Shown here piece after piece: positions 1-49,969 of a DNA stretch of 49,969 nucleotides; positions within the stretch are counted from its first letter, which is position 1, and every line of letters starts with the position of its first letter. The stretch comes from an uncultured Butyrivibrio sp. (GTDB lineage Bacteria > Bacillota > Clostridia > Lachnospirales > Lachnospiraceae). The notes beneath the pieces were generated by a model. The model had not been told where the DNA came from. It searched no databases and worked only from the letters and a program-made list of their open reading frames with translations. The DNA lies in the NCBI GenBank assembly GCA_946536145.1, contig CAMNEA010000013.1, forward strand, positions 1-49,969, in the 5' to 3' direction. The translations under genes were made by a program, and so were the position numbers.

Positions 1-2
1 GG

Positions 3-797
3 ATATCCAGCTCCACCATAAGCAATTATGAAAATGATGAGACCAAGGACTTCCAAGTCGGAACACTGAGAGCATTGGCAAATTATTATCATGTGTCACT
101 TGGGTATCTTCTTGGTCTTACAGATAACCTCACCGAGAACGGAACACCAATTGATGAGCTCCATCTCGATGATGAAACCATCCGTCTCCTAAAATCAGGC
201 AAGCTTAATAACAGGCTGCTTTGTGAAATGATAAAGCACCCTAAATTTATAAATCTCTTATCCGATATGGAAATATATGTTGACAATCATGCCGGAGCAA
301 TGATCCATGAAGTGAACAGATATGTGACAGGACTCAGAAGCCTTATTATGGAAAAGGCTGATGTCCCTGCTGATGACATTTACATGAAGACTTTTGAAAA
401 AGCCGTAATAGATGATGATGCTTACTTTGGTGATCTACTCGAGGACAGTATAAAGAGTATCGCAAGGGATATAAGAGACGATCACAAAAAGGACTGGGAC
501 ACAGGAGATGAGGAACACATCACTGATAAATACCTTGCATCAGTAAAAGAGCTCCTTGATCATGCTAATGATAATGATATCGTTCCAATTAACAATACCA
601 AAGCGCCCACAAATACGGATGAAGATGATAAGCTTACTCAGGTTGACATGGCGCAGGTCGTTGCATGGAGCAAGAAACTTGATATCAACTTCTCAAAGCT
701 AACCCCTGAAGAAACTCGTGAGCTTACTCGCCTTATTAGCAAGGGTTCACGGAATCCATTGATCCGTCAGCCTTCAAAAGGGCGCGGAAAGAAATAA
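3..797 (+). CDS. XRE-family transcriptional regulator, 5' end missing
   Basis: The reading frame is open from the left window edge, so the N-terminus lies outside; 264 codons are visible. The first residues (SSTISNYEND, then TLRALANYYHVSLGYLLGLTDN) match the last helices of a Cro/CI-type helix-turn-helix, where the serine-rich turn precedes a conserved Tyr-Glu and the 'ALANYY.VSLGYLLG' tail. This predicts a DNA-binding repressor. The remaining ~220 residues are acidic, helical and unlike a known ligand domain. A TTG at 75 could be read as a start but would cut the HTH, so I reject it. A strong hairpin terminator follows directly. XRE regulators of this kind are common on integrated elements, which fits the accessory character of this end of the window. 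Confidence 0.8.
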   Translation: MSSSTISNYENDETKDFQVGTLRALANYYHVSLGYLLGLTDNLTENGTPIDELHLDDETIRLLKSGKLNNRLLCEMIKHPKFINLLSDMEIYVDNHAGAMIHEVNRYVTGLRSLIMEKADVPADDIYMKTFEKAVIDDDAYFGDLLEDSIKSIARDIRDDHKKDWDTGDEEHITDKYLASVKELLDHANDNDIVPINNTKAPTNTDEDDKLTQVDMAQVVAWSKKLDINFSKLTPEETRELTRLISKGSRNPLIRQPSKGRGKK

Positions 798-803
798 AAA
801 AAC

Positions 804-832
804 AAAGTGTGTAAGCGAAACTTACACACTTT
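804..832 (+). terminator. Intrinsic terminator between convergent genes
   Basis: A perfect 12-bp inverted repeat (AAAGTGTGTAAG / CTTACACACTTT) with a 5-base loop starts 6 bases after the stop of the XRE gene and is followed by a T-rich run. A-rich sequence precedes the stem, so it can also end the leftward transcript arriving from the zinc-ribbon gene. Confidence 0.85.
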
Positions 833-871
833 ATTTTACATAGTCCTCTATTTATTATTCCTCATTATAAT

Positions 872-2155
872 TTATGGTCTACAGTCACCAACTTTGAATG
901 TCATAGAACCAATAGATGCTGTTCCATAAAGGGTTATCGTATCACCTTTTTTCAAGGAGGCTACATAATCCATTTGATCATTCTTAAAGAAACATTGTAC
1001 TCCGTTCAAAGAATATTTATCGCCAGTATCAAATGTAACGTATTCCTGTCCATAGAGATTTGTACCAATATCATCTACTTTTCCTGTTATCGCAACAATC
1101 TTTCCATCATACTTGTTTTTACATGCAACTTGATTCTCATTAAGTTCTTTATATACTTCAGCTGCAGTAACTGAGATAGCCTCGTCTTTATTAATCTCTG
1201 ATGTTCCAAAGACTGAATCACCTCCTGAAATTCCATCATTAGCAATTAGAGTTTCATCCAGTTCCTTTGCCACATCTCCCATGTTTTCAATATAACAATT
1301 TTCAATTATTGCCTGACCTAAGATTTTACCTGCCACTTTTCCAACTACGGTTACATAACTGCCTTCTGACAATGTACTTATATCTTGATCGGACATAAGA
1401 TAAAAATGAATCATCTTAAGATCCGATTTACCCTTCATATTTATAAATGTATTATTGTCTTCATTGGTATTTATAGCTGTGATTTCACCAGCAGTTCTAA
1501 CCCAATTATCCTCCAAATCATTCATTTCATTATGTAACGTTCTGCGACTTATAGTAAGAATCACATCTTCAGAAGGTTTTGCAATTATTTCATATGCTTT
1601 ATCAGATTCCTGGGATGTTTCACTATCTGTTGTTTCCTCTATAGACTCCTTATCATCTTCGGTTTCGGTTTTAGAATCTACTTCAACGGTGCTTATGGTA
1701 GCAGATTCTTCAACAGAATATGACTGTTCTGATTTCTGTGAGTCACTAGATCCACCAATCATGCTGCTGAATGTATATATTGTCACAATGCCCAAATACG
1801 CTGTAATTATTATTCTTAACACCATATTCTGAGGACGTTTTTTTATCCATAAAAGCGCTATTCCTATAGGTGGAAAGCACAAACACATAACAACTAAAAA
1901 CCATGTTCTTTCAGTAAGCGGTGGTTTTTGGGACGATTTATTATTCTGAGTAGCACCTTGCTGTGGTTGAACTTGTGCATAGTTATTTGATGTTGTATTG
2001 CTAGCAGCGTTTTGATATCGCGGTTGTGGTATATTGTTTATATTTTGCGTAGGTGTTGCACTAGGTGCACTATGTAACGGGCAGCCACAGTTTGGGCAAG
2101 CCGAAGCTTTATCTGATACTTCCTTTCCACATTCTGGACATTTGATTAATGACAT
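872..2155 (-). CDS. Membrane zinc-ribbon protein with OB-fold-like domains
   Basis: 427 residues. The N-terminus is a zinc ribbon with paired CPEC and CPNC motifs (Cys7, 10, 21, 24). A Gln/Asn-rich linker follows, then a hydrophobic hairpin-like membrane region at about 86-131, a Ser/Glu/Thr-rich acidic linker to about 195, and two beta-rich segments. The last (about 325-427: 'GKIVAITGKVDDIG', 'YVTFDTGD', 'LKKGDTITLYGTA') resembles the tRNA_anti-like OB-fold family; the segment around 215-290 has a similar pattern and may be a second copy. The predicted topology is a cytosolic zinc ribbon with the OB-like part outside. An AGGAGGT ribosome site lies 6 bases before the ATG. It is divergent from the small gene at 2341. 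The molecular role is unknown; similar zinc-ribbon membrane proteins are frequent in Clostridia. Confidence 0.8.
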   Translation of the reverse strand: MSLIKCPECGKEVSDKASACPNCGCPLHSAPSATPTQNINNIPQPRYQNAASNTTSNNYAQVQPQQGATQNNKSSQKPPLTERTWFLVVMCLCFPPIGIALLWIKKRPQNMVLRIIITAYLGIVTIYTFSSMIGGSSDSQKSEQSYSVEESATISTVEVDSKTETEDDKESIEETTDSETSQESDKAYEIIAKPSEDVILTISRRTLHNEMNDLEDNWVRTAGEITAINTNEDNNTFINMKGKSDLKMIHFYLMSDQDISTLSEGSYVTVVGKVAGKILGQAIIENCYIENMGDVAKELDETLIANDGISGGDSVFGTSEINKDEAISVTAAEVYKELNENQVACKNKYDGKIVAITGKVDDIGTNLYGQEYVTFDTGDKYSLNGVQCFFKNDQMDYVASLKKGDTITLYGTASIGSMTFKVGDCRP

Positions 2156-2250
2156 TTTTTACCTCCTATTAGTAATTCCAAAGCCATCACGCATTATCTT
2201 ATTTTTGTTAACTAGTATTATATTAAGCCGTCTATTATATGAACATTATC

Positions 2251-2256
2251 ATTATA
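2251..2256 (-). promoter_or_regulatory. Candidate extended -10 promoter for the zinc-ribbon gene
   Basis: Read leftward, TGCTATAAT forms an extended -10 (TGnTATAAT) about 95 bases before the start at 2155. A second TATAAT lies at 2217-2222 with a weak TGTTCA 17 bases upstream. No good -35 is visible for the first, so which one is used is uncertain. Confidence 0.35.
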
Positions 2257-2340
2257 GCACATTTGCATTACGTGTGTTGCACTTTAACAATGCAGATATC
2301 TTTATCCAATAATGTTACGATTGTTATACGGAGGTGCTTT

Positions 2341-2526
2341 ATGTCATTTCAATTAAAACATGACAAAGTTGATACAGAGAATAAATCGATTCGGTTTCCT
2401 GTTGCACTCATAGATCGAATTGAAGATGCTATAGCCAAAGCTGAAGGACAAGTTTCTTTTTCAGGCTTTGTAATACAGGCCTGTGAATATGCTCTGGATA
2501 ATATGAATAAAGAAGATACAAAATAA
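2341..2526 (+). CDS. Small ribbon-helix-helix-like protein (YlcI/YnfO-like)
   Basis: 61 residues from an ATG preceded by GGAGGTG at good spacing; the frame is open further upstream (to 2239) but that part is a hydrophobic run with no ribosome site, so the start at 2341 is preferred. The core 'NKSIRFPVALIDRIEDAIAKAEGQVSFSGFV' has the strand-helix-helix pattern of small MetJ/Arc-type DNA-binding proteins: a strand (SIRFP), an amphipathic helix, then a second helix (FSGFVIQACEYAL). Small proteins of this type in Clostridia are often labelled YlcI/YnfO-like. Likely a DNA-binding regulator, possibly autogenous. A terminator begins at the stop codon, so it is monocistronic. Confidence 0.75.
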   Translation: MSFQLKHDKVDTENKSIRFPVALIDRIEDAIAKAEGQVSFSGFVIQACEYALDNMNKEDTK

Positions 2527-2576
2527 AAAAGAACTGTAAAAAGTGCTTTTCATATAACACTCTTACAGTTCTTTTT
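2526..2576 (+). terminator. Intrinsic terminator of the small RHH-like gene
   Basis: AAAAGAACTGTAA pairs with TTACAGTTCTTTT across a 23-base loop that itself can pair (AAGTG with CACTC partly), followed by TTTTTATTC. It starts right at the stop codon. Confidence 0.8.
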
Positions 2577-2599
2577 ATTCTATTCTTATGCCCAAACCT

Positions 2600-2720
2600 T
2601 TATATCATCTTAGAATACTTAAGTGCTAGCTCAATAGCTTTTCTTATCATATCGACAATAAGGTGCTCTCCGTCTAGATTCACATCTAGATTCCCAGTCT
2701 GATCATATTGTCTTAGTATA
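2600..2720 (-). pseudogene. Decayed duplicate of the rlmD 3' end
   Basis: Translated leftward this stretch reads YDQTGNLD..., then IRKAIELALKYSKMI and a stop. The true end of rlmD (4027-4130) reads YNQTGSPD..., then EKAIEEALKHFKMI and a stop. The DNA also aligns over most of the length (shared blocks include ATCATCTTA, CTTAAG, CTCAATAGC, CTCCGTC, CAGTCTGAT). There is no start codon or ribosome site, so it is a fragment. It lies in the same orientation as rlmD, 1.3 kb away, with the broken CHAT gene between. It could be a displaced 3' end left by integration at rlmD, or a relic of another gene that carried the same C-terminal domain. Confidence 0.7.
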
Positions 2721-2761
2721 AATTGAACTGTATAATCAAAAAATAGGAAGAAGGTGATCCT

Positions 2762-3817
2762 TTGTCTCAACTCGACACATACAGAAATACTTTGTTAAAG
2801 AAGCAGGAAGATATATCAAAACTGAATCAAGATATGGCAAAAGAACAGGCCAAAATTGCACCGCTACAAAAGAAAATTATATCAGCCAAGGGTGCTATCA
2901 GCCGAACCAAAAGCCAATCTACCATAAAATCCAAACTCAACGAGATAGAACGGGCCGAAAAATCGATCTCAGATATTCTGAAAAAATGCGGCGAAATCCA
3001 AAAAAAAATCGCCCAAAAAGAAAAAGAGCGATCTACTGCTGAGAAAAATTTCAGGAACGAGGAAGCTAAGGTGAACAAAAAGCAAATGGAAGCAGAGAAA
3101 AAACGCCAGCAGGATGCAATTCGCCAAGTATCCGCATTTGAGCATTCATTAAAGGAATACGAAAGCATTCAATCGCATATGCAATTGGAAATCGAGCGGT
3201 TAAAAGCTATACCTGAAAAAATCACGGTTTTATTTCTCGCTGCAAACCCAAAAGTTAAACCTAAGCTTTCACTTGACGAAGAAGCACGTTCCATTCAGCA
3301 AAAAATCCGCCTATCCGAATATCGTGAAGCGATTCATTTCGAAAGTCGATGGGCTACCCGTGCATCAGATATATTACAGGCAATTAATGAAACAAATCCA
3401 ACAATCGTTCATTTTAGTGGACACGGCACACCGTCAGGAGAACTTGCTTTATTGAATCCTGACGGAAGTCCAAAGGCTGTTTCAAAAGAAGCAATTACAT
3501 CGGCTATGTCAACTGCATCTGATACTATACGTTTGGTTATTTTTAATGCTTGCTTTTCGGACAAACAAGCAAAAAACGTTGTAAAATACATTGAAGCAGC
3601 AATAGGCATGTCAGATTCCATAAGAGATGATACAGCTTGCACGTTTGCTGCACAGTTATATTCATCCATAGGTTTTGGACTTTCACTACAAGTTTCATTT
3701 AATCAAGCTATAGCTGAGTAGAAATTAGAAGATATTCCTGGTGATAATATACCTCAGCTTTATGCCCGTGATGATTAAGATTTAAATGATTTGATTCTTG
3801 TTCGTCCAGAAGTTTAA
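2762..3817 (+). pseudogene. CHAT-domain (caspase-like) protein, C-terminus broken by two stops
   Basis: The open part is 319 residues (2762-3721) from a TTG start with an AGGAAGAAGGTGAT ribosome site. Residues 1-150 are a Lys/Glu/Gln-rich coiled coil. Residues 153-319 are a CHAT domain: strand ITVLFLAANP, the catalytic His motif VHFSGHG (His221) and the catalytic Cys motif FNACFS (Cys264). CHAT proteases are caspase relatives often used in bacterial defence or signalling. After TAG at 3719 the same frame continues with recognisable CHAT C-terminal sequence (LEDIPGDNIPQLYARDD), a TAA at 3776, then DLNDLILVRPEV and a final TAA at 3815. The catalytic pair is intact but the last ~32 residues are lost, so I call it a decaying gene. 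No substrate gene is visible next to it. Confidence 0.75.
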
Positions 3818-3821
3818 TGTT

Positions 3822-3856
3822 AAAATCCGTCACAATAAAATAGGTGGCGGATTTTT
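3822..3856 (+). terminator. Intrinsic terminator after the CHAT gene
   Basis: AAAATCCGTCAC pairs with GTGGCGGATTTT (one G-T pair) across a 10-base loop and runs into a T-tract. Its position 4 bases after the ancestral stop at 3815 supports that stop as the original gene end. Confidence 0.8.
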
Positions 3857-3970
3857 CTGGTATTATATCACTAACCAAAGCCGAGCCATTTTATCAATAC
3901 TATATAATAAAAAGCTTTCCTTTATGCATATGGTCTCAGAATCAGAGCAAGAATGACTTATTACAACAAT

Positions 3971-4004
3971 AAAAAAGCGATATACAACTAATGTACATCG
4001 CTTT
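3971..4004 (-). terminator. Intrinsic terminator of rlmD
   Basis: Leftward, GAAAGCGATGTAC pairs with GTATATCGCTTT (one bulge) and is followed by TTTTTTATTG. It lies about 23 bases beyond the rlmD stop. The remaining bases 3857-3970 hold nothing I can identify. Confidence 0.8.
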
Positions 4005-4026
4005 CATTTTTGTTTTCTTTTGTCTC

Positions 4027-5703
4027 TTAAATCATCTTAAAATGCTTAAGCGCTTCCTCAATAGCCTTTTCCTTATCAGGAGGACACTGAGGCTGCTTTC
4101 CGTCCGGACTTCCTGTCTGATTATAATTCTCACGCTCAAGAATTCCGTGTTTTCTCTTTACCTGAGCGATATAGAGATTGGTTACGCTGAACTCGTAATT
4201 ATTCTCAACCCATTCTCTGATCTTATTGTAGGTGGCTTTTGCTTCGGCACTGGTAATTCTCAAGTCATTCATAGCCACTTCTACTTCAACATGATTCTTA
4301 GCTCCTTGGAGTTTGGACAATAAGCATACAGTCTCCACATGGCTCGTCCAGGGGAACTGATCTACGGCAACGGCTCGTGTCATCTGATAGCCACTCTCCT
4401 GAAGTATCTCAAGGTCCCTTGCAAGAGAAGTAGGCTTGCATGATACATAGATCATGTAGCGTACACCGTAGCTGATGATCTTCTGAAGAGCCTTGGGATT
4501 GATGCCGTCCCTTGGCGGATCAAGGATGATCAGGTCAGGCTTTACCTCAATCTCATCGAGGACTTTCAGGACATCGCCCACGATGAACTCACAGTTTTCG
4601 AGGTTGTTGAGTCTGGCATTTTCCCTTGCAGCCTGAACTGCCTCCTCAACGATCTCGACACCGATAACTTTGTTGGCGATCGGCGCAAGGAGCTGCGCTA
4701 TCGTTCCGGTGCCTGAGTATAGGTCATAGATGATCTCGTCTTCACTTATCTTCTTCTGATCAAAGAGGCTCTTTATATATCCTCTTATGGTGGTATACAG
4801 AACTTCCGCGCTCAGACTGTTGGTCTGGAAGAACGAGAACGGCGTTATCCTGAACTTAAGTCCCAACAGATACTCGTAAAAATAATCCTGTCCAAAGAGG
4901 ATCTCTGTTCCCTCGTCGATGACAGCATCCGCGGGACTGTCATTTCTTGTGTGAAGGATCCCGGATATTCTGCCTGTCAGGCTGAGAGATAACAGCGCTT
5001 TCCTGTAGCCTGAAAGGTCGTGCTCCTCCTGTGTTGTGGTCACAAGATCAATCAGGATCTCCCCTGTTCGGACAGCCTTGCGCACCAGAAGGTGCCTGAG
5101 ATATCCGGTCTGTTTCATCCTGTGGTAAAAAGAGATCTCTCCCCTCTGATACATTGGCGAAAAATAATCCAGAGTCGCGGAAAGAATGGACTTGTAGTCA
5201 TCGTCCACTATCCTGCAGCCTGTGACTGTTACAATGTCATAAAAACTGCCCCTTTTGTGCATACCAAGACAAAGGGGGCCACCCATCACTTCGTCGCCGA
5301 AGGAAAATTCCATTTTATTTCTGTACGCAAACCTAACAGGGCTGGTCTTGATACCCTCCCATGTAAATCTGCAATCCTGCCTGGCAAGCGCCGGCTTAAG
5401 GATCTTTTTGACCTGCTGCTCCTTGAGCCCCAGTTCCTTGACATAAGGCATAGTGAGGTAGCTGCAGCCGCCGCATTTACCGAAGTGAATGCAGGGACTC
5501 TCGACAGCATCCTTGGGTTCCTCAAGCACCTCAACAAGCCTGCCCTCGGCCCTGTCCTTCCTCACCTTCTGGATCTGCACGGATACCTTCTGATCAGGGA
5601 GGACGCCTTTGACCAGCACCCTCCCTTCCTTGGTATCAACTATTCCTTTATTTGGGAATTCCACAGAAGTTACAATTCCCTCAATGATATCTTTCTTCTT
5701 CAC
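4027..5703 (-). CDS. rlmD: 23S rRNA (uracil-5-)-methyltransferase, RlmD/RlmCD (RumA) family
   Basis: 558 residues from a GTG. Methylates C5 of a uridine in 23S rRNA using S-adenosylmethionine. Residues 3-60 are a TRAM RNA-binding domain. Four cysteines of the [4Fe-4S] site are present (Cys71, 77, 80 and 163). The methyltransferase part carries DLYSGTG (327-333), the catalytic loop LDPPRDG (394-400) and the nucleophile in YVSCKP (Cys422), then SHVETV. The family normally ends near residue 465; here ~93 extra residues follow ('TSAEAKATYNKI', 'NLYIAQVKRKHG', 'QPQCPPDKEKAIEEALKHF'), an extension I associate with Clostridia. A piece of the same extension is found decayed at 2600-2720. A GGAGAAGG lies 12 bases before the GTG. 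The gene follows the 88-residue membrane protein by 50 bases and probably shares its promoter. Confidence 0.93.
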   Translation of the reverse strand: MKKKDIIEGIVTSVEFPNKGIVDTKEGRVLVKGVLPDQKVSVQIQKVRKDRAEGRLVEVLEEPKDAVESPCIHFGKCGGCSYLTMPYVKELGLKEQQVKKILKPALARQDCRFTWEGIKTSPVRFAYRNKMEFSFGDEVMGGPLCLGMHKRGSFYDIVTVTGCRIVDDDYKSILSATLDYFSPMYQRGEISFYHRMKQTGYLRHLLVRKAVRTGEILIDLVTTTQEEHDLSGYRKALLSLSLTGRISGILHTRNDSPADAVIDEGTEILFGQDYFYEYLLGLKFRITPFSFFQTNSLSAEVLYTTIRGYIKSLFDQKKISEDEIIYDLYSGTGTIAQLLAPIANKVIGVEIVEEAVQAARENARLNNLENCEFIVGDVLKVLDEIEVKPDLIILDPPRDGINPKALQKIISYGVRYMIYVSCKPTSLARDLEILQESGYQMTRAVAVDQFPWTSHVETVCLLSKLQGAKNHVEVEVAMNDLRITSAEAKATYNKIREWVENNYEFSVTNLYIAQVKRKHGILERENYNQTGSPDGKQPQCPPDKEKAIEEALKHFKMI

Positions 5704-5753
5704 AAGACTATTCAGCCTTCTCCAAGCTGCCTTTCAACTTACTTTACTACTCT

Positions 5754-6020
5754 TCAGCCTTCTTTTGCGAAATCCTCATCCTCGAAATCGTCTTCGAAGT
5801 CATCGAAATCGTCATCGTAGTAGTCATCTTCAAATTCCGGTGTCATGTAGCGGTAAACGAGGAATGAAATGCAGGCAACTGCTGCGATAGCCCCGATCAC
5901 TGCAAGGATCCATAAAATCACATTGGAAGGCTTTCTGGCATTGGCTGCCTCTCTCTTGTCCAAAAGCTCATTGATACGTGTCATCTCGATAATGTCATCA
6001 ATTCTTGATTTTGCTCCCAT
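5754..6020 (-). CDS. Small single-pass membrane protein with acidic tail
   Basis: 88 residues, ATG with GGAGGG 8 bases upstream. Order: a charged amphipathic N-terminus (1-30), one transmembrane helix (about 34-57, VILWILAVIGAIAAVACISF), then a tail made almost only of Asp, Glu, Phe and Tyr (about 61-84). Small proteins of this design are widespread in Lachnospiraceae and otherwise uncharacterised; the tail could bind cations or a basic partner, but that is inference. It sits between pcrA and rlmD and is likely transcribed with rlmD from the extended -10 at 6122. Confidence 0.8.
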   Translation of the reverse strand: MGAKSRIDDIIEMTRINELLDKREAANARKPSNVILWILAVIGAIAAVACISFLVYRYMTPEFEDDYYDDDFDDFEDDFEDEDFAKEG

Positions 6021-6121
6021 TTGTAATCCCTCCGTGATGTATGTATTTTTTGCTATATGGGATTCAGGTCATAAACAGCGCGTCGCTTCAGCTATCTACA
6101 ATTGGAATCCCTATATGAAAC

Positions 6122-6127
6122 ATTATA
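6122..6127 (-). promoter_or_regulatory. Candidate extended -10 promoter for the small membrane protein-rlmD unit
   Basis: Leftward TGTTATAAT is a full extended -10, with TSS expected near 6115, about 95 bases before the ATG at 6020. No convincing -35 is seen. The leader contains an inverted repeat (GGGATTC at 6059-6065 with GAATCCC at 6103-6109) that could fold the 5' untranslated region. Confidence 0.45.
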
Positions 6128-6151
6128 ACATGATATATGCCCTGAAAAATC

Positions 6152-8611
6152 TTAAATCTTTTTAAGCTTTGCAAAACCGGCGTACATGATCTTCTGTCCG
6201 CACTCATCAAACATAACCGTGACCTTGAAATCCCTTGGTCCCTCTTCTAATGAAGTCACCACGCCTTCCCCGTACTTGATATGTGACACTCTGTCTCCTA
6301 CGATGTATTCGGGTGCCCCTGTCTTCATTGGCATACCCTTGGAGATTCCTGCAAGAGATCCCCTGGCATGGGTTGCACCTGCTCCGGCTATATAAGGCTT
6401 ATCCGGAACCGCGCGCGGCTTTGTAACCTTGGGCTTGGGAGAAGCCTTGAGTTTATAAGTGCCAGCAAGCTGCGACCTTCCGGATGATCCGGTGCTGCTG
6501 TTCTTAAGCTCCTTAGCAAGTCCCTTTGCATAGGAAGCCTTTATTCCTGAATGTCCGGCGCCGTCATCATAACGGGATGAGGACATTCCCGGTCCGTCAA
6601 TTCCCTCGTCATCATCAATTGTCTCGCCGCCGTCGTAGAGGAAGTCCGCCGCAGTAAGCGGCTTTTTGCTGTCAAGAAGCTCTCTCGGGATCTCTGTCAC
6701 AAACCTGCTTAGCTGGTTGTATCTGGTCTCTCCCCTCACCATCCTGCGCTTAGCCGCTGTAAGAGTGAGGTTCCTCTTTGCCCTCGTGATACCTACGTAG
6801 GCAAGTCTCCTCTCCTCCTCCACGCCTTCGGGATCGTAGTCCTCATTCTGAAGCGTCATATAGCTTGGAAATACACCCTCTTCCATTCCGGCGAGGTAAA
6901 CATTTTCAAACTCAAGTCCCTTTGCACTGTGCAGGGTCATGAGAAGTACCTTCTCATTGTCTTCGCCAATCCTGTCGATATCAGCAACAAGGGCAACCTC
7001 CTCAAGAAATCCGGTGAGTGTCGGTGCCTCAACCTCATTGTTTTCCTCATAGGCAGCGATCTTGGATATAAGCTCATCGACGTTCTGCGCCCTGTCGTTG
7101 TCGCCGCTGTCATCGTCGTCATCAAGAGTCCTTAGATAATCCATATACCCCACGACCTCTATGACATCTTTTAACAGTTCCTCTAAGGACATGCTCTTTT
7201 GCTTTGTCCTGAAAGCTCTGATCATGGTGACAAAGTCAGTCAGCTTGGCTGCTCCCCTTGTAACAGTCACTATCTGGTCAGCTTCGCACAGAGCCTCAAA
7301 AAAGCTTATCTGCCTCTCGTCCGCATACCTCTGAACATTATCTATCGTCGTAAGACCGATCCCTCTCTTGGGCACATTGATGATCCTCTTTACGGAAATA
7401 TCATCGAGTCCGCTGTCGATAGTCTTGAGATAGGCCAGAAGGTCTTTGATCTCCCTTCGGGAATAGAAATTGGTGCCGCCCACGATGTCATAGGGGATTC
7501 CCTCGTAGACAAAACGCTCCTCCAAAAGTCTCGACTGCGCATTTGTCCTGTAGAGCACCGCTGTCTCGTCGTACTTAAGTTTCCCGTTTCTCTTTTGCTT
7601 ACCTATGTCGGAAGCAATAAACTCAGCCTCCTCCTGGGCGGTGTCAAACTGACAGAGCTTAACCTTGTCCCCGTCCTTGATATCCGTCCACAGAGACTTG
7701 TCCTTACGTCCAAAGTTGTTGCTTATGACTGCATTGGCTGCGTCCAGGATGTTCTGGGTTGACCTGTAATTCTGCTCGAGCTTTATAACCGTGCAGTCCT
7801 TGTATACCTTCTCAAAATCCAGAATATTTCTGATATTGGCTCCTCTGAAACGGTATATGCTCTGATCGTCATCGCCCACCACGCAGAGGTTTTTGTACTT
7901 GTCTGCAAGGAGTCTTATCAGTTCAAACTGGGCCGTGTTGGTGTCCTGATATTCATCCACCATTATGTATCTGAATCTCTCCTGATAGGATTCAAGCACG
8001 TCCGGGTTCTTCCTGAACAGCTCCACCGTCTTCATTATGAGGTCGTCAAAGTCAAAGGCGTTGTTCTTCTTAAGGGCAATCTGATACTCGGTGTATGCCT
8101 TCGATACTTTTGACTTTACAAAATCCATCCCGGCAGATGCCGCATAGTCCTCGGGTGATACCAGATTGTCCTTGCATTTCGATATCATTCCGGTGATCTG
8201 TCGCTGCTTGAGCTGCGTGGTCTCAAGCTGAAATCTCTTGCATATATCTTTTAAAAGAGCTTTCGAATCATCTGTGTCATAGATTGTAAAATTGCTGTTG
8301 TATCCAATCCTGTCCGCGTAGCGGCGAAGTATCCTCACACAGCTCGAGTGAAAGGTTGAGACCCAGATGCTCTCAGCTCCGAATCCCACAATCTTGTCGA
8401 CTCTCTCCTTCATCTCGCCCGCAGCCTTGTTGGTAAAGGTTATTGCCATGATGTTCCAGGGATTGACACCGCATTCGTCAATAAGATATGCCACCCTGTG
8501 GGTCAGAACCCTTGTCTTTCCAGAACCGGCACCCGCGAGAATCAGAACGGGGCCGTCAGTCTGCAGCACAGCTTTCTTCTGCTGAGCATTAAGTGTATCG
8601 TAAATTCCCAT
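6152..8611 (-). CDS. pcrA: ATP-dependent DNA helicase PcrA (UvrD/Rep family)
   Basis: 819 residues; unwinds DNA 3' to 5' in repair and displaces RecA in Gram-positives. Visible motifs: motif Ia/Walker A AGAGSGKT (26-33, Lys32), TFTNKAAGEM, Walker B VDEYQDTN, motif III GDDDQSIYRFRGA, EQNYRST (motif IV), TLHSAKGLEF (motif V) and VGITRAK (motif VI). The C-terminus has a disordered Gly/Ser/Lys linker and ends in the Tudor-like PcrA tail 'GDRVSHIKYGEGVV', which in PcrA contacts RNA polymerase. Length is slightly above the usual ~730-750 because of the linker. Its ATG overlaps the stop of the DUF1836 gene as TAATG, so the two are translationally coupled and this is the last gene of the asp23-pcrA operon. 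Confidence 0.96.
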   Translation of the reverse strand: MGIYDTLNAQQKKAVLQTDGPVLILAGAGSGKTRVLTHRVAYLIDECGVNPWNIMAITFTNKAAGEMKERVDKIVGFGAESIWVSTFHSSCVRILRRYADRIGYNSNFTIYDTDDSKALLKDICKRFQLETTQLKQRQITGMISKCKDNLVSPEDYAASAGMDFVKSKVSKAYTEYQIALKKNNAFDFDDLIMKTVELFRKNPDVLESYQERFRYIMVDEYQDTNTAQFELIRLLADKYKNLCVVGDDDQSIYRFRGANIRNILDFEKVYKDCTVIKLEQNYRSTQNILDAANAVISNNFGRKDKSLWTDIKDGDKVKLCQFDTAQEEAEFIASDIGKQKRNGKLKYDETAVLYRTNAQSRLLEERFVYEGIPYDIVGGTNFYSRREIKDLLAYLKTIDSGLDDISVKRIINVPKRGIGLTTIDNVQRYADERQISFFEALCEADQIVTVTRGAAKLTDFVTMIRAFRTKQKSMSLEELLKDVIEVVGYMDYLRTLDDDDDSGDNDRAQNVDELISKIAAYEENNEVEAPTLTGFLEEVALVADIDRIGEDNEKVLLMTLHSAKGLEFENVYLAGMEEGVFPSYMTLQNEDYDPEGVEEERRLAYVGITRAKRNLTLTAAKRRMVRGETRYNQLSRFVTEIPRELLDSKKPLTAADFLYDGGETIDDDEGIDGPGMSSSRYDDGAGHSGIKASYAKGLAKELKNSSTGSSGRSQLAGTYKLKASPKPKVTKPRAVPDKPYIAGAGATHARGSLAGISKGMPMKTGAPEYIVGDRVSHIKYGEGVVTSLEEGPRDFKVTVMFDECGQKIMYAGFAKLKKI

Positions 8612-9252
8612 TAATTCTTATCCTTAGTTCCCTTTTTCTTTTTGTCCTTTTCATTGTCTGATGTTATGTTATCAAGTATCTTTTCGATGAGCAGCTTCTT
8701 GACGTACACGTCGTAGGACATGAGTGTTATGAAGGAAAAGAGCTGCATATTCTTTCTCTCGTCATCTGATATGTCCTCATCTGTGTATGTGAGAAGAGCC
8801 CTCTCGTATTTCTTTTTGAGATCTTCGATAAGAGGCTCCAGTTCATCCTTTTGCAGCTCAAAGGTAGTTTCATATATCCTGCTGAGATTGAGCTCGTCAT
8901 TTCCGACATGAAACCTCTTCTTGAGCGGTTCGATAAGCGTCTGTATGTCATTTATGGACAGAATGCTCTTGTAATAATAGATATAGATGAGCAGTATCAG
9001 ATGATCCTTGGAATACTTCTTCCTTACCGGCGGAGGCAAAAGGTCATTCTTGGCATAATTGTTGATCATAGTCTTGGTTAGGATCTTATCCTTATCGGGA
9101 TAGCGCGTAGTCTTCTTGAGCCTCTCGTCCATAAAAGAGGTGAGCTGATCCATATACAGATCGATATTCGGTATCTCGCCAAGAGATATGGTATCAATCC
9201 TTCCAAGAGAAGCAATTATGCTGTTTAAAAGATCTTCATTATCTATTGTCAT
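8611..9252 (-). CDS. DUF1836 family protein
   Basis: 213 residues. The central part ('ILTKTMINNYAKNDLLPPPVRKKYSKDHLILLIYIYYYKS', 'SINDIQTLIEPL') is the DUF1836 signature: a MerR-like reading head in which 'TMINNYAKNDLLPPPVRKKYSKDHL' parallels the MerR winged-helix wing. The protein is therefore likely a DNA-binding regulator, though no function is established for the family that I can name. The C-terminus is Lys/Asp-rich and disordered. It starts 4 bases after the recN stop and its stop overlaps the pcrA start. Confidence 0.85.
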   Translation of the reverse strand: MTIDNEDLLNSIIASLGRIDTISLGEIPNIDLYMDQLTSFMDERLKKTTRYPDKDKILTKTMINNYAKNDLLPPPVRKKYSKDHLILLIYIYYYKSILSINDIQTLIEPLKKRFHVGNDELNLSRIYETTFELQKDELEPLIEDLKKKYERALLTYTDEDISDDERKNMQLFSFITLMSYDVYVKKLLIEKILDNITSDNEKDKKKKGTKDKN

Positions 9253-9256
9253 ATCC

Positions 9257-10957
9257 TTACCTCTGTGAACCGTGCTTTTTTTCGAAAGCCGTCTTCTTCA
9301 TCTGTCTCGCATTCTCAAGCGCGCTCTCGGTTATCTCATTCCCTGCCAGGAGCCTTGCCAGTTCGCCTATCGACTGCTCTTTGGTTAATGGATGTATCGC
9401 CGTAACTGTCCTTCCATCCGAGACACCCTTCTCGATCATGAAGTGGGTATCAGCCATGGAAGCTATCTGAGGCAGATGAGTTATGCAAATGATCTGATGA
9501 TCGGCCGCCAGCTCGCCAAGTTTGGTTGAGACCATAAAGGCAGTCCTGCCGCTTATTCCCGCATCGATCTCGTCAAATATGAGTGTACTTATGTCGTCTC
9601 TGTCAGCCAGCACCGTCTTTAGTGCCAGCATGATCCTTGAAAGCTCTCCGCCGCTGGCTATCTGGTCAAGAGGCCTGAGCGCTTCTCCGGGGTTAGTCGA
9701 TATCATGAATTCCACGTCATCAAAGCCGCGGCTTGTGATCCGCCCCTCATCCCGGGTCACATCGATCTTGAATTTCACATCAAGGAAGTTGAGATCCTCA
9801 AGTGCCGCGCGAAGCTTAGCAGCAAGTGCCTCTGCGCCCTTCCTGCGAACATCAGAGATGTCCCCGCAAAGCCTCAGGACTTCTTTTCTTACTTCCTCCA
9901 GCTCTTTTTCCGTCCTCTTTCTGTAGGCATCAAGATCACTTAATGTATCAAGGCGTTTTATCTTCTCATCAAGCGCCTTTATTATCAAAAGAATACTCTG
10001 ACCGTATTTATCCTTAAGATGATTGATCAGGTTCAGCCTGTCCTCGACGTTTCGAAACTCCTCTTCATCAAACTCAAGATCGGAAATATATCCCGAGAGT
10101 GTATGATTGAAATCCGTCAAAAGAGAGTCCACATCTCCAAGCTGCTGCAAAAGATCTTCTATTTCCTTGTCATAGGATGATACCGATGAAAGTTCACGGA
10201 CAGCCCTGCCTATCATGTCTGACGCGTTCTCTTCGCTGTCACCGGCTCCGGTTATCGCTGCCACGATTCCAGCTGCCTCAGATATCCTGCGGCTGTTCAC
10301 CATTTTCCTGTACGCACCCTCAAGGGTCTCATCTTCTCCCGGAACGAGGTTTGCATCTCTTATCTCATCGACTTCAAACTGCAGAAGTTCCTGTTCCCTC
10401 AGCCTGTCCCTCTCATCAATATCAGACTCTGACAGTTCTTTTTCAAGCTGTCTCATCCTGTCGTATTTCTCATCAAGGCGTTCGAAAATACTGCCCAGTT
10501 CATCTGCGCAGTATTCGTCGAGAATCTCCATATGCTTTTTCTTGTGAAGAAGCTCCTGATGATCGTTCTGACCGTGAATGTTTATCAGAATATTTGATAT
10601 ATCTCGAAGCTGCCTTGCAGATACGGATTCACCTCCAACCTTAGAGGTACTCCTGCCGGGCATGATCTTTCGCTGTATTACAACGGTTCCGTCATCCTCT
10701 ACCGGAATATCCATATCCTCAAGAAGCTTTCTCTTACTCTCACTCTCTACCCCAAAGGTAAGTTCAACCAGAGCGTAGTCCTCTCCTGTCCTTATTAGCG
10801 ACGGATCGGCCTTTCCCCCAAGAGCCAGATTGACTGACCCTATAATGACGGACTTACCGGCACCGGTCTCACCGGTCAGTATATTAAGTCCGTCCGTAAA
10901 CTCAATCTCCTGCTCTTTGATAAGAGCAAGATTCTTAACATGTAAACTGTATAGCAT
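9257..10957 (-). CDS. recN: DNA repair protein RecN
   Basis: 566 residues; SMC-like ATPase that acts at double-strand breaks. N-terminal Walker A GETGAGKS (29-36), then the family's VQRKIMPGRSTSKV and INIHGQNDHQELL segments, a long coiled coil (about 150-380), the ABC signature region ASGGELSRIMLALK with the Q-loop-like DQI, Walker B TLIFDEIDAGISG, and ICITHLPQIAS. Full family length. ATG with a GGAGGAG site. It lies between argR and the DUF1836 gene; argR-recN adjacency is a classic Gram-positive arrangement. Confidence 0.96.
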   Translation of the reverse strand: MLYSLHVKNLALIKEQEIEFTDGLNILTGETGAGKSVIIGSVNLALGGKADPSLIRTGEDYALVELTFGVESESKRKLLEDMDIPVEDDGTVVIQRKIMPGRSTSKVGGESVSARQLRDISNILINIHGQNDHQELLHKKKHMEILDEYCADELGSIFERLDEKYDRMRQLEKELSESDIDERDRLREQELLQFEVDEIRDANLVPGEDETLEGAYRKMVNSRRISEAAGIVAAITGAGDSEENASDMIGRAVRELSSVSSYDKEIEDLLQQLGDVDSLLTDFNHTLSGYISDLEFDEEEFRNVEDRLNLINHLKDKYGQSILLIIKALDEKIKRLDTLSDLDAYRKRTEKELEEVRKEVLRLCGDISDVRRKGAEALAAKLRAALEDLNFLDVKFKIDVTRDEGRITSRGFDDVEFMISTNPGEALRPLDQIASGGELSRIMLALKTVLADRDDISTLIFDEIDAGISGRTAFMVSTKLGELAADHQIICITHLPQIASMADTHFMIEKGVSDGRTVTAIHPLTKEQSIGELARLLAGNEITESALENARQMKKTAFEKKHGSQR

Positions 10958-10985
10958 ACTCCTCCAAAACTAATTAATAACTGTA

Positions 10986-11441
10986 TTATCCTCTTCCAAG
11001 CATCTCATCAAATTCCTTGGCTGCTTCTTCAGCTTCCTCCTGAGATTTGGTTGCGGCGAAAATAGTATCATCCCCTGCGATACATCCCACAATCTGAGGC
11101 AGCTCCAGCGCATCTATCGCAGTTGCCAGTGCCATTGCCATGCCTGATACTGTCTTTATCACAAGTAGATTCTGAGCAATATCCATGCTGACAAACCCCG
11201 CCTTCAGAACATTCACATATTTGTCGTGCATCACTTCAGGATCCGCTGTAAAGTAGACATATTTCTGCCTTCCGTCCTCAATAACCTGCTTGGTCAGTTT
11301 CATCTGCCTGATGTCCCTAGATACGGTCGCCTGGGTCACTTCGTATCCGGCTTCCTTAAGCAGGCTCGCCAGTTGCTCCTGAGTCTCCACCACATGGTTA
11401 TTGATGATCTCAATGATCTTGTCATGTCTGTTTTTCTTCAC
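10986..11441 (-). CDS. argR: Arginine repressor ArgR/AhrC
   Basis: 151 residues from a GTG with GAAGGTG upstream. N-terminal winged helix (1-70) with the recognition motif TQATVSRDIRQM (36-47). The C-terminal oligomerisation and arginine-binding domain contains the LPQIVGCIAGDDTIF region (about 112-127), where the paired Asp residues bind L-arginine in the family. It represses arginine biosynthesis and activates catabolism when arginine is high. No ARG box or arginine gene is in the window; its place between nadK and recN is the usual Firmicutes one. Confidence 0.95.
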   Translation of the reverse strand: MKKNRHDKIIEIINNHVVETQEQLASLLKEAGYEVTQATVSRDIRQMKLTKQVIEDGRQKYVYFTADPEVMHDKYVNVLKAGFVSMDIAQNLLVIKTVSGMAMALATAIDALELPQIVGCIAGDDTIFAATKSQEEAEEAAKEFDEMLGRG

Positions 11442-11467
11442 AGCAAATACACCTTCTTTCCTCGTAT

Positions 11468-12313
11468 CTATTTTTCAAATTTCTTACTGATAATATCCAG
11501 GAAGCTCACCCTGTTAAGCCTCAGGATCTTTGTTGTCTTTTTGGACATTCTTATCTCAATCTTGTCCCCGTTGTGCATGAGGATCGTGCCGCTTCCGTCA
11601 AAGCTTGCGATAGCCTTCTTGCTCCCTCCGTCACGGGCAGGCATAAGCTCCACCGTTATCCTTGTTGTCGGGGAAAAGACAAGGCTCCTTGAGTTGAGCG
11701 AATGCGGACAAACAGGTGTCAGCAGGATCATGCTTCCGGATGGCTCAATGATGGGGCCGCCCGCTGACATGTTGTAGCCGGTCGATCCCGTCGGAGTCGA
11801 TATTATGAGTCCGTCTGCATAGTAGCTGTACAGAAACTGGTCATTAATAAAGATATTGTAACCGATCGTGGAAATGTCCTTGTACCTGGTGATTATGATG
11901 TCATTTAATGAGTAATCCTTTTTCCCCTCAAGGCTTCCTCTCAGCATCATCCTCTCATCAATCTCGAATCTTCCCTCAAGTACCCTGTCCAGGGCTTCAT
12001 CAATACCTGACTCCTCAACTTCAGTCAGATATCCCATGGTGCCCATATTTACCCCTAGCAGCGGAATGTCAAGATAGGCAATGCTCCTTGCAGCCTGAAG
12101 CATCGTCCCATCGCCGCCAAGGACTATGCAGAGATCCGTATCATCCGGAATAACGGAGAGGTATTTGCGCTGGACATAGATCTGATCCTCTTCATTTTTC
12201 TGTTTGGCAATTACACAGGTCTTGCCCCTGGCCTCAAGGTATTCCTTGATATGTTTGGTCACAGTAAGATGCCTGTCCTTGCTCCTGTTAGTTACAATGC
12301 AGAATTTCTCCAT
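11468..12313 (-). CDS. nadK: NAD kinase
   Basis: 281 residues; phosphorylates NAD to NADP. The family motifs are present: GGDGTML (66-72), the NMGTMGYL segment near 95, the 'LNDIIITR' region, and the substrate-binding TPTGSTGYNMSAGGPI near 175-190. Length is normal for bacterial NAD kinases. The end of the protein (KKTTKILRLNRVSFLDII) is also typical. It lies 24 bases after tlyA and 26 before argR, in the isoprenoid/repair operon. Confidence 0.96.
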   Translation of the reverse strand: MEKFCIVTNRSKDRHLTVTKHIKEYLEARGKTCVIAKQKNEEDQIYVQRKYLSVIPDDTDLCIVLGGDGTMLQAARSIAYLDIPLLGVNMGTMGYLTEVEESGIDEALDRVLEGRFEIDERMMLRGSLEGKKDYSLNDIIITRYKDISTIGYNIFINDQFLYSYYADGLIISTPTGSTGYNMSAGGPIIEPSGSMILLTPVCPHSLNSRSLVFSPTTRITVELMPARDGGSKKAIASFDGSGTILMHNGDKIEIRMSKKTTKILRLNRVSFLDIISKKFEK

Positions 12314-12337
12314 ATCATCCCCCGAATGAATTACCGC

Positions 12338-13237
12338 CTACTGCAGCCCGCTGTGGGCTGCTGCCACAGTGTCCTCTATTAGTTTATTGTTATCAGGCAA
12401 ATAGGAAATACCGCTCTTGCTATCTACGACCTCACGCAGCATCTTCTCGCCGTCTGACTCTGTAAGCTCCTCTACATCCCCATTGCGCTCTGAGTCTTTC
12501 CTTATATGTATGAGATATTCAATGTTGCCTTCCGGTCCCTTTATGGGCGAGTAATCAAGGTGAAGCACCTCAAATCCCGCAATCCCCATGTAATCAAATA
12601 TCCTGTGTACAACCTCACTGTGTACTTTTGGATCCCTGACAACTCCCTTTTTGCCGACCTTGTCCCTTCCTGCCTCAAACTGAGGTTTAATAAGGCACAC
12701 CATCTGCCCGCCGTCCTTAAGAAGATGCCTTGCGGGAAGAAGGATCTTGGTCAGCGAGATAAATGACACGTCGCAGGATGCAAAATCAAGATCATCATCT
12801 ATATCATCCCTGACCATATATCTGAAGTTGGTCTTCTCCATGCAGACAACTCTCTCATCGCTTCTTAGCTTCCAGTCGAGCTGTCCGTGTCCCACATCCA
12901 CCGAGTATACCCTGGCTGCACCGTTTTGCAGCATACAGTCAGTAAAGCCTCCCGTTGATGCGCCTATATCCATGCACACCTTACCCTCAAGGGAAAAGCC
13001 GAAATTATTGACTGCCTTCTCAAGCTTGAGACCGCCTCTGCTGACATAGGGAAGAGTATCTCCCCTCACCTCAAGGCTTTTTATCAGCGCCTGTTCAAAG
13101 GTTGTACCGGGCTTATCCTCCCTCTGCCCGTTTACAAAGACATCCCCTGCCATGATAAGCGTCTTTGCCTTTTCTCTGGAGGGTGCCAGACCTCTTTCCA
13201 CAAGAAGGACATCAAGCCTCTCTTTTTCTTTTGCCAT
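12338..13237 (-). CDS. tlyA: TlyA-family rRNA 2'-O-methyltransferase
   Basis: 299 residues. Residues 1-65 form an S4 RNA-binding domain (RLDVLLVERGLAPSREKA, then DVFVNG). The rest is an FtsJ-like Rossmann methyltransferase with the SAM-binding motif DIGASTGGFTD (90-100), the acidic SCDVSFISL and LIKPQFE segments. The family methylates ribose of 16S and 23S rRNA; some members are annotated as haemolysins, which I do not support here. The C-terminus has ~30 extra residues beyond the typical 270. Starts 7 bases after the dxs stop, as is usual in Clostridia. Confidence 0.93.
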   Translation of the reverse strand: MAKEKERLDVLLVERGLAPSREKAKTLIMAGDVFVNGQREDKPGTTFEQALIKSLEVRGDTLPYVSRGGLKLEKAVNNFGFSLEGKVCMDIGASTGGFTDCMLQNGAARVYSVDVGHGQLDWKLRSDERVVCMEKTNFRYMVRDDIDDDLDFASCDVSFISLTKILLPARHLLKDGGQMVCLIKPQFEAGRDKVGKKGVVRDPKVHSEVVHRIFDYMGIAGFEVLHLDYSPIKGPEGNIEYLIHIRKDSERNGDVEELTESDGEKMLREVVDSKSGISYLPDNNKLIEDTVAAAHSGLQ

Positions 13238-13244
13238 ATATCTC

Positions 13245-15095
13245 TTACCTTTGTATTTCCTGTATTATTCTGCCGGCTATCGACTCTGCATCAAGAGCCA
13301 GTTCCCTGTATAACTTGTCCACGCTTCCGTGGGTGATGAACCTGTCCGGTATGGCTATGGAAAGAACTGATGCGTCAAGCCTATGCTCATCGACATACTC
13401 TCTTACCTTCTCGCCATATCCTCCGCACGCCACATTTTCTTCCATTGTAACAAAGAGTTTGTGGGTAGAGGCTGCCTGACTTATGTAATCACAGTCGATC
13501 GGCTTTACAAATCTCGCGTTTACCAGCGAGCATTTGATGCCCCTGTCCTTTAATATCTCCCTGACCTTCTCACCGGTCTTTACCATGCTCCCGACTGCGA
13601 GGAGGCATACGTCTTTTTCCTCATAGATCGGCTCGCACTTGCCCATGACTATCGGTTCCCTGAAGTCCTTAAGTCCATCATAGGCATTGCCCCTCGGATA
13701 TCTGACAGCCACCGGCGCGCCAAGATTGACGGCAAACTTCAGCATGTCGGAGAGCTCCCATTTGTTCTTGGGCGCCATGATATGCATATTGGGCATGGTT
13801 GACATATACGACAGATCAAAGATTCCCTGGTGGGTCTCGCCGTCACTTCCCACAAGTCCTGCCCTGTCGATTGCAAAAACAACCGGCAGATTCTGAAGGC
13901 ATACGTCCTCCAGTATCTGGTCATAGGCCCTCTGAAGGAACGATGAGTACACTGCAAATACCGGCTTGTAGCCACCGATTGCAAGTCCCGCGGCAAAAGA
14001 CACTGCGTGCTCTTCGGCAATCCCTGCATCAACAAACCTGTCCGGATACATATTCCGAAATCTCTTAAGTCCCGTGCCGTCCGCCATGGCTGCTGTTATG
14101 GCAACAACCTTGTCATCCCTGGCTCCGAGCTTGCACATTACAGTGGAAAAAATGTCCTGATAATTGGCTGTGGTCCTTGGATTCCTCGGAAGCCCGTTCT
14201 CTACTATAAACGGCTCGGTGCCATGGAATCTTGCAGGATGTCTCTCCGCAGGCTCATAGCCCTTGCCCTTCTTGGTCATGATGTGGATCATGACTGCCTT
14301 TTTCACCTTCCTGGCCTCTTTGATCGTCTTAATAAGTCCCGCGGTGTCATGGCCGTCAATCGGTCCAAGATAGGTTATTCCAAGATTCTCAAATACCATA
14401 CCCGGGACAAAGAGCTGTTTGAAGCTGTTCTTGGCTCTTCTTATAGAATCAACAACTTTGGTGCTGGTCCTAAGCTGCGCATACACATCCTCTTTCAGAT
14501 TAAGATACCCGGTAGCAGTGCGGACATTGTTGAGATACTTGCCCATTCCACCTACACTCTCTGAGATTGACATCTCGTTGTCGTTGAGAATTATGATGAA
14601 ATTAGTCTCAAGCTTTGAGGCATTGTTGAGAGCTTCATAGGCAAGTCCTCCTGTGAGGGAGCCGTCTCCTATAACCGAGACAACAGCATAGTCTTCGCCC
14701 GTAAGATCCCTTGCCTTGACCATTCCAAGACCTGCTGAAATCGAAGTGGAGCTGTGGCCTGTGTCAAAGCAGTCAGCTTCGGATTCGCATCTCTTGGGGA
14801 ACCCGCTCATGCCGCCAAACTGCCTGAGATGTTCAAATCCCTCTTTTCTTCCTGTAAGCAGCTTGTGAGTATAAGACTGATGTCCAACATCCCATATGAT
14901 CTTGTCCCTCGGAATGTCTAGCGCGACATGGAGCGCCATTGTCAGCTCAACTGCTCCGAGATTGGAAGCCAGATGGCCTCCTGTAACAGATATCTTATCG
15001 ATCAGAAAATCCCTTATCTCCTGAGCCAGCTCAGGATACTGGGATGACTGAATATTCTTTATATCACCGGTTTTGTTTATGTTATCTAAAAGCAT
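13245..15095 (-). CDS. dxs: 1-deoxy-D-xylulose-5-phosphate synthase
   Basis: 616 residues. Thiamine-diphosphate enzyme that condenses pyruvate and glyceraldehyde 3-phosphate, the first step of the MEP isoprenoid route. Motifs: HQSYTHKLLTGR (conserved His), the ThDP/Mg site GDGSLTGGLAYEALNNAS (near residue 142), YLGPIDGHD, KGKGYEPAE, the catalytic GIAEEHAVSFAAG (near 360), and FLQRAYDQI. Length matches the family. The ribosome site before the ATG is weak (GGGTGGGCG). Directly downstream of ispA by 23 bases, so product and next-step enzyme are co-expressed. Confidence 0.96.
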   Translation of the reverse strand: MLLDNINKTGDIKNIQSSQYPELAQEIRDFLIDKISVTGGHLASNLGAVELTMALHVALDIPRDKIIWDVGHQSYTHKLLTGRKEGFEHLRQFGGMSGFPKRCESEADCFDTGHSSTSISAGLGMVKARDLTGEDYAVVSVIGDGSLTGGLAYEALNNASKLETNFIIILNDNEMSISESVGGMGKYLNNVRTATGYLNLKEDVYAQLRTSTKVVDSIRRAKNSFKQLFVPGMVFENLGITYLGPIDGHDTAGLIKTIKEARKVKKAVMIHIMTKKGKGYEPAERHPARFHGTEPFIVENGLPRNPRTTANYQDIFSTVMCKLGARDDKVVAITAAMADGTGLKRFRNMYPDRFVDAGIAEEHAVSFAAGLAIGGYKPVFAVYSSFLQRAYDQILEDVCLQNLPVVFAIDRAGLVGSDGETHQGIFDLSYMSTMPNMHIMAPKNKWELSDMLKFAVNLGAPVAVRYPRGNAYDGLKDFREPIVMGKCEPIYEEKDVCLLAVGSMVKTGEKVREILKDRGIKCSLVNARFVKPIDCDYISQAASTHKLFVTMEENVACGGYGEKVREYVDEHRLDASVLSIAIPDRFITHGSVDKLYRELALDAESIAGRIIQEIQR

Positions 15096-15118
15096 CTTCG
15101 CCCACCCGAAAAAGAAAA

Positions 15119-16060
15119 TTACTTCTTTCTGTAAATCAGATACTCAAACAGATCACTCAAAAAAGAATTGTCAGAACCTATGCTGTTCAAAAGTTCCATA
15201 GCCTGCTCTGTAAGTTCCTTAACCCTGGCCCTGGCCTTGTCCATTCCATAAAGACTTACATAGGTGCTCTTGCCATTCCTTATGTCAGAACCTATCGGCT
15301 TGCCAAGTTCTTCCTGTGATCCCTCTATATCGAGGATGTCATCCTGGATCTGGAACGCAATTCCAATATTGCTTCCTATCCGCTCCATCTTCCTTACATC
15401 GTCCTGTGATCCTCCGCCCAATATGGCGCCGATCATCAGACTGCTCTCAATGAGTGCTCCGGTCTTATTCTCATCAATGTAATTTAGAACTTCTCCACGG
15501 TCTTCACCCGGAAAGCCGGAGTTCTCAGCGCATATATCCGCGCACTGTCCGCCGACCATTCCCCTGATGCCGGCCTTGGCTGAGAGCACATCGAGCGCTG
15601 CCAGATATCTGTTGCTGTTGTCTCCATCATAGGAGGAGAGCTCTTTGCCCTTAACCGCTCCCTGTATTGCAGTCTCGAATGCGAGGTTAAGAAGTCCGTC
15701 TCCCGCAAGAGTTGCCATACCTGCGCCGTAGACCGCATGCGTGGTCTTCCTTCCGCGCCTGTACTCGTCATTGTCCATCGCCGGAAGATCATCATGAACA
15801 AGTGAATAGGTATGTATCATCTCCATCGCTGCCATGAACGGATGCACGACGGACATATCACAACCCTTTCCCGCAAAGATCTTAAAAGACTCCATCATCA
15901 TAACAGGACGCAGTCTCTTGCCTCCGGCGAGCAGGCTGTAGTTCATCGCCTCTATTACAGTGGCCGCAAAGCCTTCTTCCCCTGGCAAAAAGTCCTTTAA
16001 GATCTCCTCAAAATAATCAGCTCTCTGTGTCAGCTCTTTTTCAAAACTTCCATCCACCAT
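15119..16060 (-). CDS. ispA: Short-chain polyprenyl (farnesyl) diphosphate synthase
   Basis: 313 residues. Chain elongation from dimethylallyl and isopentenyl diphosphate. GGKRLRP (46-52), first Asp-rich motif DDLPAMDND (90-98) with the two-residue insertion typical of bacterial farnesyl/geranyl synthases, ATLAGDGLL, GGQCAD, and second Asp-rich motif DDILD (about 239). The bulky residues before the first motif (HTYSLVH) suit a short-chain product. The ATG immediately follows the xseB stop (TAAATG). The C-terminus is somewhat longer than in E. coli IspA (SLFEYLIYRKK-like tail). Confidence 0.93.
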   Translation of the reverse strand: MVDGSFEKELTQRADYFEEILKDFLPGEEGFAATVIEAMNYSLLAGGKRLRPVMMMESFKIFAGKGCDMSVVHPFMAAMEMIHTYSLVHDDLPAMDNDEYRRGRKTTHAVYGAGMATLAGDGLLNLAFETAIQGAVKGKELSSYDGDNSNRYLAALDVLSAKAGIRGMVGGQCADICAENSGFPGEDRGEVLNYIDENKTGALIESSLMIGAILGGGSQDDVRKMERIGSNIGIAFQIQDDILDIEGSQEELGKPIGSDIRNGKSTYVSLYGMDKARARVKELTEQAMELLNSIGSDNSFLSDLFEYLIYRKK

Positions 16061-16285
16061 TTACTCAAAGTCCTCCATACTGCCGTCGTCTGCTATCTTC
16101 CTGACCTGCTGCTCCACCTCGGATACCATCTCGTGACAGTACTTAATAAGTTCCATTCCCTCGCGGTACTCCCTGAAAGAATCCTCAAGTGTAATGTCCT
16201 CACCCTCGAGGGATTTTATCTTCTCCTCAATGACAGCAAAGGCCTCTTCAACTGTCATCTTTTTTTCTTCTTTTTTGGCTGCCAT
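16061..16285 (-). CDS. xseB: Exodeoxyribonuclease VII small subunit
   Basis: 74 residues from the ATG at 16285, which has GGGGAGC at good spacing; the frame stays open upstream to 16378 but those codons cover a hairpin-rich spacer and are not homologous. The protein is a two-helix XseB ('MTVEEAFAVIEEKIKSLEGEDITLEDSF' pattern, then 'YREGMELIKYCHEMVSEVEQQVRKI'), which wraps the XseA coiled coil. It ends one base before ispA. Unusually, a 178-base spacer separates it from xseA; in most relatives the genes touch. Confidence 0.92.
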   Translation of the reverse strand: MAAKKEEKKMTVEEAFAVIEEKIKSLEGEDITLEDSFREYREGMELIKYCHEMVSEVEQQVRKIADDGSMEDFE

Positions 16286-16374
16286 ATATAGCTCCCCTAT
16301 AACGGTATGACTTCTTGAATGATATTCCAGAAATCCGCACTGGCTGCGGGTTTCGTGAGAACATGATTCGAGAG

Positions 16375-16449
16375 GCAAACAAGCCCTGCGACGCAGTCGC
16401 TTTAGGATGGCTTGTTTGCGGCATTTTTGAATCTTAGATTCAAAAATGC
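16375..16449. repeat. Double palindromic element in the xseA-xseB spacer
   Basis: Two inverted repeats lie back to back. The first is GCAAACAAGCC (16375-16385) with GGCTTGTTTGC (16409-16419), whose loop contains a smaller GCGAC/GTCGC stem. The second is GCATTTTTGAATC with GATTCAAAAATGC (16421-16433 and 16437-16449), perfect over 13 bp with a 3-base loop. Another small stem (CGCA/TGCG) lies at 16337-16349. It resembles a REP- or MITE-like insertion. The rest of the spacer 16286-16463 has no gene. Confidence 0.75.
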
Positions 16450-16463
16450 ATATGTTTCAATAG

Positions 16464-17687
16464 TCACTTTCTGTCATCAAGCCATGACACTCTATCCGTG
16501 CCGGTTACCTGTGCGTCTATAGCTCCGTCGCTGACGTATATCCTGATCCTGTCATCCGCCCCGACATCACCTGTGCTTTTTATATTCCTGCCATTTTCAT
16601 CGGTTGTATAGGAATATCCGCCCTTTAATCTGTCAAGCGGAGAAAGGCCGCTCAGCCTCTCGATATCGATGTCCAGCCGGTGACGTGTCTCTTTGAGTTT
16701 GCCGTTTATCAGGTTGTCCAGGGTATCGCGGTACTGATCCATCCGTATCTGTCTGTCCCTGATCCTGCCGAGTGGACTTAAATGTTTCAGAGCTTCGGAC
16801 AATCTCTTTTCCTCAAGCAAAAGAGCTTTCGTCTTCCTCTCCATCTTCATCCTGAGGGTATTCCCATAATCCTCAAGATCCTGCAGGAATCTCTCGTACT
16901 CAAACACCGCCAGCTCTGCCGCTGCAGATGGAGTCGGCGCTCTCTTGTCCGATACAAAGTCTGCTATTGTTGTGTCTGTCTCATGACCGACTGCTGAAAT
17001 AATTGGAATCGGGCAGTCAAAGATAGCCTGTGCAACTATCTCCTCATTAAAAGCCCATAAATCTTCTATAGAACCTCCGCCACGTCCTACAATGATAACG
17101 TCAGCCGAAGATGCGGCAAGGGTCTCTATTCCCCTGACGATACTCTCGGCAGCCTTATCACCTTGTACGATGGCAGGATAAAGAATAATCTGAATATGTG
17201 GATTTCTCCTGGTCGCAACATTACAGATGTCCCGAACTGCAGCTCCTGTCGGCGCTGTTACAACACCGAGAGTACGTATATACTTAGGAATGGGCTGCTT
17301 GTACTCCTCTGAGAACATGCCCTGTTCAAGTAGACGTCTCTTGAGTTCTTCAAATCTCTCATATAAAGCACCGGCTCCGTCAAGTTCGATACTCCTTGCA
17401 TAGAGCTGATACTTACCATCTCTCTCATATACGGTTACAGCACCATAGGCCTTAACCTGCTGGCCTTCCTTCATCTCGAACTTAAGGCCTTTTTCTCTGT
17501 CTGACCGAAACATCACGCAGGCGATAGCTCCCCCGCTGTCCTTGAGGGTAAAGTATACATGGCCCGAACTGTGATATTTGCAATTGCTCACCTCGCCCTT
17601 TACCACAATGGACTTAAGAAGGAAGTCCTGCGAAAACATATTTTTGATATATACATTGACCTGTGTGACGGTATATTCACTGCGCAA
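16464..17687 (-). CDS. xseA: Exodeoxyribonuclease VII large subunit
   Basis: 407 residues, TTG start overlapping the nusB end by 11 bases; the first residues EYTVTQVNVYIKNMF match the family N-terminus, which supports this start. Residues 1-100 are an OB fold (VVKGEVSN, SGHVYFTLKD). The catalytic domain contains GVVTAPTGAAVRDI, the Gly-rich GRGGGSIEDLWAFNEE (near 196-211) and SAVGHETDTTIAD. Then comes the coiled coil that binds XseB, and a C-terminal segment (LDRLKGGYSYTT). It degrades single-stranded DNA with XseB. Confidence 0.95.
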   Translation of the reverse strand: MRSEYTVTQVNVYIKNMFSQDFLLKSIVVKGEVSNCKYHSSGHVYFTLKDSGGAIACVMFRSDREKGLKFEMKEGQQVKAYGAVTVYERDGKYQLYARSIELDGAGALYERFEELKRRLLEQGMFSEEYKQPIPKYIRTLGVVTAPTGAAVRDICNVATRRNPHIQIILYPAIVQGDKAAESIVRGIETLAASSADVIIVGRGGGSIEDLWAFNEEIVAQAIFDCPIPIISAVGHETDTTIADFVSDKRAPTPSAAAELAVFEYERFLQDLEDYGNTLRMKMERKTKALLLEEKRLSEALKHLSPLGRIRDRQIRMDQYRDTLDNLINGKLKETRHRLDIDIERLSGLSPLDRLKGGYSYTTDENGRNIKSTGDVGADDRIRIYVSDGAIDAQVTGTDRVSWLDDRK

Positions 17688-18078
17688 ATTTAGCTAACAC
17701 TCCGTTTACAAAAGCAGGCGAGCCGTCCTGTCCAAACTTCTTGGCAAGCTCGACGGCTTCATTGATTGCCACTCCGGTAGGTACTGAATCATCGTATCTG
17801 ATCTCATAGATCGCAAGCCTTATAATTGTAAGATCAACCTTGGCAATCCTCGAGGTATTCCAGCCCGTGGTCTCCTTGTTGATAGCCTCATCGATCTCAG
17901 TAAGCTTGTCGGCTATTTTTTCATATTTATCTCTGATGTAATCAGCGTCCTTCTCGGAAAACTCAGTGTCTGAGGTAGTTGTAAAGAGCACTTCCTGCTC
18001 CTCCATCTCCTCCATTGGATTAAATTCAACGCGAAATAGCAGCTTAAAAACCTGCTCTCTTAGCTCTGTTCTGTTCAT
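17677..18078 (-). CDS. nusB: Transcription antitermination factor NusB
   Basis: 133 residues from the ATG at 18078, which has AAAGGA 8 bases upstream; a TTG six bases earlier (18084) sits too close to that site. The all-helical fold is evident: RTELREQVFKLLFRVEF at the start, then GWNTSRIAKVDLTIIRLAIYEI and the signature VPTGVAINEAVELAKKFG. It binds boxA RNA with NusE (S10) to permit rRNA antitermination. It lies 14 bases after asp23 and overlaps xseA. Confidence 0.95.
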   Translation of the reverse strand: MNRTELREQVFKLLFRVEFNPMEEMEEQEVLFTTTSDTEFSEKDADYIRDKYEKIADKLTEIDEAINKETTGWNTSRIAKVDLTIIRLAIYEIRYDDSVPTGVAINEAVELAKKFGQDGSPAFVNGVLAKFAQ

Positions 18079-18092
18079 CGCCAATTTCCTTT

Positions 18093-18446
18093 TTATGACT
18101 CCGAAATTGTGATTCCGGCTATTCTGATGTTGACATCCGTAACCTCAAGACCTGTCATATTCTCTATGGAAGCCTTGACACGGGTCTGTGCCTGCTGACA
18201 TGTAGCGGGAATGTTGTACCCGTATGCCATCATAAGCGCAAGATCAACCTTGACCACTCCGGGGCCTACTAAAACCTTGGCTCCCTTGGAGAGGTTCTTG
18301 ACACCAACCTTCTCAAGCACATCGCTTGTGTAGTTACCTGCCATAGCCGAAACGCCCTCAACCTCGAGTGCTGCGAGAGCTGCTATCCTGGCGACAACAT
18401 CATCTGCGATCTTAACTGATCCAATTTCTGCAATCTCTTTTGCCAT
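18093..18446 (-). CDS. Asp23/Gls24 family protein
   Basis: 117 residues, ATG with GAGGTG 7 bases upstream. Typical Asp23 sequence: IADDVVARIAALAALEVEGVSAM, then 'VLVGPGVVKVDLALMMAYGYNIP' and 'RVKASIENMTGLEVTDVNIRIAGI'. The family forms membrane-anchored or cytosolic assemblies linked to the cell envelope stress response in Staphylococcus; the role here is not shown. It is the first gene of the long leftward operon and lies just before nusB, a conserved pairing in Firmicutes. Confidence 0.92.
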   Translation of the reverse strand: MAKEIAEIGSVKIADDVVARIAALAALEVEGVSAMAGNYTSDVLEKVGVKNLSKGAKVLVGPGVVKVDLALMMAYGYNIPATCQQAQTRVKASIENMTGLEVTDVNIRIAGITISES

Positions 18447-18499
18447 TTATTTACACCTCAAATCATTTGTTAAGAAGTTTTTAAATAAAACTCCAAATA

Positions 18500-18528
18500 A
18501 TTATACCACAAAATCATATCCAAAACAT
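18500..18528 (-). promoter_or_regulatory. Candidate promoter of the asp23-pcrA operon
   Basis: Leftward TGGTATAAT is an extended -10 (18500-18505 is the -10 hexamer), with a poor ATGTTT 17 bases upstream inside the last codons of the preceding gene. The start site would fall near 18493, about 47 bases before asp23. No terminator is visible between the two genes, so read-through is also possible. Confidence 0.5.
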
Positions 18529-20016
18529 AATAGTTCTGGTGTCCTGGAAGGTAGTATACGAAATCTGCGAGTTATCTCCCTGAATGTATTCAAAGACCTT
18601 CCTGTTCGTTATAAGTTCTTCAAACAGCGTATCGTATACCGCATCCGACGCACATTTGATTGTAACGTTGTTGCTTCCGTCCCTGTATCTTCTGTCAAAG
18701 AGTTCTCCCACAAGTGACATCTCTGCGGTTGTAAAATATTCATCCTCCCTGACGTAGTAGTTGTCCTGCATGCTCGTGCAGGTTGGCATCGCAATAGTGT
18801 CAGAGACGGTGTGGGTCCGTGATATCTCCTGCGTCGTAACATTGAGGTAATCATAGTTTACCTCCGGAAACTTGCTGCTGTCCGCAGTCTCACCGGATAG
18901 CGTCTGATATGAAGCGTCTCCCCAGGTCACGTCCATGTAATAATACGCGCCGTTGCACTCCACAAGGTTCCACGCATGCCTTACGTTTTTGCTGCTCTTG
19001 GTATTTACATAGCCTGTCACAAGCGTACTCTTTACACCCAGTTTTGAAAGCAGGTACTGAGCCGCCTTGGCATAGCCATTGCATACACTTTTCCCCTCGA
19101 GGAACACCGAGCAGATATTCTGATTATCCTGGGCATCAAGGTTATACTCCGTATTGTTGATCAGATAATCATAGACATATTTGATCGTATAGTACTCATC
19201 CGAAGAAGATGGAGCATTTGAAAGGCACGCTGCTACAGCGGCATTTATCCTTGTCCTCCTGGATGACACTTCCTCAGGCGTATAATCATAGTTGCCTGTA
19301 AAAGTGATCGCCGTGATCTCATCGTCGACGGAATAATTCGTGTAATGATATCCTCCGACGTAAAATATCTCAGGGTGATCTGCCATAACATAGTCAAATA
19401 CCACTTCAAGCGCTTCATCACTGGTAGTCGACACCATAATGTTGCTTGCAAGGTTCTCCATGATGATAAGCATCTCGACATAGAGAGTCTTGCCCGCATC
19501 GGTCAGACGCTCATAGGCATAGAGCCCCTCCTGCTCCTTCTTTCTGGCAGATATCGCATCATCAGTAAGCCCTATGCTCTCTCTGGCCTTTATCATCTCT
19601 TCTTCCGAAAGAGCATGAGATGTTTCTGGAGAATCAAATTCAAAATCGTCCTTGTCAGGCAGGAGGTCTTCGTCAATGACAGAACCGCTGCCCTCAGCGG
19701 TCTGAGCAGATGTCGCTTCAGCAGAGGAATCATCTGATGATGAATCGGTCTCAGATTCCTCATTGTCATCATCGGGGATCGACTCCCAGTCAAACCCAAT
19801 CTGTATATCCTGAACCGGATCCGTGACTGTTGCCTGCGCCGATCCACTTGATAGCGCGTCATCCTGATCTTCGGTAAAATCCGGATCCTTGAGCCCCAGC
19901 TCCTCAATATAGTCATCTATGCTGCTATACTCACAGCCTGAAAGCGTGCCTGCAAGAAGCACCGAAGTGGTCACTGCTGCGATCACTCTTTTAAAAGAAA
20001 AAGAACTTTTCCTCAA
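18514..20016 (-). CDS. Transglutaminase-like lipoprotein
   Basis: 500 residues from a TTG with GGAGG 5 bases upstream. Signal peptide with lipobox LSGC (Cys28), so a lipid-anchored surface protein. Residues ~35-130 are Asp/Ser/Glu-rich and disordered. The papain-like transglutaminase core has all three catalytic residues: Cys312 (SVCNGYA), His347 (RHAWN) and Asp362 (DVTWGD). Bacterial members of this fold act as peptidases or protein cross-linkers; which one applies is unknown. It starts 24 bases after prfC and is probably co-transcribed with it, an association I do not recognise as functional. Confidence 0.88.
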   Translation of the reverse strand: MRKSSFSFKRVIAAVTTSVLLAGTLSGCEYSSIDDYIEELGLKDPDFTEDQDDALSSGSAQATVTDPVQDIQIGFDWESIPDDDNEESETDSSSDDSSAEATSAQTAEGSGSVIDEDLLPDKDDFEFDSPETSHALSEEEMIKARESIGLTDDAISARKKEQEGLYAYERLTDAGKTLYVEMLIIMENLASNIMVSTTSDEALEVVFDYVMADHPEIFYVGGYHYTNYSVDDEITAITFTGNYDYTPEEVSSRRTRINAAVAACLSNAPSSSDEYYTIKYVYDYLINNTEYNLDAQDNQNICSVFLEGKSVCNGYAKAAQYLLSKLGVKSTLVTGYVNTKSSKNVRHAWNLVECNGAYYYMDVTWGDASYQTLSGETADSSKFPEVNYDYLNVTTQEISRTHTVSDTIAMPTCTSMQDNYYVREDEYFTTAEMSLVGELFDRRYRDGSNNVTIKCASDAVYDTLFEELITNRKVFEYIQGDNSQISYTTFQDTRTIMFWI

Positions 20017-20040
20017 TTACGCCTCCAATTCTGTAACAGA

Positions 20041-21645
20041 TTAGTTCTTCTTGAACTCCGAAAGGATCAGACCCTTATTTCTCTCCATAGTCATGCCGAC
20101 ACTCCACTCATTGATAAACAAAAGAAGTGGTCTGTCATGCATATCCTTGATCTTCTTCATGTCAGATGTTCCCACAAGAGCAGACATGTCCACATCCTCG
20201 TTGTCAACCCATCTTATGTACTCGTAAGGAAGGCTCTCGAGGATGATATCTACATTGTACTCACTTTCCAGCCTGAACTTCAACACATCAAACTGCAGCA
20301 CACCTACAACTCCGACAATTATCTCCTCAAGGCCGGTGTTGTACTCCTGGAAGATCTGTATCGCGCCTTCCTGGGCAATCTGAGTTATACCCTTGACGAA
20401 CTGCTTGCGCTTCATGGTATCAACCTGGCGCACCCTTGCAAAGTGCTCGGGAGCGAAGGTAGGGATTCCCTCATAGGTCACGCTGTCCTTGGGCATACAC
20501 ACGGTATCTCCGATGGAAAAGATGCCCGGGTCAAACACACCCATTATATCTCCTGCGTAAGCCTCACTAAGGATTTTTCTCTCATCTGCCATCAGCTGCT
20601 GCGGCTGGGAAAGACGCATGACCTTGCCGCTCTGCATATGCTTTACTTCCTTGTCGGCGTCATATCTTCCCGAGCAGATCCTCATGAATGCGACCCTGTC
20701 TCTGTGAGCCTTATTCATGTTGGCCTGGATCTTGAAGACAAAGGCCGTGAAATCTCTCTCAAAAGGATCTATAACTTCGCCTTCCGCTGAAGTTCTTCCT
20801 GTCGGAGGTGTAGCCATCTTAAGGAAGTGATGGAGAAAGAGCTCAACTCCGAAATTCTGGAGTGCCGATCCAAAGAACACAGGTGTGAGCTCACCGGCTC
20901 TTACCTTCTCAAGATCATACTCTGCACCCGCTCCGTCCAGGAGCTCTATCTCTCCGCAGAGAGTGTCGTATGCATCCTGCCCGATCTCACTGTCAATAGC
21001 AGCCTTATCGTCAAGATTGATGATTGTCTCTTTTCCTTCTTTGGTTCCCTTCTGGGTCTCGGAGAAAGTCACAATATGTCCCTCTCTCCTGTCATAGATT
21101 CCCTTAAAGTTCTTACCTGAACCTATTGGCCAGTTCATGGGACAGGTTGCGATACCAAGGTTGTTCTCTATATCGTCCATCAGATCAAAGGTATCCTTGG
21201 CATCCCTGTCAAGCTTGTTGATAAACGTAAAGATCGGAATGTGGCTCATGGCACAGACCTTGAAGAGTTTCCTGGTCTGGGCCTCAACACCCTTACTTGC
21301 GTCAATTACCATGACTGCTGAATCGGCAGCCATGAGTGTTCTGTAAGTATCCTCAGAGAAATCCTGGTGTCCGGGGGTGTCCAGAATATTAATGCAGCAG
21401 CCCTCGTAATTGAACTGAAGCACAGAAGATGTTACTGAGATACCTCTTTGCTTCTCGATCTCCATCCAGTCAGACACAGCATGCCTCGCTGTTGCCTTGC
21501 CCTTTACGGAGCCTGCCATGTTGATGGCTCCGCCGTATAAAAGAAATTTCTCCGTAAGAGTCGTCTTACCTGCATCCGGGTGGGAAATGATGGCAAAGGT
21601 ACGACGCCTGTTTATCTCTGCAATAGTTTCTTTTGTGTTACTCAT
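20041..21645 (-). CDS. prfC: Peptide chain release factor 3
   Basis: 534 residues. Translational GTPase that recycles RF1/RF2 after peptide release. G1 SHPDAGKTTLTEK (Lys27), switch II DTPGHQDFSEDTY, G4 FINKLDRD, and the RF3-specific segments EIEKQRGISV and EYNTGLEEIIVGVVG. RF3 rather than EF-G is indicated by the length and by 'CPMNWPIGSGKNFKGIYDR'. ATG with AAAGGAAAG. A long hairpin occupies its leader (21677-21729). Confidence 0.96.
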   Translation of the reverse strand: MSNTKETIAEINRRRTFAIISHPDAGKTTLTEKFLLYGGAINMAGSVKGKATARHAVSDWMEIEKQRGISVTSSVLQFNYEGCCINILDTPGHQDFSEDTYRTLMAADSAVMVIDASKGVEAQTRKLFKVCAMSHIPIFTFINKLDRDAKDTFDLMDDIENNLGIATCPMNWPIGSGKNFKGIYDRREGHIVTFSETQKGTKEGKETIINLDDKAAIDSEIGQDAYDTLCGEIELLDGAGAEYDLEKVRAGELTPVFFGSALQNFGVELFLHHFLKMATPPTGRTSAEGEVIDPFERDFTAFVFKIQANMNKAHRDRVAFMRICSGRYDADKEVKHMQSGKVMRLSQPQQLMADERKILSEAYAGDIMGVFDPGIFSIGDTVCMPKDSVTYEGIPTFAPEHFARVRQVDTMKRKQFVKGITQIAQEGAIQIFQEYNTGLEEIIVGVVGVLQFDVLKFRLESEYNVDIILESLPYEYIRWVDNEDVDMSALVGTSDMKKIKDMHDRPLLLFINEWSVGMTMERNKGLILSEFKKN

Positions 21646-21676
21646 ACTCTTTCCTTTTTATTCTGTCCGGGTTAAT

Positions 21677-21729
21677 CGGTACTGCTCCGCGCACTGGCGG
21701 GCAAAATTTCTGTACGCGGAGCAGTACCG
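21677..21729 (-). promoter_or_regulatory. 15-bp inverted repeat in the prfC leader
   Basis: CGGTACTGCTCCGCG (21677-21691) is perfectly complementary to CGCGGAGCAGTACCG (21715-21729) with a 23-base loop. A TATAAT-like -10 lies just upstream in the leftward direction (21742-21747, weak -35), which would put this hairpin at the very 5' end of the prfC mRNA. No T-tract follows, so it is not a terminator. It may stabilise the mRNA or be a palindromic element. Confidence 0.6.
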
Positions 21730-21786
21730 TTTTACCCTCACATTATAACGTAAACGGCAGATTTATCTGACATTTACTATAGTTAA

Positions 21787-21811
21787 GGCCGGTATGCATA
21801 ACATGCCGGCC
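21787..21811 (+). other. GC-rich hairpin in the prfC-pnp spacer
   Basis: GGCCGGTATG pairs with CATGCCGGCC (one T-G pair) around a 5-base loop, followed on the + strand by AATTTTTG. It looks like a rightward terminator, yet no rightward gene is present; on the leftward strand it carries one mismatch and no T-run, so it would be a poor terminator for pnp. Role unresolved. Confidence 0.5.
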
Positions 21812-21829
21812 AATTTTTGTAAATATTTA

Positions 21830-22147
21830 GCTCGAAAGGACCTCGCTAAGTCCTAAGGAAGTCATGCTCTCGCTTCGCTCGCCAGAACAAACTTCCGACT
21901 AGGCTCGAAAGGGCCTCGCCAAGTGCTAAGGAAGTTCTGCTCTCGCTTCGCTCGCCAGAACAAACTTCACACTAAGCTCGAAAGAACCTCGCTAAGTTCT
22001 AAGGAAGTCATGCTCTCGCTTCGCTCGCCATGACAAGCTTCGCACTAAGCTCGATAGGACCTCGCCAAGTTCTAGGGAAGTCATGCTCTCGCTTCGCTCG
22101 CCATGACAAACTTCGCACTAAGCTCGAAAGAACCTCGCTAAGTGCTC
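21830..22147. repeat. 73-bp tandem repeat array ending at the pnp stop codon
   Basis: Four full 73-bp units begin at 21830, 21903, 21976 and 22049; a partial fifth begins at 22122 and runs into the pnp stop (22146-22148). Every unit starts GCTCGAAAG or a close variant and contains CTCTCGCTTCGCTCGC. Each can form two hairpins: stem A (AGGAC/GTCCT in unit 1, AGAAC/GTTCT in unit 3) and stem B (GTTCTG/CAGAAC in unit 2, GTCATG/CATGAC in units 3 and 4). The paired changes keep the stems intact, suggesting the folded RNA or DNA is what is maintained. No gene lies here. Transcribed leftward it would be the pnp 3' untranslated region. Confidence 0.9.
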
Positions 22148-24236
22148 AGCTTTGTGCGCAATCCTTGATTGAGAAGCTGATTCTGCCCATCTTATCTTTG
22201 CCGAGGCATACAACCTTGACTGTATCGCCGAGGGTGAGGACATCCTCTACATGCTCGATTCTCTCTCTTGAGATCTTGCTGATGTGAACCATTCCCTCTT
22301 TGCCGGGTGCGAACTCAACAAATGCGCCAAACTCTTTGATGCTCACTACCTTGCCTGTGAATACCTGACCTTTCTCAAAGTCTGTAACAATGGTCTTGAC
22401 CATCTCTACAGCCTTATCAATCATAGCCTTGTCTTCGCCGCATACAGAAACCTGACCATCATCCGTGATGTCGATCTTGACACCTGTTCTTGCAATGATC
22501 TCGTTGATAGTCTTGCCTCTCTGGCCAACAACATCACCGATCTTCTCAGGGTCGATCTGGATGAATACAATCTTGGGAGCATACTGTGATACTTCCTTAC
22601 GAGGCTCTGCAATTACCTTGCTCATGCACTCATCCATGATGAAGAATCTTGCCTCACGGCACTGCTCGATTGCTGTCTCTACGATAGGCTTGGTAAGACC
22701 GTGGATCTTGATATCCATCTGAATAGCTGTGATTCCGTCCTTGGTTCCTGTTACCTTGAAGTCCATATCTCCGAAGAAGTCCTCAAGTCCCTGGATATCT
22801 GTAAGAACAACGAAATCGTCGTCTGTATCGCCTGTTACAAGACCGCATGAAATACCTGCAACCATCTTCTTGATCGGTACGCCTGCTGCCATAAGAGACA
22901 TGCATGATGCGCAGGTTGAAGCCATTGATGTTGATCCGTTTGACTCGAAGGTCTCTGATACTGCACGGATTGCATAAGGGAACTCCTCAACGCTTGGAAG
23001 CACAGGAAGAAGTGCTCTCTCAGCAAGTGCGCCGTGTCCGATCTCTCTTCTTCCGGGACCTCTTGAAACCTTGGTCTCACCAACTGAGTATGCAGGGAAA
23101 TTGTACTGGTGTACATATCTCTTGTCCAGAGCAAAGTTGTCAAGTCCCTCTACCTTCTGAGCCTCTGAGAGAGGTGCAAGTGTTACAACGTCACAGATCT
23201 GTGTCTGTCCACGGGTGAACATTGCGCTTCCGTGTACTCTCGGGATGAGATCGATCTCTGCTGAAAGAGGTCTGATCTGCTTGATCTCTCTGCCGTCAGG
23301 TCTCTTGTGATCCTTGAGGATCATCTTTCTTACTGTCTTCTTCTCGTACTGGTAAATAGCCTCTCCGAGGATTGCAAGCCACTCCTCGTTGTCTGCAAAC
23401 TTCTCTGTGAGTCTGTCTGTTATCTCTGCAATATTAGCTTCTCTTGTCTGCTTGTCATCTGTGAATACAGCCTTCTCCATCTCTTCCTGGGGAACAACTT
23501 CCTTGATGGCTGCAAAAAGCTCCTCGGGAACCGCACAGCTTGTGTACTCGTGCTTGGGCTTACCAACCTCGGCTACGATGCCCTTGAAGAACTCGATGAT
23601 CTGAAGGTTCACATCGTGAGCCTTGTAGATAGCCTCCTTCATCTTCTCCTCAGGAATCTCGTTGGCACCGGCCTCGATCATGATGACCTTCTGACCAACT
23701 GAAGCAACTGTGAGCTTGAGGTCGCCTGCGTTCCACTGCTCCTGTGTAGGATTGACAATGAGCTCGCCGTCGATCATACCGATCTGAGTCATTGCGCAGG
23801 GTCCGTCAAAAGGAATATCTGAGATTGACACTGATACAGATGCTCCGAGCATTGCTACAAGCTCAGGACGGCACTGGGGATCAACTGCCATAACCATAGT
23901 CTCGATAGTAACGTCATTCCTGTAATCCTTGGGGAAAAGAGGTCTCATAGGGCGGTCGATAACGCGGCTTGTAAGTATCGCATTCTCTGAAGGCTTGCCC
24001 TCTCTCTTGTTGTATCCACCCGGGAATTTACCGACTGCATAGAACTTCTCGCCATACTCAACTGAAAGCGGGAAGAAATCAATTCCGTCTCTTGGCTTTG
24101 CTGAAGCTGTTGCTGTACAGAGAACAGTTGTGTCACCATACTGCATAAAAGCACAGCCGTTTGCCTGTTTGCCTACCTTGCCGATCTCAACCTTAAGTGT
24201 GCGACCAGCCAGTTCCATTGTGTAAGTTTTTACCAT
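22146..24236 (-). CDS. pnp: Polyribonucleotide nucleotidyltransferase (PNPase)
   Basis: 696 residues, full length. Two RNase PH domains (about 1-215 and 310-540) flank an all-helical domain; the second carries 'RGQTQICDVVTLAP', 'YNFPAYSVGE' and 'RREIGHGALAERALLP', and the metal-binding aspartates of GDTDDDFVVLTDIQGLEDFFGDMDFKV. A KH domain (VVGQRGKTINEI) and an S1 domain (GKVVSIKEFGAFVEF) follow. It degrades mRNA 3' to 5' with phosphate. ATG with AAGGAG. It lies downstream of rpsO, separated by a terminator, the usual rpsO-pnp order. Confidence 0.97.
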   Translation of the reverse strand: MVKTYTMELAGRTLKVEIGKVGKQANGCAFMQYGDTTVLCTATASAKPRDGIDFFPLSVEYGEKFYAVGKFPGGYNKREGKPSENAILTSRVIDRPMRPLFPKDYRNDVTIETMVMAVDPQCRPELVAMLGASVSVSISDIPFDGPCAMTQIGMIDGELIVNPTQEQWNAGDLKLTVASVGQKVIMIEAGANEIPEEKMKEAIYKAHDVNLQIIEFFKGIVAEVGKPKHEYTSCAVPEELFAAIKEVVPQEEMEKAVFTDDKQTREANIAEITDRLTEKFADNEEWLAILGEAIYQYEKKTVRKMILKDHKRPDGREIKQIRPLSAEIDLIPRVHGSAMFTRGQTQICDVVTLAPLSEAQKVEGLDNFALDKRYVHQYNFPAYSVGETKVSRGPGRREIGHGALAERALLPVLPSVEEFPYAIRAVSETFESNGSTSMASTCASCMSLMAAGVPIKKMVAGISCGLVTGDTDDDFVVLTDIQGLEDFFGDMDFKVTGTKDGITAIQMDIKIHGLTKPIVETAIEQCREARFFIMDECMSKVIAEPRKEVSQYAPKIVFIQIDPEKIGDVVGQRGKTINEIIARTGVKIDITDDGQVSVCGEDKAMIDKAVEMVKTIVTDFEKGQVFTGKVVSIKEFGAFVEFAPGKEGMVHISKISRERIEHVEDVLTLGDTVKVVCLGKDKMGRISFSIKDCAQS

Positions 24237-24375
24237 TTTTTCTCCTTCTTCTGCTCATCCGCGGCCCCTCATCCATGAGACTCGTTTCCCTATGCTTCGG
24301 GCGCGTGTGCATTAAAACATGTTTGTACTTTGCTATAGAAAAGCGCTTCGGTGCGCAAATTCTCAAATAACGCAT

Positions 24376-24418
24376 AAAAGACGGAACAAGCCGGCAATCA
24401 CCGCCTTATCCCGCCTTT
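24376..24418 (-). terminator. Terminator/attenuator between rpsO and pnp
   Basis: Leftward, GGCGGGATAAGGCGG pairs with CCGGCTTGTTCCGTC (several G-T pairs, two mismatches) around a 6-base loop, with AAA before and CTTTTATG after the stem. It begins 14 bases beyond the rpsO stop. pnp likely receives partial read-through plus its own initiation; the 195-base spacer otherwise holds only small stems such as GCGC/GCGC near 24345-24358. Confidence 0.7.
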
Positions 24419-24431
24419 GATATTCGGAAAA

Positions 24432-24698
24432 TTACTTTCTCAGACCGAGATCTGCTATAAGCTTACGATATGCCTCAATGTCTTTCTTCTTGAGGTAACC
24501 GAGAAGGCTACGTCTCTGTCCAACCATCTTAAGAAGACCTCTCCTTGAGTGGTGATCCTTAGGGTTCTTCTGAAGGTGCTCATTGAGCTCCTTGATCCTC
24601 TCTGTAAGGATTGCTACCTGAACCTCAGGTGAACCTGTGTCGCCGGCCTTTCTTGCAAACTTCTCGATAACTGCTGTTTTCTTTTCCTTTGTGATCAT
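24432..24698 (-). CDS. rpsO: 30S ribosomal protein S15
   Basis: 88 residues, exactly the usual S15 length. Sequence is canonical: [51 protein letters not shown]15 binds the central domain of 16S rRNA and nucleates platform assembly. ATG with AAAAGGAG. Its leader has a promoter at 24840-24868 and foldable sequence that could serve S15 autoregulation. Confidence 0.98.
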
Positions 24699-24720
24699 CT
24701 TTCTTCTCCTTTTGAAATAT

Positions 24721-24751
24721 GTTCTGATCCGTAAGATTTGCTGATCAGAAC
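24721..24751 (-). promoter_or_regulatory. Candidate S15 autoregulatory leader hairpin
   Basis: Just upstream of the rpsO ribosome site GTTCTGATC pairs perfectly with GATCAGAAC around a 13-base loop. The 5' strand of this stem can alternatively fold with the preceding GATCAG (GATCAGTTCTGATC), giving two exclusive structures, and a further CCAGG/CCTGG pairing lies at 24765-24791. rpsO leaders that bind S15 are known in several bacterial groups; that this is one is inference. Confidence 0.45.
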
Positions 24752-24839
24752 TGATCGGCCATTACCAGGGCCCGGTTGGAGTATCCTGGGTCTTAGTAAA
24801 GGTAGTTACTGCTGCTGTCAATCTCTGGACAGCCATATC

Positions 24840-24868
24840 ATCATAACATACTATATATCTAGTGTAAA
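24840..24868 (-). promoter_or_regulatory. rpsO: Promoter of rpsO
   Basis: Leftward -35 TTTACA (24863-24868), a 17-base spacer, and -10 TATGAT (24840-24845). The start site near 24833 gives a 134-base leader before rpsO. Confidence 0.75.
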
Positions 24869-24879
24869 GTAAATTTTAT

Positions 24880-25053
24880 GTTACTGTTCAGGCATATTTT
24901 CTCCGGTTGTTACTGTTCACTCGCATACAGCTCGCTCCAGTAACGTATTCGCGCATTCATTAAAGTTCGACTTCGTCGAAGGAATGCGCTCACTACTGAA
25001 TCATTTTCTCACGAAATGCGCAGCAGAGTGCGCATTTCTGTCTGAACAGTAAC
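24880..25053. repeat. Inverted-repeat-bounded multi-hairpin element
   Basis: An 11-base motif GTTACTGTTCA occurs at 24880-24890 and 24909-24919 and inverted (TGAACAGTAAC) at 25043-25053, one base from the stop of the GNAT gene. A shorter CAGTAAC is at 24938-24944. Inside lie two perfect hairpins: GCGCATTC/GAATGCGC (24951-24989) with an inner TTCGAC/GTCGAA, and GAAATGCGCA/TGCGCATTTC (25013-25038, 6-base loop). No ORF is present. The end-to-end inverted motif is reminiscent of a non-autonomous element; a structured 3' untranslated region is the other option. Confidence 0.8.
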
Positions 25054-25054
25054 C

Positions 25055-25987
25055 TCAGGTTCCAATGTAGCTTGACATACCATAAAAATTATCGAGCGGC
25101 AAAAAGCTTTCCAGCTTTTCATCCCGCGTTTTCACATCCGCCTCATAAATACAGTTATCGATGGAATCCCTCATGGCATCCTTAAGGATATCCGTAAAGC
25201 TGTCTGTATACTTGATCACCCTGACTCTCATTTTCAATCCGTATTTCGCCAAAGCTGCATTTGCTGCTCCTCTTACAAGCCCATAGCAGATCTCGCTGTC
25301 ACCTCCTGCCATTGCCGTGACATAAAGAGTTCCATCACAGCATTGGACAAGAATGATTCCGACTACGCGGTTCTCTTTTTTTATGACCCTGGACACATCC
25401 TGATCGGATAGCCCGAAAGCAGCCTTAGGATCAAATAGAAATGAAGCATTCGGAAGGACCTCTGCCTCTTTGCGAAGAGAGATCATCTCGTCCCTCCCAA
25501 ATCCTGAAAGAGGCACGGTGATGTCTTTTCCAAGATCAGCCTTGTCCCGGAACGTCCTCTTTATGACGCCTTCAAGGCTCGCCTTCCATTCACCGCACAG
25601 TTTCTTCCCCGGATAAAAAGAGTATTCCTCAAGGAAATCATTTTCAAGAGGACACAGTTCTTTTCTCGCATCACTGTCAAAAGAATAGAGAAAAAGCTTC
25701 TCCGCTTTCTGTTTTTTTGCAAAGCCGAATGCAATTCTCATAAGTCTTGTGCCTATTCCGTGCTTTCTTAGTTCTGCCCGCACAAAAATCCACTCAACTG
25801 TCACCTGCCCCTCTCCCAGCTTAAGAATGAGAAGACCGGCGGGCACATCGTGCTCGCCTTTTTTGAAGTCCTCAATGACAGTACCAATGACGATCCTGTC
25901 GTGAAACCCCGCCCTCTCCATAATGTTAAAGGGATCAAGCTCCGAGAAAAAAATCTGATGTTCCTTAAGCAGTATAGCTTCTTTCAT
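25055..25987 (-). CDS. Double GNAT-like acetyltransferase, partner of the giant kinase-like gene
   Basis: 310 residues. The N-terminal half (about 40-125) is a GNAT fold: VTVEWIFVRAELRKHGIGTRLMRIA holds the acetyl-CoA loop (R-x-x-G-x-G type, RKHGIG), followed by AEKLFLYSF. The C-terminal half ('RVVGIILVQCCDGTLYVTAMAGG', 'AANAALAKYGLKMRVRVIKYT') has the strand-helix order of a second GNAT but without a clear acetyl-CoA loop, so it is probably inactive. The substrate is not predictable. The ATG is 3 bases after the stop of the 2642-residue gene and has no strong site of its own, so it is likely translated by coupling. The pair should be considered together. Confidence 0.8.
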   Translation of the reverse strand: MKEAILLKEHQIFFSELDPFNIMERAGFHDRIVIGTVIEDFKKGEHDVPAGLLILKLGEGQVTVEWIFVRAELRKHGIGTRLMRIAFGFAKKQKAEKLFLYSFDSDARKELCPLENDFLEEYSFYPGKKLCGEWKASLEGVIKRTFRDKADLGKDITVPLSGFGRDEMISLRKEAEVLPNASFLFDPKAAFGLSDQDVSRVIKKENRVVGIILVQCCDGTLYVTAMAGGDSEICYGLVRGAANAALAKYGLKMRVRVIKYTDSFTDILKDAMRDSIDNCIYEADVKTRDEKLESFLPLDNFYGMSSYIGT

Positions 25988-25990
25988 ATA

Positions 25991-28900
25991 TCAGCCAAAA
26001 ATCCTCTCCATTACTATTTTGATGACATCCATCGTTCCAAAGATTCTATCCTCAACATCTTCCTGAATATTGATTCCATACTTCACAGACTTGAAGATAT
26101 TTACGCGCTTTAATGCCTGTCTCCACTTTTCATTGATGACATCACTCATGACATTTACAAAGTTGTCCGGAGCGCTCATATCTGCCCGCATCTCCTTTTT
26201 GGCATCGCCCTTTTTTCCTGTTGCAAGAAGAAGCGGCATGCGGATAGCTTCCATCAGGTTGTCAAGCAGCCTTTTTTCTTCATTCTCCTTCTGCCCTTTT
26301 TCATAAGCGATTCTCTTTTGTTCATTGGCAGTTTTCTTTTGTTCATCGACATTTTTCTTTTGTTCCTCGACAACTATCTTCTTTTCATCGGCATTTTTCT
26401 TTTTTTCGTCATCCTTAACAATATAACTGCGATATGCCTTAAATGCAACCTCTGCGCGTCTTCCGTACTGCGGATCGTTAAATATCTCCTTAAGTTCACG
26501 CTCTGCCTGATCAATATTCTTCTTATTAAGAAGCATATCCCTTGTCTGCTTCTCTATAGCAGTAATATCGATATAAGCTGACTTTCTCTTGAGCTTCTCC
26601 TCTTTCTCATCCGTAAGATTCTTTTTCAGTTCTTCAAATTGCCTAACCCTTTCAGGAATCTGACGGTCCTCTTCCGAGAGCTCATAATCTTCCAGCCGTT
26701 CGTTTAGCTCATAGGTAAGTGCAGAATCAATTACTTCATAGGCTATGTCGTGGTAGTTCTTTTTTGCCCTCTTTATACACTCTACAGCAGCCTTTGTGAG
26801 CCTTTCTATCTCAGCTTTATCTTTGCCCTCATCCTGAGCCTTGCGAAGCTCTTTTATGGCACCAACTACGTCAAAAGGCTTCATATAATCCCTCAGATCC
26901 TTTAATATCTCCTTTTTCTGCTCAACAGTCAGTGCTTCAAGTATTTTGGTATTGTCCTCATTAGTCTTTGCAGCATCCTTTTTTTCCGGCATTTTAATTC
27001 CGAATTTTTCAAAAGGTGCATACCACTCCTTTTTCCTTATGACTCTTTTTGCAGCCTGCTCGTAATTCATATCTATTGAGCCGGCATCGCCCAGGACTGT
27101 ATTTAAGAGTATCTCGTCTTCAAGCTTTATAAAATCATTAAAGCTGCCAAAGCCTCCGGCAAACAGATCGTCTACCCATTTTCTTCTCTCCGTGCTCGTA
27201 TCGGTGATAAGTGCAGCGAGATCATCATCATCGTCTGTGAGCATGGTCATTCTGATATTATCACTGCCGACGCTGTCAGTTGAAGCAACCTGTTCAAATC
27301 TCTGTTTGATCTTGAAAACAGTGGCATTCTGAGCACTTTCAATGAGTTTTATGGAGTTCTGTACCTCCATGATCTCCTTATTAAAAGAGTTGATGGTGTT
27401 CTGGACCCTGAGCTGGCACTGCTGGAAACCATAAATTGCAGGCGGAAGCTCAAATCCGATCTTCTGGGCCCGCACAAGTGCCGCGCCTATCCTCTCTGCG
27501 CTGGACTGATAATTTCCAAGCTTCATTACCTCATTGAATATGTCCTGAAGCTCTTTTCTCTTTTCTGACAAAAGAGTCTTAGACTCCTCGCTGAGCAGAG
27601 CTTCAAATCCCGTCATGAAGCCATCGCCGTTTCCTGCAGCAGCAGCCATGAGCATAAGTGTTATCTTTTCCCTCTGGAATTCATTGATCTTTGTCGCATT
27701 GCCGAAGTCAATGATAGTCAGGTGGCTGTCACTTAGCATGATATTTCCGGCGTGGAGATCTCCGTGGTAGTAGCCTTCGCCAAATACGGCTTCCGTTACC
27801 CACTTCTGTGCCATTTTGCAAAGGAGCTCCTGCTGATTACGAAGCACCAGAAGATGCTCGCTAAGCCTGGCCTTTATGCTCTGGATATCTGTTCCGGGAG
27901 CAATCTCGAGGACAGGGTTATCCCCTTTCATCATGATCCTGCCATTGCCGTCTTTCTTGTAAAATCCGCCTAGCAGCTCATCTCTTGTAGCCTTTGACTT
28001 TTTGAGAACGCCTACAACCGTATCGCCCTCAGCGCGGTTTACCATCATTGCATTGGGAGTCGGATTTGCAAGACGGCTGACACTCATCGCGGTTACGTTT
28101 CCGCTGTCATATATCTTTCCAAGCTCGCAGTTTCTTGCCTCTATCGTGAGGTCAAGCTCCTCTAGATATCTCTCCATCTGACCTGCATAGGTCTTGGCCA
28201 TTCCTTTTCCGGCATCCTTGGCACACTGCTCCATTATCTTTTTCTCGCGCAGCATGCGGTTTCGTACATCGGGTCTGAGGAGCTTTATAACAACCTCTTC
28301 CGGAATCTCTTTGCCCCTGGTATATACCTTGCACAAAAATGCCTGTCCCACCGATGCGGCACCGAGAGATTTTGTGATGGTTATCTTCCTTATCTGGCCA
28401 TCAGAGCGCTCAATAAGGGAAAGAAGCTGTGCCTCTACAATAGGCATAGGAATATCTGCAAGATTCTGCTTAATATCATCAAATGCATCCTCGAGTCCCT
28501 CGGGGATAAGTGATCCCGGCATTCCCTGAAGGAGTTTTTGAAGAAGCGGTCCTGCGCCCTTGAACATTCCTCCGACAAAGGGTGAGAGCGCCTTCATCTT
28601 TTCTTCTCTTGTGGCATCCTCAGGAATGTCTGAAGGCTTCATGTTGCGAAGCGCACTTGCAAGCATACTGCGGAGGTCTATCGCACTGCTCTTTGCAAAA
28701 TAGCTTGAGAGTACGTTTCTCAAAAACTGTCCTTCACCCTGCTCTCCGGCCATTGCATTATTGATCATGTTTGAAAGCTGCTCTGATCCCTTTTCAATAC
28801 GCTCGTGGCGCTCCTTTGCAGAAATGTTCTTTTCCTTATAATACTCAACCTTCTCGATCGGTATTTCCTGGCTCTGATCACCTATGTTGTCCTCAACATA

Positions 28901-31900
28901 TTCCATCATCAGATCCTGCATTCCCCTGAGAGTTCTGTGGACAGTGGTCTCAAAGTTCTTTTGAGCGTCCGTCACCTTCTTTACATATTCGTTGTCCTTG
29001 TCCTTTTCTGCTTCTTCAAACAGCTTGTTCATTCCGGCATTGAGAAGAAAAGCTTTATTGTCGGTAAAGATCCACTCATCTTCCTTTACCTGATCGTCGT
29101 ATCCTGCATCCTCTATCTCTTTTTCCCACTCTTTGTCCTGTTTTGCTTCCTCCTCAAGTCTCTTCTTCCTTGCCTCGTCCCTCTCTATGCGAAGCTTTGC
29201 AATTGGTGATGCTGCGACCGCGGGATCAAGCAAAGGCTCGTCATCTTCGTCATTTCCTCCGAAAGCAAAATTCCACATCTTGGAAAAGACGCTCTTATTT
29301 GCCTCTTTTTCCTTCTTTTCTTTTTCCTTTTTCTCCTTATCTTTCAGATACTCTTCGACAGCGACAGCCTCCTCGAGTTCGCCCATGTATCCAAAGTTTC
29401 TTTCGGTGTACTCCTCAAGGGCCTTTTTGTCCTCTTTGGCCTCCTCTTCTTCCCTCCTTTTATTCTCTTCAGCCCTCAGACGTTTTCTTTCTTCAATTTC
29501 AGCCTTCTTGGCTTCCTTTCTAAGCTGTCTTTGCCTGTTTCTCTCAGTAGCTTCCTTTCGCTTTTTCAGAATCTCCTTATCTACCATTGCGGTGATGGTA
29601 TCAAACCAGCTGCTTAGCTGATCGATCAGTTCATCCTTTTCTACGTCAAGTGCCTGAGTAGGGAGCTTTTCAACAAAATCAGCTATTATCTTCTTTGTCT
29701 TTTTCGGTTCGGTCACATATCCGATAAGCTTGCCGCTGTATTTCTTAAGTACGTTCCAAAGGTGCATTCCTGGATTTGCCTCGTTGTCCATATCCCAGGT
29801 GTTCTGTGCATAGATCACCTCCGTGATGATCTCCATCAGCTTGTCGCCCTCTTCTCCCCACAAGGATTCTTTTTTATTCTCTTCCTCCTCCCGCTTTATT
29901 CTTTCCTGTCTTTTCTGCCTTGTGGTAGCAAGCTGGGTAATATAGTCATTTAAATTCGTAATCTGCAGTTTTGTATCTTTGATCGATTTCTTTACTTCAC
30001 TGATAGAAGCTGTCTTGCTTGCTTTATCTTTAACAGCAAGGTTCAGCGCATCCTCAAGCTTGAGCCTTTCACCGAGCAGGGCAGAGAGATTCTCCAGCCT
30101 TTTCGTCTCTTTATCCGAGCGGTTCTTCTTAACAGAATTGTTGGCTTCTTCAAGGTCTATGGCAAACTCTTTCCAGAGCTTATCAATCTCAGCCCTGCCC
30201 TGCTTCTCGGTAAGGCTGCCTTTTTCCACCCTGGCCTTTACATCTGAAATATTAAACTTAAGGCTCTCAGTGAGGATCAGCTTCTCGCGGACATTAAAAT
30301 TGGACTCCTCATCCCAGGCGGACATTGCCCTCTTCCTGAGTTCAGCGCGCTCATTATACTGATCGGTAAGCTCCTTTTTGCGCTTATCGGCATGCTCCTT
30401 ATAATTCTTAGCTGCATCCTTGCCTTCGAGCTGCTTCTGTTTTTCGTCGATCTTAGCAATCTCATTTTCAAGCTCCTGCCTGTCAAGTTTATCCGCCTCC
30501 TCGAACATTTCTATGGCAGAACCAACTTTTTCAAACATCTGTGCCGATATGTCAGGCATCTTGAGGTTTCCATCTTCCGTGGCCTTATCAGCCTTTTCCT
30601 TGTTCTTTTCAAGTTCTTCCCTTATCCTGATGATCTGCGCTTCAAGATTTTCCACTTCATCAGTAAGCTTTTTCAGCTGATCTTCTGAAGCTTTTAATTT
30701 TGTCTCATTGTTTTTCTTATCATTCTCATACTTATCCTGTTTCTTTTTGTCGAGCACCTCATCATATACATCTGATTTGTCGATGAGCTCTTTCAGTGTC
30801 CCGTCTTTCTCGTGAAGCTGCCTAATGCGCAGAAGGTCAAGGGTATCAGCACCGTTGACGCGGATATCCGTAGTTTTTGTAAAATCATTCTCCTTGAGCT
30901 CTCTGATGTCTCCAGACAGTTCCCTGTATTCGTTAAGGATTTTCTCGCGGTATTCCCTCTTCTCTTCTTCGGCCTTAATCCTCGCCTCTTCTTCTATCCT
31001 CTCCTGATCAAGTTTTATCTTCCACTCACCAAAATTAAGCGGCACTTCCTTCTGCTCGTTGCCAAGACTGTCAAGAGCAGTAAAGCCCATTGGTGCTGAC
31101 ACATTTTTACTTGCCGTGGCTTTGTAGTAGTCCTTCCACTTAAGTAAAAGATCTCTTTCCTTTCTTATAAGGCTTCTTTCCCTCTCGGTATCAGCATCGT
31201 TCTTGTTTATTGCGCCGAGGAACTTAAGATTCTCTTCTCTGAAGGCTTCTTCGATCTTTACAAGATCTTCTGTAGCCTGCCTGCACTGGTACTTTTCCTC
31301 GAGTGCTGATAGCTTTTTTTCTGCCTTCTGATCATAATCGTCAAGCAGCAGATTTATGCTGGTTTGTATTTGCTGCTCATAGTCTGAGTATTCTTCTCTT
31401 ACCTGCTTCTCAATATCACTCTTTCTCTTTGCAAGCTCCTTCTCAAGCTCAGACTTGTGATTGCCATAGCGCTCTTTCAGAGTTTCAAGGTTATTCTCAA
31501 GATCCTCCTCTATTCTGAATGCAGCATTGGTTTTGATGCAATTTTCCAGATTTTCAAGCGCCTTCGCTTTATTTTCAAGATACTTTTTGCTTACAGCATC
31601 TCTCTCATTCCTGCTCTTTTCTGCTTCCTTGTTGTAGTTTGCGATCCTCTCTTCAAGGGCCTTTTTATCATCTTCAAGCTTCTGAACAGCATCCTTGTAC
31701 GCCTTAGTGATTTCCTGCTCCTTCTTGAAGTTCTCGTCGTAGATATCATCATAGGACTTGTTGAGGCTGAGCTCATATTCGATGACCCCTGCAGGGTATT
31801 CAATCTGAATCTGCTCCTGCGGCTGAGCCTGCTGAACCTGTGGCTGCTGAGCCTGATTCTGCAGATTCAGGTTCTGCTGTTCCTGAGGCTGCTGATTCAG

Positions 31901-33919
31901 GTTCTGCTGTTCCTGAGGCTGCTGATTCAGATTCTGCTGATTCAGATTCTGCTGTTCCTGAGGCTGCTGATTCAGGTTCTGCTGTTCCTGAGGCTGCTGA
32001 TTCAGATTCTGCTGTTCCTGAGGCTGCTGATTCAGATTCTGCTGTTCCTGAGGCTGCTGATTCTGGTTCTGCTGTTCCTGAGGCTGCTGATTCTGGTTCA
32101 GCTGAGCCTGTTCTTCCTTCGGCTGTTCCTGCTTGTCCTGATTCTGCAGCTGAACCTGCTGATTTTGTAGCTGAATCTGCTGATTCTGCGGCTGTTCAAC
32201 CTGGTTCTGTTGTTCCAGGTTCTGCTGGTTCTGCTGCTCATTGTGCTGCTCGTCCTGAACCTGATTCTGTGGCTGAACCTGCTCTACTTTCGGCTGCTGA
32301 GCCTTTTTCTGCTCCTCCTGAGCCTGTTTCTGTCTTTCCTTCTCGAGTTTCTCTTTTAGCTTCTCTTCCTCTCTCTTTTTCTTTCTCTCCTGCTTCTCTA
32401 ATTCTCTATAGTGCTTATCCATCTCCTCGATGCTTCCAAAATTCTCATAATGAGCCTCAATGTTAAGCTCGCGGATCCTGCTCTCTTTTTCTGTGATCTC
32501 CTTTTTGCGCTCCGTGCGCTCACCCTTCCTGTCAATGTACTCATAGTTTTTGATCTTCTTTACAGCATCTTCTGTTGAGACAGCTTTGCTCTCAATATCA
32601 CTGGCGAGCTTGATAAGGAACTCATCACTGATATTGGTCATATCAGTATTGGCTACGCCAAGTCTCGTTCTCAGAAGTACTTTGGCAAGCTCGGAAGAGC
32701 GGTTCCTGTCAAGGAACTTCATGTTCGGATCATTCTTCATTCCGCGAAGGATCTTTTTCGTGTTGTCTTCGCCAAAGACCTTCTCATTCTCTATCATGTT
32801 GACGCCCATCTGGTGTGCAAGCTGGTGGGCAGTTATATTCAGGTTTTCAGTCTTGAACTTCACCTTTGCCTCTCCGGCATAGGTCTCCCTGTAAGTGAAG
32901 CCAAAGTCAAGCGTGTTGTCTTCTTTCTGGAAAAGATTGACAACATAGTCTCCCACAACAAAGGAAGCGCTGGCAAAGGTATTGTCCCTGAATCTTGCAA
33001 GAGTATCCCTAAGACCGATAAGCAACTGCTTTACGGCTTTCTTTTCCTTATTGTTGCTTCCGTATTGATTTATCAGAGCATCAGGAACAAAGGTCATATG
33101 AATAGCGTCGTAAAACATTTTGACATCCTTATTCATATCCCTTATATCGCTGTTCTGCAGACCACTGAAATGATCTGAATATACCTTTAATCTATCTTCT
33201 CTGGTTTCATAGTCCTGCACCTGTTCCTTTGTCACATCCCCGTGATTCTCGCAGTAAACAGTTGCTTCTACAATGAGATCCCTTATTGTCTTTGGATCTT
33301 TTCCTATAAATCCCCTGAAAGCCATCTGCTTTGCGAAATTTATGCTGTTGAGCTCATCGAGGAGCTGTGACATCTTATCGCGAACCAGATTGTAGCGCTC
33401 TACCCCCTTGGATGATCCCGGGTTCTTTCCCTTAAGATAGTTTTTACAGGCAGCTATTGCGTCCTGGTAGAGGATAACAGTATTTTCCAGGGTCAGCGCC
33501 CTGTTTCTTGCCAAGTACTTTGGCGAATTCTTTTTGACATCCTCGGCGTAAGGCTTCTGTATTTCAAGTTCAACCTTCCCAACAGCTTCCTTTACCTTGA
33601 ACATAAGGTCAGAATCCTTGCGGTACCTGTTGTTGTTTAGAAGCATCTGCGCGAGGTTTCTTCCTCTCATGGACTCAAGCTTTGCCTTCTTTGAGACATC
33701 AAGCTTGAACTCAGCGGAATTCTTCAGAGCATATCCGATGAGTTTATTTTCATATTCTGCCCTCTTTACGCTCTCGGCAGCTGTATCCTTCTGATTGTCC
33801 TCATACTTTTGAGGCTTGAATGAGTAGTAGGGGTTTTCGTTTTTCTCAAAGTCAGTCAGTTCGCGTGTCTGTTCATTGATCCTGGTCATGTTTTTTTCTT
33901 CGAACTTCAGATAATCCAT
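25991..33919 (-). CDS. Giant coiled-coil protein with UbiB/ABC1 (ADCK)-like kinase domain
   Basis: 2642 residues, ATG with AGGAGG 6 bases upstream; no signal peptide or clear membrane helix. Layout: unrecognised mostly helical N-terminus (1-500), Lys/Glu coiled coil, Gln-rich tandem-repeat segment (about 537-705), very long charged coiled coils (720-1640), then an ADCK-like kinase (about 1690-2130), then more Lys/Glu helices with short EQKK-type repeats near 2510-2545. Kinase residues seen: Lys1787 in a degenerate KxGQ-like stretch (KGAGPLLQKLL), Ala-rich nucleotide loop GAASVGQ (1853-1859), ATP Lys1879 (VVIKLLRP), EARN, catalytic HGDLHAGN (His2052, Asp2054, Asn2059) and DFG Asp2071. The catalytic set looks intact. 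Classic UbiB proteins (~550 residues) support quinone synthesis; nothing here suggests that. Followed by the GNAT gene; both sit between ribF and rpsO. Confidence 0.85.
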   Translation of the reverse strand: MDYLKFEEKNMTRINEQTRELTDFEKNENPYYSFKPQKYEDNQKDTAAESVKRAEYENKLIGYALKNSAEFKLDVSKKAKLESMRGRNLAQMLLNNNRYRKDSDLMFKVKEAVGKVELEIQKPYAEDVKKNSPKYLARNRALTLENTVILYQDAIAACKNYLKGKNPGSSKGVERYNLVRDKMSQLLDELNSINFAKQMAFRGFIGKDPKTIRDLIVEATVYCENHGDVTKEQVQDYETREDRLKVYSDHFSGLQNSDIRDMNKDVKMFYDAIHMTFVPDALINQYGSNNKEKKAVKQLLIGLRDTLARFRDNTFASASFVVGDYVVNLFQKEDNTLDFGFTYRETYAGEAKVKFKTENLNITAHQLAHQMGVNMIENEKVFGEDNTKKILRGMKNDPNMKFLDRNRSSELAKVLLRTRLGVANTDMTNISDEFLIKLASDIESKAVSTEDAVKKIKNYEYIDRKGERTERKKEITEKESRIRELNIEAHYENFGSIEEMDKHYRELEKQERKKKREEEKLKEKLEKERQKQAQEEQKKAQQPKVEQVQPQNQVQDEQHNEQQNQQNLEQQNQVEQPQNQQIQLQNQQVQLQNQDKQEQPKEEQAQLNQNQQPQEQQNQNQQPQEQQNLNQQPQEQQNLNQQPQEQQNLNQQPQEQQNLNQQNLNQQPQEQQNLNQQPQEQQNLNLQNQAQQPQVQQAQPQEQIQIEYPAGVIEYELSLNKSYDDIYDENFKKEQEITKAYKDAVQKLEDDKKALEERIANYNKEAEKSRNERDAVSKKYLENKAKALENLENCIKTNAAFRIEEDLENNLETLKERYGNHKSELEKELAKRKSDIEKQVREEYSDYEQQIQTSINLLLDDYDQKAEKKLSALEEKYQCRQATEDLVKIEEAFREENLKFLGAINKNDADTERERSLIRKERDLLLKWKDYYKATASKNVSAPMGFTALDSLGNEQKEVPLNFGEWKIKLDQERIEEEARIKAEEEKREYREKILNEYRELSGDIRELKENDFTKTTDIRVNGADTLDLLRIRQLHEKDGTLKELIDKSDVYDEVLDKKKQDKYENDKKNNETKLKASEDQLKKLTDEVENLEAQIIRIREELEKNKEKADKATEDGNLKMPDISAQMFEKVGSAIEMFEEADKLDRQELENEIAKIDEKQKQLEGKDAAKNYKEHADKRKKELTDQYNERAELRKRAMSAWDEESNFNVREKLILTESLKFNISDVKARVEKGSLTEKQGRAEIDKLWKEFAIDLEEANNSVKKNRSDKETKRLENLSALLGERLKLEDALNLAVKDKASKTASISEVKKSIKDTKLQITNLNDYITQLATTRQKRQERIKREEEENKKESLWGEEGDKLMEIITEVIYAQNTWDMDNEANPGMHLWNVLKKYSGKLIGYVTEPKKTKKIIADFVEKLPTQALDVEKDELIDQLSSWFDTITAMVDKEILKKRKEATERNRQRQLRKEAKKAEIEERKRLRAEENKRREEEEAKEDKKALEEYTERNFGYMGELEEAVAVEEYLKDKEKKEKEKKEKEANKSVFSKMWNFAFGGNDEDDEPLLDPAVAASPIAKLRIERDEARKKRLEEEAKQDKEWEKEIEDAGYDDQVKEDEWIFTDNKAFLLNAGMNKLFEEAEKDKDNEYVKKVTDAQKNFETTVHRTLRGMQDLMMEYVEDNIGDQSQEIPIEKVEYYKEKNISAKERHERIEKGSEQLSNMINNAMAGEQGEGQFLRNVLSSYFAKSSAIDLRSMLASALRNMKPSDIPEDATREEKMKALSPFVGGMFKGAGPLLQKLLQGMPGSLIPEGLEDAFDDIKQNLADIPMPIVEAQLLSLIERSDGQIRKITITKSLGAASVGQAFLCKVYTRGKEIPEEVVIKLLRPDVRNRMLREKKIMEQCAKDAGKGMAKTYAGQMERYLEELDLTIEARNCELGKIYDSGNVTAMSVSRLANPTPNAMMVNRAEGDTVVGVLKKSKATRDELLGGFYKKDGNGRIMMKGDNPVLEIAPGTDIQSIKARLSEHLLVLRNQQELLCKMAQKWVTEAVFGEGYYHGDLHAGNIMLSDSHLTIIDFGNATKINEFQREKITLMLMAAAAGNGDGFMTGFEALLSEESKTLLSEKRKELQDIFNEVMKLGNYQSSAERIGAALVRAQKIGFELPPAIYGFQQCQLRVQNTINSFNKEIMEVQNSIKLIESAQNATVFKIKQRFEQVASTDSVGSDNIRMTMLTDDDDDLAALITDTSTERRKWVDDLFAGGFGSFNDFIKLEDEILLNTVLGDAGSIDMNYEQAAKRVIRKKEWYAPFEKFGIKMPEKKDAAKTNEDNTKILEALTVEQKKEILKDLRDYMKPFDVVGAIKELRKAQDEGKDKAEIERLTKAAVECIKRAKKNYHDIAYEVIDSALTYELNERLEDYELSEEDRQIPERVRQFEELKKNLTDEKEEKLKRKSAYIDITAIEKQTRDMLLNKKNIDQAERELKEIFNDPQYGRRAEVAFKAYRSYIVKDDEKKKNADEKKIVVEEQKKNVDEQKKTANEQKRIAYEKGQKENEEKRLLDNLMEAIRMPLLLATGKKGDAKKEMRADMSAPDNFVNVMSDVINEKWRQALKRVNIFKSVKYGINIQEDVEDRIFGTMDVIKIVMERIFG
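31860..32100 (-). repeat. 30-bp in-frame tandem repeats encoding a Gln/Asn/Pro-rich tract
   Basis: About 7-8 copies of a 30-bp unit (leftward coding QPQEQQNLNQ) with near-identical DNA; one copy has an extra 15 bp. The unit length is a multiple of three, so copy-number change would keep the frame. It forms the core of the Gln-rich segment of the giant protein. The rightward translation of the same DNA looks like a Ser/Ala/Asp repeat protein, but it is only the antisense shadow. Confidence 0.9.
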
Positions 33920-34015
33920 AATTTGCCTCCTATCCGGTACTTACCCATTAAGTTTATACGAACAACATATCAGTAAAGGAACATAATTTCTCAGAAAGAT
34001 AAGCCTATGCCGTTT

Positions 34016-34927
34016 TCATCTGCCCCTGGCATTTAAAAGGTCGCTTGCAATCTGCTTTTTAAGACTCTCAATCCCGTCAAACTTCATCTCCGGTCTTACA
34101 AATTTCAGCAGTTCCACCTTAATGAACTTCCCATAGATGTCACTGTCAAAATCATATATATAGGTCTCGACTCCTACCCTCTCTTTTTCTGAAATAGTAG
34201 GTTTTCTCCCAACGTTGGTCATCCCGTCGAACGCAGCTCCGTCTACATGCACCCGGCTGGCATAGACGCCATAGGGAGGAAGGAGTTTATCATCGGGAGG
34301 CATAACATTGACCGTAGGGATCCCGATGGTAGTCCCGATATGCCTTCCGTGCTCAACCGGTCCGCTTACACTGTAGTTTTCCCCCAGAAGTCTTGCTGCC
34401 ATCGCCATATTCCCGTCTGATACTTCGTTGCGGATCCTTGTGGAACTGACTTCACTGCCATCAATCCTCACCTTGTCTATCAGTTCAAGCTCGTACCCCA
34501 TCTTTTTTGAAAGGCTCTTCAGAAGATGCCTGTCGCCTCTTCCCTTATAGCCGAAGGTTACGTCTGTCCCTGCCGCGATATAATCTGCCCCTATCTGCTG
34601 AACAAGTATCCTCTTAACAAAATCTTCCGGAGCGGTTGCTGCCGTCTCCTCTGTCAGCGGAAATTCAATAAGTATATCTATGCCGAGCTCTTTGAAGGCT
34701 CTCCTCTTCTCGTCCTTCGTAAACAGCTGCCTTACGGTATGGCCTGTGAAAAACTCCTCAGGTGAAGGGTCAAAGGTAAAGACCACGCTCTTCATGTTGT
34801 CGGCCTTCTGCCCGAGGATGTAGGAAAGCAGCTTCCTGTGCCCCAGATGTATCCCGTCAAATTTGCCTATGGCAACTGCGTTTTTTCCCTCAATATGAAA
34901 CTTTGTTGTATCTGTGATTATCTGCAT
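34016..34927 (-). CDS. ribF: Bifunctional riboflavin kinase / FAD synthetase
   Basis: 303 residues. N-terminal FAD synthetase (nucleotidyltransferase) with GKFDGIHLGHRKLL and 'VSSTRIRNEVSDGNMAMAARLLG'; C-terminal riboflavin kinase with VEHGRHIGTTIGIPTVN and 'PPYGVYASRVHVDG', ending in 'ETYIYDFDSDIYGKFIKVELLKFVRPEMKF'. It makes FMN and FAD from riboflavin. Starts 17 bases after truB, in the conserved truB-ribF pair. In relatives I would expect rpsO next; here the giant gene and its GNAT partner intervene. The spacer 33920-34015 shows no clear terminator. Confidence 0.96.
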   Translation of the reverse strand: MQIITDTTKFHIEGKNAVAIGKFDGIHLGHRKLLSYILGQKADNMKSVVFTFDPSPEEFFTGHTVRQLFTKDEKRRAFKELGIDILIEFPLTEETAATAPEDFVKRILVQQIGADYIAAGTDVTFGYKGRGDRHLLKSLSKKMGYELELIDKVRIDGSEVSSTRIRNEVSDGNMAMAARLLGENYSVSGPVEHGRHIGTTIGIPTVNVMPPDDKLLPPYGVYASRVHVDGAAFDGMTNVGRKPTISEKERVGVETYIYDFDSDIYGKFIKVELLKFVRPEMKFDGIESLKKQIASDLLNARGR

Positions 34928-34944
34928 TAAAAAACTTCCTGTGT

Positions 34945-35910
34945 TTAATCATTATTTTCATAAAAAAACTTCTCGACACGAAACTGCCTTATCCGCCCGT
35001 CATATCTGTAAATCCCGAAGAAAGTGTCGTCCTGTGAATAAACCCTGAAACGGTTTCCGTCACGGAACATCTCTTTGGCATACTCCTTGTCATTGACATC
35101 CTCCGGATCCTCGGTTATTAGGTTGTCTGTCCTGAAGCTGTTTCCATTCTCAAGAAGTGCTCTGTGCGCATCGCTGACATGTATTGCGTCCAGATCCCTG
35201 AAAATATACTCAGGCGACTGTATGATCGAAGGCAGCGTCCCTTCATCCCTCATTTTCTCTATCTCTGAGAGCGTATGCGCATCCTCTAGGTGAAAAGCTC
35301 CGACGCAGGTTCTTGTCAGATGTTGCATCACTGCGCCGCAGCCAAGTCTTTCCCCTATGTCATTGCACAGGGTTCTTATATAGGTTCCCTTGGAACACTT
35401 TACTTCCATGGTAAAAAGATGCTCTGTTTCAAGGAGAGAATCATCAAGTATTGTTATCCTGTCTATATGTATCCTTCTGGCCTTGCGCTCTACCTCAATT
35501 CCCTCTCTGGCGAGCTCATACAGCTTCCTGCCTCCCTGCTTTATCGCCGAGTACATCGGAGGGATCTGGTCGTAGTCACCGACAAAAGCCTTAACGGCTT
35601 CTGTAAGAGCCTGCCTTGTGACATTTACTTCTCTCTCTGCAAGTACCTGTCCCGACATATCCTGCGTATCTGTCGTAACTCCAAGCCTGCAGACAGCAAT
35701 ATACTCCTTGTCGTGGTCCGTGAGCATCTCGACAAGTTTGGTTCCGGTACCAAGACATACCACAAGGACACCGACCGCATCCGGATCGAGCGTACCTGTA
35801 TGTCCTATCTTCTTTTGATGAAGGATTCCCCGCAGCTTCGCTACCACATCGTTGGAAGTAAAGCCCGGCTCTTTATATATATTTATTAATCCATTATAAA
35901 CATTAGCCAT
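34945..35910 (-). CDS. truB: tRNA pseudouridine(55) synthase TruB
   Basis: 321 residues. Forms pseudouridine 55 in the T-loop of tRNAs. N-terminus YNGLINIYKEPGFTSNDVV; catalytic Asp42 in KIGHTGTLDPDAVGVL; then QIPPMYSAIKQGGRKLYELAREG and 'CSKGTYIRTLCNDIGERLGCGA'. Family length is about 300; the C-terminal part is a PUA-like region (RFRVYSQDDTFFGIYRY). It begins a unit with ribF after the terminator that closes the rimP operon. Confidence 0.96.
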   Translation of the reverse strand: MANVYNGLINIYKEPGFTSNDVVAKLRGILHQKKIGHTGTLDPDAVGVLVVCLGTGTKLVEMLTDHDKEYIAVCRLGVTTDTQDMSGQVLAEREVNVTRQALTEAVKAFVGDYDQIPPMYSAIKQGGRKLYELAREGIEVERKARRIHIDRITILDDSLLETEHLFTMEVKCSKGTYIRTLCNDIGERLGCGAVMQHLTRTCVGAFHLEDAHTLSEIEKMRDEGTLPSIIQSPEYIFRDLDAIHVSDAHRALLENGNSFRTDNLITEDPEDVNDKEYAKEMFRDGNRFRVYSQDDTFFGIYRYDGRIRQFRVEKFFYENND

Positions 35911-35972
35911 TAGAAACGTTCCCTTTTCTCAAGCACGCTTGACGTGTGAAAAAGACTTTTGACCCTGATATC

Positions 35973-36029
35973 AAAAAACAGATAAACGTCGTCTTACGAT
36001 TGTCGTGAACATGACATTTATCTGTTTTC
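35973..36029 (-). terminator. Terminator at the end of the rimP-nrnA operon
   Basis: Leftward, AACAGATAAATGTCAT pairs with GTCGTCGTTTATCTGTT-like sequence (outer stem ACAGATAAA/TTTATCTGT, inner GTCAT/ACGAC with one wobble) and is followed by TTTTTTGA. It lies 8 bases past the nrnA stop. Both strands have a T-run, so it could work either way. Confidence 0.7.
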
Positions 36030-36036
36030 TATTATA

Positions 36037-36990
36037 TCATTCATTATACAGTTGTTTGTGTATATATTTGGTTATATTGTTGATGACATCGTGGTAAGTT
36101 CCGCTGACTGTACATCCTGCAGCCCTGACGTGTCCGCCACCGCCAAACATCTCGGCTACCTGGGATACATTGACCGCGCCGTTGCTGCGAAGACTGACCT
36201 TGTATTCCAGCGGCGCAAGCTCGTGCATAAATATCGCGCAGTCGACGCCAAGAGTCAGAAGAAGCTGATTGACTATTCCGTCAAGGTCATTACTGTCTGC
36301 TCCGTAGAAATCCATGGTCTGCCTTGAAATAACCGAAACTATGCACCTTCCGTCCATCAGAAGTATGCTCTCAAGAAGCGCTCTTCCAAGAATCTGGTTC
36401 TGCAGATATGTCTTTTCATAAAAGACGTGATCTATCAGGCTTCCGAAATCGAAGCCAAAGGATATCAGATCTGCAGCAATCCTCATGGTCTCGGGAGAAG
36501 TGTTGTTGTATTTGAATACGCCTGTGTCTGTAACCATTCCGGTGTACAGAGCCTTGGCGATATCAATATCCATCTTTTCTCTTTTGAGAACATTGTAAAC
36601 AAGCTCACACGCAGAGCTTGCAGTAGGAACGATATAGAGCTCATTGCCCGTTCCTTTGTTGCTTATGTGATGGTCTATATTCGCAGTCTTCTTCGCCGAG
36701 TCAAAAAACGGCTCAGCATCCCCAATCCTGTCCTTGGAACTGTCAAGAACGATGAAAAGATCATAGCTCTTTACATCTGTCCTAAAGTCCGATCTCACAT
36801 CACCTATATCTTTTATAAATTCATACTCAGGCGGTATCTTCTCAAGAAATACATCCACCCTGATTTTGGGATAGTTCTTTTTGAGATAAAGATACACTCC
36901 CATACATGAGCCGATACAATCTCCGTCAGGTCTGATATGACCTGAAATACCGATTGTCTCTGCTCCTTTTACTAACTGGTCTAACTTCAT
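36037..36990 (-). CDS. nrnA: DHH/DHHA1 phosphoesterase, NrnA-type oligoribonuclease / pAp phosphatase
   Basis: 317 residues. DHH domain with SGHIRPDGDCIGS (metal Asp residues), IVLDSS, and ANIDHHISN (DHH); then TGMVTDTGVFKYNNTSPETM; DHHA1 domain with SLRSNGAVNVSQVAEMFGGGGHVRAAGC. This matches the bifunctional nano-RNase/pAp phosphatase that degrades oligoribonucleotides in organisms without Orn. Its ATG overlaps the rbfA stop (ATGA). The rbfA-nrnA-truB-ribF order is standard for Firmicutes. Confidence 0.94.
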   Translation of the reverse strand: MKLDQLVKGAETIGISGHIRPDGDCIGSCMGVYLYLKKNYPKIRVDVFLEKIPPEYEFIKDIGDVRSDFRTDVKSYDLFIVLDSSKDRIGDAEPFFDSAKKTANIDHHISNKGTGNELYIVPTASSACELVYNVLKREKMDIDIAKALYTGMVTDTGVFKYNNTSPETMRIAADLISFGFDFGSLIDHVFYEKTYLQNQILGRALLESILLMDGRCIVSVISRQTMDFYGADSNDLDGIVNQLLLTLGVDCAIFMHELAPLEYKVSLRSNGAVNVSQVAEMFGGGGHVRAAGCTVSGTYHDVINNITKYIHKQLYNE

Positions 36991-37424
36991 TCATCCTCCT
37001 GTGTGTCATCAGGCACATCGCCTTCAGACTCATCCTCTTCAAGGCTCTCCCCCCTCGCAAGCCTGGCTTCATTGTCCTTCGCAGTGACTTCATCAATCTT
37101 TTTGGACATATTGATCGCATATTCAATAGAATCGTCCATGATGAATCTCAGCTCCGGAGTATATCTCATATTGAGCTCTTTGGCAAGAGTGCTGCGAATA
37201 TAACCCGCAGCCGACTTAAGTCCCTCCTGGGTTCTAAGCCTCTCTTCCTCATCGCCCATGACGGTGACCCAGACCTTACAGGTCTTAAGGTCTGGTGCTA
37301 CCTCCACTTCCATAACAGATGTGAAGGGGCTGATCCTGGGATCCTTGCTGTAGCGGATTGCCTCAGATATGACCTTCTGCACCTCGCCGTTTATTCTTCT
37401 GTTTTTATTGCTGTTTTTTCTCAC
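36987..37424 (-). CDS. rbfA: Ribosome-binding factor A
   Basis: 145 residues, GTG start overlapping the infB stop (GTGA). KH-like fold: [25 protein letters not shown], then [60 protein letters not shown]. Matures the 16S rRNA 5' end during cold and normal growth. The last ~30 residues are an acidic tail (Glu/Asp-rich) beyond the usual 115-120, likely disordered. Confidence 0.95.
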
Positions 37425-40318
37425 TGTCTTGGTACCTCTACCATCTCATAAGCCTCTACCATATCACCCTCATTGATCTGGTCAAAGCCGTCAAATACAA
37501 GACCACACTCGAAGCCTTCCTTGACCTCTTTTACATCGTCCTTGAATCTCTTAAGAGATGCAAGGTCTCCCTCGAAGATCTGCTCCTCGGCTCTGAAAAT
37601 ACGAACCTTGCAGTCTTTCTTGATAACACCGTCCTTGACAAATGCACCGGCGATATTACCAACCTTGGACGCCTTGAAGATCTGGCGTACTTCGGCATGT
37701 CCTGTAACTTTCTCTTCATAAACCGGAGCGAGCATGCCCTTCATAGCGTACTCGATCTCCTCGATTGCCTGATAGATAACCTTGTAGAGCTTGATCTCTA
37801 CACCCTCGTGGTCAGCCATGCTCTTTGCTGTTGCGTCAGGACGAACATCAAATCCGATGATGATAGCATTTGATGCTGCAGCAAGTGTTACATCAGACTC
37901 ATTGATGGCACCTACGCCGCCATGGATAACCTTGACAACTACCTCTTCGTTGGAGAGCTTAAGAAGGCTCTGTTTAAGCGCTTCTACGCTGCCCTGTACA
38001 TCTGCCTTGATGATGATGTTGAGTTCCTGAAGTCTGCCCTCCTCGATCTTGGAGTAGAGTTCGTCCAGTGACATCTTGGCCTTGGTCTCCTCGATAAGAT
38101 CCTTCTTGTGCTGCTGGAGGTATGTGCCTGCATACTGCTTGGCCTGCTTGTCGGTTTCGTGTCCGAGGAATACCTCTCCGGCATTGGGAACATCTGAAAG
38201 TCCAAGGATCTCAACAGGCTGCGAAGGAAGTGCTTCCTTAAGCTTGTTGCCCTTGTCATCCATCATGGCTCTTACTTTACCTGAGCTTGCGCCTGCGGAG
38301 ATAAAATCACCCACATGAAGGGTACCCTTCTGAACAAGTACGTTGGCCACAGGTCCGCGTCCCTTGTCAAGTCTCGCCTCAAGTACAAGTCCCCTTGCCA
38401 TTCTGTCAGGGTTGGCCTTGAGTTCAAGGATATCCGCGGTAAGAATTATAGTCTCAAGCAGTGAATCAATGCCCTCTCCTGTCTTGGCAGAAACCGGTAC
38501 AAACTCGGTTGTTCCGCCCCAGTCTGTGGATATGAGGCCATACTCTGTCATCTCCTGCTTAACTCTGTCTATATTTGCATTTGGCTTATCAATCTTGTTT
38601 ACTGCAACAATGATCTCAACCTCTGCTGCCTTGGCATGGTTGATAGCCTCTACTGTCTGAGGCATTACACCGTCGTCCGCTGCAACCACAAGGACTGCGA
38701 TATCGGTCGAATTGGCACCGCGCATACGCATTGCTGTGAATGCCTCGTGTCCGGGCGTATCGAGGAATGTGATCTTCTGATCGTTGATAGAAACAGTGTA
38801 AGCACCGATTCTCTGTGTGATACCGCCTGCCTCTCTGTCTGTAACCGAGGTCTTACGGATAGCATCAAGAAGTGATGTCTTACCATGGTCAACATGTCCC
38901 ATTACGCAGACAACGGGAGGTCTCTTCTTAAGTGTCTCTTCTGCGTCATCATCCTCTTTAAGAAGCTCCTCAATGATATCAACGGGAACCTCCTTCTCGC
39001 AGATGATGTCATACTCAATAGCTATATTCTCAGCTTCCTCGTAGGTAAGCTCTGTATTTACTGTAGAAATCTGTCCTGCCATGAAGAGCTTCTTGATGAT
39101 CACTGAAGGCTGCATCTTCATTTTCTCAGCAAGCTCTTTGATGGAAACCTTCTCAGGGATTGAGATAACCTTGATCTGTTCCTCAGGCTCCTCTACCTTC
39201 TTGACATCGGGCTTGATGAATCTGCCGACGCGCTTGCTTCTTGGCATCATCTCTTCCTGCTCGTAAGCAAGATCCTTCTTGTTTCTCTTGTCCTTGTCCT
39301 GAGCGTTCCTTCTTCTCTCGTCATGTCCGGACTGAGCCTTCTCAGCAGGAGCTTCAAAACCGCCGCGGCCGCCTTTTCCTTCGAACTTGCCCTGGAATTT
39401 ATTGTCCTTGCCGCCCTGGAACCTGTTTCCTGACTGGTTGTTTCTGTCACCGCGGTCATTTCTCTGTCCCTGGAAGGAGTTCCTGTCAGGCCTTGCTCCG
39501 CCTCTGTTATCTCTGCCCTCTCTGTTATCTCTGCCTTCTCTGTTGTCCCTTGAAGGTCTGCCTTCTCTGTTGTCTCTGTTGTTATTGTCTCTGTTGTCCC
39601 TGCCTTCTCTTCTGAACTCACCCTGACTTTGCTGTGCGGGTCTTGAAGGCTGTCTGTTCTCGGCAGGTGCCTGTTCAGGTGCTGCCTGCGCTGCAGCAAC
39701 AGGAGCTGTCTGCTCTTTAACGGGAGCAGGTGCAGGTGTTTCCTTCTTGGGCTTAGGAGGAGCTGTGTACTTGTTTACTGTTGTACTGTAGCTGTCAAGC
39801 TGTGAAGGTGCTGTAAGAGGCTTTATAGGATGATATACATTCTGCGACTGGGCAAACTGCTTGCGCTGTCCCTGATTCTGATTGCCGCCTCTGTTGTCCC
39901 TTCTCTGACCGCCAAAGTTCCTGTCACCGCCATTATTCTGGTTGTTTCTCTGGCTCTGGGAATTATTATTGTTGGTCACAACAATGATCTTCTTCTTTTT
40001 CTTGGGCATAAGCTTGCCGTCAGAAGGTCTGTCACCCCTGGGTGCTTCTTTTCTGGGCTGCTCCCTATCAGGTACAGGCTGCTCTGTCTTAACAGGTTTT
40101 GCAGCTGCTTCCTCCTTTTTGGGTTCAGCTTCCGGCACCTTTGCGGAATCCGCTGCCTTAGCCTTACCAAAATGACCTCTGGCAATTTCAGCGTCTGTAG
40201 CTTCGATAGAACTATTAGAACGTTTTGCTTCTATCCCCTTCTCCTGCAAAAAAGTCAGCAGCTCTTTTGCCTCGCATCCAAGCTCCACTGCAAGTTCGGA
40301 TATTTTAATTTTCGCCAT
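37421..40318 (-). CDS. infB: Translation initiation factor IF-2
   Basis: 965 residues. N-terminal IF2N helical domain ([27 protein letters not shown]), then a ~330-residue disordered region rich in Arg, Asn, Asp, Gly and Gln with RDNREG-type repeats, then a second IF2N, the GTPase domain (GHVDHGKT near residue 472, [13 protein letters not shown]) and domains II-IV ending in YEMVEVPRQ. It brings fMet-tRNA to the 30S subunit. ATG with GGAGGAAA; overlaps the ylxQ end by 14 bases. The core is standard; the linker is unusually repetitive. Confidence 0.97.
39480..39620 (-). repeat. Short in-frame repeats in the IF-2 linker
   Basis: Repeated near-identical segments of the type TCTCTGTTGTCTCTGCCTTC (+ strand) encode [10 protein letters not shown] motifs. 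The repeats are imperfect, keep the frame, and lie only in the disordered linker. Confidence 0.75.
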
Positions 40319-40640
40319 TCACATTTCCTCCGTCTAAAATTCTTAAGTTCTTCAAAAGCCCTTCAGACAAACCTTTATCAGTAATTGCCAGACTCGTTCG
40401 AACATCCTTACCTATTGCATGTCCCAGGCTCTCCTTGTCGCCAAAGAAAACTATCGGAACATCATAATACTTACATTTATCACTAAACTGCTTGGTGGTA
40501 TTATCGGAAGCGTCACAGCTCACGATCACCAGTTTTGCAGTTTTTTTGCGGATAGCCTCCATCGCTGCAAGCTCTCCGCTCTTAACCTTGCCGGCTCTCA
40601 TACAAAGGCCGAGCAGGGAATAAACCTTATTTGAATCCAA
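40305..40640 (-). CDS. ylxQ: L7Ae-type RNA-binding protein YlxQ
   Basis: 111 residues from the TTG at 40640 ([19 protein letters not shown], the normal family start); a TTG at 40652 is too close to the AAGGAG in the ylxR end, and the frame further upstream is only the antiparallel overlap with ylxR. L7Ae/L30e/S12e fold: [30 protein letters not shown], then [21 protein letters not shown]. Binds kink-turn RNA. Conserved between ylxR and infB. Confidence 0.9.
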
Positions 40641-40644
40641 TATA

Positions 40645-40902
40645 TCAGCCAAGCTCCTTTTCCAAACGCTCAAGCACATCCTGCGGGATCTGGGATTTAA
40701 GTGATCTCTCAAGTCCTCTGTTCTTAACTGCCTTCTTAAAGCATTCAGCGCTTCTGCATATATAAGCGCCCCTGCCGTTGGACTTCATCGTCGTATCAAG
40801 GAGTATCTCTCCTTCAGGCGACTTGATCACCCGGATCATGTCTTTCTTTTCCTTCATCTCACCACAGCCTACGCATTTCCTTGTGGGTATCTTCTTTTGC
40901 AT
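40645..40902 (-). CDS. ylxR: YlxR family RNA-binding protein
   Basis: 85 residues, ATG with GCGGAGAT. The YlxR signature PTRKCVGCGEMKEKKDMIRVI at the start and GRGAYICRSAECFKKAVKNRGLERSLK in the middle are clear; the paired Cys residues and basic face suggest nucleic-acid binding. YlxR proteins lie in the nusA-infB operon; one regulator role (RnpM, RNase P modulator) has been proposed in Bacillus, but it is not testable here. Confidence 0.93.
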   Translation of the reverse strand: MQKKIPTRKCVGCGEMKEKKDMIRVIKSPEGEILLDTTMKSNGRGAYICRSAECFKKAVKNRGLERSLKSQIPQDVLERLEKELG

Positions 40903-40929
40903 AATATCTCCGCTTAAAGTCTGTACTGA

Positions 40930-42135
40930 TTACTCCTCGGAGCCCTCATCCTCTGCAGTTTCATACTCGGTAGCAGATTCAGACTCTTCATAGCCTTCCT
41001 GATCATACTCCTCATCAGAGTACTCGCCTTCGCCGTATTCATCATCGTAGTCCTCGTCATCCAGGTAATCTTCCATACGGAATCCGGGAGTATCCTTGGC
41101 ATGTGTCTCGTCCTTGATGTCGATCTTGAAGCCTGTGAGCTTAGCAGCAAGTCTTGCGTTCTGTCCCTCTTTGCCGATGGCAAGTGAGAGCTGATAATCA
41201 GGAACTACAACCTTGGCACTCTTCTCATCGGGATCTGCAAATACCGCAACGATCTTGGCCGGTGACAGAGCATTCTGAATAAGATTACCGGGGTTCTCGT
41301 CCCAGTTGATAACATCTATCTTCTCTCCGCCAAGTTCATCTACGATGAGGTTGACCCTGCTTCCGTTCACACCTACACATGCGCCCACAGCATCAACGTT
41401 GGGATCCTTGGAATAAACAGCGATCTTGGTACGGCTTCCGGCCTCTCTGGCGATTGACTTGATCTCTACAGTTCCGTCCTGGATCTCTGCAACTTCCTGC
41501 TCGAACAGTCTCTTTACAAGATCAGGATGTGTGCGGGATACAAGGATTCTTGGTCCCTTGGATCCATTCTTGACCTCAAGCACATATACGCGAAGTCTCT
41601 GGGTCGGTCTGTAAACTTCACCCTTGACCTGCTCGTTCTCGTTGAGTATGGCATCTGCCCTTCCAAGATTGATGCTGATGTTCTTGCCAATAAATCTCTG
41701 AACAACACCTGTTACGATGTCATGCTCTTTCTCGAAATATTCATTATAAATTGCCCCACGCTCTTCCTCACGGATCTTCTGGAGGATAACGTTCTTGGCA
41801 TTCTGCGTCGCGATCCTTCCAAACTCCTTGGAGTTGAGCGGAACGCTTACGATATCGCCAATCTGTGCCTTCTTGCTAACCTTTTTGGCATCGTCAAGGC
41901 TGATCTCAATTGCGGGATCCATAACATCATCTTGAGTCTCAACAACTTCCTTGTCTGCAAAGCACTTGAAATCACAGTTGTCCCTGTCAACCTCTACCCT
42001 GATATTCTCAGCCTTTCCAAAGTTGTTCTTGCAGGCTGTGATAAGAGAATTCTCGATAGCATCAAAAAGTGAATCCTTACTGATGTTCTTCTCCTTTTCA
42101 AGCAGGTCAAGGGCCTCCATTAATTCTTTGTTCAT
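40930..42135 (-). CDS. nusA: Transcription termination/antitermination factor NusA
   Basis: 401 residues from the ATG at 42135 (MNKELMEALDLLEKEKNIS, standard N-terminus, GGAG upstream); the frame is open to a TTG at 42162 that overlaps rimP, rejected. N-terminal RNA polymerase-binding domain, S1 domain ('HDIVTGVVQRFIGKNISINLGRADAIL'), KH1 and KH2 ('RILVSRTHPDLVKRLFEQEVAEI', 'VGACVGVNGSRVN', 'LAIGKEGQNARLAAKLTG'). A ~50-residue Asp/Glu/Tyr tail follows, lacking the acidic repeat domains of E. coli NusA. Part of rimP-nusA-ylxR-ylxQ-infB. Confidence 0.96.
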   Translation of the reverse strand: MNKELMEALDLLEKEKNISKDSLFDAIENSLITACKNNFGKAENIRVEVDRDNCDFKCFADKEVVETQDDVMDPAIEISLDDAKKVSKKAQIGDIVSVPLNSKEFGRIATQNAKNVILQKIREEERGAIYNEYFEKEHDIVTGVVQRFIGKNISINLGRADAILNENEQVKGEVYRPTQRLRVYVLEVKNGSKGPRILVSRTHPDLVKRLFEQEVAEIQDGTVEIKSIAREAGSRTKIAVYSKDPNVDAVGACVGVNGSRVNLIVDELGGEKIDVINWDENPGNLIQNALSPAKIVAVFADPDEKSAKVVVPDYQLSLAIGKEGQNARLAAKLTGFKIDIKDETHAKDTPGFRMEDYLDDEDYDDEYGEGEYSDEEYDQEGYEESESATEYETAEDEGSEE

Positions 42136-42158
42136 CCTAGTCTCCATTTCCGTCCGGA

Positions 42159-42623
42159 TCAAAAATCCAGAGCAAGCTTAATAACTGATATCTCTTTTCT
42201 TACAAAAGTCTCGTCATTGTCATTTATAGTTACGGTAACCGTCTGGTCATCAAAACCTTTAAGTTTACCGGCAAACTCCTTGACTCCATCCCTGGGCTTA
42301 AAGAGCTTAAGCTCCACATCCTGACCAATGCTGTTTGCAAAGTGTCTGTCCTTCTTGAGCTGCCTTCCAAGTCCCGGGCTTGATACCTCAAGCGTGTACG
42401 CCTCCTCGATGAAATCATCCTCATCAAGCGCATCAGACAGAGCGTGATTAACGTCGACGCAGTCGTTGATATTGACTCCGCCATCTTTGTCAATGTAGGC
42501 TCGTAGGTACCACTCACCGGCCTCCTTGACATATTCAACATCGTAGATGCGAACGCCGAACTTCTCAGCGATCGGTTCAAGCAGCGCTTCAGTCTTCTTC
42601 TCAATGTCGCTCTTTTTTGCCAT
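42159..42623 (-). CDS. rimP: Ribosome maturation factor RimP
   Basis: 154 residues, ATG with AAGGAGATCC. N-terminal alpha/beta domain (FGVRIYDVEYVKEAGEWYLRAYIDKDGGVNINDCVDVNHALSDALD) followed by 'AYTLEVSSPGLGRQLKKDRHF' and a C-terminal SH3-like barrel ('AGKLKGFDDQTVTV'). It assists 30S assembly. First gene of the translation operon, with promoter at 42713-42741. Confidence 0.96.
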   Translation of the reverse strand: MAKKSDIEKKTEALLEPIAEKFGVRIYDVEYVKEAGEWYLRAYIDKDGGVNINDCVDVNHALSDALDEDDFIEEAYTLEVSSPGLGRQLKKDRHFANSIGQDVELKLFKPRDGVKEFAGKLKGFDDQTVTVTINDNDETFVRKEISVIKLALDF

Positions 42624-42655
42624 TAAGGATCTCCTTTATATTTCTTTACATTGAA

Positions 42656-42681
42656 AAGGTGGACTCGCGAAAGTCCACCTT
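42656..42681 (-). promoter_or_regulatory. Leader hairpin before rimP (possible attenuator)
   Basis: Leftward, AAGGTGGACT pairs perfectly with AGTCCACCTT around a 6-base loop, and the next bases are TTTTCAATG. It lies 25-50 bases after the predicted start site, in the rimP-nusA leader. The short T-run makes it a weak terminator, consistent with attenuation; the evidence is structural only. Confidence 0.55.
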
Positions 42682-42712
42682 ACATCTAGCATAATTCATA
42701 ATGTCCAATAGC

Positions 42713-42741
42713 ATACTAGCATTGCTGCGCGGTTTTGTCAA
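42713..42741 (-). promoter_or_regulatory. Promoter of the rimP-nusA-infB operon
   Basis: Leftward consensus -35 TTGACA (42736-42741), 17-base spacer, -10 TAGTAT (42713-42718). Start site near 42706, giving an ~80-base leader that contains the hairpin at 42656-42681. Confidence 0.8.
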
Positions 42742-42756
42742 ATACTACTGTACGTA

Positions 42757-42793
42757 ATAAAACAAAACACCCAAAATGTATTCACATTCTGGG
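42757..42793 (-). terminator. Terminator of tRNA-Glu
   Basis: Leftward, CCCAGAATGT pairs with ACATTTTGGG (one G-T) around a 4-base loop and is followed by TGTTTTGTTTTATT. It lies about 30 bases past the tRNA 3' end. Confidence 0.88.
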
Positions 42794-42822
42794 CTTCGGG
42801 TTGGGCTGTTATAAACAGTCAG

Positions 42823-42894
42823 TACCTCGTAGCGGAATCGAACCGCTGATTCTGCCGTGAGAGGGCAGCGTCTTAACCGCTTGACCAACGAGGC
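42823..42894 (-). tRNA. tRNA-Glu (anticodon CTC)
   Basis: 72 bases. Acceptor stem GCCTCGT/ACGAGGT (first pair G-T), D-arm TGGTCAAGCGGTTAAGAC, anticodon arm CTGCC-CTCTCAC-GGCAG with anticodon CTC reading GAG, and T-arm AGCGG-TTCGATT-CCGCT. Discriminator A; the CCA end is not encoded. It resembles other bacterial tRNA-Glu genes in the D-arm and anticodon arm. It has its own promoter and terminator. Confidence 0.92.
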
Positions 42895-42928
42895 ATTTGT
42901 CAGTCGCATGTATCGCAGCGACTTGATT

Positions 42929-42957
42929 ATAATATTACATTTCCGGAAATAATGCAA
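42929..42957 (-). promoter_or_regulatory. Promoter of tRNA-Glu
   Basis: Leftward -35 TTGCAT (42952-42957), 17-base spacer, -10 TATTAT (42929-42934), with an overlapping TATAAT three bases further on. About 30 bases before the tRNA. Confidence 0.7.
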
Positions 42958-43023
42958 GTACTTTTTCAAAAAAAAATTTAAAATTTTTCAAACCATCTTT
43001 TTCCCCGGTAATCTCAGTAAGAT

Positions 43024-44364
43024 TCACCTTGTAAGATCCCTTACCCACTTGTATTTCCGCACCCTGTACATGACCCATGGAATCTTGCCTACTTCATCGA
43101 GGCAGGTGCACGCATATACCGCAAGGGGTGACCAGTGAAATACAAATGCTCCGCAAAGCGCAAGTGGGATCGCAACCATCCACATGCACACGATCAGGCT
43201 GTAAAGGTCAAAGAGTGTATCCCCGCCACCATCAAGCACACCATTTATAGTCACAGTGTTTACACACCTTCCTATCATATAGAAGGACATGATCACCATC
43301 ATCCAGGTGAGGTAGTCTCTCGCCCTGTCAGTCAGGATAACTCCGTTTACAACAAATGGGGTAACCGCAAGGACAATTGCGGTAGAAATAAATCCGATTA
43401 CATAGGAGATGTTCTTAAGCCTTATGCCATATTTTTTGCCCTGCTCAAGCCTTCCGGCTCCAAGCTCGTTGCCTACTATTATACCGGCGGCGCTTCCTAT
43501 GCCGTTACACATGCAGCACACCAGGTCCCTCACGACTGCCGCAACGGAATTGGCAGCCGCAGCATCCACTCCCATATGTCCCATGATCGCTGTGTATGAG
43601 GTAAAGCCTATCCCCCAGCACAGTCCCCCACCCATAAGGGGAAGGCACTGTCTGAAAAAGTCTTTTACAAGATCTCTTGAAATGCCAAAAAACCTTGAGA
43701 CTGCAGGTCTTATATAGCCCTGCCCCGAGGATATGACAAGGCATATCATAAGCTCTGCTATACGGGCTATGGTCGTAGCAAGAGCGGCCCCCCTCGCCTC
43801 CATGGCAGGAAGTCCGAAAAGTCCGAATATGAGCACGGCATTTAGTATCACGTTAAGTACCACCGCTGCCGAGCTTATGGCGGCCCCGGCCTTTACTCTC
43901 TCAGTCACCTTCATGATGGCAAGATAGCACTGTGACACACCGGTTATCAGATATGACCAGCCTGCAATCCTGAGGTACGAGTTTCCGACAGAGATTAGCC
44001 CCGCATCTTCTGCAAAGATACTCATCAGCACACCCGGGCACAGCTCGCAGGCAAGGAAAAAGAGTATCGACACTCCTCCGCAGAACATCAGCATGAGGTC
44101 AAATATATCCTCCAGTGTTCTCCTGTCGCCCTTTCCCCAGTACTGGGCTCCCAGTATCGCTCCTGCTGCCGTTGCGGCTGAAAGGAACATATTCTGGACA
44201 AACTGTATCTGCGTCGCCAGGGAAACAGCAGTCATCTGCTCCTGGGCAACCCTTCCGAGCATGAGAGCATCACATGCCGCAACAAGGGCAAGCATCAGGC
44301 TCTGAAGAGCGATCGGAAGTGAGATTCTGATGAGGTTTCTGTAAAACTGCTTGTCAAACGTCAT
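43024..44364 (-). CDS. MATE family multidrug/metabolite exporter
   Basis: 446 residues, about 12 transmembrane helices. N-terminus LIRISLPIALQSLMLALVAACDALMLGR is the MATE start; later GAQYWGKGD, 'AILGAQYWGKGDRRTLEDIF' and 'GIIVGNELGAGRLEQGKKYG' repeat the two-lobed pattern. These transporters export organic cations or drugs using Na+ or H+; the substrate is not predictable. Its ATG overlaps the stop of the receiver-HD-GYP gene by 4 bases, so it is co-translated with signalling proteins, which suggests its expression follows that system. It contains no unusual residues I can point to. No clear terminator follows. Confidence 0.92.
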   Translation of the reverse strand: MTFDKQFYRNLIRISLPIALQSLMLALVAACDALMLGRVAQEQMTAVSLATQIQFVQNMFLSAATAAGAILGAQYWGKGDRRTLEDIFDLMLMFCGGVSILFFLACELCPGVLMSIFAEDAGLISVGNSYLRIAGWSYLITGVSQCYLAIMKVTERVKAGAAISSAAVVLNVILNAVLIFGLFGLPAMEARGAALATTIARIAELMICLVISSGQGYIRPAVSRFFGISRDLVKDFFRQCLPLMGGGLCWGIGFTSYTAIMGHMGVDAAAANSVAAVVRDLVCCMCNGIGSAAGIIVGNELGAGRLEQGKKYGIRLKNISYVIGFISTAIVLAVTPFVVNGVILTDRARDYLTWMMVIMSFYMIGRCVNTVTINGVLDGGGDTLFDLYSLIVCMWMVAIPLALCGAFVFHWSPLAVYACTCLDEVGKIPWVMYRVRKYKWVRDLTR

Positions 44365-45785
44365 TTCTGCAAGGCATCTCCAAGTTCTCTGTACATCGAA
44401 AGGAGCTTTTGAGTCTCCTGACTAATACATGCAATATCTTTATTCTTGCCGGCAAGCTCAAGCTTTCTGGCAAGTTCTGACAGCTCTGTTGCGCCGACAG
44501 TACGGGCAGAGCTCTTTAATGAATGAACTATTGTAGTATATGTTTCGATGTCTTCACTTTCAAGAGCTTTCTCAATCTTTTCAGCCTTTTGGGAAACAGA
44601 ATCCGCAAAGATTGACAAAGCATCCAGATAATCCTCAATATCTCCGCACAGATAAAGACCCAGATCGGTGTTGAGCTGCACAAGTTCAAGCAGACTATCG
44701 GGAAGATGCGGCTGCTCATCCAGGTGCTGAATGGCTTCCTCAGAGGATCGCTCTCTTAAGTCTGTTTCCTTTTCTGTGCCCTCCCTCATGGTATATTCGG
44801 TATCCTCATCTATCATGGAGAGCATTATGTCTGCAAAGCGCTCATCAAACTGGGCACCTTTTCCCCTCTCAATTTCACTCCTTACCTTCTCCTGCGGCAT
44901 GACGTCACGGTAGCTCCTGTTGCTGGTCATGGCGTCGTATGCGTCTGCCACTGCTATGATCCTGGCCTCCTCAGGTATCTCATTTCCAACAAGGCCATCG
45001 GGATATCCGCGCCCGTCTACCCTCTCATGATGCCACCTTGCTCCAAACGCAAGCTGCGGCATCTCTTTTATATTTTTGAGGATCTTGTTACCCACAACCG
45101 GGTGCTTTTTGATCTCGGCAAACTCCTCGTCGGTAAGGCGGGAGTTTTTATTGATGATCCCATCCGGGACTCCGATCTTGCCAACATCATGCAAAAGCCC
45201 CATCATGTATATCTCATCAAGTCTTGCCTCATCATATCCAAGTCTTCTGGCAATTTCTCTTGAATAAGCCGCAACACGGCCTGAGTGGCCTTTTGTGTAG
45301 GTGTCCTTGGCATCTATTGCCTCAGCTAGCGTCTGTACGACATGAAGCGTAAGGCGGCTGTTTTCCCTTGTCTTTTTTGCCACTTCTCTCGCCAGATCCC
45401 TGTGCATGCGCTCGAATTCGATCGTGCGCTTTACCCTGAGCGCAAGTATCTCGGGTACCACAGGCTTTCTTATAAAGTCCACTGCTCCGAGATCGAGGCC
45501 TTTTTTCTCTGTTTCAAACTCCTCATCTCCGGTAAGGAAAATGACAGGCAGCTCTCCCTCCTGCCCCGGCATTTCGCGGAGCTTTTTGAGTGTTTCGAAT
45601 CCGCTCATCCCGGGCATGATGACGTCAAGGAGGATCAGATCCGGAAGGGGAACCATTCCCTCCACATAGTTAAGAAGTTCCTCTCCTGAGGCAAGAGTTG
45701 TCACCTTCATATCTTCTTTTTTAAGGATCGCCGCTTCAACGGAGCAGCTCTGTACATCATCATCCACAATTACAACCCAGAACAT
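44361..45785 (-). CDS. Response regulator with HD-GYP phosphodiesterase and C-terminal Hpt domain
   Basis: 474 residues. Receiver (1-120) with phosphoacceptor Asp54 (LILLDVIMPGMSG) and conserved Lys107 (RKPVV). HD-GYP domain (about 145-330): His199-Asp200 (LLHDVGKIG), HHERVDGRGYPDG (GYP at 260-262), AVADAYDAMTSNRSYR. HD-GYP enzymes hydrolyse cyclic di-GMP or related dinucleotides. The C-terminus (about 380-474) is an Hpt domain with the histidine in VHSLKSSART (His421). Receiver-HD-GYP is common; the added Hpt is not, and would let the protein receive or pass phosphoryl groups. Part of the operon with the hybrid kinase. Confidence 0.9.
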   Translation of the reverse strand: MFWVVIVDDDVQSCSVEAAILKKEDMKVTTLASGEELLNYVEGMVPLPDLILLDVIMPGMSGFETLKKLREMPGQEGELPVIFLTGDEEFETEKKGLDLGAVDFIRKPVVPEILALRVKRTIEFERMHRDLAREVAKKTRENSRLTLHVVQTLAEAIDAKDTYTKGHSGRVAAYSREIARRLGYDEARLDEIYMMGLLHDVGKIGVPDGIINKNSRLTDEEFAEIKKHPVVGNKILKNIKEMPQLAFGARWHHERVDGRGYPDGLVGNEIPEEARIIAVADAYDAMTSNRSYRDVMPQEKVRSEIERGKGAQFDERFADIMLSMIDEDTEYTMREGTEKETDLRERSSEEAIQHLDEQPHLPDSLLELVQLNTDLGLYLCGDIEDYLDALSIFADSVSQKAEKIEKALESEDIETYTTIVHSLKSSARTVGATELSELARKLELAGKNKDIACISQETQKLLSMYRELGDALQK

Positions 45786-45800
45786 AGACAGTCTCCTTTC

Positions 45801-46163
45801 TTACCCCAGAACTGACGATACTGCTCTCATGAGACCGGGCTTGCCCTCAGCCTTGGCAACAATCCCATCTGCCTTGTATTCGCCGTCCAGATTTGCTGCG
45901 TCTGTATCATCCAGTCCCGTTCTGTAGAGGACCTTCACATTGCTGCAGTCCGATCGTGATCTGATCTGTCTTAGCACCTGCGGACCATTCATCCCGGGCA
46001 TTGCATAGTCCAAAAGAATCAGGTCGGGCTTTTCCACCGCAAGCATCTCAAGCGCCTCTTTCCCCGACTGCGCTTTGGTAACCGTGTATCCGGCTTTTTC
46101 AAGCCATCTCCCTGTCATTGCAAGCATATCTTCATCATCATCAATAAGCAAAATGTGACTCAT
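45801..46163 (-). CDS. Stand-alone receiver-domain protein
   Basis: 120 residues, ATG with GGAGGG 5-6 bases upstream. CheY-like fold: acidic pocket IDDDED, phosphoacceptor Asp52 (LLDYAMPGMNGP), and a C-terminal Lys near 108. No output domain, so it likely acts by protein contact in the phosphorelay built by the neighbouring Hpt and kinase proteins. It lies between the hybrid kinase and the HD-GYP gene with 15-22 base gaps. Confidence 0.9.
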   Translation of the reverse strand: MSHILLIDDDEDMLAMTGRWLEKAGYTVTKAQSGKEALEMLAVEKPDLILLDYAMPGMNGPQVLRQIRSRSDCSNVKVLYRTGLDDTDAANLDGEYKADGIVAKAEGKPGLMRAVSSVLG

Positions 46164-46184
46164 ATTTTCCCTCCATTATATTTT

Positions 46185-49100
46185 TTACATAAGACTCTTC
46201 AGCACTGAGAAAAGCTCATCAGGTTCTATAGGTTTGGTGAGGTGCGCATTCATGCCAGCAGCAAAAGACATCCTGATATCTTCGTCCAGGGCATTTGCCG
46301 TCAGCGCGATGATCGGTATTGACGCAGCGTCTTTGCGGTCCATACTGCGGATCATCCTCGTCGCCTCAAGTCCGTTCATCTTTGGCATTCTTATGTCCAT
46401 TAGTATTGCGTCATAAGTTCCCTCCCTGCTCTTTCTGAACAGCTCCACGGCTTCCTCTCCGTCCAAGGCACAGTCTGTTTCTATATCGTTCATTCCAAGC
46501 AGCTTCTCCATGATGCTGACATTAAAAGCCATGTCCTCAGCAAGAAGGATCCTGCGTCCGCTTAAAGGAGCGGCTTTGCGGTATTTACGCGAACCAAGCT
46601 CTCTGTCAGCCAGAATTTTCCCTAGCTCTTCCTTAATATTTCCCGCGAACATCGGCTTTGCGAGGAATCCGTCAACTCCTGCCGAAAAAGCCTCTTCCAT
46701 TATCTCATACCAGTTGTAAGTGGTGAGGACTATTGCAATATCCTGTCTGCCAAACTTTTCCCTTATGCGCCTCGTCAGCTCGATGCCGTCCATTTCAGGC
46801 ATCTTCCAGTCGACAAACAGAAGGTTGAACGGCGATTCATGCCCTGAAACAGTACCTATCATGGAAAGAGCATCCTGACCATTTAATACATATTCGGAAT
46901 CTATTCCTATTCTCCTGAGTATCATCCCGGTGTGCTCGCATGCAGTGACGTCATCGTCCACGATGAGCGCCCTGAGACTCGCGGGGTCAAAAGAGTATCT
47001 CCCCGTTTCTTTTCCGCTGCAGGTTCTTAAAGGTATGCAGACAGTGAAGGTTGATCCCTCTTTCTCTTTTGAATCCACCTCGATCCTGCCGCCCATCATG
47101 TCAACGATATTCTTGGTGATGGCAAGGCCAAGACCGGTGCTTCCGGGGCGTCCCACGCTTTCATCCTCCCTGACAAAGGGCTCGAACAGATGAGGAAGGT
47201 TCTCGGGAGCTATGCCATTGTCGCTGTCGGAGATCTCAAAGCATATAGTCACTCTGTCGTCTGTTCGCGATCCTTCTTTTACGGCAAAAGAGATCTTTCC
47301 TCCCGCAGGAGTATACATAACCGCATTCTCCATGATGTTGAAGAGCGCCTGCTTGAGTTTAAGGTCATCACCTATATAGTTGTCATCAATATGCCCGATC
47401 ACACTGCAGTCAAAGACAAGTCCCTTGTCGTCACACTTGGATTCGGTCATGGTGTTGATCTGCTCAAGCATATTTCCGAAGGAGAATTCCTCCTCCTTGA
47501 GCTTCATGTTCCCGGATTCTATAAGGCTCATTTCCAGAATGTCATTTATAAGGGATATGAGATGTCTGGCGCAGGTGCCGATATTCGTTACGATCTCCCT
47601 GGTGTCTTCATCGAGGTCGGGTTTTCTCAGTGCCAGATTGTAAAGCCCCACAATATCGTTGAGAGGAGTGCGGATCTCATGGCTCATATTGGACAAAAAA
47701 GCTGTCTTTGCCAGATTGGCGCGCTCTGCTTCCTCCAGTGCCCTTGTGAGCATCTGTTTGCGTTCTTCCTCGACAACCTGAAGTGAAACTCTCGATGACT
47801 CGTCCTGACTGTCACAGTTATCAAGTATCTCTTCAAGGATTGCCTTAAGTGCACGGTAGTCGGCAAGAAGAGATGGAATGTCCCTCACAAGCACCTGCAT
47901 ATCTCCGGCCTTGGCAGCAATTTCAAGAGCCTTTGCCTTCTCTGAGAGGTCACAGGCACCTATGGCTGCTGAGGTGCTCTTTAATGAATGGACATTTATT
48001 GCCAGGTTATCAAGATCCGAGTCCTTGAAATTATTCTCGATCTGCGCAGCCTTGACATCTATCGACATTGCGTAGGTCTCAATGGCAAATATGTAGTCAT
48101 CGGCATCGCCGCAGTATTCGATTCCCCTTCGCGGGTCGATCTCATCATGTTCAAAAATGACATCCGGGAGCTTGCAAAGCTCGTCATCCCCGGCATCCTC
48201 CCCGCTTCCGTCTGTGAGTATCACAGAGTCCTGAGGAAGATATTTGATCATCATACGCTCCATCTCATCGATGTTTACAGGCTTTGAGAGATAATCGGTA
48301 AAGCCCGCCCTCATCATTTTCTCTTTGTCGCCCGACACCGCACTGGCAGTAAGTGATATGATCGGAGTCTTTTCATACTTCTCAGGATATTTTTTCCTGA
48401 GCAGTTCCAGAGTTTCTATTCCGTTCATCTGTGGCATTCTGTAATCCAGAAAGACGAGGTCGTAATGCTTTTGTCCAAACTTCTCTATGCAGTCGGCTCC
48501 GCTGGTCGCAACATCTATGTGTATCCTTGTCCTCTTCAGGAGCCCGGCGATGACCTGGAGGTTCATCGGTGTGTCGTCAACAACCAAAAGACTCAGTCCG
48601 GGCGCCGTAAACAGCGAGTGCCTGCTCCGGTTATATGCAGTGTCATAGGCATGAGGGTCAGGTGTAAACTCTCCCACCGGGATCCAGTCCGAAACCTTCT
48701 GTGTCAGAACAAAAGAAAACCTCGATCCCTCCTCATAGCGGCTCTCCACCTTAAGCTCGCTGTCCATTATTGAAAGGAGCTGTCTGGTTATTGCAAGCCC
48801 AAGGCCTGTGCCCTCTATGCTCCTTGTCTTTTTCAGATCCAGTCTGTCAAAGGGCTCAAAGAGGCGCTTCATATCCTCTTCTCTTATGCCTATTCCGGTG
48901 TCGATAACAGACACCTCATAGCTCACAGTCTCCTCCTGCTTTTCCTTAAGTCTGATCTCAAAGTCTACGTGTCCACACTCTGTGTATTTCACCGCATTGG
49001 TGAGGATATTGGTTATGATCTGTTTTATCCTGATCTCATCTCCAATGAGGTGGCAGGGGAGATTCGGATCCACTTTGAAATTGAGGGTCAGTCCCTTTGC

Positions 49101-49889
49101 CTCCGCGCGAAACTGCACAAGATTGTACAGATCCATCACCATGGATGAAAGTGAGTATTCCTCATTTTCCAGTGTCATCTTCCCGGTCTCCATCTTGGAA
49201 AAATCAAGGATGTCGCTTATGATCCCGAGAAGACTCACACCTGCTTTTCTGATGTTCTCAGAGTACTCAAGTATCACAGAGCTGTCGGTCTCGCGCTGTA
49301 TCATCTCGTTCATGCCCAGAATGGCTGTTATGGGAGTGCGGATCTCGTGACTCATGTTGGACAGAAAGGCGCTCTTGGAGTTGTTGGCCTGCTCCGCCTG
49401 TTCAAGCGCATACGAGAGGTTGCGCACTCTTTCCTTCTCCTCTTTAGCCTGTCTGTTCTCGGTTATGTCCTCTATAAATACATAGTACACTTCACCATAG
49501 CCCGGCAGGGTCGCAAAGTGACCATAGTCATCTACCCATCTGACAGTTCCGTCCTTCCTTATTATACGGTACACCACATAGTCTATGTTCCTGCGATTTG
49601 ACGGGTGGGAAATCTGCTCATCTATCGAGCTCTGGATCATGTCATAATCCTCAGGGTGCACCATGCCCCTGAAGTTATTGCCTGTCAGCTCCCTGAATTC
49701 CTCCACACTGTCGCAGCCGAAAATGTCGCAGGTTGACTGGTTCACATACAAGAGCTCCATCGTCTCATCTGCGCGATAGATAAAAAATCCACCCGGCATC
49801 TGTTCTGCAAGCCACTCCGCCGCGGACATCCCCTCCCTGGAGGGAATGGTGTACATTATATCATTGCTTATCAGCCTGTTTCTCTGCAT
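46185..49889 (-). CDS. Giant hybrid sensor kinase: PAS - kinase - receiver - Hpt - kinase - receiver - receiver
   Basis: 1234 residues from the ATG at 49889, which has GAGGGA 6 bases upstream; the frame is also open from TTG 49937 and ATG 49922 but with poor ribosome sites. A PAS domain (about 20-145: GGFFIYRADETMELLYVNQST) leads to kinase 1 with phosphorylatable His181 (SNMSHEIRTP) and ATP motifs NILTNAVKYT, DTGIGI, GTGLGLAI; receiver 1 (about 430-550, Asp482); Hpt (His634, VHSLKSTSA); kinase 2 with His737 and NIMENAVMYT, DSDNGIAP, STGLGLAI; receivers 2 (about 970-1090, FVDWKMPEMDG) and 3 (about 1115-1230, LMDIRMPKMNG). No transmembrane segment is visible, so the PAS domain probably senses a cytosolic signal. 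Confidence 0.88.
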   Translation of the reverse strand: MQRNRLISNDIMYTIPSREGMSAAEWLAEQMPGGFFIYRADETMELLYVNQSTCDIFGCDSVEEFRELTGNNFRGMVHPEDYDMIQSSIDEQISHPSNRRNIDYVVYRIIRKDGTVRWVDDYGHFATLPGYGEVYYVFIEDITENRQAKEEKERVRNLSYALEQAEQANNSKSAFLSNMSHEIRTPITAILGMNEMIQRETDSSVILEYSENIRKAGVSLLGIISDILDFSKMETGKMTLENEEYSLSSMVMDLYNLVQFRAEAKGLTLNFKVDPNLPCHLIGDEIRIKQIITNILTNAVKYTECGHVDFEIRLKEKQEETVSYEVSVIDTGIGIREEDMKRLFEPFDRLDLKKTRSIEGTGLGLAITRQLLSIMDSELKVESRYEEGSRFSFVLTQKVSDWIPVGEFTPDPHAYDTAYNRSRHSLFTAPGLSLLVVDDTPMNLQVIAGLLKRTRIHIDVATSGADCIEKFGQKHYDLVFLDYRMPQMNGIETLELLRKKYPEKYEKTPIISLTASAVSGDKEKMMRAGFTDYLSKPVNIDEMERMMIKYLPQDSVILTDGSGEDAGDDELCKLPDVIFEHDEIDPRRGIEYCGDADDYIFAIETYAMSIDVKAAQIENNFKDSDLDNLAINVHSLKSTSAAIGACDLSEKAKALEIAAKAGDMQVLVRDIPSLLADYRALKAILEEILDNCDSQDESSRVSLQVVEEERKQMLTRALEEAERANLAKTAFLSNMSHEIRTPLNDIVGLYNLALRKPDLDEDTREIVTNIGTCARHLISLINDILEMSLIESGNMKLKEEEFSFGNMLEQINTMTESKCDDKGLVFDCSVIGHIDDNYIGDDLKLKQALFNIMENAVMYTPAGGKISFAVKEGSRTDDRVTICFEISDSDNGIAPENLPHLFEPFVREDESVGRPGSTGLGLAITKNIVDMMGGRIEVDSKEKEGSTFTVCIPLRTCSGKETGRYSFDPASLRALIVDDDVTACEHTGMILRRIGIDSEYVLNGQDALSMIGTVSGHESPFNLLFVDWKMPEMDGIELTRRIREKFGRQDIAIVLTTYNWYEIMEEAFSAGVDGFLAKPMFAGNIKEELGKILADRELGSRKYRKAAPLSGRRILLAEDMAFNVSIMEKLLGMNDIETDCALDGEEAVELFRKSREGTYDAILMDIRMPKMNGLEATRMIRSMDRKDAASIPIIALTANALDEDIRMSFAAGMNAHLTKPIEPDELFSVLKSLM

Positions 49890-49925
49890 TTTTCGTCCCT
49901 CAACCCTTCTTTTCAAAGTCATGTA

Positions 49926-49944
49926 CCCCCATTTCAAATGGGGG
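49926..49944. promoter_or_regulatory. 19-bp palindrome upstream of the hybrid kinase start
   Basis: CCCCCATTT and AAATGGGGG flank a single central base, giving an odd-length perfect palindrome centred at 49935. It lies 37-55 bases before the chosen ATG. There is no T-run, so it is more likely a protein-binding site or leader hairpin than a terminator. The upstream side is cut by the window end. Confidence 0.5.
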
Positions 49945-49969
49945 TTTGATATAAATCCCTCCGGGATAC

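Follow-up and report, generated by a model that had tools for sequence, protein, structure and literature searches.

The locus described here raises the question of what a UbiB-like kinase core does inside a bacterial protein of very large size. UbiB kinases are an ancient family tied to quinone biology, whose chemistry, that of a kinase or of an ATPase, is debated. Both the debate and the link to quinones are covered in PMC4718504, which also gives the catalytic Lys and the HxDxHxGN, DxG and ExD motifs as family features. The stretch of DNA analysed, hereafter the window, is 49,969 nucleotides long and belongs to a 2.9 Mb genome that is 73% complete. A preliminary description had placed a giant protein on this stretch, and this was confirmed by the occurrence of one open reading frame with an ATG start on the minus strand (Table 1).

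The neighbouring genes in the window were assigned by Pfam to infB, rbfA, an nrnA-like gene, truB, ribF and pnp, a run that we take to be the translation region commonly extending from nusA-infB to pnp. The spacing between ribF and pnp was about 590-680 bp in 5 of 15 relatives for which the surroundings of ribF were retrieved, while pnp lay outside the retrieved stretch in the other 10; the giant gene and the GNAT-like partner gene that follows it therefore seem to have been inserted between ribF and rpsO. In agreement with the preliminary description, no quinone gene was detected among the 8 window proteins scanned with Pfam and NCBIfam.

Table 1. Coordinates of the giant protein gene, its regions and motifs, and the adjoining genes in the window; residue numbers are those of the giant protein.
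Feature	Position	Strand	Remarks
ribF, upstream border	34016..34927	-	PF06574 and PF01687 matches
Giant protein gene	25991..33919	-	Single 2,642-aa ORF, ATG start
N1 domain, residues 41-300	33020..33799	-	Helical; in 66/88 giants or giant fragments
Gln/Asn-rich repeat tract, residues 561-760	31640..32239	-	37% Q, 14% N
Highly charged region, residues 761-1690	28850..31639	-	41-49% DEKR in sub-blocks
ABC1/UbiB-like kinase core with N-terminal extension, residues 1691-2210	27290..28849	-	PF03109
K1795-L-L-Q1798, probable KxGQ equivalent	28526..28537	-	K and Q 80/80 aligned
GAAS loop, residues 1853-1856, counterpart of UbiB AAAS	28352..28363	-	G 80, A 79, A 80, S 78 of 80
beta3 Lys1879	28283..28285	-	80/80 aligned
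Catalytic Asp2054 (HGDLHAGN)	27758..27760	-	80/80 aligned
Metal-binding Asp2071 (DFGN)	27707..27709	-	80/80 aligned
C-terminal region, residues 2211-2642	25994..27289	-	Similar in nearest giants only
GNAT partner gene, 310 aa	25055..25987	-	3 bp after giant; GNAT in N-terminal half
rpsO (S15), downstream border of the inserted pair	24432..24698	-	S15 recognised by eye

Kinase core and other regions of the giant protein

The core region matched PF03109 (ABC1) with 62 bits (E 6.2e-17, cut-off 22.9), and the cut-off was exceeded by all eight giant cores scanned. Scans of the whole protein returned a weak APH match alone from Pfam, and a TIGR01982 (UbiB) match together with a weak Bud32 match from NCBIfam; the TIGR01982 score of 55.9 bits fell short of the equivalog cut-off for canonical UbiB, 487.55 bits. 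The solved structures nearest to the fold of the core were those of the UbiB family, with COQ8A/ADCK3 and UbiB/AarF (PF03109) giving the best structural match.

The core of the window protein was then aligned with 79 relatives, two near-copies and one further core (L103) having been left out of the 82 available. K1879, E1921, H2052, D2054, N2059 and D2071 were each conserved in 80/80 sequences and D1923 of the ExD motif (ELD) in 78/80. As 79 of the 80 cores had been retrieved by patterns covering HGDLH or GAASVGQ, the conservation of these two motifs is partly circular; K1879, D2071, E1921, K1795 and Q1798 lie outside the search patterns. The ADCK/UbiB core with intact catalytic residues proposed for the giant withstood this comparison, with a PF03109 score above the cut-off and His2052, Asp2054 and Asp2071 kept in the homologues.

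Like COQ8A/ADCK3 and UbiB/AarF, the giant shows a protein-kinase-like fold with a helical N-terminal extension, a loop of the Ala-rich type and the ExD (ELD), HxDxHxGN and DxG motifs. It differs from them in carrying GAAS for AAAS and Kx(L/M/V)Q, after which comes a Gly in nearly all cases, and in having its core embedded in a large protein which is associated with contractile injection systems (CIS) and has no evident membrane helix. The literal AAAS loop is absent, its first position being Gly in 80/80 aligned cores. The literal KxGQ motif is also missing from the 80 aligned cores, in which Lys and Gln are invariant and the Gly is replaced by Leu (57), Met (22) or Val (1), in a register inferred from the COQ8A alignment. 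That structural alignment, for which ranges only are given, begins at model position 104, corresponding to COQ8A 258, and K276, which we take to be the Lys of the COQ8A KxGQ motif, would fall on model position 122, that is K1795, if no gap intervenes. KxGQ had previously been placed at KGAGPLLQ (1787-1794); K1795-L-L-Q1798-G, with its invariant Lys and Gln, is the better candidate and probably the true equivalent. If so, the inhibitory-type Lys and Gln of the UbiB family would be retained in a different motif.

Outside the core, N1 is a helical bundle with no clear relative among solved structures. The Gln-rich repeat tract reported earlier was recovered by composition and coincides with 30-bp tandem repeats located within 31829-32110. 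A coiled coil exceeding 900 residues, as suggested earlier, could not be established, as the charged region yielded 87/930 residues marked by a crude heptad score, versus 0 in one shuffle. Residues 2211-2642 had no Pfam match, and a phmmer search with them returned 9 rows including the query itself, 7 of them distinct. The description of the giant as cytosolic agrees with its lack of an evident membrane helix, the best hydropathy value over 19 residues being 0.94.

Distribution of the giants and their GNAT-like partner

Relatives were collected by a pattern-seeded scan of GTDB representatives, which gave 241 matching stretches, the best 80 of which were kept and represented 78 distinct loci. 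Nearly all of these best 80 of 241 came from Lachnospiraceae, Eubacterium, Clostridiales or unnamed MAGs; many of the loci bore a rumen or ruminant gut label, and Butyrivibrio sp. FCS014 and Lachnospiraceae bacterium XBB2008 were not labelled as MAGs. The former, which is in culture, carries two giants together with a CIS tube gene. The proteins carrying the core were mostly about 1,100-2,740 aa long. Giants were found by protein search in 13 of the 79 genomes of the genus, and also occurred in 10 of 397 sampled Lachnospiraceae genomes, these 10 spanning 9 genera. The giants are a patchy, multi-copy family, mainly of rumen-type Lachnospiraceae. Six genomes contributed three or four copies each to the core tree, and supported branches require three to four separate placements of the copies in RUG12564, RUG14282 and Tb.RUG.371. 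The SUG50 copies clustered (2/500 shuffles as low), and all six multi-copy groups together required 12 changes against a shuffled mean of 15.7, so that copies are somewhat clustered. Neighbouring copies were seen at a few loci (L068, L123, L127 and L133).

A 1,102-aa relative without N1 was encoded in the gammaproteobacterium Succinatimonas hippei (L136:2818-6126), with no GNAT partner within three genes. Its flanks look proteobacterial by eye, which suggests transfer between phyla. This relative has a hydrophobic stretch in its N-terminus and its genome gave no match to the CIS tube; it may use another route. Among phage and plasmid records none carried the giant core at E<=1e-5, and viral contigs returned two weak matches and no others.

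The partner belongs to a family of about 300 aa with GNAT matches in the N-terminal half. The window partner matched PF00583 with 29.5 bits (cut-off 20.7), and a GNAT cut-off was passed by 3 of 10 partner-type neighbours from other loci, in the N-terminal half only. Neighbours were counted at 83 loci, after removal of 11 duplicate loci, on gene maps drawn by a longest-ORF rule that missed at least one partner gene (in G014). The partner lay immediately downstream on the same strand for 52 of the 80 giants with a called downstream gene, and 51 of these 52 overlapped the giant or started within 70 bp of it. It was present within three genes of 66/80 giants and absent from that range in 14/80. 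Over 32 loci the divergence of partner and kinase was correlated (Mantel r 0.38, reached in 0/2000 permutations). The partner sequences have drifted apart more quickly, to a median identity of 0.21, than the kinases, whose median is 0.43.

Contractile injection systems and sister large proteins

Secretion systems were examined by genome co-occurrence, using the gp19-type tube protein (PF06841) as the CIS marker. The tube was detected in 26 of the 79 genus genomes, with one match in each, and occurred in 13/13 giant-bearing genomes and in 13/66 of the others (Fisher 3.9e-8). The partner family, present in 27/79, showed the same association, with a tube in 24/27 genomes with the partner and in 2/52 without it (Fisher 7.5e-15). 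When the genus was restricted to the 47 genomes with a completeness of 90% or more and a contamination of 5% or less, 7 had the tube and 3 the giant, all three among the seven. The 397 Lachnospiraceae, for which giant and tube counts were taken as one genome set since the labels agree, included 43 tube-bearing genomes, namely 8 of the 10 with a giant and 35 of the other 387 (Fisher 3.9e-7, or 2.9e-6 without the genome of the window). All these Fisher tests treat genomes as independent and ignore shared ancestry and genome completeness.

Of 42 genomes reached through giant loci, chosen by hand to represent different genomes and partly overlapping the 397, 36 contained the tube. The six lacking it were Succinatimonas hippei and five others. 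In the sample of 397, the two genomes with a giant and no tube match were G262 and G429, with a recorded completeness of 99% and 97%. In the genus, G017, G089 and G099 (completeness 99% for G089 and G099) had the partner family and no tube; G025 and G031 had the tube and, at the threshold used, no partner family. YukC, for type VII secretion, gave no match over the cut-off in the co-occurrence test.

Physical linkage was strongest in SUG1317 (L221-L222), where a giant of 2,005 aa, a partner of 341 aa and an 82-aa ORF are followed on one strand by CIS genes that include Pvc16, sheath and tube. In L105 a CIS-type AAA ATPase, which shares 69% identity with one next to another CIS, precedes a giant and its partner by about 3.5 kb. 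The genome of the window has a CIS cluster on contig C37, with matches to Pvc16_N, sheath, gp19 tube, CIS_tube, Phage_base_V (spike), GPW_gp25 and Baseplate_J, and its giant is on a different contig, C13. When the CIS stretches of seven genomes were fetched by tube position, the kinase core was found in 0/7, the partner in 3/7 (4/7 with the G014 protein-search match) and N1 in 2/7. By a hand tally, partner and tube were within 50 kb on the same contig in 10 of the 24 genomes with both; in G074 the partner genes are about 21 and 30 kb from the tube on a 3.6-Mb contig. The CIS clusters of these Gram-positive bacteria (L203, L204-L205, L210-L212 and L222) also encode a protein of about 690 aa, which in L222 matches the outer membrane efflux family OEP (23 bits, cut-off 22), and proteins of about 935-1,470 aa with a signal-like hydrophobic start as judged by eye; together these give a hint of an envelope-anchored machine.

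Several other large proteins surround the giants. N1 was found without a kinase in 14 neighbouring ORFs, some of them cut or short, and the genome of the window has six N1 matches in five frames, that of the giant included. Other N1 proteins of this genome are at L185:5476-11532, L186:2718-6584 and L187:4851-6350, each adjoined by a GNAT-like gene (weak for L186). A scan of 22 large neighbours gave three matches to calpain C2 protease, two of them over the cut-off; these proteins lie next to or near kinase giants (L122:13532-17470, L118:14631-16766 and L077:2398-6591, the third being below the cut-off).

A recurrent type carries a FAM20C-like kinase domain. At E<=0.1 Pfam recognised the domain in 4 of the 6 members, with a best score of 28.0 bits vs 26.8, and FAM20C in the PDB was matched with an E of 9.8e-5; two of eight candidates were left out of the alignment of this type because they aligned poorly. 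The FAM20C-like proteins share the neighbourhoods of the giants, several have N1, and they would represent a second kinase-like payload type, although the domain, with its weak FAM20C match, belongs to a kinase family different from the ABC1 core. One stretch (L188-L189, G408:C4:60001-92000) holds a run of large N1 proteins, several of them FAM20C-like, and three GNAT-like genes, besides genes for a SpoIIE phosphatase and a STAS protein that flank a gene of 141 aa.

Possible roles of the giant protein

The ABC1 fold, the conserved catalytic residues, the operon-like pairing with a GNAT gene, the CIS co-occurrence, some CIS linkage and the sister enzymes are all computed results. As relatives are found mostly in CIS-bearing genomes, the giant is probably CIS cargo and not a quinone enzyme. 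The reading that we favour, at a probability of about 0.58, makes the giant an effector kinase belonging to a Gram-positive CIS, for which the GNAT protein would act as adaptor or modifier. Every step beyond being encoded with a CIS is one that we infer. In such a scheme rumen-type Lachnospiraceae, which are Gram-positive, would load the giant into their CIS and deliver it, and recognition, loading and passage would depend on the N-terminal domain and the long charged and repeat regions. The ABC1/UbiB-like domain would be the catalytic payload, predicted to act in a target cell as an ATP-dependent kinase or ATPase, and the GNAT-like protein might help to select the cargo as a cognate adaptor, chaperone or modifying enzyme. 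The sister large proteins with unrelated enzyme domains and the several divergent copies per genome were counted in favour of an effector repertoire, and the correlated divergence of partner and kinase likewise speaks for this reading. Counted against it were the SpoIIE excess and the STAS genes treated below, the lack of a loading signal recognisable by eye, the separate contigs of giant and CIS in the genome of the window, the seven fetched CIS stretches without a kinase core, and the genomes in which giant or partner and tube occur apart. A wider picture, in which rumen-type Lachnospiraceae possess a CIS with modular giant effectors (UbiB-like, FAM20C-like and calpain-like), many with a GNAT-like adaptor and possibly directed against eukaryotic neighbours, for instance rumen ciliates, is offered tentatively and is somewhat doubtful.

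Known CIS cargoes offer partial precedents. Afp18 of the antifeeding prophage is, according to PMC4518317, a very long cargo with residues up to 2,123 named for Y. ruckeri. By that description the giant resembles it in its length and in having a catalytic domain, whereas the catalytic part of Afp18 is a glycosyltransferase at the C-terminal end rather than an ABC1 kinase. In the Photorhabdus virulence cassette, a CIS with an AAA ATPase, N-terminal signals serve to load the payloads, which Pvc15 loads (PMC11495950). The AAA ATPase adjoining the giant in L105 is similar in this respect. In 72 N-termini of giants read by eye no signal of the payload type and no common loading signal was recognised; most giants are instead accompanied by the GNAT-like partner.

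The main rival to cargo status is a giant that regulates the CIS, scaffolds its assembly or acts as a baseplate or envelope accessory, its kinase controlling firing or assembly together with SpoIIE and STAS proteins. SpoIIE genes near giants numbered 19 against about 1.75 expected, an approximate excess since the observed count derives from BLAST clusters and the expected one from the Pfam rate in 9 genomes. STAS genes occur next to giants as well as within the CIS operon, so that a regulatory role is conceivable, and in SUG1317 the CIS genes come directly downstream of the giant. However, 13 of the 26 tube-bearing genus genomes, many of them incomplete, had no giant match, and the giant thus seems dispensable for the machine; some genomes have several divergent giants and one tube match each, and the sister proteins carry unrelated enzymes. 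We consider this role unlikely.

A signalling kinase of the cytosol that acts as a scaffold or forms filaments, much as the preliminary description had it, would have nothing to do with the CIS and would share habitat and clade with CIS carriers. Such a protein would suit the lack of an evident membrane helix, the low-complexity and charged regions and the insertion of the window pair in a translation operon. It leaves aside the co-occurrence across the family, seen in 8 of 10 giant genomes with 9 genera among the 10, and the direct linkage in SUG1317 and L105, and it appears improbable. The earlier proposal of a scaffold for envelope, stress or phage response found no positive evidence, the five proteins compared with PADLOC models having matched 0 families and no relative having emerged from phage or plasmid records at E<=1e-5; co-occurrence and linkage point instead to a role tied to the CIS.

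The same PADLOC and phage or plasmid results, with the two weak viral-contig matches, weigh against an intracellular conflict system (toxin-antitoxin or anti-phage) composed of the kinase giant and the GNAT protein. Patchiness, some tandem copies and the fast divergence of the partner would fit such a system, but the CIS association would be left unexplained, making it very improbable. A quinone or isoprenoid-lipid enzyme like COQ8/UbiB with added domains would fit the common fold family. Given the lack of quinone genes among the 8 window proteins scanned, the score far under the UbiB equivalog cut-off, the patchy and sometimes multi-copy distribution and the lack of an evident membrane helix, it is hardly credible.

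No injected effector built on the UbiB kinase fold is known to us. If the wider picture outlined above holds, the giant would be the first such case, together with a new class of effector adaptor. If the CIS link is true, the UbiB fold would have been reused for cell-cell interaction, in a form with no evident membrane helix, and mostly uncultured rumen bacteria would possess a protein-delivery system with a large set of candidate effectors. A Legionella ADCK-UbiB-ABC1 kinase is counted among non-effectors in the available part of PMC9758233, and the accessible text of PMC11297309 (eCIS toxins) and of PMC12210884 (CIS in metagenomes) names neither Lachnospiraceae nor Firmicutes. Literature searches, which left subscription papers and preprints outside their range, found nothing on contractile injection in Butyrivibrio; a search on rumen and contractile injection gave nothing on this topic by title, and one on a UbiB atypical kinase in Lachnospiraceae gave no literature. 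For CIS effectors in Lachnospiraceae, the term for the system was met once, in a reference list.

Finally, small ORFs with a leader of the double-glycine type (TGG or SGG, by eye) were observed near giants or partners at L057:7549-7794, L201:9271-9510 and L198:12254-12583.
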